Assembly (NCBI GenBank): GCA_903854335.1
Contig: CAINVY010000009.1
Coordinates: 1-33,807 of the forward strand
Length of the DNA stretch: 33,807 nt
Direction: 5' to 3'
Origin: an uncultured Candidatus Peregrinibacteria bacterium
GTDB taxonomy: Bacteria; Patescibacteriota; Gracilibacteria; Peribacterales; Peribacteraceae
A program made the translations under genes and the position numbers. Of this stretch, positions 1-33,807 are shown one piece after another (position 1 is the first letter of the stretch; each line of letters opens with the position of its first letter). The notes beneath the pieces were generated by a model, which made no database searches, was not told where the DNA came from, and saw only the letters and a program-made list of their open reading frames with translations.

Positions 1-93
1 AACAAACAACAAAATTCCATGGTTCCCACTGAAAACACCGCCATCAACTCTGATAGTTCCACAAATGGTTACCGTTAGGAGGGTAACGGGGGT

Positions 94-136
94 GTGGGGG
101 GTGTAGGGAACCGAACAAGGTTCCCTCACCCCCCAC
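94..136. repeat. GC-rich inverted repeat (possible terminator without U-tract)
   Basis: A near-perfect inverted repeat: the left arm begins GTGGGGGGTG and the right arm ends CACCCCCCAC, giving about 18 pairs with one bulged T and a six-base loop. It lies about 100 bases beyond the stop of the large minus-strand surface gene. Neither strand has a T-run after it, so a classical rho-independent terminator is not shown. Alternative short stems (GTTACC/GGTAAC at 68-86) sit beside it. I see no gene in 1-234. Confidence 0.45.
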
Positions 137-234
137 GAAAAGATCATGACGAAGAAGAGATGCAGCTATGTTGGTTGGAGTTCAACTCTTCTGAAACTTA
201 AATACTTTCAGATACCCTATTTGAATCCCTCACA

Positions 235-3200
235 TCACTTCACCTTTGCACTGCTCGCACTCGATGCCGATGCGGAGGAAGCTTGCTCGCGCTTCAGAAG
301 GCGAAGAGCACGTCTTTTGGCTTCGGCTGCGGCAGCCGAGGAGGAAGATGCGGACAGTGCCTGCTTGCGTTTCTGCAACGTCGTGAGACTCGAAGAGCTC
401 GAGCTGCTCGTGAGATTTTGTATTGAACCCTTCACAGCAGCCTTTCCCGGTGTACCGAGTGTCGTGCTGTTCGTCCCGCCCGTTGTTCCGCGACTTCCTC
501 CGCCACTGCCCCCATTCACACTTCTGGCAGAGCTGGAACTGGAAGCAGGTTCCTCTGTAGAAACGCTGCTGGAGCTGGAAGATGATGTCTCCGAGGAGAC
601 AGAGCTGGAACTGGAACTGGTGCTTGAGCTTGAGCTCGGTGGAGAGCCCTGTATGTCATGCGACTCAAGACTTGATTCGGAGCTGGAGGTCGAATTCGAT
701 GAAGAGCTGGAACTGGAAGAAGTGGAGCTGGAGGAGGAGTTCGATGATGTACCACATTGATTTACATTCCATGTAGTTGTACCTGGACACGTAATGGTAT
801 CGCCAGTTTCTCGCGTCACCGTGGCATTGGTAAAGTCTGGCGGGTCGGTAATATCTCCAGAAGCATCTATGAGTCCATAGTTGTCCACTCTGCCCGAAAA
901 TATGCCTCCATAGATGGTACCGTAGTAGTTTGTAAATCCACCAGAGAATGTACCACCAGCAATGGCACCCATGAGATTCTGTACGTTGGGTATATTGCAA
1001 TTACCTGTTATATCAAAACCGTACCCCATAAATCTTGTAATCCCAATTACAGGTGAATCACCGTTTGCGATGGCATCATCTGAGAGCGCAAGATTAAAAT
1101 CTTTATAGAGATCATCCTGATACCACGGTGCCGAGATTGCTTGCCGTGTAGCTGCCGCATCATAAAACCAGTTTGCTGGATTTTCCCAGGCATTGTCTCC
1201 GCTTACGTTTTTGAAGTAGAGGGTAGTACCTAAAGCTACGCACGCGCTTCCATTCCAGTAATTTCCAGATGGACAATCACAAGTATTCTTAGTGCAAGAA
1301 CCATTTACGCATTGAGAATAGTCAGAGCAATAAGCTTGGGCTCCACCACAAATTGAGTCACTGCCACAAGATAAATTAGGGTCACAGTCATAACCACCAG
1401 GATTGCAACTTGAACCCAAAGGAGCATTACCAAAACAATTGCCACCCGCACAAACACTCGAAGCACACTGAGTCCCGTCAGTACAAGAATCTCCAGTGTT
1501 TAGAAGGGCTGCGCACGCACTCCCATCCCAATTGCCGAAAGCACAGTCACAAACATTCGTTGAAGTATCACAATGTCCCGTTGTTAACGAACATGCATCA
1601 TCGTCATCACAGCTTGAGCCATATTTGCTAGCGTCCGTACAAAGGTTGTGATGACAAGTATTTGGGCTTGCGCAGTACAAATCAGTTTGCGGACAATATG
1701 CTCCATCACCACCGCAAGTGTAGTCACTGCCGCACATAGCGATTCCATCACAATCAAAACAATCAATACAGCTTTGACCCAAAGTAGCTCCACCAATACA
1801 TACGGTGCCGCCATTACAAATGCCAGAGCTACATTGTCTAGCATCAGTACAGCTTTGCCCATTTTCAAGAGTCGCTACGCACGCGGTTCCATTAAAGAAA
1901 TCACCGCTTGCGCAAGAAATTGTTCCGCCATTATTTGTTACTGTTCCGTTGATGGTTAGCCCGCTTGATAGATCGAGAGTTGCTCCACGTTCCACCGTTA
2001 TATCTCCGTTAAGAGTTCCTGTGCCATTCACTGTTCCCCCGTTATCAAAAGCAGTTCCAGCACCGCTCGTAATTGTTGCCGAGCTATTAATGGTAACTGT
2101 ACCGTAACCATACATTCCCGCTCCAGCAGAAAAATTATTAATGGTCCCAGATATATCATTGATTGCACTTGATCCGTCCCATAGATACACACCATATCCA
2201 TTTCCATTATTATTGATGGTTCCACTGATTTCTTCAACATGTGCGCCCGGTGCCAAAAATACGCCGTGACCTCCGCCATTATTATCAACAACTCCCGAGA
2301 TATTGATTGCCATGCCACTCACGCCACTAAGGTATTCATTATCTATACCCTTACCGCTGCCAATATTCGTAACAGTTCCGCTCATGTCTGTTAAGGTACC
2401 TATATTGTAGATAGCGGAGCCACCATCGGCACTGTTTATAACGTTAATGTGCTGTATAGTTGCTTCGGCGCCAGAGGATAGAGAAATTGCGCTGTCTGTT
2501 GTACTTGGACCAGTATTCTCAATAGAATTTCCATATGCGCCGTCTATAATAACTCCCGTCACATTTTCAGAGACGGTGATGCAACTTCCGCTGGGTGAAG
2601 TAAGGCTTGTGTTAAGTGTGTACGTTCCGCTTGAGATAATTGTTCCGCAGGAGCCAACGTATACCGAACCGCCTTGGGCATCAAAAGTAACGGGTGAGGT
2701 TACGCACATTCCATAAGCATTTGTGCCATCAAAAATACTGCCTGAGTATTTTCCAATACTGGTGCAATCGAAGGTTTGTAACTGATATATTGTTGCACCA
2801 TTGTTAGTTAACGTGCCAATAATTGTAAGTCCGCCGGATAAATCAAGAGTTGAGTTAATTTCCAGTTTTATATCTCCGTTGAGTGTACCCGCACCGTTGA
2901 CCACCCAATTGTTGTCAAAACCTGTCCCACCGCCGGTGTTGGTAATTATTGGGGTGCTAAAAATTCCGACCGTTCCATTATTGTATATGCCGAAACCACT
3001 ACTGCTGTTATTGATGGTTCCACTGATGTCGGCAATAACAGCTCCCAACGTTTGGTTATAGATGCCATTGCCAACATTACTATTATTAACCGTTCCACTG
3101 ATTTTAGTAATGATCCCCTCGTTGAGGATACCAACCATTCTACCGCTATTGGTAACTGTCCCGGACATATCAGTTATCGTTCCATTGTTTTGGATCCCAG

Positions 3201-4413
3201 CATAGAAATCTCCACTACTTATGACCGTTATATTTTGAATGGTTGCCTCGGCTCCCACGCTAATATAAATTCCGTTTCCCGCCCCAGCATTTTCAATAGT
3301 ATACGTATTTGCTCCGTCGATAATTACGCCGGTTACATTTGGAGCAACCGTAATACAATCACCGCCGGATGAGGTAAGACTGGTAGTTAATGTGTATGTT
3401 CCGTAAGAGATTATTATTCCGCAAGAACCAATGTCTAGATTTCCACCATGGATTTGGGCGTCAAAATTTGGCAATGACACGCACATTGCATAATCATCTA
3501 AACCGTCAGAAATACTTCCAAGTGTTTTACCAATACTGGTGCAGTCGAAGCTGTACACTGGTGTTATTGATCCACCAATATTTGTTACTGTACCGCTGAT
3601 TGTAAGTCCGTTAGATAAGTCAATATTCGCCCAGGTTTCTACTGTTATAATTCCATTAATTGTGCCTGAGCCATTAACTGTTCCCTGGTTTTCAAAAATA
3701 GTTTCCACTCCTGAAAGTGTGATCGTAGATGTGCTACTAATTGTGATCATCCCGCTGGATTCATTATTAATACCAGTACCATCGCCAGTATTACTAACAG
3801 TTCCGCTTAAATTTGAAATTGTACCGAAGTTATCGATCCCGATACCCTCGTTGGTATTAACAATCGTTGCGCTAATGCTGGTAATTATGCCACTCGATTC
3901 GTTAATGATGCCCGCGCTACTAGGACTATTTTGATTAAGATCACCACTAATGCTAGTGATTGTGCCATAGTTATCAATGCCAAAATAATAACCATTATTA
4001 TTAAAAGCCCCAGTGATATCGGAGACAGTACCGTTGTTAACAATACCATGTGAATTTGAACTGTTTGTCACATTACCCAAAGTTACCGAATATCCACTTG
4101 GAATGCCTGCATCAGAAACAGAATTACTATCAATGACAATATTGGATCCATCCGGTGGCACACTATTTTCTTGCCAGTTCGTTGGCTCGTTCCAGCAAGA
4201 TGCTGGATCTACGCTTGTTTCGTTGCACTCTATAGAGCCAGTGCTCGCTCCGCCAATCCAGTGGAATGTGGGGGCAGATGATTCATCCCCGAGCAGATGA
4301 AAGTGTTTCAACGTCACGAATGCACCCATGAGGAGCACAACTGCGGCCACGAGCCCAAGCGCGATGCGCCTGCGGCGGGAAAGGAGAAGCGGCATATTTA
4401 TTTGTTGGGACAT
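235..4413 (-). CDS. Large membrane-anchored repeat-rich surface protein
   Basis: A 1392-residue protein of unrecognised family. A basic stretch (RRRR) and one hydrophobic segment (about 17-35) act as signal or N-terminal anchor. Residues about 100-830 are three modules of roughly 259 residues built from short Gly/Asn/Thr repeats of the type GTIxxISGTVxN, which predict a parallel beta-helix; two modules share FDCTSIGK, a Cys pair and GTYTL(T/N)TSLTS. Residues about 830-1060 are Cys-rich with EGF- or EB-like units such as GxSCxDxxQCxSxxC and end at CDCPSGNYWNGSACV. A further Gly-rich domain precedes a Ser-rich tail (from about 1220) and a Lys/Arg/Ala C-terminus. No C-terminal membrane segment or sorting motif is visible. 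It is probably exposed outside the cell as an adhesin or stalk-like protein; this is inferred from composition and architecture. It has its own promoter. Confidence 0.8.
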   Translation of the reverse strand: MSQQINMPLLLSRRRRIALGLVAAVVLLMGAFVTLKHFHLLGDESSAPTFHWIGGASTGSIECNETSVDPASCWNEPTNWQENSVPPDGSNIVIDSNSVSDAGIPSGYSVTLGNVTNSSNSHGIVNNGTVSDITGAFNNNGYYFGIDNYGTITSISGDLNQNSPSSAGIINESSGIITSISATIVNTNEGIGIDNFGTISNLSGTVSNTGDGTGINNESSGMITISSTSTITLSGVETIFENQGTVNGSGTINGIITVETWANIDLSNGLTISGTVTNIGGSITPVYSFDCTSIGKTLGSISDGLDDYAMCVSLPNFDAQIHGGNLDIGSCGIIISYGTYTLTTSLTSSGGDCITVAPNVTGVIIDGANTYTIENAGAGNGIYISVGAEATIQNITVISSGDFYAGIQNNGTITDMSGTVTNSGRMVGILNEGIITKISGTVNNSNVGNGIYNQTLGAVIADISGTINNSSSGFGIYNNGTVGIFSTPIITNTGGGTGFDNNWVVNGAGTLNGDIKLEINSTLDLSGGLTIIGTLTNNGATIYQLQTFDCTSIGKYSGSIFDGTNAYGMCVTSPVTFDAQGGSVYVGSCGTIISSGTYTLNTSLTSPSGSCITVSENVTGVIIDGAYGNSIENTGPSTTDSAISLSSGAEATIQHINVINSADGGSAIYNIGTLTDMSGTVTNIGSGKGIDNEYLSGVSGMAINISGVVDNNGGGHGVFLAPGAHVEEISGTINNNGNGYGVYLWDGSSAINDISGTINNFSAGAGMYGYGTVTINSSATITSGAGTAFDNGGTVNGTGTLNGDITVERGATLDLSSGLTINGTVTNNGGTISCASGDFFNGTACVATLENGQSCTDARQCSSGICNGGTVCIGGATLGQSCIDCFDCDGIAMCGSDYTCGGDGAYCPQTDLYCASPNTCHHNLCTDASKYGSSCDDDDACSLTTGHCDTSTNVCDCAFGNWDGSACAALLNTGDSCTDGTQCASSVCAGGNCFGNAPLGSSCNPGGYDCDPNLSCGSDSICGGAQAYCSDYSQCVNGSCTKNTCDCPSGNYWNGSACVALGTTLYFKNVSGDNAWENPANWFYDAAATRQAISAPWYQDDLYKDFNLALSDDAIANGDSPVIGITRFMGYGFDITGNCNIPNVQNLMGAIAGGTFSGGFTNYYGTIYGGIFSGRVDNYGLIDASGDITDPPDFTNATVTRETGDTITCPGTTTWNVNQCGTSSNSSSSSTSSSSSSSSNSTSSSESSLESHDIQGSPPSSSSSTSSSSSSVSSETSSSSSSSVSTEEPASSSSSARSVNGGSGGGSRGTTGGTNSTTLGTPGKAAVKGSIQNLTSSSSSSSLTTLQKRKQALSASSSSAAAAEAKRRALRLLKREQASSASASSASSAKVK
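500..750. repeat. Low-complexity Ser-codon repeat inside the surface gene
   Basis: On the minus strand this stretch is runs of serine codons with scattered Glu, Thr and Val (poly-Ser linkers). On the plus strand the same DNA reads as CTGGAA/GAGCTG-type repeats, giving a spurious Leu/Glu reading frame. Such DNA is prone to slippage, so Ser tract length may vary between strains or in assembly. Confidence 0.7.
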
Positions 4414-4423
4414 AAATCCAAGT

Positions 4424-4452
4424 ATTATAGCAAACTATTGATGATTTTGGAA
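4424..4452 (-). promoter_or_regulatory. Promoter of the surface-protein gene, near-leaderless
   Basis: A perfect -10 TATAAT (4424-4429) lies only 10 bases before the ATG, with a weak -35 TTCCAA (4447-4452) at 17-base spacing. The predicted transcript would start about 4 bases before the start codon. No Shine-Dalgarno sequence precedes this ATG or the next in-frame ATG. Confidence 0.6.
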
Positions 4453-4569
4453 GAGCAGAGAGGGGGAGAGAGCTATCGAAGAAACAGCAGAAGGAAGCCA
4501 AGGAGTCTTTTCTTCGTAAGCGACGCATCAAGAATTTTGTATGCTCTGCTTTCTTTGCTGTTTCTCTTC

Positions 4570-6822
4570 TCACATACTTGTCCTCTCCAGAAACACCTTC
4601 CTCGGTTTCGCCCCGTCCGGCGGACCGATGAGCCCCTTTTCTTCCATGATGTCGAGCAGTCGGGCCGCGCGTGCGTAGCCGACTTTCAATTGTCGTTGCA
4701 TCAAGCTCGCGGAAGCTTTGCCCGTTTCCTGCACGACGCGCAGCGCCTCGAAGAACATCTCGTCGCCGCCGTTGTCATCCGCGTCGAGATTGATGGTTCC
4801 CGTTGTGCTCGTTGCGATGTCATTCTCGGTCGGCAAACTGTCTCCGCCCTCGCCATCATCATCGCCTTCCTCGCTCATGCCGATCTGTTCCGTGATCTTT
4901 CCGCCGCCGGCGATCTTCACGGCATTCACCACGCGTTCCATCTCCTTCGTGTCGGTGAAGATGCCCTGCACGCGAATGGGCTTCGGCGTCTTCGCGTCCA
5001 TGTAAAGCATGTCGCCCTGTCCCAGAAGATCCTCCGCGCCGATGGCATCGAGGATCGTGCGTGAGTCGACGGAGCTCACCACGCGGAACGCAATGCGCGT
5101 GGGGATGTTGGCTTTGATGAGACCCGTGATGACGTCCACCGACGGACGCTGCGTGGCGATAATGAGGTGCATGCCGCAGGCGCGGGCCATCTGCGCAATG
5201 CGGGCGATCATCGTCTCCGTGTCGCGGCGGTACTGACGCATCATGAGATCGGCGAGCTCGTCGATGACGATGACGATGCGCGGGAGCATGTTCGAGTCCT
5301 CCTTCTGTTTCTCGTTGTACTCAAAAATGTTGCGCGCGCCCTGTTCGGAGAAGCGATGGAGACGGCGTCCCATTTCCGCCACGGCCCATCGCAGCGCCTG
5401 CAACGCGCGCTCGGCTTCCGCGAGGACGGGCGTGAGGAGGTGGGGAATGCCGTCGTAGGGCATCAGCTCGACGCGTTTGGGATCGATGAGGATGAACTTC
5501 AATTCATGCGGCGCATTCTGGTAGAGGAGCGCGGTGAGAAACGTATTCATACAGACGGACTTTCCCGATCCCGTGGCACCGGCGATGAGAAGGTGCGGCA
5601 TGTTCTCGAGATTCGCGACGTACGCTTCGCCCGAGACGTCTCGGCCGAGCGGGAGTGTGAGTGACGATTGGCTCTGGACGAACGCGGGGCTTTCGAGAAT
5701 TTCGCGCAGGTGCACGGTGGAACGGTGGGCGTTGGGCATCTCGATACCCACGAGGGACTTGCCGGGAATAGGCGCTTCGATGCGCAGGCTGGGCGCGGCG
5801 AGGGCAAGAGCGAGGTCGTCTTTGAGCGCGCCGATCCTCGCGATCTTCACACCCTCGGCCGGCTCAAGCGTGAACTGCGTGACGGTCGGACCGGGCCGCG
5901 CGTCACGCATCGTCACCACTACGTCGAACTCTCGCAGCTTCTCTTCAATCAGTTTCGCCTGTTTCTTCAAGTCTTCGTCGTTGATCATGAGCTTGCTCTG
6001 CTCGTTCTCAAGGAGATCGAAGCTCGGAAACGTCCACTCCTCGAAGCGCGTGTCCGTCATGCGAATACTGTCCGGCTTGAGTTTCTTCAGCGACGCTGCG
6101 GCTTTGCTTCCCTTGCTCTTGGATGCGAGCGCGAAGGCCGGACGCACGATGTTCAGCTCGGGAACGGGAGTGTCCTGTTCGACGAGGTCATCATCGTCCT
6201 CCTCCTTTTCCTTCTTCGTCATTTCTTCCTCTTCGTCGTCTTCCATTTCCTCATCCTCAAGCGTGACGATCTCTCGGTCGCGCACGCGCTCCTTCTTCTT
6301 GGATGCATGGAAGAGTGACGTCAACAAACTGAAATCCGGTTCGAAGAGAATGAGAACACCTACCAGAAATATCGCGCCAAGGACGGTGTAGCCCACGGCC
6401 GGACTGAAAAAGCGGAGGATGGGGAGCGCGATCAGGAAGCCGATAGCTCCCGCGAGTTCGTCCTTACGCGTGAAGATCTCGTCGAACGGTGCGCCGATGT
6501 GGATGAGTCCGAGGAACGAGAGGAAGCAGAGGAGCAATCCCAGCGAGCGTCGCGCTTCGATGGTAGCGTCGGGGGCGATCCAGTGGAGGATTCCCGACCC
6601 GATGAGGAAGAGGGGAATCAGCACGCCCCATGCCCCGGCAAGAAACCGCAGGAACGCATTCAGTTCGTCGCCAACATTCCCGGCAGCGCCGCGCAGGGCC
6701 AAAATGAAGAGGATGCCGAGACAGATTTGGACAATTCCGGTGATGGCTGACTTCGTCCCCGATTTGAGATCGAGCTTCTCCTTTGCCGCCTTTCTCTTTG
6801 CCTTGCGTCGGGGCCGTGGCAT
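4570..6822 (-). CDS. ftsK: DNA translocase FtsK/SpoIIIE
   Basis: A 750-residue septal DNA pump that moves chromosome ends across the closing division septum using ATP. The N-terminus has four or five membrane segments between residues about 31 and 160. A very acidic linker (about 188-212) follows, then the alpha/beta motor with Walker A GATGSGKS (415-422) and Walker B ending IDELAD (D521, E522), and a C-terminal gamma winged helix (about 685-745, with GYARAARLLDIMEEKGL) that reads KOPS-like polar DNA sites. The linker is much shorter than in E. coli FtsK and close to SpoIIIE size. The ATG start is supported by a promoter 8 bases upstream. It is divergent from the reductase gene. Family identification is secure. 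Confidence 0.97.
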   Translation of the reverse strand: MPRPRRKAKRKAAKEKLDLKSGTKSAITGIVQICLGILFILALRGAAGNVGDELNAFLRFLAGAWGVLIPLFLIGSGILHWIAPDATIEARRSLGLLLCFLSFLGLIHIGAPFDEIFTRKDELAGAIGFLIALPILRFFSPAVGYTVLGAIFLVGVLILFEPDFSLLTSLFHASKKKERVRDREIVTLEDEEMEDDEEEEMTKKEKEEDDDDLVEQDTPVPELNIVRPAFALASKSKGSKAAASLKKLKPDSIRMTDTRFEEWTFPSFDLLENEQSKLMINDEDLKKQAKLIEEKLREFDVVVTMRDARPGPTVTQFTLEPAEGVKIARIGALKDDLALALAAPSLRIEAPIPGKSLVGIEMPNAHRSTVHLREILESPAFVQSQSSLTLPLGRDVSGEAYVANLENMPHLLIAGATGSGKSVCMNTFLTALLYQNAPHELKFILIDPKRVELMPYDGIPHLLTPVLAEAERALQALRWAVAEMGRRLHRFSEQGARNIFEYNEKQKEDSNMLPRIVIVIDELADLMMRQYRRDTETMIARIAQMARACGMHLIIATQRPSVDVITGLIKANIPTRIAFRVVSSVDSRTILDAIGAEDLLGQGDMLYMDAKTPKPIRVQGIFTDTKEMERVVNAVKIAGGGKITEQIGMSEEGDDDGEGGDSLPTENDIATSTTGTINLDADDNGGDEMFFEALRVVQETGKASASLMQRQLKVGYARAARLLDIMEEKGLIGPPDGAKPRKVFLERTSM

Positions 6823-6830
6823 CGGGGGAT

Positions 6831-6859
6831 AGTATAGAAGGGAAATGCGGGAATATGAA
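6831..6859 (-). promoter_or_regulatory. ftsK promoter, leaderless geometry
   Basis: -35 TTCATA (6854-6859), a 17-base spacer and -10 TATACT (6831-6836), followed by exactly 8 bases and the ftsK ATG. Transcription would start at or 1-2 bases before the start codon. The geometry matches the dockerin-gene promoter at 23768-23796. Confidence 0.65.
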
Positions 6860-6970
6860 GGGGGGTTTTTGGTTCGAGGAAACCAACGATGTTTAGGATT
6901 CCAGGCATTCCGAGGATTTCAGGACAACACTCTTCGGTTTCTTTGGATTCCTTCTCCCGAGTCCCAACGC

Positions 6971-6976
6971 TATCAT
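6971..6976 (+). promoter_or_regulatory. -10 box of the reductase gene, leaderless geometry
   Basis: TATCAT, 5 of 6 matches to the -10 consensus, lies 6 bases before the ATG at 6983. No convincing -35 is visible at 16-18 bases. It supports the ATG at 6983 over the in-frame upstream codons from 6845. Confidence 0.45.
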
Positions 6977-6982
6977 CCTTCC

Positions 6983-7807
6983 ATGAACGTTCTGATTTTC
7001 GGTGCGAAGGGATATTTGGGATCGCTTTTCGCTTCCCTCTATCCACATGCTTTGACTCCTTCCGTCGATATCGCCGATGCCGCCTCGGTAGCGCAGATTC
7101 TCGATCAGGAGAAGCCGGACATCGTCATCAATTGCGCGGGCAAGACCGGCAGGCCGAATGTCGATTGGTGCGAAACGCACCGAGAAGAGACACTGCGAAG
7201 CAACGTCACCGGTCCGCTCGTCCTTTTACAGGAGTGCGGCTCGCGCGGTATCTACTGGGTGCACATTGGATCCGGTTGCATCTATGAAGGGGAAGGCGGG
7301 AGCAGGGGGTATACGGAAGAGGATCCGCCGAACTTCACGGGGAGTTTCTATTCGCGCACGAAGCTCTGGAGCGATCAGATCCTTAGAGAGTTTCCCGTGT
7401 TGAATCTTCGGATTCGCATGCCGTTCGACGGTTCGCTCTCCGGCAGAAATCTTCTCACGAAGCTGCGCGGCTACAGTCGTGTTCTCGATGTTCGCAATTC
7501 TCTTACCTATCTTCCGGATTTTCTCCGCGCTGCGTCGTCGCTCATGGAGCGTCGTATCACGGGGACATTTAATGTCGTCAATGAGGGTGCGATTTCTCCG
7601 TACGAAGTGATGCAACTCTTTGCGGAGATTGTCGATCCCACCCATGCGTTCGAACGTCTCACGCTGGAGGATCTCTCTTCCGTTGTTTCTGCGGGTCGCA
7701 GCAATTGCATCTTGAGTGCTGGGAAACTGAAGAGAGAGGGGATCGAGATGCAACCTGTTCGTCAGGCGCTGACGGAGGCGATGAACATGATGAAGTCTCT
7801 GTTGTAA
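6983..7807 (+). CDS. RmlD-like NAD(P)-dependent sugar-nucleotide reductase/epimerase
   Basis: A 274-residue short-chain dehydrogenase of the extended type. The N-terminus MNVLIFGAKGYLG holds the GxxGxxG dinucleotide-binding loop (7-13). The conserved NCAGKTG segment follows, and the catalytic pair is Y123/K127 in YSRTK. The closest recognisable group is dTDP-4-dehydrorhamnose reductase (RmlD), the last step of dTDP-rhamnose synthesis; the C-terminal FNVVNEGAISPYEVM fits that family. No rmlA, B or C lies nearby, so the exact substrate is open. The start at 6983 is chosen because the homologous fold starts there and a -10 box sits just upstream; the earlier in-frame codons give an unlikely peptide. 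Confidence 0.85.
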   Translation: MNVLIFGAKGYLGSLFASLYPHALTPSVDIADAASVAQILDQEKPDIVINCAGKTGRPNVDWCETHREETLRSNVTGPLVLLQECGSRGIYWVHIGSGCIYEGEGGSRGYTEEDPPNFTGSFYSRTKLWSDQILREFPVLNLRIRMPFDGSLSGRNLLTKLRGYSRVLDVRNSLTYLPDFLRAASSLMERRITGTFNVVNEGAISPYEVMQLFAEIVDPTHAFERLTLEDLSSVVSAGRSNCILSAGKLKREGIEMQPVRQALTEAMNMMKSLL

Positions 7808-7899
7808 CTGTGTCTGTTGTTTTCATGCACACCTCGAGGAGGAACGTGAACATGCAAAGCTACTCCATCCGAGAAGCGATGCATGTAAAGAGGAAGATT

Positions 7900-7928
7900 T
7901 TGACCGATAGCCTCTCCTCCAGGACAAT
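7900..7928 (+). promoter_or_regulatory. Promoter of the first lipoprotein gene, leaderless geometry
   Basis: -35 TTGACC (7900-7905), a 17-base spacer and -10 GACAAT (7923-7928), followed by 8 bases and the ATG at 7937. The -10 is weak (4 of 6), but the spacing equals that of ftsK and the dockerin gene. Confidence 0.5.
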
Positions 7929-7936
7929 ACAAACAT

Positions 7937-8293
7937 ATGACAACCTTCTCACCGCTTGGAACTTCTAAAAACTTCGTTCTCCCACTCGTGCTGACAGCGC
8001 TCATCGCCGTTTCACTTGCCGGTTGCAGTACGCTGCAGAAGCAGACGACGACCACCGGAACCGGCACGACGAAGTCGGCTGTGAAGAAACCGGCCGTGAA
8101 GAAGTCAGCGGCGAAGAAGCCAGTGGCGAAGAAGACGACAAAGAAAGTCGCAACGAAGAAGGTGGTCGCTCACGGGTTCTGCTGTGTGAGGAAGGGGCTG
8201 ACCTGTATTTCTTCTACGCAAGCGCAGTGCAAGACGAATGGGGAAATATTCAATCTGAGTAAGAGTGCTTGTGATACGACGTGTGCCTCCTAA
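7937..8293 (+). CDS. Small Lys-rich lipoprotein with Cys-rich C-terminus
   Basis: A 118-residue predicted lipoprotein. The signal peptide ends in the lipobox LAGC, with C30 as the lipidated residue. A Thr-rich stretch and a repetitive linker of KKPAVKKSAAKKP type follow, resembling the basic tails of histone H1. The last 40 residues hold six cysteines (CC, C, C, C, C), likely a small disulfide-bonded domain. Function is unknown; the basic linker could hold the protein against an acidic envelope polymer or nucleic acid (inference). It is followed by two more lipoproteins of similar design. Confidence 0.8.
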   Translation: MTTFSPLGTSKNFVLPLVLTALIAVSLAGCSTLQKQTTTTGTGTTKSAVKKPAVKKSAAKKPVAKKTTKKVATKKVVAHGFCCVRKGLTCISSTQAQCKTNGEIFNLSKSACDTTCAS

Positions 8294-8340
8294 GCTGAGA
8301 CGTTTTGTGGAAAGATACGATCCCTGTAAAGCGGAACATT

Positions 8341-8369
8341 TTGACGGGAATCTTTTCCAGAAGGATGAT
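8341..8369 (+). promoter_or_regulatory. Possible promoter of the second lipoprotein gene
   Basis: -35 TTGACG (8341-8346), a 17-base spacer and -10 GATGAT (8364-8369), 11 bases before the ATG at 8381. The -10 matches 4 of 6, so this is tentative. Confidence 0.4.
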
Positions 8370-8380
8370 AGAAACCACGC

Positions 8381-8935
8381 ATGACTGAACAATATTTTAT
8401 GAAGAACGTTGCGTGGCGATCTCTCGTGGCAGGTACGTGCTTGGTCGTAGGTGTGGCCGCCGTGTCAGGTTGTACCTCATCATCGAAGACCATTTCAACA
8501 AGCGCTCTCACGGCCACGGGGTCTTCAAAGAAGGCGGCGATTAAACAGAAGAAATCGAATGCAAAGATGGGAAAGACGACGTCGAAAGGACAACCAAACA
8601 AGAGAATTTCGTCCGGTTCTTCTCGCTCCAGTCTTACGAACGGATGGAAACTTGTGACGAACGGTCGGTGGCGTGATGTGAGCGGGGATTGGATTACCTA
8701 TACGCATGGCGTCCTGAAGTGGAGTGATGATAATGGACAATCTTGGTATGAATCTGATGGAACGTGGGAAGGAGAGAATGGCGTCTGGTACATGCTGGAT
8801 GCACATCGTACGCTTTCCGTTTCACGATCTCCTCGTGGGGGAAAGTGGAATGTCGTGAGTACCGGTATCTGGGTAGACGGTCATGGAGCTGCATTTAAAA
8901 TTGACGCGCGTGGAAAACTTTGGACGCAGTCATAA
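8381..8935 (+). CDS. Lipoprotein with Trp-rich repeat domain
   Basis: 184 residues. The signal peptide ends VSGC (C31). An alternative start at ATG 8399 gives a more standard signal sequence beginning MKNVAWR. A Lys/Ser-rich linker follows (about 45-85). The C-terminal half repeats a Trp-centred pattern (GRWRDVSGDW, GQSWYESDGTW, GKWNVVSTGIW), which suggests three or four short beta-hairpin units, perhaps a binding domain. The family is not recognised. It shares its lipobox-plus-basic-linker layout with both neighbours, so the three probably form one envelope gene set. Confidence 0.8.
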   Translation: MTEQYFMKNVAWRSLVAGTCLVVGVAAVSGCTSSSKTISTSALTATGSSKKAAIKQKKSNAKMGKTTSKGQPNKRISSGSSRSSLTNGWKLVTNGRWRDVSGDWITYTHGVLKWSDDNGQSWYESDGTWEGENGVWYMLDAHRTLSVSRSPRGGKWNVVSTGIWVDGHGAAFKIDARGKLWTQS

Positions 8936-8965
8936 GCATTCTCTTTTATTTCTTTCCTTTTCTTT

Positions 8966-9424
8966 ATGACATTCCGACGTTCGTTGTCTCTTTCTCTCTC
9001 TATTCTTGCAACGACTTGTTTGCTTGCATCTTGTTCATCTTCGCAGCAACCGGTGAAGACTGGTACTACTTCCTCTAGCCTCTCCTCGGTGAAGAAGGGT
9101 GGGACAAAAAACGTGGCGAAAGCCAATGTGCCGAAGCCCGTTCCCGCTCCAGCTGTTTTAAAGCAGGGGAAGAAGCTTCAGATTATTGTCATGAAGAACT
9201 CCACATTCTCTCCTTCGACAGTGACCGTCAAAGCCGGCACGGTTGTTCAATGGTTGAACAAGGACAGCATTCCGCATACGGTGACGGGCGATACTGCGAA
9301 TGGCTTGGCAAGTTTGCGCATTGCGAAAGGCCATACCTACACTCACGTCTTTGCGGATATCGGGACGTTCACGTATCACTGCTCGATTCATCCCACGATG
9401 AAAGGTAAGGTCATCGTGAAATAA
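8966..9424 (+). CDS. Cupredoxin (plastocyanin/azurin-like) lipoprotein
   Basis: A 152-residue blue-copper protein anchored by a lipid (lipobox LASC, C23). After a Ser/Lys-rich linker, the cupredoxin domain (about 70-152) has all four type-1 copper ligands: H104 in SIPHTVTGD, then C139, H142 and M145 in YHCSIHPTM. Its likely role is outer-face electron transfer or copper handling. It begins 30 bases after the preceding lipoprotein and ends just before a strong terminator, so it is probably last in that unit. No Shine-Dalgarno sequence is visible; the region before ATG is pyrimidine-rich. A second cupredoxin-like domain at 21195-22049 has lost these ligands. Confidence 0.92.
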   Translation: MTFRRSLSLSLSILATTCLLASCSSSQQPVKTGTTSSSLSSVKKGGTKNVAKANVPKPVPAPAVLKQGKKLQIIVMKNSTFSPSTVTVKAGTVVQWLNKDSIPHTVTGDTANGLASLRIAKGHTYTHVFADIGTFTYHCSIHPTMKGKVIVK

Positions 9425-9441
9425 TGCATGACTTTCTTAGG

Positions 9442-9471
9442 GCCGTTCCTTGCACAAGGGGCGGCTTTTTT
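9442..9471 (+). terminator. Rho-independent terminator after the cupredoxin gene
   Basis: A 10-pair stem (GCCGTTCCTT with AAGGGGCGGC, two G-U pairs), loop GCAC, and six T residues. It lies 18 bases after the stop codon and separates the lipoprotein genes from the MarR operon. Confidence 0.92.
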
Positions 9472-9518
9472 AGCATCCTGATGCCACAGAAAGCGATAGT
9501 GACTGTAAGAATCGACCC

Positions 9519-9547
9519 TTGACTTGCTCCTCCCTCGGGAGTATACT
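9519..9547 (+). promoter_or_regulatory. Promoter of the marR-macAB operon
   Basis: -35 TTGACT (9519-9524), a 17-base spacer and -10 TATACT (9542-9547), one of the best consensus promoters in the window. The predicted start near 9554 gives a leader of about 24 bases with no Shine-Dalgarno sequence before the MarR ATG. Confidence 0.8.
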
Positions 9548-9559
9548 TAGTTACTCTAA
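9530..9559 (+). promoter_or_regulatory. Operator-like palindromes in the marR promoter
   Basis: Two inverted repeats overlap the promoter. CTCCCTCGGGAG (9530-9541) lies in the spacer. TTAG-N5-CTAA (9547-9559) covers the end of the -10 and the start site and resembles the SlyA/MarR box (TTAG-N4-CTAA). Autorepression by the MarR protein encoded next is the natural reading (inference). Confidence 0.5.
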
Positions 9560-9577
9560 TCATTCATGTAGCGCAGT

Positions 9578-10015
9578 ATGACTTCAACCTCGCTCGACGA
9601 GATCATGGATTCGGCAATTGACCTCATGCGCATTATCCGCCACAAGATGGCGTGCGATGCGCGAGGATCTTCTTTGAATTTTCTGCAGATCCACGCGCTT
9701 GCTCTTATTAACGACAAGGAGGGCATAACGATGAAAGAATTGGCTGACATACTCCATATCAGTTCTCCTTCCGCGACGGCGTTTGTGAATCGTCTTGTGA
9801 AGATGGGGTGGTTGACCCGCTTGCACGATCGCAAGAACCGGAAGTTCGTTCGACTCCGTATGACACCGCGCGGTCGATTGGTGCTTCGTCGTCACAAACT
9901 GAAGCGCATTACTTCCATTCGTTCTGCTCTTTCTATTCTCACTTCCTCGGAATTGGCTGTCTTCGCTCGCATCCTCAAGAAGCTGCATGCGTCGCATGTC
10001 ACTCCAAAATCTTAA
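9578..10015 (+). CDS. MarR-family transcriptional regulator
   Basis: 145 residues with the MarR winged-helix layout: N-terminal dimer helix, the helix-turn-helix ITMKELADILHISSPSATAFVNRLVKMGWL, and a wing rich in Arg (DRKNRKFVRLRMTPRG). MarR proteins are dimeric repressors released by small aromatic or drug-like ligands, commonly controlling adjacent efflux genes. Here the adaptor gene of a MacAB-like pump starts 18 bases downstream, and operator-like palindromes overlap the promoter. It is likely to repress its own operon. The inducing ligand cannot be read from the sequence. Confidence 0.93.
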   Translation: MTSTSLDEIMDSAIDLMRIIRHKMACDARGSSLNFLQIHALALINDKEGITMKELADILHISSPSATAFVNRLVKMGWLTRLHDRKNRKFVRLRMTPRGRLVLRRHKLKRITSIRSALSILTSSELAVFARILKKLHASHVTPKS

Positions 10016-10033
10016 CGTTTTACCCACTCTTTT

Positions 10034-11773
10034 ATGTCTATCCTTTCCACTCTATCCGCTCATCGTCGTGCAACCGTTGCAGGGGCGATAGTTCTCGTCC
10101 TCCTCGTTCTGGGAGGATACGTTCTCTTCCGGCCGTCCGGAACACAATACGTCACGGCGGTTGCCGCAAGAGGCGATATCCAACAGACGGTGGAAGCTGT
10201 CGGAACCGTGACCTCGGAACATGATCTCGCGCTGCAGTTTCCCGCGTCAGGCATCGTGTCCGAAGTGGATGTGCAGCAGGGGGACCGTGTGGAAATGGGT
10301 CAGGTGCTTGCGCGGTTGCGCGCAGGAAACTTCGCTGCTGCCGTTGCGATACAATCCGCGGCACTCCAGGTGGCACAGGCGAATCTTCAGAAGGTAGAGG
10401 AAGGCATGCGTCCGCAAGATCTGGCGATTGCTCAGGCGAATGTGGCGAACAAACAAGCGGCACTTCAAGCCGCGCAATCCGCGTACGACAGCTCTTCTCA
10501 AAATCTCCTACAGGCGCAGGATCAATTGACGACGCTGCAGCAGGAAGCGGATACGTCTCTCTTGGGACAGGCCAATACGGCGAAGAGTTCCATCTCCACG
10601 CAGCTCGTTACTGCGGAAACAGCTCTCGCATCGGTTCAAGGAATGTTGACCCGAACGGAAGTGAACGATGCGATTGCACTCAGTAAGCCCGGACAGGATG
10701 CGACGATCAATATGCTGCGTTCATCGGCGCTAGATTCGATCGCAAAAGCACGGAGTGCTGCAACGATTGCTGCGAAGTATCAGGATGTCTTGATGGCACT
10801 CCAGTCCGCTCAGAGCGCCCTCAACGATGCTTCGAGTGTCGTGGATCAAATGTATGCCCTGATCGATTCGTTGACGGAGACGCAATTCTTCAATAGCTCC
10901 GTGCGTGAAGCGGACAAAGCTTCTCTTTCGGCGCAACGCGCCTCCATCCAGGGAGCGCTCGGGACGCTTACATCGGTTTCTTCATCCTTGCAGTCCGCTT
11001 CGGCCGGGTATGACACGAGAATTTCCGCAGCCCAGGCAGCTGTGACCGCCGATCAAGGTGCGAAGGATAAAGCGAGCGCGGATGTGCTGACCTACAAGAC
11101 TGCGCTTCAGGCGCAGCAGGCGGACCTCGTATCGAAGCAGGCTCCGCCCCGTGACACCGATCTCGCAACGGCGCGTGCACAGGTGCAGCAGGCATCGGCC
11201 GCGCTTGCACAAGCGGCCTCCCTTTATGACGATACGGTTCTCCGCGCACCGGTGAGCGGAGTCATCACGAACGTCAATATTAAAGCGGGTGAATCGTTGC
11301 CGATGGGTGCCGCGATCGCGCTTCTCGGCGATACTCCCTTCCGCGTGCAAATCGACGTTTCGGAAGTCGATGTTCCGAAGCTCGCCGTTTCCGCTTCCGG
11401 TACGATCGATCTCGATGCGTTCCCTGACGTGCACTACAAAGTGCGTTTGAGTGAAGTCGACACGTCGCCGACGCTCGTCGATGGTGTTTCCAAGTATCAG
11501 GCGAAGCTTGATTTTGTCTTCCCGCATCCGGAATTGAAAATCGGCATGACGGGAGACGTCACGATTCTCACGGGCGAGCGCAAGAACGTCATTACGATTC
11601 CGGGTCGTGCCGTGATTACGAAGGCGACGGGGCAGAAGACGGTTCGCATCCTCGGAAAGAATAAGACGGTGACGGAGCAGTCGGTGACGACCGGCATGGA
11701 AGGGCAGTCGGGTGACGTGGAAGTCACGTCCGGACTCAGCGGGGGAGAGACCATCGTCGTGCTGACGAAGTAA
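10034..11773 (+). CDS. macA: HlyD/MacA-type periplasmic adaptor (membrane fusion protein)
   Basis: A 579-residue efflux adaptor. One N-terminal membrane anchor (about 13-36) is followed by the first half of a lipoyl domain (about 60-100, PASGIVSEVDVQQGD), an unusually long Ala/Gln-rich coiled-coil hairpin (about 105-390), the second lipoyl half (RAPVSGVITNVNIKAGE, from about 402), a beta-barrel and the membrane-proximal domain. The length clearly exceeds the 370-400 residues usual for MacA, mostly in the coiled coil. In Gram-negative cells the hairpin docks to an outer-membrane TolC; no TolC gene is present here, so the partner is unclear. It lies between MarR (18 bases before) and the ABC ATPase (17 bases after), clearly one operon. 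Confidence 0.9.
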   Translation: MSILSTLSAHRRATVAGAIVLVLLVLGGYVLFRPSGTQYVTAVAARGDIQQTVEAVGTVTSEHDLALQFPASGIVSEVDVQQGDRVEMGQVLARLRAGNFAAAVAIQSAALQVAQANLQKVEEGMRPQDLAIAQANVANKQAALQAAQSAYDSSSQNLLQAQDQLTTLQQEADTSLLGQANTAKSSISTQLVTAETALASVQGMLTRTEVNDAIALSKPGQDATINMLRSSALDSIAKARSAATIAAKYQDVLMALQSAQSALNDASSVVDQMYALIDSLTETQFFNSSVREADKASLSAQRASIQGALGTLTSVSSSLQSASAGYDTRISAAQAAVTADQGAKDKASADVLTYKTALQAQQADLVSKQAPPRDTDLATARAQVQQASAALAQAASLYDDTVLRAPVSGVITNVNIKAGESLPMGAAIALLGDTPFRVQIDVSEVDVPKLAVSASGTIDLDAFPDVHYKVRLSEVDTSPTLVDGVSKYQAKLDFVFPHPELKIGMTGDVTILTGERKNVITIPGRAVITKATGQKTVRILGKNKTVTEQSVTTGMEGQSGDVEVTSGLSGGETIVVLTK

Positions 11774-11790
11774 TTTCTTTCGCTTAACGT

Positions 11791-12522
11791 ATGACGTCGA
11801 TTCCTCTCATCGAAACACGCACGCTCAGCAAATCGTACTTTAACGAGGATGTTGAAACAGCGGTGCTCTTCGACATTGATTTGCGTATCGAACAGGGGGA
11901 ATTTGTCGCGATCATGGGTCCATCGGGCTCCGGAAAATCCACTCTCATGCACATTCTCGGCTTCCTCGACACGCCGACCTCTGGTGCGTATCTCTTCAAG
12001 GGAAAGCCGACGGTCGATCTCGACGACGATGCACTCGCTCGCATTCGGGCGCTCAGCGTGAGCTTTGTGTTTCAGTCGTTTAACCTCCTTCCGCGCACGA
12101 CCGTTTTCGAAAATGTCATGCTCCCGCTTCTCTACCATCCGAGCATTCCCGAGCGGGAAAGGGAAGAACGCGTCAAGCACGCCATCGAGATGGTCGGACT
12201 CACCGATCGTTCCGGTCATCTTAGTAATCAGCTGTCGGGTGGGCAGCAGCAGCGCGTCGCGATTGCTCGGTCGCTCGTGACGGAACCCGAAGTGATTTTC
12301 GCGGACGAGCCCACGGGCAACCTCGACTCCGCCTCCGGTGTCGCGGTGATGGCAACGCTTCAGGAACTCCATCGACTCGGACACACGATTATCCTCGTCA
12401 CGCACGAACAGACAACGGCGGAGTTTGCGCAGCGCATCATCCACATTCACGACGGACGCATCCATTCCGATACGCGAAACGCCCGTCAGAAGTCCGCTGC
12501 ACAGGTTCACGCACTCAAGTGA
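11791..12522 (+). CDS. macB: MacB-type ABC transporter ATPase subunit
   Basis: 243 residues of the LolD/MacB ATPase class. Walker [10 protein letters not shown] (43-51), Q-loop segment [12 protein letters not shown], signature LSGGQQQR (148-155), Walker [13 protein letters not shown] (D172, E173) and H-loop VTHEQ are all present. It supplies ATP hydrolysis to the FtsX-type permease encoded one base after its stop codon. These systems (MacB, LolCDE, FtsEX) act as mechanotransmission machines exporting peptides, lipids or drugs. The ATPase and permease are separate proteins here, unlike E. coli MacB where they are fused. The C-terminal extension after the H-loop is Arg/Lys-rich. Confidence 0.95.
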
Positions 12523-12523
12523 C

Positions 12524-13750
12524 ATGCAACTCCTCGATACCTTCGGCGTAGCGCTTCGCGGCATTCTCTCCAACAAAACGAGATCGATGCTGACGATGCT
12601 TGGGATCGTGATCGGCGTGGGATCCGTGGTACTCATGACGTCGCTCGGCGCGAGTGTGAGTGGCCTCATTCTCGGTCAGGTTTCGAGCTTGGGAGCGAAC
12701 ACCATGGTCATTTTTCCCTCGACCGTCGAGGGTGGAGGCGGCGTTCCGCGCGTGGGATTCGATAGCCTGACGTTCGATGATGTCACGGCGCTCAGTCAGC
12801 TCTCGACGGTGCGAACGCTTTCTCCGGTCATCTTTGTTCCGGGCGAAGCGACGTACGGATCGCAGAAGTCACAGCCCCAGGTGATCGGCACGACGGAGAA
12901 CTTCTTCATCAATCAGAGCGTTACAGCGAAGCTCGGTCGTCTCATCGATGCGCAGGATGATCAGGGGAGTCGCGCTGTCGCACTTCTCGGACCCGACACT
13001 GCCAAAGATCTTTTTGGCGACCAGAATCCCGTCGGATTGCGGATCAAAATAAAAGATTCCAGCTTCCTCGTCATCGGTGTCGCAAATTCGCTCGGCTCCC
13101 AATTCTTTCAGAATGCCGATCAGCGCATCTACGTTCCTTATTCCATTGCGAAGGCGATTACGGGGCAGAGGTACGTCAATTACATGACGTTCACCGCTGC
13201 GACCGACAGCGATCTCGCGCTCGCCGACGTCAACGCATTTCTCCGACAGCGCCACAAGATTATCAATCCGCTCAATGATCCGAAGAAGGACGACTTCGTC
13301 GTCCACTCGAGCAAGCAGGCGGCGGATATTCTCGGTTCCGTCTCACTCTCACTTACCATCTTCCTCACGCTCATCGCGGCCATCTCGCTTGTCGTCGGAG
13401 GGATCGGCATTATGAATATCATGCTCGTCTCGGTGACGGAGCGGACGAGAGAGATCGGACTGCGCAAAGCGGTCGGCGCTCGCGGCAAAGACATTCTGTT
13501 GCAATTCCTCATCGAGTCGACGCTCCTGACGCTCATCGGAGGATTGATCGGCATCGTGTCGGGGGTGTTGCTTGCGCTCCTTATCGCACTCATTGCGAAG
13601 AAGTTTCTCGCCACGTACGTCTTCGCGGTTTCCTTCGGCGCGATCTTCCTCGCGATTGGTGTTGCTGGCTCCGTAGGATTGATCTTCGGGATTTACCCCG
13701 CTCGCAGGGCCGCCCGTCTGCATCCCATCGAGGCGCTGCGGTATGAGTAA
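12524..13750 (+). CDS. MacB/FtsX-type ABC transporter permease
   Basis: 408 residues starting at the ATG one base after the ATPase stop; in-frame codons further upstream lie inside the ATPase gene and are rejected. The first membrane helix (about 23-45, [17 protein letters not shown]) is followed by a periplasmic MacB_PCD domain (about 50-275) and three more helices (about 285-310, 335-360, 370-400). The conserved motif [20 protein letters not shown] with KAVGA is the hallmark of MacB permeases. With the adaptor and ATPase it completes a tripartite-style efflux pump controlled by the MarR gene. No terminator is evident after it. Confidence 0.95.
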
Positions 13751-13778
13751 GGGGGACGAAACGGAGTGAGCCCAGCCA

Positions 13779-13806
13779 TTGCATCGGGAAGAATATCTTC
13801 TATAAT
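13779..13806 (+). promoter_or_regulatory. Promoter with palindrome before the unknown 239-residue gene
   Basis: -10 TATAAT (13801-13806, perfect) with a weak -35 TTGCAT (13779-13784) at 16 bases. The palindrome GAAGAATATCTTC (13788-13800) directly abuts the -10 and could bind a regulator. The predicted leader is about 23 bases with no Shine-Dalgarno sequence. Confidence 0.55.
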
Positions 13807-13835
13807 GCCCGGTCTTTGAATTTCCAATCTATTTG

Positions 13836-14555
13836 ATGAATCGGAACAAAAGTCTCAGTGTGATAAGCGTTATCGATGACCTCATGTCAGAGCGGGTAAC
13901 CGTACCCATTCATCGAGGCGGGGAAGTTATTCCCCTGCAGCGCGCATCTGCTACGGCTGTGGAGAAGCTTTTGGTACATGATTCAAAAGAGAAGGATGTG
14001 CCTGGACATTTTTTGGAGACCTCAGATCTGCGTCAACGGCAGGTCTATGATGCTACGGCAATTCTCGGTTTCGGAGAGCGGGCTCGTGAGTCGATTGTTG
14101 TAGGCGAACCAGGAGAGATCGTTATCCGTTACGGAGGATGGTCATTGAAGGAATTGTTTTTCTCGTCGATCGGTGGTGATCTCATCCATGATCAAGAGTT
14201 CTGGTTGTACTATCCTTGGGCAAATCAAAAAAAACCCGCCGGCATTTATGCCATGAGACTTCCGATTCCTGATTCTGGCGAAAAATCATTTCCGGATCAG
14301 ACACATCTGCTTCACGGAGATGAACGAGCGGTTCCGGTTGTTCTTGGTGCTTCGGCTCTGCTTGCTCAACATATCATGGGGGGAGAGAATCATTTGAAGG
14401 GAAATTGGACGCGCTGCAGAGAGAAATCGAATTCCGGTCATGTGGCACTCAGCTGGTATGGTGGCAGGCTTGATGTAAGCGAGCACGGGGATGACATCTA
14501 TCGAAAGCATCTTTGGCTATCGTCCTGTCGAAGAATTGGAGATGAGGTCGGTTGA
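13836..14555 (+). CDS. Hypothetical protein, 239 residues
   Basis: I do not recognise this family. ATG 13836 is preferred over the adjacent TTG. It has no signal peptide and no membrane segment, so it is probably cytoplasmic. The middle has beta-rich, aromatic segments (GEIVIRYGGWSLKELFF, FWLYYPWANQKKPAGIYAMRLP) and conserved-looking Gly and Trp residues; the sequence does not look low-complexity. It opens a run of three same-strand genes ending in the PEP-synthase-like protein, with gaps of 122 and 35 bases and a second promoter in the first gap. Function unknown. Confidence 0.7.
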   Translation: MNRNKSLSVISVIDDLMSERVTVPIHRGGEVIPLQRASATAVEKLLVHDSKEKDVPGHFLETSDLRQRQVYDATAILGFGERARESIVVGEPGEIVIRYGGWSLKELFFSSIGGDLIHDQEFWLYYPWANQKKPAGIYAMRLPIPDSGEKSFPDQTHLLHGDERAVPVVLGASALLAQHIMGGENHLKGNWTRCREKSNSGHVALSWYGGRLDVSEHGDDIYRKHLWLSSCRRIGDEVG

Positions 14556-14624
14556 AGACATTTTGTTTTGAGAAAAATATTAAAAATTGTCATTTAGACC
14601 TTGTATAAGCAAGAAATAGAGCAG

Positions 14625-14653
14625 TTGACAAATATCAAAGAAATTGCTTGAAT
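14625..14653 (+). promoter_or_regulatory. Promoter of the 121-residue gene (extended -10)
   Basis: A perfect -35 TTGACA (14625-14630), a 17-base spacer, and -10 TTGAAT (14648-14653) preceded by TGC, an extended -10 element. The start near 14660 leaves an 18-base AT-rich leader without a Shine-Dalgarno sequence. Confidence 0.6.
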
Positions 14654-14677
14654 ACTTTGAATTCTTTCCCCAATATT

Positions 14678-15043
14678 ATGAGTCCATGTCCGCGCAGATT
14701 CGATGAGAAGCCTGATGATCATGAGATCCCCAATATTCGTGTAGTCACTTCTGCCACTCAGAATATTTCATCGATCCCTCAAGAAATCTCATCGGCGAGA
14801 TTTAATGCACGAAATGTTCTGTGTCTTGTGATCGGGGAGAGACCCGTTGTGAGGGTACCCGAGCCGTCAATACAGGCGGAAACAAATGCTCGAATGGTGA
14901 TCGGGGAAAGCCCGCGTGTGTCGGAACCCGATGTATCAAAGAAGGCGGGGGCAATCAAACATGCTCAATGGCTTCCTGAACAGGCGAGAGTTAAGGCTTA
15001 TCCTTTGGCCTCCTGGAGTGATGTAAAAGGAAGGAAAAGATGA
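14678..15043 (+). CDS. Small hypothetical protein, 121 residues
   Basis: Not recognised. It has no membrane segment, is rich in Pro, Glu and Arg, and is probably largely disordered. A short internal duplication is visible: NARNVLCLVIGERPVVRVPE and NARMVIGESPRVSEPD share NAR, VIGE, P and acidic-Pro positions. ATG 14678 follows a convincing promoter; an in-frame TTG at 14648 coincides with the -10 box and is rejected as start. The gene ends 35 bases before the PEP-synthase-like gene, so the two are probably co-transcribed. It could be an accessory or regulatory peptide for that enzyme (inference). Confidence 0.6.
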   Translation: MSPCPRRFDEKPDDHEIPNIRVVTSATQNISSIPQEISSARFNARNVLCLVIGERPVVRVPEPSIQAETNARMVIGESPRVSEPDVSKKAGAIKHAQWLPEQARVKAYPLASWSDVKGRKR

Positions 15044-15061
15044 AAGCGAGAATCTAAGAAT

Positions 15062-15067
15062 GGAGGT
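15062..15067 (+). promoter_or_regulatory. Shine-Dalgarno site of the PEP-synthase-like gene
   Basis: GGAGGT lies 11 bases before the ATG at 15079. It is the only well-placed Shine-Dalgarno sequence I see in the window and fits internal translation of a polycistronic mRNA. Confidence 0.55.
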
Positions 15068-15078
15068 TCGATTCTTGA

Positions 15079-17145
15079 ATGATGCACGAAGAGACACTAG
15101 AATACTTTACTTTGGACCGTAAAAATCTCGATCATGGGCGATCTATAACCGAAAGTCGTCATACAGTGAGGAGTGACACGTCACCGAATGTACAGAATGT
15201 TCGAAGAAGAATTCTTGAGCTTATCGAAAATGCAGGCTTGCAAGATGTCGTGACGAATCTCTTGAGAGAAATTACCCATCCTGATTGTGTACACCTAGAA
15301 CAGTCCGCGTACCTCGACTCTCTTCGCACGATGATGGCGGATGACGCGGCATTATTGCGATTGCTGTATTCACTGGATTCCTATGTTCAGAGAATCAGCA
15401 GAAGCATTTCGGATTCCACCGTGCACTTCTGCCATCGAATGGGGCCTACTGCTGATGTCTTTGCGGTAAAACCGGCCGTTGAGTATGATTTGAAATACTT
15501 GGTTCAAACGTATCTGGAACACATAGAGGACTTAGACTTCACTCTGTTGCTCTATAATTCTGCTTCGCTCCAAGGCCAATCGGATCCAGTGGAGAGAGCA
15601 GAAGCTGCCGATCAGCTTTTAGAACGATTGGGTCAATTGGTCGATGCACATGATATCTTTATGGTTGCTGAGGGCGCAGAGCTTGCCTATCAACGCTTGA
15701 GTGCAGCCAATGTGCTTCAGTTGATGCAATCACCGTATGAAGCGCAGTCCCGCTGGATGCGAAACGGTACACAAGTCTGGAGAGAACACAGTCAAACGCG
15801 GGAGATTCTCAGGCTCCTCGATACTGCGAAATGCGAGCGGAAGATATTGCAAGCAATTGGGCACGTGGATGAAACGAAACTGCGCGCCGAAACGCTCACG
15901 TACGGCGCGAAGGGCGCGAATCTAGAAGTGCTGCGCACATTGGCGCCAAAGATCAATATGATTCTCCGGACGGGGTGCAGCTTCACTATTCCTCCATTCG
16001 AGAGGATTCCGACTTCATTGTATGAGCGCCGGGTGCAGGGAGAGGATATTCGTGAGGATTTGCGACCGTACTTCGAATGGATCGACGGTCAGGAAACGTG
16101 GGTGCGCAGCAGCGAGGTATTTTCCGAAGACAATGAGGCAACGACCGGAGCGGATATCTATCATTCCGAGCTCTTGCCTGCGGGTGCTTCCTTCGAGGAG
16201 TTTGTGGATGCAGCGGAGCGTGTGTATGCATCCGTCGATGATCCCAAGGCCGTTGAGTATCGAGAGAGGAATGACATTCATCAGGCCAGCATGGGCATAG
16301 TGCTCCACCGATCTGTGCAATATGCACATGGAAAGGGACATATGAATACCGTCAAACCCTTTGCGCCCGGACAATTGGAAGTCGTGATGGAGGGTCGTGC
16401 GGGCAGAGTCATCTTCAAGAAAGACGTACAACATCGTTTGGTGATGGAGCATGGCTTCTCCGCCACCGTTTCCACGGTGTTTCGCTTTCAACCTGATCAA
16501 CAGAGACTCAAGGGGCTGGAGCAGATCTGCGACACGGCAGATATCGGGATGTTCGTGGAGATGCACTACGGCAGGCCGGTGCAAATGGAATTTCTCCATA
16601 GTACCGGTGTCGTCGATGGCGTGCAGGTGCGCTTGCTCCCGCCTCATGTGCTGACACCACCTCCTGAAGTTACTTTTCCTAACAATCAGGATCTCCTTCT
16701 CGAATGCGATGCCGTCGGCATCGGGGATATGGAGTTGGATATGCTTCCAACACTTGGAGATAACAACGGAAAGAAGGGATTTGTCGTATTTAATCAGAGT
16801 CAATTCACAACGAATAGGAAGGGCGGGATTCACCGATATTTGCCTGGAGAAGGAGCGGTGGCAATTCTTCGGCCATCACGTTCAAACGCCGGTCACATAG
16901 AGACACTTTGTGTTGAGCGCGGATTGCTCTGTCTCTTCATGTCCGAAGGTTCCTGCCATACGAGGACGCAAGCTCTGGAGAACCTAGAAGAAATTGCTCG
17001 GTCATGTGACACTTATGACGTCGTGCATTATTCACATCTTGCGGGACACACTCGTGTGAGAGTGGTGGCAGATAATACAATGGGAAGAGTGTATCCGGCA
17101 AAGCTGAGAAAACCTCCTGAAGAATCGCAGCAAGGAGTTTCCTGA
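15079..17145 (+). CDS. PEP-synthase/PPDK-like phosphotransferase of unknown substrate
   Basis: 688 residues. An N-terminal region of about 265 residues is not recognised (helical). Residues about 272-525 match the ATP-grasp pyruvate/PEP-binding domain of PEP synthase and pyruvate phosphate dikinase: GAKGANL (276-282, ATP-binding Lys278), WVRSSE (341-346), and GRPVQMEF (498-505), which corresponds to the GxPQDIEW metal-binding region. Residues about 570-630 match the swivelling phosphohistidine domain, with H606 in NAGHIETLCVERG as the likely phosphorylated residue. The C-terminal TIM-barrel of true PEP synthase is absent, so this is shorter, in the style of rifampin phosphotransferase but with a different order (ATP-grasp and His domain behind a novel N-terminus). 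It likely transfers phosphate from ATP through His to an unknown acceptor. The start ATGATG follows GGAGGT. Confidence 0.75.
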   Translation: MMHEETLEYFTLDRKNLDHGRSITESRHTVRSDTSPNVQNVRRRILELIENAGLQDVVTNLLREITHPDCVHLEQSAYLDSLRTMMADDAALLRLLYSLDSYVQRISRSISDSTVHFCHRMGPTADVFAVKPAVEYDLKYLVQTYLEHIEDLDFTLLLYNSASLQGQSDPVERAEAADQLLERLGQLVDAHDIFMVAEGAELAYQRLSAANVLQLMQSPYEAQSRWMRNGTQVWREHSQTREILRLLDTAKCERKILQAIGHVDETKLRAETLTYGAKGANLEVLRTLAPKINMILRTGCSFTIPPFERIPTSLYERRVQGEDIREDLRPYFEWIDGQETWVRSSEVFSEDNEATTGADIYHSELLPAGASFEEFVDAAERVYASVDDPKAVEYRERNDIHQASMGIVLHRSVQYAHGKGHMNTVKPFAPGQLEVVMEGRAGRVIFKKDVQHRLVMEHGFSATVSTVFRFQPDQQRLKGLEQICDTADIGMFVEMHYGRPVQMEFLHSTGVVDGVQVRLLPPHVLTPPPEVTFPNNQDLLLECDAVGIGDMELDMLPTLGDNNGKKGFVVFNQSQFTTNRKGGIHRYLPGEGAVAILRPSRSNAGHIETLCVERGLLCLFMSEGSCHTRTQALENLEEIARSCDTYDVVHYSHLAGHTRVRVVADNTMGRVYPAKLRKPPEESQQGVS

Positions 17146-17194
17146 TCATTGATCGAAGAAGCAAAGACGCTACAGTGCAGATCACACCCTGCGA

Positions 17195-17794
17195 CTATTC
17201 CTTCGGCTCGACGGGCTGGCTCATGTACTTTCGTTGCTCAGCAGCATTCATCTTGGATACCGGGTTGTCTTTGTCATCCTGATATCGCTTCCTGAGATAC
17301 TGCTCGAGTGCCTTTTGATCTCCCTGCGATTGCAAGAGCAGTACCTTCCTCCTGCTTTCGATGCTGTTCGCGAAGTGCAGCGTGTAGCGTGTTTGAGGTC
17401 TGATCGCCTTGATGACTTCCTCCGCTTCTTTATTGAGCGTTTGGATGGGGACACCGACGTCCAATTCTTGATAAAGGGTGAGATCGGGTTCGATTTCGAA
17501 GTATTTCCTGTTGGTGATTAGGGATGCATAGTTGAGTCTCTCGGCTGTCTGCGTGTTCGGGGTTGCAAGGCACGCATTCACTGCCTCTCTGTACGCATCG
17601 ATGGATTTGTTCACATCGACTATATGTTCATTTAGCTTTTCCCCCGTCATGGGTGTTGGAGGACGGCTGACACTGCAAATCGCAGCTCCAAACCCAATTG
17701 CCGCAATGGAACCGGCTACCCAGCCGATGGTTTTTCTCAGTGCACTTTTCTGAGGTGGGGATTCTACCGTGGAGTTGTGCTCAGGTTGACTCAT
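17195..17794 (-). CDS. Tandem membrane-protein family, member C (one domain)
   Basis: 199 residues, unrecognised family. A short N-terminal tail is followed by one membrane helix (about 22-41), then an all-helical domain (about 58-148) homologous to domains in the two genes upstream. Shared positions are IVDVNKSIDAYREAVNAC at the domain start, a middle ANRKYF-like segment (here TNRKYFEIEPDL), and LNKEAEEVIKAIRPQT near the end. The C-terminal 50 residues are charged and unique. It is last in a three-gene minus-strand operon (63 bases after member B). Topology suggests the domain lies outside the membrane (inference). Confidence 0.75.
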   Translation of the reverse strand: MSQPEHNSTVESPPQKSALRKTIGWVAGSIAAIGFGAAICSVSRPPTPMTGEKLNEHIVDVNKSIDAYREAVNACLATPNTQTAERLNYASLITNRKYFEIEPDLTLYQELDVGVPIQTLNKEAEEVIKAIRPQTRYTLHFANSIESRRKVLLLQSQGDQKALEQYLRKRYQDDKDNPVSKMNAAEQRKYMSQPVEPKE

Positions 17795-17857
17795 GTGCGT
17801 TGGGGGAAGGGGAGTCGTCGTGGGGAGAAGTGAAAAAATATTCGCTTCGTCGAAACA

Positions 17858-18772
17858 TTATTTTGCTTCGGGTTGAGGATTGAACTTCGCTTTCACCTCC
17901 TGTGTTACCGTCGGTTTGTCAGAATCACTTTCTTGAATCGAAAGCGATGTGAGATCCCTTCTCATCCCCTCATCGCCGTGTAATTGCTGTGTAATCCAAA
18001 GCATATTTCTTCTGCAGATGCGGTTGATGTCCCCTTGAGTGTCGGTTGTAAAGGGGCGAACATTTTCAATGGATTTCATTGCGTCTCCATTCAACGCTGC
18101 AACGAGCGCACCCATGTCGCAATCTTGATCGGGATTGAGATCGGAGTGTTTGAGAAAGTATTTGCTGTTGGCAGCGAGAGAAGCATCATCGAGCATATCC
18201 GCTCCTTGTTGGCTCGGATGATTATTGCATTCTTGCAAGGCAGCTTTATATCGCAAGATCGCAGCCCTTACGTCGCTTGTGCTCCCCGCGTCATTCTCTC
18301 CAAGCCAGTAACCAATCTGCGCGTGTAAAGATGTGTTTCTGCCATCGATGGAACTCAAAAGCTCCTGCGTATTGTGCGTCTGGGGTTTGATCGATCTGAC
18401 GGCATCCATTGCTTCGTTATTCAAGAATTCGAGCAGATTGTCCTTATCCAATTTCTGTTCTTGAGTAAGTTCCGGCTGGATGCTCCAGTACATGCTGTTG
18501 GCTGATCGAGCGGTCCGATCGAGTTCATCGAGATAGAGTTCCGGGGACATCAAAACGCCCGCGATGGCCGACCGGTACTGAGCGAAGGCATAGCGCACAT
18601 CAACGATTTCTCTAGCAAGCACCTTCTCGTGTGACTTCTGATCCCCAGATTGAGAGAGCTGATCGCATCCATAATACAAAACGGAAGCTGCAACAGCCGC
18701 GAGTGCCATTGCCCTTTCCTGGCTTGCCCAATTGGAATACATAATCGGAGTGTGTTCATGGTAATCTGGCAT
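17858..18772 (-). CDS. Tandem membrane-protein family, member B (two domains)
   Basis: 304 residues from ATG 18772. An alternative GTG at 18820 overlaps the stop of the upstream gene and would add 16 residues of unlikely sequence. One membrane helix (about 21-35) precedes two copies of the family domain (about 56-144 and 167-252). Copy 1 has DVRYAFAQYRSAIAG and LNNEAMDAVRSIKPQT; copy 2 has DVRAAILRYKAALQEC and LNGDAMKSIENVRPFT, and the SANSMYW/AANSKYF pair aligns between them. Internal duplication is therefore clear. The family is not one I recognise; no catalytic motif is evident, and a structural or sensing role is possible. Confidence 0.75.
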   Translation of the reverse strand: MPDYHEHTPIMYSNWASQERAMALAAVAASVLYYGCDQLSQSGDQKSHEKVLAREIVDVRYAFAQYRSAIAGVLMSPELYLDELDRTARSANSMYWSIQPELTQEQKLDKDNLLEFLNNEAMDAVRSIKPQTHNTQELLSSIDGRNTSLHAQIGYWLGENDAGSTSDVRAAILRYKAALQECNNHPSQQGADMLDDASLAANSKYFLKHSDLNPDQDCDMGALVAALNGDAMKSIENVRPFTTDTQGDINRICRRNMLWITQQLHGDEGMRRDLTSLSIQESDSDKPTVTQEVKAKFNPQPEAK

Positions 18773-18816
18773 AAACGTGGGGGAAGAGAAAAGATGTTCG
18801 CAAAGTTGGCAAAAAC

Positions 18817-19302
18817 TCACGGAGTTCTTAATGGTGCGGTTACTCCGTGATTCTGCCCATGTTTCTGCCCATCTTTCATGCGCGACAAGAATTGCTCCGT
18901 GTCGGGAGTCTGCGGCTCCGCCGCAGAAACGATGTCTGTAGTGATGTCATTCAGCAGAGCGAATTCCCTGTCTGTCTCTCTCTTCTCATCTTCGCTGAGT
19001 AAGCTTCCTCGTGCGTCGTATCTCTCTCCCGCTTTGCCGGACGCTTCGATGAGCGCTTGCAGCGCGTGTTGATCGTCTGTCGTCAAACATGCCGCGATCG
19101 CTTGTCGGTACTGGGTTGTTGCCTGATGAATATCCATCATCGCCTCTCCTCCGTGGCCGATCTTCCTAGAGGAATCGGGGAGAAACAAAGCCGACAAAAT
19201 CACACCACTCAAAACTATTCCTGCAACAAGAGAACGTTTCGATGTTTCCGGTTCTTCATTCGACGCGGAGTCCGTGGCTGGCGGTACGGTGTCTGGATTC
19301 AT
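18817..19302 (-). CDS. Tandem membrane-protein family, member A (one domain)
   Basis: 161 residues, first gene of the operon. The acidic N-terminal tail, membrane helix (about 24-42) and single family domain (about 57-142) follow the same plan as members B and C. Landmarks are QATTQYRQAIAACL, LLNDITTDIVSAAEPQT and PDTEQFLSRM. The PQT triplet and the preceding Leu-Asn are the most conserved points of the family. The C-terminus is short and Gly/His/Gln-rich. A promoter with an overlapping palindrome lies 40-70 bases upstream. Function unknown. Confidence 0.75.
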   Translation of the reverse strand: MNPDTVPPATDSASNEEPETSKRSLVAGIVLSGVILSALFLPDSSRKIGHGGEAMMDIHQATTQYRQAIAACLTTDDQHALQALIEASGKAGERYDARGSLLSEDEKRETDREFALLNDITTDIVSAAEPQTPDTEQFLSRMKDGQKHGQNHGVTAPLRTP

Positions 19303-19341
19303 AGGCGCAGGGAAGAGGATGATTCCTACGGATAGCGGGCA

Positions 19342-19371
19342 ATGCTACGACGTTTGATTTCCGAAATCAAA
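19342..19371 (-). promoter_or_regulatory. Promoter and overlapping palindromic operator of the paralog operon
   Basis: On the minus strand: -35 TTGATT (19365-19370), a 17-base spacer, and -10 TAGCAT (19342-19347). The 19-base palindrome TTTGATTTCGGAAATCAAA (19353-19371; 9-base arms, one central base) covers the -35 and most of the spacer, the classic place for a repressor site. The predicted leader is about 33 bases. Confidence 0.5.
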
Positions 19372-19434
19372 TGACAGAATAGACTCTGATCGGTGTTTCT
19401 GAGCAGAAATCCATTCCGGAACAATTTGATGACA

Positions 19435-19462
19435 TTGAGTAATGAAGGAATTCCTATAGAAT
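19435..19462 (+). promoter_or_regulatory. tRNA-Tyr promoter
   Basis: -35 TTGAGT (19435-19440), a 16-base spacer and -10 TAGAAT (19457-19462), 5 of 6. Transcription would begin near 19469, about 38 bases before the tRNA 5' end. It is divergent from the paralog operon promoter. Confidence 0.5.
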
Positions 19463-19506
19463 CCGGCAGGTCAGAAATGTTCATTTGGAAGCAGCAACGC
19501 ATTCGT

Positions 19507-19592
19507 GGGTCGGTAGCAAAGTGGTCAAATGCAGCAGACTGTAAATCTGCCGTCTTAGGACTTCGAAGGTTCAAATCCTTCCCGGCCCACCA
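19507..19592 (+). tRNA. tRNA-Tyr (anticodon GTA)
   Basis: 86 bases including an encoded CCA. Acceptor GGGTCGG pairs with CCGGCCC (one U-G pair). The anticodon stem GCAGA/TCTGC encloses loop CTGTAAA, anticodon GTA. A long variable arm follows (class II, as expected of bacterial tRNA-Tyr). The T-arm is GAAGG-TTCAAAT-CCTTC. It reads the tyrosine codons TAT and TAC. It stands alone, not in a tRNA cluster. Confidence 0.97.
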
Positions 19593-19601
19593 TCTGTCTC
19601 C

Positions 19602-19621
19602 GCTTCGATTGAGATCGAAGC
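19602..19621 (+). terminator. Hairpin just after tRNA-Tyr
   Basis: A perfect 8-pair stem GCTTCGAT/ATCGAAGC with loop TGAG, starting 10 bases after the tRNA CCA. No T-run follows, so it may be a processing or 3'-end-protecting hairpin rather than an intrinsic terminator. Confidence 0.45.
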
Positions 19622-20085
19622 TCCGCCGAGATCGTTCAAGGCAGAGGCTTGTTCACAACATTTGCAGGATGCCTCGGCGTAGTTCGAACGCATGTGAGAA
19701 CGCAGCCGGGCACTTCGCTCTGCATTTTCAGAAATACACGACAATCATTTCCATGCGTCAACGCGTGTTTGGGCTTTTCTCTTTACGCGCATGGGTGTAC
19801 AGCCGTACACTCATCTTACTTTCTTATTATTTATGATTTCTTCCAACCGCATTTCCTTGGATTGTTCCGATCTCACTCCTTCGGGCGAGTCGAAGGAGCG
19901 TCTTTCCGCATTACTTGGTTGGATGAAATGCAATCCTTGTCCAACGGGTTTCGCGGTGACGCTGCTGTCGCTTCGAACAGGGGAGGGGAAAGTCCTCGTG
20001 AGTTCACTGCTGTCACTTGGATGTCGTGTCACGATGAGGACGTGTTGTCGATGATTGTTCGCGATGCGAAGGTGCGAAGTATGGG

Positions 20086-20113
20086 TTTACGGTGTGTGAG
20101 AATGCTGTAGAAT
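20086..20113 (+). promoter_or_regulatory. Promoter of the pilin-like gene pair
   Basis: -35 TTTACG (20086-20091), a 16-base spacer and -10 TAGAAT (20108-20113). The start near 20120 gives a leader of about 38 bases with no Shine-Dalgarno sequence before ATG 20158. Confidence 0.45.
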
Positions 20114-20157
20114 TTCCGATTGGTGAATGATTGAAGATTCGCTTCCCTTTCTCCGCC

Positions 20158-20667
20158 ATGGAAACTCCACAGTCCCCGTCGCATCGTGAATTTACGATTA
20201 TGGAATTGATCCTGGTATTCGGAGTCATAGCGATACTCGCATCCGTTGCTGTTCTCTGGATCAATCCCAATACTCAACTCGCTAACGCGCGCAATGAACA
20301 ACGAAAGCAAGACATGAACGCTATTCTTGCCGCGTTCTATCAGTATGCTCTTCAGCACGATGGGAAGTTTCCGATGCAGCTTCCGTCGAAGGATCAAGAA
20401 ATCTGCAGGGGCCAAGCGAACTGGCCTGCCGGTGTATCCAACGATTGTAAGGGGCTCTTTAGCCTGGAAAGTCTTACGGGATCGTTTCTCGTCACCATTC
20501 CGATGGATCCACTTCTTTCGACATCCGCGTACGCAAAGTACAGGGGTACGTGGTACCGCATTCGCAAAGATGTCGTAACGAATCGCATCGTTCTAACAGC
20601 ATCCGGTTCCCTATCGGATGACGTGCTGTCGGGAGTAGTCCCAAAGGAAATTTCCGTTTCACGTTGA
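20158..20667 (+). CDS. Type IV pilin-like (pseudopilin) protein with atypical cleavage site
   Basis: 169 residues. The N-terminus EFTIMELILVFGVIAILASVAV is a class III prepilin signal: hydrophobic helix with Glu at +5 (E16). However the residue before the cleavage point is E11 instead of the nearly invariant Gly. Residues 38-62 carry the pilin signature NARNEQRKQDMNAILAAFYQY, followed by GKFP and a two-Cys globular part (C in EICRG, C in NDCKG). The ATG at 20158 is chosen because an in-frame TTG at 20131 would extend the leader without benefit. It is paired with a paralogous pilin 28 bases downstream. It may be a minor pilin or a type II-like pseudopilin. Whether it is cleaved is uncertain. 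Confidence 0.85.
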   Translation: METPQSPSHREFTIMELILVFGVIAILASVAVLWINPNTQLANARNEQRKQDMNAILAAFYQYALQHDGKFPMQLPSKDQEICRGQANWPAGVSNDCKGLFSLESLTGSFLVTIPMDPLLSTSAYAKYRGTWYRIRKDVVTNRIVLTASGSLSDDVLSGVVPKEISVSR

Positions 20668-20695
20668 TCGTTCACTTTTTCTACCCTTACATTCT

Positions 20696-21205
20696 ATGCT
20701 TCGCACATTCTCCATTCGGCGCCGTGGATCAACATTCGTGGAGGCACTCCTCGTCATCGCCATCATCGCCATTCTCGTCATGATTGTGTACGTTGCCGTG
20801 AATCCGGGGAAACAGGTTGGAGAGAGCAGAAATGCGCAGCGTAAGAGCGATCTCAGTGCCATCATGAATGCGGTCTATCAGTTCTATCTTGATAAGGGGA
20901 AGTTTCCGGATGGCATTCCTGTCGCTCCCGCACCCCCGAAAGAAATCTGTAGAGACAAGAAGTTCTCAGCCCATCGATGTAATCCTTCGCAGCAGGTTCT
21001 GCTCGACGCGTTTTCCGGCGCGTATCTTCCCGTCGTTCCCGAGGATCCCGAGCGTGGAAACGCCGCGTTCCGATCGCTCAATGCCGGTTCAGGCTCGTAC
21101 TACTTTATCGTACAAGACGCAGAAGGAAGAATCTCCGTCTCCGCTCCAGGCGGAGAAATGACGGATGGTTCGGGAGACAGGACGAGTATTACCGTCACGC
21201 GGTGA
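20696..21205 (+). CDS. Type IV pilin-like protein
   Basis: 169 residues, paralogous to the preceding gene. The leader MLRTFSIRRRG ends with the normal Gly11, followed by STFVEALLVIAIIAILVMI with Glu at +5 (E16), so a prepilin peptidase should cut between G11 and S12 and methylate S12. The shared block SRNAQRKSDLSAIMNAVYQFYLDKGKFP aligns with the neighbour. Two cysteines (C in EICRD, C in HRCNP) may form a disulfide as in major pilins. The 3' end overlaps the convergent cupredoxin-like gene by 11 bases. No prepilin peptidase, PilB or PilC is in the window. A weak internal promoter (TTGATC at 20664-20669, TTACAT at 20688-20693) is possible. Confidence 0.9.
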   Translation: MLRTFSIRRRGSTFVEALLVIAIIAILVMIVYVAVNPGKQVGESRNAQRKSDLSAIMNAVYQFYLDKGKFPDGIPVAPAPPKEICRDKKFSAHRCNPSQQVLLDAFSGAYLPVVPEDPERGNAAFRSLNAGSGSYYFIVQDAEGRISVSAPGGEMTDGSGDRTSITVTR

Positions 21206-22049
21206 CACCGATGTGCGATCGTCCCATGAACCATGTCATGGTGAAAGCGCTGAGCAGGAAACAGACCCAGAGCTCCGGACCGCTCTTTGGTTGCTCTGCC
21301 GGTCTCAGAGGAGCGCCTGCGTGAAGCGAGGTCGGAAATCCCTTGGAAGACTGACTGAGAGCGGCAAGCGGGCGTTCATAGCCATTTGTTACCGTGAAGG
21401 GATTGTGGGGAATCTTCGCCGATTGTGACGGGACGGCAGGTATGACGTTGCCCGAACCGACATCGTTGCCGGAAAGGACATTGATCGAGGAAGCGGATGA
21501 AGAGAAGGGGGGAATGGTCGCAGCGAGAGGCACGGCTTGTGCATCAACCACGATGGTTCCCGATGCTGATTTCGACATGAGAGAATTGAAATTGAATGCT
21601 CCGGACTCCTGCGAAGGAGATACGACGAAGTCGCTGCTTTTTCCCGGCTGGATTAACGGGGTGTAGAGGGTGGCACCGCTCGCGTCTTTGATCGTATCGG
21701 ATTGAATGATCTCTGGGCTCGTTCGATCATTGATCCATGTGATGGTTTGTCCCGGTTGTACGTGTACCTGCGAGGGAGACGCACCGGAACTGGTGAGATG
21801 AATGGCAATGGAAGTGGATTGGATATCCGTTCCCGAGATTACATCACCGCGCAAATTCGGAATCCCACGCGCGTAGAAAACGCCGCCGAGAATGACAACA
21901 AAAATGCCGAGGAGTGCAGCCGGGAGTCGAGAAACGGTGACGTTATTACTGACAGGGATTCGTGTCGCGAAGCGCACGTCCGAAGATTTTGGCGAGGAGG
22001 AACTCGCCTCATCGTTCGTCGCATGCCAGGAAGGATTGAAGTCGTTCAT
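21195..22049 (-). CDS. Cupredoxin-like membrane protein lacking copper ligands
   Basis: 284 residues with membrane helices near both ends (about 42-60 and 258-276). Residues about 80-168 align with the cupredoxin lipoprotein at 8966-9424 (SPSxVxVxxGxxxxWxN, then a matched C-terminal strand). All four copper ligands are replaced: His to E113, Cys to S156, His to S159, Met to A162. It is therefore a fold-only domain, probably for binding or scaffolding. A Ser/Pro-rich region follows. The start codon overlaps the stop of the cohesin gene by 4 bases (ATGA), so translation is coupled. Last gene of the dockerin-cohesin operon. Confidence 0.8.
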   Translation of the reverse strand: MNDFNPSWHATNDEASSSSPKSSDVRFATRIPVSNNVTVSRLPAALLGIFVVILGGVFYARGIPNLRGDVISGTDIQSTSIAIHLTSSGASPSQVHVQPGQTITWINDRTSPEIIQSDTIKDASGATLYTPLIQPGKSSDFVVSPSQESGAFNFNSLMSKSASGTIVVDAQAVPLAATIPPFSSSASSINVLSGNDVGSGNVIPAVPSQSAKIPHNPFTVTNGYERPLAALSQSSKGFPTSLHAGAPLRPAEQPKSGPELWVCFLLSAFTMTWFMGRSHIGVTA

Positions 22050-23410
22050 GCGAAGGGATGGGAGGAGGCGGAACGTTGTCGACGCAATGCGAAGAGCGTG
22101 CCGGCGATGGCCGACGCAAGGAGAATGAGAGAGAAGACCGTCGAGAGGCCCGATTGACCTGGAACTTCTGGGGCAGCGCTATGCCGTGCCAACGGATTGG
22201 TAATGGTTTCGCCCTGCGTCGCGGAGGGGATGAACGGTGCGGAAGAGGTCAGGGGATCACCCACGGTCACGGCGACTTCTTGGCTGAAGGAGGTTTCGTT
22301 GCCAATCGTATTCACTCCTCGGATGGCGGCGTAGTAAGTCGTTCCTTTCGGCAGTGAATCGATTGTGAGGCTCGTCTGTTCCTTGGGAACGCTTCTGCGT
22401 TGGATGTAGGCTCCCGACACCGATCCGTAGTAGATGTTGTATCCGACGAGTTCCGGGGAAGGCAGTATGTCCCATGCGAAGTACAACGATGTGCCATTCG
22501 TGGTGATCTTTACGTTCTGAGGTTGCAGCAAGACAAACGTTGCCGATCCCGTCTCTGCCGTTGAAAGCGCTGATCCGGAATCGGCATTAAGAGATTTTGG
22601 GGAAGAAACCGGCGCTGCGTTCTGAACGTTCACCGCAAGCATCCCGAGATTCTGAGCAATGACATTCGTTTGCGATCCAGCTGCAGTCACGACGGATTGC
22701 AACGGATCTCCGCTTGCCTGATTAAACGTCACGACGGATTTCCCGCTATTTCCGTTGCCGACAACCGTGAAGCTGACTTCGGCAATGCGCATGGAAGCCT
22801 GTCCGTTTCCATTCTGCGTTGTCGTGGTAACAGGTAGAGTGACGGAGCCATTGATATCATCGAATGTGATTCCCGATGCAGTGACATTCTTGAAGCCCGT
22901 CGCAAGGGTTACAGACTTCCCGGAAAGGAAGAGTGGATCATACTGAAGCGTGATACGCATCGTATCGATACTCAGGAGTTGTGGATTCTGCAAGACCAAA
23001 TCCATATCGATCGTATCACCGACGTTCAAAGTGGGAGTTTGCATCGTCGTCGGAGAGACAACGTCAAATGTCGGACAATCAGATTGGGTATCCGTTGTGC
23101 AATGCGGTTGCAGAGTAAAAGAAACGGAACCGCTCGAAGTTATGACTGACGAGTCTGAAGAAGAGGCTTCGCTTACAACGCTGGCAGAAGCTTTCTTGGT
23201 TTTTTTCGAGACTTTTTTGGCGACTGCATCGGAAGATCCGGCAGAGGAGTCGATGGATGATGCGCTTGGGGAGTCGAAGGGGATGACGACATTCTTCACA
23301 CCTGCGGATGATCCTTTTGCAACGGAAGTCAGAGGAACAAGTATCAGCGACGCGACCAAGAGAAAAAGAGTCGTGCGAAGGAGCCGATGACTGCATGTGG
23401 AATGAGGCAT
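22046..23410 (-). CDS. Cohesin and fibronectin-III surface protein
   Basis: 454 residues from ATG 23410, one base after the dockerin gene's stop. Signal peptide (about 10-32); Ser/Lys-rich linker; cohesin-like beta domain (about 124-263: LNVGDTIDMDLVLQN, RITLQYDPLFLSGKSV, MRIAEVSFTVVG); fibronectin type III domain (about 296-384, WDILPSPELVGYNIYYG and TTYYAAIRGVN); C-terminal membrane helix (421-441) followed by RRQR. The tail (PGQSG, helix, Arg) resembles a sorting signal, but no LPxTG is present. Cohesins bind dockerins, and a dockerin is encoded directly upstream. Cohesin assignment is by fold pattern and would need a profile search to confirm. Confidence 0.82.
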   Translation of the reverse strand: MPHSTCSHRLLRTTLFLLVASLILVPLTSVAKGSSAGVKNVVIPFDSPSASSIDSSAGSSDAVAKKVSKKTKKASASVVSEASSSDSSVITSSGSVSFTLQPHCTTDTQSDCPTFDVVSPTTMQTPTLNVGDTIDMDLVLQNPQLLSIDTMRITLQYDPLFLSGKSVTLATGFKNVTASGITFDDINGSVTLPVTTTTQNGNGQASMRIAEVSFTVVGNGNSGKSVVTFNQASGDPLQSVVTAAGSQTNVIAQNLGMLAVNVQNAAPVSSPKSLNADSGSALSTAETGSATFVLLQPQNVKITTNGTSLYFAWDILPSPELVGYNIYYGSVSGAYIQRRSVPKEQTSLTIDSLPKGTTYYAAIRGVNTIGNETSFSQEVAVTVGDPLTSSAPFIPSATQGETITNPLARHSAAPEVPGQSGLSTVFSLILLASAIAGTLFALRRQRSASSHPFA

Positions 23411-23411
23411 G

Positions 23412-23759
23412 TTAGGGGATGTTGAGTCGGTCAATAATGGCAATGGCATCGCTCACAGTCAGTTCTCCGTCGTGGTCCGGATCTGCGGCAATGGATTGCT
23501 GCGTGAGCGGTCGTGTTCTTTGAATCATTTGAAGGAGATCTACGACGTCTTGAAGTGTCACTTGCCCGTCGCCATCGATGTCGCCCTCTGTCGGCGTGTG
23601 GGAAAGGACGCTCGCAGGTTGTGCTTCCGTGTGCAGGACGGGCTTGATGTCTCCCGCTGATTGAATGCCGATGAGGAACGATCCGACGACGCAGATCGTC
23701 GCGAATGCGAAGAGATGGAGATTTCTTCGACTCAATAATGTTTGGAGTTTGTTTTGCAT
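23412..23759 (-). CDS. Membrane-anchored dockerin type I protein
   Basis: 115 residues. An N-terminal anchor (about 14-32) is followed by a short linker and a complete dockerin: two calcium-binding loops, DIDGDGQVTLQD (60-71) and DPDHDGELTVSD (93-104), each with Asp at positions 1, 3, 5 and 12, each followed by a helix. Dockerins dock to cohesins in cellulosomes and other surface assemblies, with calcium required for folding. There is no enzyme domain here, so the protein looks like a membrane anchor point and not a cargo. It heads the operon with a strong leaderless-type promoter. Confidence 0.93.
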   Translation of the reverse strand: MQNKLQTLLSRRNLHLFAFATICVVGSFLIGIQSAGDIKPVLHTEAQPASVLSHTPTEGDIDGDGQVTLQDVVDLLQMIQRTRPLTQQSIAADPDHDGELTVSDAIAIIDRLNIP

Positions 23760-23767
23760 TTCTCATT

Positions 23768-23796
23768 AGTATAGGCCATTTTTCGCTTTTTCTCAA
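23768..23796 (-). promoter_or_regulatory. Dockerin operon promoter, leaderless geometry
   Basis: -35 TTGAGA (23791-23796, 5 of 6), a 17-base spacer, and -10 TATACT (23768-23773), then exactly 8 bases to the ATG at 23759. It is divergent from holA. Confidence 0.75.
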
Positions 23797-23900
23797 TTCA
23801 GAGAAAATTGACTATAGGTAGAGAATCTAGCAATACATACTTCAATGGAAAGAACATTGATAGAACAATAGAGTCAAAATATCGTATCAATGGGAGATTC

Positions 23901-23909
23901 TGGTACAGT
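23901..23909 (+). promoter_or_regulatory. holA extended -10 promoter, leaderless geometry
   Basis: TGG followed by TACAGT (-10 at 23904-23909), then 8 bases to the ATG at 23918. No good -35 is found; the TGN extension would compensate for that. Confidence 0.5.
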
Positions 23910-23917
23910 AAAAATCC

Positions 23918-24898
23918 ATGCAAGGAACATTGCACTATTTCACGGGCGAGAATGCCTATGCCATCCGAGAAGAGAAGCGCATGTGGGAGGAGCAATTCCG
24001 ATTGCGTCATGGCATGGTGAACTTGGCTACGTTGGAAGGCTCTACTCTGCGATTTGGTGAGCTGCTCGATCAGGTGTCGATGGCGCCGTTTCTATCGCAG
24101 AAGAGGCTCTTTATGATTGAAGGAACGCCAACGTTTCAGAAAGAGGAGATCGAGCTTCTGGCCAAGACGCTTCATCCCGATTCGGTCGTCGTTGTGATAG
24201 ACGCGACTCCGGATAAGCGGCTCTCATCGGTGAAGACATTTCTGAAGGTTGCGACGGTCAAAAACTTTCCCAAGCATCGTCCGGCGGCTCTCAGGGGTTG
24301 GATGGCACAGAAGGCGAAGGAGCATGGGTCATTCTTTACGCCGAGGAGCGATGAGGCGTTGCTTCAGATTGCGGGTGAGGATCAAGATGTTCTTTCGACA
24401 GAGATCGAAAAGCACAGTCTCTACGCAGGCGCGAGAGGTATTTCTGCTGAGGACATTTCACTCCTTGCGGTCCCTTCTGCCGAGAACGAGGTGTGGCATC
24501 TCACATCACTGCTCGCTGCGGGAAGGAAGCGAGAGGCGCTTTCGTATTTGGAGCATCTACTCGAGGGCGGTGAAGATCCCATGGGATTATGGTCAATACT
24601 CCTCTGGATGTTGCGTTGCTTGGTCTCCGTAGCGGCGGCTTGTCAGGAAGGCCAGAAGCAGCCTGCTCGGATTGCGTCGCTGTTTCACATCGCGCCTTCA
24701 GCCGTGAGCAATCTCCTTCCTCTCGCAAATGCAATCTCCATTGATGCTCTGGGAGAATTGGTGTCGTGGGCAGCTGCTGCCGAAGTGGATCTCAAAACCG
24801 GTGCCTTGCGTTACACACGCGAAGCGGCGCAAGAACTCACTACGCTCCTCGAATGCTTCATCATGCGTGTTTGCAATCTCACGGTCGTTCGCGCGTAG
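23918..24898 (+). CDS. holA: DNA polymerase III delta subunit (HolA)
   Basis: 326 residues with the HolA layout: the N-terminal AAA-like domain without a Walker A lysine (delta does not bind ATP), containing the beta-clamp-binding region near SMAPFLSQKRLFMIEG, then VVVVIDATPDKR, KNFPKHRPAALRGWM and DEALLQIAGEDQDVLSTEIEK, and a C-terminal helical collar (LLAAGRKREALSYLEHLLEGGEDPMGLWSILLWMLR). Delta opens the sliding clamp for loading. The gene stands alone and is convergent with the small helical-protein gene: the two stop codons directly abut at 24898/24899. Confidence 0.93.
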   Translation: MQGTLHYFTGENAYAIREEKRMWEEQFRLRHGMVNLATLEGSTLRFGELLDQVSMAPFLSQKRLFMIEGTPTFQKEEIELLAKTLHPDSVVVVIDATPDKRLSSVKTFLKVATVKNFPKHRPAALRGWMAQKAKEHGSFFTPRSDEALLQIAGEDQDVLSTEIEKHSLYAGARGISAEDISLLAVPSAENEVWHLTSLLAAGRKREALSYLEHLLEGGEDPMGLWSILLWMLRCLVSVAAACQEGQKQPARIASLFHIAPSAVSNLLPLANAISIDALGELVSWAAAAEVDLKTGALRYTREAAQELTTLLECFIMRVCNLTVVRA

Positions 24899-25327
24899 TC
24901 AGGGCGCCACGTCGGTGTGTTCAATGGCATTGAGGATATCCTCCGTTTTTCGTTCGTCCTCTTTCCTGTGCGCCTGCTCGGTGCTCTGACGGTTCTGCCT
25001 CTTCGCCTGCATCTCCTCTCCGGCTTTTCGGAGGAATTCCGATTGTCCGATCTTCTCCATTTCGTGTGAGTATTTTTCGTCGATCGCTTTCAACTGCTTA
25101 TTCTCATTATCCAAAATATCTTTGAGGCTTGCGAGTTGCTGTGGTGTCATGACGGTGAGAATGTTGATCCAGTACTGGCGCTCTTCGTCGTTCATGCTCT
25201 CCGACCCCTTGATGAGAGCAACGAGTTCGGGAAATTTCATCAAGACGTCCTCCGGAACCGTTAAGTGAGAAGTCGTACCGCCGGACGTAGGCGAGCTGCC
25301 TTGTGGTGAAATGGAAGAATCAGTCAT
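24899..25327 (-). CDS. Small helical hypothetical protein
   Basis: 142 residues from ATG 25327; the in-frame extension upstream is not convincing. A Ser/Gly/Thr-rich N-terminus (about 1-22) is followed by strongly helical, charged sequence: LVALIKGSESMNDEERQYWINILTVMTPQQLASLKDILDNENKQLKAIDEKY, then a long Glu/Lys/Arg coiled coil. No membrane segment, so probably cytoplasmic. I believe such short proteins recur in related uncultured bacteria, but I know no function. It follows greA by 54 bases on the same strand. Confidence 0.75.
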   Translation of the reverse strand: MTDSSISPQGSSPTSGGTTSHLTVPEDVLMKFPELVALIKGSESMNDEERQYWINILTVMTPQQLASLKDILDNENKQLKAIDEKYSHEMEKIGQSEFLRKAGEEMQAKRQNRQSTEQAHRKEDERKTEDILNAIEHTDVAP

Positions 25328-25381
25328 CGTCAAATATGATGGAACTATCCTAGCTCTGACGTAAAAAATCACAAGCGATGA

Positions 25382-25927
25382 TCAGGCCACGCCGAGGATC
25401 TCGTAACGAATCAGGCCGGACGGCGACACGATTTCGACCGTGTCTCCTTTGTGCCTGCCAAGCAACGCTTTCCCGATGGGAGATTCATTGCTGATCTTGT
25501 GATCCAGGGGATTGGCTTCCGTAGAGCCGACAATCGTGTATTTCTCGGGATCATCGCCGTCCGTTATATTCTGAAGAGAGATAGTCGAGCCGATATCGAT
25601 CTCCTTGCTGGAACGCGTATCTGGCTTCTTCTCCGCGATGATTTTCGCATTCTTGATCTTCTGCTCGAGTTCCAAAATGCGTCCTTCGACGAACGCTTGT
25701 TCGTTCTTCGCTTCTTCGTACTCAGAGTTTTCGGAAAGATCACCGTAGGAAATGGCTTCCTTGAGACGCTGCGCGACTTCTTGTCTGCGGACGGTCTTGA
25801 GAACATCCAATTCTTCGATCAACTTCTTCAGTCCTTCCTTCGTAACCAATGTCTGATCGTCTCCGCCGATGAACCCGGTCGTACCGCCGGTTGCCTGGTC
25901 GTCATCGCTGATGAAATCGTCTGCCAT
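25382..25927 (-). CDS. greA: Transcription elongation factor GreA
   Basis: 181 residues. The N-terminal coiled coil carries the acidic tip D63-LSENSEY with D63 and E66, matching E. coli D41 and E44, which position the second Mg2+ in RNA polymerase to cleave backtracked RNA. The C-terminal FKBP-like domain ends KGDTVEIVSPSGLIRYEILGV. An acidic Gly/Asp/Thr-rich N-terminal extension of about 22 residues is not present in usual 158-residue GreA. ATG 25927 is chosen because it follows the promoter at 25954-25981; in-frame codons further upstream would overlap that promoter and the end of carB. Confidence 0.96.
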   Translation of the reverse strand: MADDFISDDDQATGGTTGFIGGDDQTLVTKEGLKKLIEELDVLKTVRRQEVAQRLKEAISYGDLSENSEYEEAKNEQAFVEGRILELEQKIKNAKIIAEKKPDTRSSKEIDIGSTISLQNITDGDDPEKYTIVGSTEANPLDHKISNESPIGKALLGRHKGDTVEIVSPSGLIRYEILGVA

Positions 25928-25953
25928 GTCGATTGGGGAATGGAAGCGAAGGT

Positions 25954-25981
25954 ATTGTACGGGAAAGAAATCGCGTGGCAA
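25954..25981 (-). promoter_or_regulatory. greA promoter
   Basis: -35 TTGCCA (25976-25981, 5 of 6), a 16-base spacer, and -10 TACAAT (25954-25959, 5 of 6). It lies in the carB-greA gap, giving a leader of about 20 bases with no Shine-Dalgarno sequence. Confidence 0.7.
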
Positions 25982-26007
25982 GCGCAAGAAACGCATTTTC
26001 CTCTTCA

Positions 26008-29000
26008 TCATGCGCCGGAATCCGTCAGCAGATCGGGCCACCGCATGCAGGGAAGCGCATCAACCTCCTCGCCCGCGAGCGCTTCCGTGAGGCGCTTGGC
26101 AAGCTGTACATTCGTAATGAGCGACACGCCGTGATCCGTGGCGAGGCGACGGATGAAGTAGCCGTCCGTGCGTTCCGTGTTGCTGGTGTGTGTGGGAATG
26201 TCTATGACGAGATCGATGCGCCTCTGTTCGAGGTACTCGCGGATGTTGGGGCTGCGCGGTTCCGACACCTTGTGCAAGAGCGCGGATGGAACGCCTCTCG
26301 TCTGGAGAAACTCGTGCGTGCGTTCCGTCGCGAAGAAGGAGAATCCCAGTTCGTGCAACTTTCGAATGGTGGGAAGCAATTCCAATTTGTCCTCGAGGTG
26401 TCCGATGGTGACGAGGATGTTCTTCTTCGGAATGTGAAAGCCGACTGCGAGCATCGCGACGAGGAGCGCTTGCTCCGCGTTCATGCCGAAGCAGGCGACT
26501 TCACCGGTGCTAGCCATTTCCACTCCCAATCGAGGATCGGCTCCTCGCAGGCGTCCGAAGCTGAATTGCGCCGCCTTCACGGCCACGTGGTCGAGGTCGA
26601 TGGTTTGGTAATGCGGACCCACGGGCGCTCGGTTGAGGAGGGCCTGAGTCGCGAGCACTGCGAAGTTCACGCCAGTTACTTTGCTGGCGAAGGGAAAGCT
26701 GCGACTGGCGCGCACGTTGCATTCGATCACTTTGAGTCGGTTGTCTTTTGCGAGAAATTGAATGTTGAAGGGGCCGGAGATCCGCAGTCCCATGACGATC
26801 TTCTTGACGATGACTTTCAGTCGTCGGAGCGTGGCGAGATTGACGCGCTGTGGCGGGAGAATCATCGTCGAATCGCCGGAATGCACTCCTGCGTTTTCAA
26901 TGTGTTCGGAGATGGCGTAGAGGAGGAGCGTGCCGTCCTGTGCGACGCCGTCGAATTCGATTTCCTTTGCACCCTGTTCAAACTTCGAGATGACGACGGG
27001 CGCGTCCTGCGAGACCAGCGATGCTTGCTCGAGAAAGTCCACGAGGTCGTCACCCGAATGCACGACGGCCATCGCGGCTCCGGAAAGGACGTAGCTGGGC
27101 CGCACAATGACGGGATAGCCGACATCGGCGCAAAAGACTTTTGCGGATTCGAGATCCGCAAATTCTTTCCACTCGGGCTGATCGACGTTGATCTCGTCAA
27201 GAAATTGGCTGAACTTGTGACGGTCTTCCGCGCGATCGATGCTTGCGGGAGACGTTCCGAAAATGGGAATGTTCTGGAGTGCCAATTTCCGGGAGAGGGA
27301 ATTGGGAATCTGGCCTCCCATGGAGACAACGACGCCCTCGGGGCCCGTCAGATCGATGATGTCTCGCACGCGCTCTTCGGTGAGCTCTTCGAAGAACAGC
27401 GTGTCGCATTCGTCGTAGTCCGTGCTGACCGTCTCCGGATTGCTGTTGATCATGGCGACGGAGTATCCCTGTTTCTGCAATTCGTGCACCGCTTGCACGC
27501 AGCACCAATCGAATTCGACCGATGACCCGATGGAGTACGGCCCGCTGCCGAGCACGATTGCACGCGGTGTTCCGACGTTCTCAAACCGAACGTCATGCTC
27601 CGTGCCGTGGTAGGTGAGATACAGGTAATTCGTTTGCGCGGGATACTCTCCGGCGAGCGTATCAATTTGTTTCATCACCGGCAGAATACCGGCAGCAATG
27701 CGCTGTTCGCGAATCTGCTCGGTTTTGTTGTCTCGAATCATGGCGATGCCCTGATCGGAAAATCCCGCCTTCTTCGCCTCGTGCAGAAGTTGATGTGTGA
27801 GAGCAAGCGATTTCGTTTGAAACAGTTCTTGCGCAATGCGTCCGCAATGCTGGATGCGTTCGAGGAACCACCGGTCGATGCCTGTGGCGACGTTGACTTC
27901 ATCGACGCTCCACTCCGTTTGCATCGCCTGTGCGACGGCGAAAATACGCCGAGGGGTCGGTTTCTTCATCTCCTTCATTAAGTCCTCGAAGTGAAAGGAA
28001 AACGGATACAGTCCTTCCTCCGCGATGTTCAACATGCGAATGGCTTTCTGCATGGCCTCCTCAAACGATCGACCCAGCGCCATGACCTCTCCCACGGATT
28101 TCATCTCGCTCGTGACTTGATCCGAAACGAAGCGGAACTTCTGAAGATCCCATCGCGGCATCTTCACGGCGACGTAGTCGAGTGAGGGTTCGAAATCGGC
28201 GCACGTCACTTGCGTGATGGCGTTGCGGAGATCGGGCAAACTGAATCCGAGCGCGAGTTTTGCCGCGACGAAGGCGAGGGGATAGCCCGTGGCCTTGGAG
28301 GCGAGCGCGGAGCTGCGACTTAGTCGCGCATTCACTTCGATGACGCGGTACTCCCTCGAGCGGGGATCAAGCGCGTACTGAATGTTGCATTCGCCGACAA
28401 TTTTCAGATGACGGATGACCTTGATGGCAATTGATCGGAGCATTTGGTACTCCATGTTGTCGAGCGTTTGGCTGGGGGCGATGACGATGGATTCACCGGT
28501 GTGAATGCCGAGTGGATCCACGTTCTCCATATTGCAAACTGTGATGCAGTTGTCTTTCCCGTCGCGAACCACTTCGTACTCGATTTCCTTCCAGCCCGTC
28601 AGATCCTCTTCGACGAGTACCTGCGGCGATTCGACGAAAGCGACTTTGAGGAGATCCGTCAGTTCCTGTTCGTTCATCGCACGTCCGCTGCCTTTGCCTC
28701 CGAGCGCAAACGCGGCACGAACGATGACGGGATATCCGATCGTTTGTGCGGCGGCTGTTGCTTCATGGAGGCTGACGCATGCCATGGACTTCGGGACGTT
28801 CACGTCGATCGATTGCAATTCTTTGTTGAAGAGTGCGCGATCTTCCGTCGTGCGGATGCTCTCAACGGACGTGCCCAGCACGCGCATGTTGTGCTTCGCA
28901 AGGACGCCCGTGTCGTGCAATTGGATGCCGCAGTTGAGGGCAGTCTGACCGCCGAAACTCAGTGCGATGGCATCGGGATGTTCCTTCTCGATCACTCGCT

Positions 29001-29271
29001 CAACGAACGATGGTGTGACGGGGACGAAATAGACCGCATCCGCGAGCCCCCAGCTGGTTTGGTTCGTGGCGATATTGGGATTGATGAGGATGACGCGCTT
29101 GCCTTCCTCCTTGAATGCCTTGATCGCCTGGCTTCCGGAATAGTCGAATTCGCCGGCCTCGCCGATCTTCAGCGCGCCCGAACCGAGCAAGAGGATCGTC
29201 CTCACAGAAGAAACATCCTCCCCCGTGCCCTCCATGGGACCGATGGAGCCATTATCCAGCGCAGCAATCAT
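26008..29271 (-). CDS. carB: Carbamoyl-phosphate synthase large subunit (CarB), CAD/Bacteroidetes type
   Basis: 1087 residues. It makes carbamoyl phosphate from bicarbonate, ammonia (from the glutaminase subunit) and two ATP, for pyrimidines and arginine. First ATP-grasp half about 20-420 (GSGALKIGEAGEFDYSGSQA, FGGQTALNCG, GKGSGRA), oligomerisation region about 420-565, second half about 570-955 (GSGPYSIGSSVEFDW, SMGGQIPNSL), and an MGS-like regulatory domain about 957-1087. The first half resembles eukaryotic CAD and Bacteroidetes CarB (INPNIATNQTS, FEPSLDYVAVK followed by PRWDL) more than E. coli CarB. No carA lies in the window. The first 12 residues may be an over-long start; M13 is an alternative. 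Confidence 0.97.
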   Translation of the reverse strand: MIAALDNGSIGPMEGTGEDVSSVRTILLLGSGALKIGEAGEFDYSGSQAIKAFKEEGKRVILINPNIATNQTSWGLADAVYFVPVTPSFVERVIEKEHPDAIALSFGGQTALNCGIQLHDTGVLAKHNMRVLGTSVESIRTTEDRALFNKELQSIDVNVPKSMACVSLHEATAAAQTIGYPVIVRAAFALGGKGSGRAMNEQELTDLLKVAFVESPQVLVEEDLTGWKEIEYEVVRDGKDNCITVCNMENVDPLGIHTGESIVIAPSQTLDNMEYQMLRSIAIKVIRHLKIVGECNIQYALDPRSREYRVIEVNARLSRSSALASKATGYPLAFVAAKLALGFSLPDLRNAITQVTCADFEPSLDYVAVKMPRWDLQKFRFVSDQVTSEMKSVGEVMALGRSFEEAMQKAIRMLNIAEEGLYPFSFHFEDLMKEMKKPTPRRIFAVAQAMQTEWSVDEVNVATGIDRWFLERIQHCGRIAQELFQTKSLALTHQLLHEAKKAGFSDQGIAMIRDNKTEQIREQRIAAGILPVMKQIDTLAGEYPAQTNYLYLTYHGTEHDVRFENVGTPRAIVLGSGPYSIGSSVEFDWCCVQAVHELQKQGYSVAMINSNPETVSTDYDECDTLFFEELTEERVRDIIDLTGPEGVVVSMGGQIPNSLSRKLALQNIPIFGTSPASIDRAEDRHKFSQFLDEINVDQPEWKEFADLESAKVFCADVGYPVIVRPSYVLSGAAMAVVHSGDDLVDFLEQASLVSQDAPVVISKFEQGAKEIEFDGVAQDGTLLLYAISEHIENAGVHSGDSTMILPPQRVNLATLRRLKVIVKKIVMGLRISGPFNIQFLAKDNRLKVIECNVRASRSFPFASKVTGVNFAVLATQALLNRAPVGPHYQTIDLDHVAVKAAQFSFGRLRGADPRLGVEMASTGEVACFGMNAEQALLVAMLAVGFHIPKKNILVTIGHLEDKLELLPTIRKLHELGFSFFATERTHEFLQTRGVPSALLHKVSEPRSPNIREYLEQRRIDLVIDIPTHTSNTERTDGYFIRRLATDHGVSLITNVQLAKRLTEALAGEEVDALPCMRWPDLLTDSGA

Positions 29272-29280
29272 GTCTGACGG

Positions 29281-29309
29281 AGACTACGCGAAGAGTCGGG
29301 GGTCGGCAA
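29281..29309 (-). promoter_or_regulatory. Possible carB promoter
   Basis: -35 TTGCCG (29304-29309), a 17-base spacer and a poor -10 TAGTCT (29281-29286), 9 bases before the ATG. The gap to the upstream transporter gene is only 51 bases, so read-through is equally possible. Confidence 0.35.
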
Positions 29310-29322
29310 GGGTCGAGTTTGG

Positions 29323-30324
29323 CTAAACGCGATGACTTTTCGTCTGTTTCCAATGCGCGATGCGATGGTCGTTTCTGCCATGCTTTTCGAAGACTTCGAT
29401 GAGAAGCGCACCCGCGATGATCACTAATCCTCCGAATATCTGGTACGCATGAATGGCTTCGCTGAGAAACCAGGAAGAAAAGAGAATCGATACGACGATG
29501 GAAAGATTGGAGGTCAGGGACATGACCGACACGGGCAATTTTTCGAGAGCCTCGTAGAAGCAGAAAAGGTTTATGTAGCGCGAGATGAGTACGAAGCCAA
29601 TAAGAATCGGGAAAAGTGACATAGGAAATGCACGTACCTCCGTAACGAAGAATCCGGGAGCGAAGAGAACGGCGATGGCACAGCCGAGGATCGCGACAAT
29701 CGATCGTCCAAGGACGACCGTATGTACATGGAGATCGATCAGATACTTTCGAAAGATCACATCGCCGATGGCGAAGAAAATTCCGGAGAAGATGAGCGCG
29801 ATGTCGCCAGCACGCAGAGTCAATGAGGTGGACATTCCATGAAGTGCGACGCTGACGAGTCCCACGACAATCAAGGCAGCAGAGGCGTAGTGCACCCGAT
29901 GCAATTTCTCGCCGAGAAGAACCGTTGCGAACACCAGAAGAAACAACATCTCCGTGTTCCCGAAAAGAATGGCAGATACGGCAGGGGATCGGTGCAAGCC
30001 GTAGAAGAGAAGAAAGGGGGCAGCGAGACTGCTTGTTATACCAACGAAAATGAGTGGGATAAATTTTGTGCGTGGGAGAGAGCGTAATTCCCTGATGATT
30101 GGAAGGAGCCCGAATGAGAGGGCAAGGAAGAGGGCTGTGAGCACTTCACTCAGGAAGACAAGTGAGAGGGGAGACAGGGAACCGGTCAGAACTTTGGCAA
30201 ATGCGCTGTACGTCGAGTTCGCTGCGAGCATGAGGAAGAGCATGGTCCAACCGATCGTTTCCTGGGATACGACAAGCGCTCCTTTTGTAGTTATTCTGTT
30301 AGCGAGTATTCCTTGTGTGTTCAC
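29323..30324 (-). CDS. EamA/DMT-family transporter
   Basis: About 333 residues with ten predicted membrane helices in two EamA halves (first about 15-150, second about 160-310), the architecture of drug/metabolite transporters such as RhaT- or YdcZ-like permeases. The substrate cannot be told. GTG 30324 is proposed as start: a perfect -10 TATAAT sits 6 bases upstream, so longer frames starting at ATG 30366 would lie inside the promoter. The C-terminal tail is basic (HGRNDHRIAHWKQTKSHRV). It is divergent from the nuclease gene. Confidence 0.88.
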   Translation of the reverse strand: MNTQGILANRITTKGALVVSQETIGWTMLFLMLAANSTYSAFAKVLTGSLSPLSLVFLSEVLTALFLALSFGLLPIIRELRSLPRTKFIPLIFVGITSSLAAPFLLFYGLHRSPAVSAILFGNTEMLFLLVFATVLLGEKLHRVHYASAALIVVGLVSVALHGMSTSLTLRAGDIALIFSGIFFAIGDVIFRKYLIDLHVHTVVLGRSIVAILGCAIAVLFAPGFFVTEVRAFPMSLFPILIGFVLISRYINLFCFYEALEKLPVSVMSLTSNLSIVVSILFSSWFLSEAIHAYQIFGGLVIIAGALLIEVFEKHGRNDHRIAHWKQTKSHRV

Positions 30325-30330
30325 AACACT

Positions 30331-30359
30331 ATTATACAATATAATCATATACATGTCAC
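30331..30359 (-). promoter_or_regulatory. Transporter promoter, leaderless geometry
   Basis: -35 GTGACA (30354-30359, 5 of 6), a 17-base spacer and a perfect -10 TATAAT (30331-30336), 6 bases before GTG 30324. It is the strongest promoter match in the window and decides the start codon. Confidence 0.78.
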
Positions 30360-30415
30360 ATATCATGATTTTGCTTCTAGAAGGGCTAAGCGCACAAATC
30401 TCTCATTGAAAGAAG

Positions 30416-30443
30416 TTGTGTTTTGAATGCGGCGCTCTAGGAT
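30416..30443 (+). promoter_or_regulatory. Nuclease gene promoter, leaderless geometry
   Basis: -35 TTGTGT (30416-30421), a 16-base spacer and -10 TAGGAT (30438-30443), 6 bases before the ATG. GGAGG at 30444-30448 ends one base before the ATG, too close to act as a normal Shine-Dalgarno sequence. Confidence 0.45.
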
Positions 30444-30449
30444 GGAGGC

Positions 30450-31187
30450 ATGGCTTTTACGAGAACGCGCAATCTTTACGATCCGTCTTCACGAGAGCCT
30501 TATAAATTGAGCCGATCAAAGCTGGAACTCTTTGTCCGCTGCCCGCGATGCTTCTATCTCGATCGCAAACTTGGCGTCGGCCAGCCGTCGATGCCGGCAT
30601 TTACGTTGAATTCGGCCGTCGATGTTCTCCTCAAGCGGGAGTTCGACCAGTACAGAAGGGAAGGGGAGCGTCATCCGCTCATGAGGAAATTTGGCGTCGA
30701 CATGGTACCGCTTCGACATCCTTTCCTGGATGACTGGCGCGACAATCGCAAAGGTGTGTCGCACCTGCATCCGTCGACATCGTTTCTTGTTTTCGGTGCT
30801 ATTGATGATCTTTGGGTGGACGAAGACGGCATGGTGAGCGTGGTCGATTACAAATCCACGAGCAGCGATAGTGAAGTTTCTCTCGAGGGCCCCTGGAAGG
30901 ACGCATACAAGAGGCAAGTCGAAGTCTATCAATGGCTCCTGAGAAGAAACAATCTTTCGGTTATGAACACGGCATTCTTCGTCTACGTGAATGCCGATAA
31001 ATCAAGAGATCGCTTCGAGGGGAAATTGGAGTTCTCGACGAAGATTCTTCCGTACGAAGGAGATGACTCATGGGTGGACGATGCTCTCGCGGAAGCGCAC
31101 ACCTGCCTTCTTCGTTCATCCGCTCCACTCGCGCACCCCGATTGCGAATGGTGTCAGTACCGCAGCGCGGCGAAGGCCGTTGAATAG
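30450..31187 (+). CDS. RecB-family PD-(D/E)XK nuclease with two Cys pairs
   Basis: 245 residues, PDDEXK_1/Cas4-like. Motifs: N-terminal LSRSKLELFVRCPRCFYLD (C31, C34), GAIDD (D119, D120), VVDYKS (D133, K135) and QVEVYQWLL (Q156 to Y160), all in the order expected of the RecB nuclease fold. The C-terminal HPDCEWCQYR adds C232 and C235, so the four cysteines could bind a 4Fe-4S cluster or zinc, as in Cas4 and AddB. It stands alone with no CRISPR or helicase partner nearby. It probably acts in DNA repair or foreign-DNA processing (inference). Confidence 0.88.
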   Translation: MAFTRTRNLYDPSSREPYKLSRSKLELFVRCPRCFYLDRKLGVGQPSMPAFTLNSAVDVLLKREFDQYRREGERHPLMRKFGVDMVPLRHPFLDDWRDNRKGVSHLHPSTSFLVFGAIDDLWVDEDGMVSVVDYKSTSSDSEVSLEGPWKDAYKRQVEVYQWLLRRNNLSVMNTAFFVYVNADKSRDRFEGKLEFSTKILPYEGDDSWVDDALAEAHTCLLRSSAPLAHPDCEWCQYRSAAKAVE

Positions 31188-31242
31188 CACCCCGATTTTC
31201 AAAATTCGAATTGTGGCAAATACTAGCCCAAAACTCTCAAAG

Positions 31243-31250
31243 GAGATGTT
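31243..31250. repeat. Left target-site duplication
   Basis: GAGATGTT, identical to 32086-32093 at the other end of the insertion sequence. Confidence 0.93.
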
Positions 31251-32085
31251 GGGAGTGGGACAAAAGTGAGTTGGTAAAAGATGTAGAGTTTGGCTTCTAC
31301 TTCTTCTTTCCCATTCATTATGTCTGCAAGGAGAATTTTCTGCAGGTTCTGTGGCGCTGCGGGTTCGCATCGTTTCGGCAAAGATCGTCAGCGCAGACAG
31401 CGCTTCAAGTGTCCGCACTGTTCGAAGATTTTCACACTGCGTACACGGACAGCCAAGAGCGGCAGTCAGTTGAGTGATGAGCAATGGCGCATGGCTCTGC
31501 GTCTCTTCAGCCTGCGCGCTGGCATGTCGGGAACGGATCTGTCCGCCGTCCTGTGCGTACACCGCAGGACGGGCCAGAAACTCAATCGCATTCTGCGGCG
31601 TCTGACCGTAGGCCTTCGTCCACGCACGCTCCCCGGCGTTTCCGAATGGGATGAATCCATGTTCAGCAAGCAGTGGGTGCTGGGCGGTGTCTCTCGCCAG
31701 AGCGGACAGTGTCTTCTGCAAATCGTTCCCAACCGCACCGAGGAGACGCTCGTGCCCATCGTCGAGAGACACAGTGATCCGGAAGGCTTCGTGTTCACCG
31801 ATGAGTGGGGCGGGTACATCAACCTGCTGCGGCACATGACCGTCTGCCATGCGCGAGAGTTCGTAAATCCTCAGGCCACCTTCGTGCACACCAACACACA
31901 GGAGGGAGTGTGGGGTCATGCCAAGGCTCTCTCCTGGCACACCTATCGTGGCATCCCAAAGCCATCCCTTCCTCAATTTCTCTGTGAAATCATGTTTCGC
32001 TACAATATCCGCAGCTACCAGACCCGTTTCTCTGTTCTTTCTGCCCTTCTCTCTCGAAAAACCAACTCACTTCTATCCTAGTCCC
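31251..32085 (+). mobile_element. Complete IS1595-family insertion sequence (835 bp)
   Basis: 25-base terminal inverted repeats (31251-31275 and 32061-32085) match at 21 of 25 positions; the inner 12 bases AAGTGAGTTGGT are identical. They are flanked by a perfect 8-base target duplication GAGATGTT (31243-31250 and 32086-32093). An 8-base duplication and a zinc-ribbon plus DDE transposase fit the IS1595 family. The element carries one gene, and the transposase stop codon lies within the right repeat. Everything needed for transposition appears intact, so insertion is probably recent. Confidence 0.95.
31320..32081 (+). CDS. IS1595-family transposase
   Basis: 253 residues from ATG 31320. An N-terminal zinc ribbon (CRFCGAAG, then FKCPHCSKIF: two CxxC pairs) is followed by a helical DNA-binding part (LSDEQWRMALRLFSLRAGMSGTDLSAVLCVHRRT) and an ISXO2-like DDE catalytic domain. 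Likely catalytic acids are D111 in SEWDES, D161 in FTDEWGGY and E195 in NTQEGVWGHAK. It lies fully inside the insertion sequence with its stop in the right inverted repeat. All motifs are intact. Confidence 0.95.
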   Translation: MSARRIFCRFCGAAGSHRFGKDRQRRQRFKCPHCSKIFTLRTRTAKSGSQLSDEQWRMALRLFSLRAGMSGTDLSAVLCVHRRTGQKLNRILRRLTVGLRPRTLPGVSEWDESMFSKQWVLGGVSRQSGQCLLQIVPNRTEETLVPIVERHSDPEGFVFTDEWGGYINLLRHMTVCHAREFVNPQATFVHTNTQEGVWGHAKALSWHTYRGIPKPSLPQFLCEIMFRYNIRSYQTRFSVLSALLSRKTNSLLS

Positions 32086-32093
32086 GAGATGTT
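32086..32093. repeat. Right target-site duplication
   Basis: GAGATGTT, the partner of 31243-31250. It ends 6 bases before the -35 of the next gene. Confidence 0.93.
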
Positions 32094-32099
32094 CTGCCG

Positions 32100-32128
32100 T
32101 TGCCCAGATCCTGCCAAAGGAGTATAAT
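32100..32128 (+). promoter_or_regulatory. Promoter of the broken beta-helix gene
   Basis: -35 TTGCCC (32100-32105), a 17-base spacer and a perfect -10 TATAAT (32123-32128). The insertion sequence lies directly upstream, leaving the promoter core intact. The predicted leader is about 29 bases and AT-rich. Confidence 0.65.
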
Positions 32129-32163
32129 TATTAGAAAAATTAAATACATTTCCAGAATTGAAC

Positions 32164-33807
32164 ATGACAAAAAAACTCACAAAAAAGCACGCATCAATAC
32201 TCCTGTTGGTTTTGCCAATACTCATTATTGGAATTGCGTGGTGTCATACGTTATTGACCTCGCATGCAGATACAACGTATGTCCCTCCCATAGGCATTCC
32301 CACCCCGAGTTTCGGAATTGAAGAAACCTATAGGATGTATGAACCCAGCCAATAGAAATCCGGCGCTCACGTATGCTCAAGACGCAAATGGCGGATATTA
32401 CACTGATTATGTCGACAACACTGCGTCCGGTGCAGTGGATTATTATAGGGACGCTGACAACAACTTAATTTATAACCATGGAACAGTGGCGAGGCCAAGA
32501 CTGACCATTCCTGATCGCATGACTGTTGTAGCAGGCTCAGTAATGGAAATTCATGGTGGCCCTTATCTGCTGGGCTTTACCGACTATGTCATCGGAATTA
32601 GCTCTGATTCTGTGAACCCGCCGAGTGCCACATTTCCCGCATTTATCCGGGGATCTGGTAATACGGTGATCGGAATGACACAAGAGGCCATTGACGCAGG
32701 CGTGCAAGCAAGGATCGACGTCGGCACAGACAACTTGGCTTATACCATCATTGAGAATATTCATTTTGAAGGGATCCCGATGGGGATCACAGGCCACGAC
32801 ACCAACCATGTTGTCGTGCGCGACAGTGAATTCTCTGGCCAAATCTCGAATGCAGTGGGCGTTTCGTCCAGTGAGCCTTGGACCTATGACACCTCTTTTA
32901 CTACGGACCCAGCCTCGGATGTTTTAACCACCTACGATGTCCATGGACTTCATACTGGGGATGCTGTCAGGTTTGGGCAGTGGGATGGTCTCCCGACGGG
33001 CCTTGCGATAAACACTACTTATTACGCGATTGTGCTCGGCGACCACTCGCTGAAGCTGGCGACCACCCAAGATAATGCAACAAAAGGGCTCGTGATCGAT
33101 CTTCAGGACGGAACCGGAACGAACGCTCTGATGAAATACATTCCCAGCCATATGCATGACATTGTTTTATATAAAAATCTGATCCACGATACTTACAAAT
33201 GGAACGACACCTCACGCGATTGGGATTATCACGGGACATGTATCGATACGTACGGGCGATCCGAGACCACCCGGCTCGACCATGTCTGGGTACTCGACAG
33301 CACTATTTACCATGTGAGCGGTGACGGTGTGCAGGTTAATGGAAATACCGTCGGCAACGAAGGCGTAAGCCATGTCTATATTGGGCGGAACACGGTTTAT
33401 GAAAACCGTCAGTCGGGTTTCTATGTGAAGCAGGCGAGCGATGTCATTATTTCGCAGAATACGGTCCGCGACATGGACGTGGAAGGGCCGGGATTGTCCG
33501 GAGCTGGGATGGGTTTTATGTATGGACCCGACAGGGTGTGGTTCCTGTTTAATGAAATTTATAACTGCAGTTTTGGGATCCGCCAGTCCGATACCCCAGC
33601 CGGGGTTGAAAACAACAACGCCTACATTATCGGCAACTACATCCACGATCTGCGGCAGATCTCAACGGATTCCATACGGGGGAAGCATCACGCTCACCGC
33701 CACGGTGACGAGCGGGGCAACGGGAACCGTGACGTTCAAGGATGGAGCGACGACATTGGGAACCGGGACGATTAGCAACTCAACGGCAACGTACAGTACG
33801 TCTGCTC
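32164..33807 (+). pseudogene. Secreted beta-helix/Ig-like protein, frameshifted, runs off the window
   Basis: ATG 32164 begins a lysine-rich signal peptide (MTKKLTKKHASILLLVLPIL) in one frame that stops at 32353-32355. The same protein continues in the next frame from about 32342 (PANRNPALTYAQDANGGYY) through a right-handed beta-helix (NVIGMTQ, HVVVRDSEFSG, HVYIGRNTVYENRQSGF, DVIISQNTVRDMD). That frame stops at 33775, but from about 33675 a third frame reads YGGSITLTATVTSG then GTVTFKDGATTLGTG, a bacterial Ig-like repeat, open to the window end. Each junction fits one extra base. It is either a decayed gene or an assembly/sequencing error at two sites. Likely role: a cell-surface or secreted polysaccharide-binding or adhesive protein. 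Confidence 0.8.

Follow-up and report, generated by a model that had tools for sequence, protein, structure and literature searches.

Pathogens provide the best-known cases of head-to-tail arrays of anchored, fast-evolving paralogues at a fixed site, an example being the PFam54 genes of Borrelia (CspA and its paralogues). The Borrelia PFam54 array comprises 6 to 11 genes, their number differing between related genomes (PMC11389397). The array described here resembles it in the head-to-tail order, the rapid evolution and anchoring of its members and the constancy of its site, and would extend such arrays to a bacterium of free-living or epibiotic habit with a genome of 1.2 Mb. The window, i.e., the whole stretch of 33,807 nucleotides that was analyzed, lies within contig C9 of an uncultured Candidatus Peregrinibacteria genome (G000; 1.17 Mb, 96.6% complete). 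As in PFam54, gene number is variable, with three genes in G000, at least six in a second genome (G001) and one in a third (G019) at the same locus.

The genes A, B and C of the window (Table 1) encode three neighboring membrane-anchored proteins with one, two and one copies of a common domain, respectively, a layout put forward by an earlier sequence-only reading and on which open reading frames and homology search agree. Hydropathy confirms the proposed single membrane anchor, as each protein has one N-terminal hydrophobic segment, and the gene positions bear out that A, B and C are adjacent. Gene B probably starts at the ATG at 18772 rather than at the GTG at 18820. The leader at this ATG, CTCTTCCCCCACGTTT, resembles those of A and C, and with this start the intergenic gaps measure ~45-64 bases, a spacing that favors one operon for A-B-C. 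The additional proposal of one palindrome-controlled promoter is not supported: the palindrome TTTGATTTCCGAAATCAAA is real, but the G001 array lacks it in its upstream region, which led to its rejection as a conserved operator, and a search of the minus strand upstream of A gave no sigma-70-like site. By eye, A, B and C are not preceded by an evident Shine-Dalgarno-like sequence, and their leaders are rich in pyrimidines, a feature also seen before several further genes of the window. Elsewhere on the minus strand, TATAAT- or TATACT-like hexamers lie within ~12 bases upstream of the ATG at 4413 (1392-aa gene) and at 6822 (FtsK), as would be expected for leaderless mRNAs. The 1392-aa protein (235-4413, minus strand) produced a weak EB-module match only and could belong to the large, cysteine-rich extracellular proteins that have been described from Peribacteria (PMC4736985).

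Table 1. Features of the array and its surroundings (window positions).
Feature	Position	Strand	Description	Evidence
Gene C	17195..17794	-	199 aa; anchor and one domain copy with C-terminal helix and tail	ORF and translation
Domain copy in C, with C-terminal helix and tail	17198..17635	-		AlphaFold2 model
Anchor of C	17666..17719	-	residues 26-43; Cys near end	hydropathy
Gene B	17858..18820	-	320 aa from GTG; anchor and two domain copies	ORF and translation
Domain copy B2, with C-terminal helix and tail	17861..18292	-		alignment; modelled
Domain copy B1	18293..18631	-		alignment; modelled as four-helix bundle
Anchor of B	18665..18709	-	residues 38-52 of GTG form; ends in GC	hydropathy, terminal Cys
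Gene A	18817..19302	-	161 aa; tail at the N terminus, hydrophobic anchor and a single domain copy	ORF and translation
Domain copy in A, with tail	18820..19149	-		alignment
Anchor of A	19180..19230	-	residues 25-41	hydropathy
Palindrome TTTGATTTCCGAAATCAAA	19353..19371	.	between A and tRNA-Tyr	
tRNA-Tyr(gta)	19507..19592	+		ARAGORN

A search of the source genome with C returned domain 1 of B (E 7.1e-12), domain 2 of B (6.5e-11), the copy in A (7.6e-4) and no other match. Because exactly these copies are recovered, the four are regarded as real homologues, beyond chance; the copy in A reaches E 5e-30 against a profile of 15 copies, A itself being among the training sequences. A shared, unrecognized and repeatedly duplicated domain, as claimed by the sequence-only reading, is thus borne out by homology within the genome and by family searches without a shared match. 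Its description required revision. The domain measures ~105 residues in four long helices instead of the ~87 first estimated, and a C-terminal helix and tail are added in most copies (~146 residues in C). The proposed QYRxAI start occurs in A and B1 and is replaced in B2 (RYKAAL) and C (AYREAV), the ANxxY(F/W) center applies to B1 and B2 and fails in C (TNRKYF) and A (AGERYD), and the PQT near the end is present in three of the four copies, B2 having PFT.

The domain is not explained by any Pfam, NCBIfam, PHROGs, PADLOC, phage or plasmid family, and structural searches of the PDB gave no significant match. Comparison of the 15 copies with Pfam-A at E ≤ 1 yielded 13 scattered hits, each from a single member, and the suggested profile check accordingly ended with no known family matched by all copies. 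PADLOC gave no match for the domain copies at E ≤ 1, and PHROGs gave weak single-member matches (best E 0.00098) and no family common to the copies. Viral contigs searched with C and with a three-sequence alignment contained no match, and no relative of the domain was found in the phage and plasmid records searched. One of the 15 copies matched TPR_MalT (E 0.07; 12.8 bits against a cut-off of 45), and no copy reached the TPR profile cut-off. The label of an undescribed system, also attached to the cluster earlier, is too strong for one gene family without a demonstrated partner gene.

The C domain was modelled with AlphaFold2 from the 15 copies (pLDDT 95.1, pTM 0.87), with helices at residues 2-24, 28-51, 54-76 and 83-103, followed by 107-122. 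B was modelled as two such bundles (pLDDT 87.0), their mutual arrangement being less certain (pTM 0.63). The modelled C and B domains are thus four-helix bundles, and the unrelated folds that would have spoken against a common domain were not seen. Foldseek found no PDB match to the models at E ≤ 0.001. The best VIA-align scores (Z 11.6 and 11.8) were obtained with designed repeat proteins at rmsd 7-10, which is within the noise for helical bundles, and the best structural matches overall, among the folds that the searches list, are designed helix bundles and repeats, in keeping with a generic bundle fold. Sequence entropy on the core and outward faces of the four main helices, assigned from hydrophobic moments and not from model coordinates, is 1.69/2.61, 1.96/2.45, 1.79/2.75 and 2.32/2.73, the core face being lower in all four. 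Among the best conserved positions are Y15, A18, C22, L34, S38, L67, I92 and R95 (C-domain numbering).

A single N-terminal hydrophobic segment is found in every family member. A cysteine lies near the end of this segment in 6 of 10 proteins, where fewer than one would be expected (binomial 1.5e-5), and is missing at the anchor in the other four. A canonical lipobox (ILAGC) is found in the G019 protein only and is degenerate or absent in most members. All seven genomes tested encode lipoprotein signal peptidase (signal peptidase II). From these features we infer a lipoprotein ancestry, with most members now being simple anchored proteins or degenerate-box lipoproteins. The SRRHFL motif of the G019 member raised the possibility of a Tat-exported lipoprotein, which was rejected because TatC (PF00902) was not found in G019 and six other genomes by a search that was positive in 11 of 14 known genomes. 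The domains most likely face outside the membrane; around the anchors of A, B and the G001 members D5 and D2, charge is weakly biased. According to a published report (PMC4736985), Peregrinibacteria invest in surface components, and several lgt copies as well as sortase occur in them.

Relatives of the family are rare. Searches of 59 related genomes with C and B detected it in two further genomes, and a genome collection search likewise returned these two as the sole relatives. G001 (uncultured Ca. Peregrinibacteria bacterium, AlinenLipids bin-9222) belongs to the same genus as G000 and carries at least six tandem genes with ten domain copies, four of the six genes having two; the array is located on a contig of 7.3 kb whose end is reached shortly after the last gene, which makes the gene count a lower bound. 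Genes D5 and D4 of this array overlap by ~49 bases when D4 is started at its first ATG (L069 2987-4074). In G019 (bacterium isolate casp40-mb.283), which is placed in the same family as G000 and in a different genus, a lone gene encodes a single domain copy and a lipoprotein signal. When the 15-copy profile was run on genomes of the family (74), the phylum (240) and the class (353), no additional member was convincing, and at full sensitivity the profile uncovered no hidden member in the syntenic stretches of G002, G003, G007, G014, G015, G020, G092 and G094. Weak profile matches in G494, G039 and G004 have the appearance of chance matches and were rejected as partial matches within unrelated proteins, the one in G004 being recognizable by eye as DNA ligase; weak matches in G567 and G132 fell outside those read. 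A single-query match in G001 (C107, E 0.0057) was also discarded, as it overlaps an apparent undecaprenyl-diphosphate synthase.

The position of the array is constant. In all three carrying genomes it is divergent from and 5' of tRNA-Tyr(gta), so that the suggested conservation beside the same neighbor is found in both G001 and G019. Two pilin-like genes follow the tRNA in G000 and G001. Four relatives without the family (G002, G003, G094 and G007) have tRNA-Tyr ~0.5-3.6 kb from the same MacB-type permease, the gap being empty or filled with other genes. Since these relatives keep the tRNA near the same permease, the site can be considered ancestral and the array gained, lost or changed there. 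A 688-aa protein (15079-17145, plus strand) is shared by G000 and G001 only, among 40 genomes, at 74% identity; a PPDK_N-like ATP-grasp match (E 1.9e-7) lies close to the middle of this protein, and a match to Abi_alpha (E 7e-5) stayed below threshold. In G001 this gene is followed by an SDR-like frame (G001:C94, L057 2-682, minus strand) where the G000 array starts, and the two arrays therefore differ on that side too. Between the permease and the 688-aa gene lie small, poorly conserved genes without a Pfam match (13833-14555 and 14648-15043, plus strand). Two G001 genes of this kind (L057 3240-3950 and 4075-4755, minus strand) have an RYGGWS-type motif in common by eye and may represent a second duplicated family.

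Comparison of G000 and G001 revealed a marked difference in divergence between the array and its flanks. The permease and ABC ATPase are 86% identical, HlyD 82%, the pilins 60% and 74% and three small flanking proteins 46-66%. Against these mostly 46-86% identical flanks, the array proteins reach 23-31%; two small neighbors are poorly kept as well (a short match only for 7937 and 29% identity for 13833). For C, identity to the G019 protein (41%) exceeds that to the tested G001 protein (30%). Because array proteins diverge much faster than the flanks, divergence is a poor clock and no evidence of great age. The earlier argument that the duplication must be old is therefore weak, the domain tree also being largely unresolved. 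Only two branches of this tree are well supported, uniting the N-terminal (95/96) and the C-terminal copies (95/93) of the G001 genes D2 and D3, which on this topology are the products of duplication of a two-domain gene.

We give about even chances to the reading of A, B and C as part of an array that is restricted to the lineage, diverges rapidly and encodes anchored extracytoplasmic modules with a putative ligand-binding role. Each member would start with a short tail in the cytoplasm, continue with a hydrophobic anchor and carry one or two domains folded as four-helix bundles, which may act as binding modules on the cell surface. Duplication together with quick change of the surface could then generate a changing set of binding specificities, and the opposing, likewise changing partner might be other cells, phages or secreted proteins. 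A more far-reaching version, possible though doubtful, is a previously undescribed surface-diversification locus of Peregrinibacteria linked to tRNA-Tyr, in which a helix-bundle domain duplicated within and between genes would adapt its exposed faces to changing partner cells or phages. A conserved core with a variable surface is, however, also the outcome of neutral drift of a scaffold, and the array sites are too diverged for dN/dS estimation. Lineage-specific structural or spacer proteins of the envelope, duplicated by chance, constrained in their helical core alone and drifting without an adaptive arms race, are an unlikely alternative. The predominance of core residues among conserved positions and the generic fold agree with it, as does the absence of the family from most relatives, including two near-complete genomes of the same genus, which indicates that it is dispensable. 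Yet the polar positions R16, S38, N42, N68 and R95 (C-domain numbering) are conserved beyond a bare hydrophobic core, and the ten intact domains in at least six intact open frames of G001, none of them seen to be broken, suggest maintenance of the array.

Immunity or exclusion functions are improbable in our estimation. Immunity arrays typically comprise small anchored domains with rapid turnover and accumulate divergent copies in tandem, and the array here has these traits; its members could be helical inhibitors of toxins, lytic enzymes or phage entry whose copies differ in specificity. No toxin, phage or defence gene was found beside the array, however, and the lack of PADLOC matches and of phage or plasmid relatives adds to this. 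The proximity of a HlyD/MacB-type ABC export system, whose permease pair lies 3.4 kb from the array in G000 and directly precedes the gene in G019, brings to mind accessory proteins of the exporter, e.g., extracytoplasmic partners holding its substrate. We regard this as very improbable: relatives without the family retain the exporter at 50-62% identity, its opposite orientation means that it is not co-transcribed with the array, and the constant neighbor is tRNA-Tyr and not the exporter. Being small, well modelled, fast-changing and tied to one chromosomal site, the anchored family offers a direct way to approach cell-cell contact in these mostly uncultured bacteria: the domain can be expressed, its partner searched for and its variation traced in natural populations.

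Two described systems come closest. TPR and other right-handed helical-hairpin repeats share the antiparallel helices, and the structures matched by the B model include TPR-like and designed helical repeats, with Z up to ~11. Nevertheless, the helices of the present domain span 21-24 residues whereas TPR helices are short, and such Z values are common for helical bundles according to the tool. The Borrelia PFam54 array is located at a plasmid end, in contrast to the chromosomal position beside tRNA-Tyr in the Peregrinibacterium. Furthermore, some members here carry two tandem domains, the lipobox is degenerate or absent in most, and none of the 15 copies matches such a Pfam family at E ≤ 1. 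Judged from sequence, the array is unrelated to Borrelia PFam54 by any test made and is organized like it.
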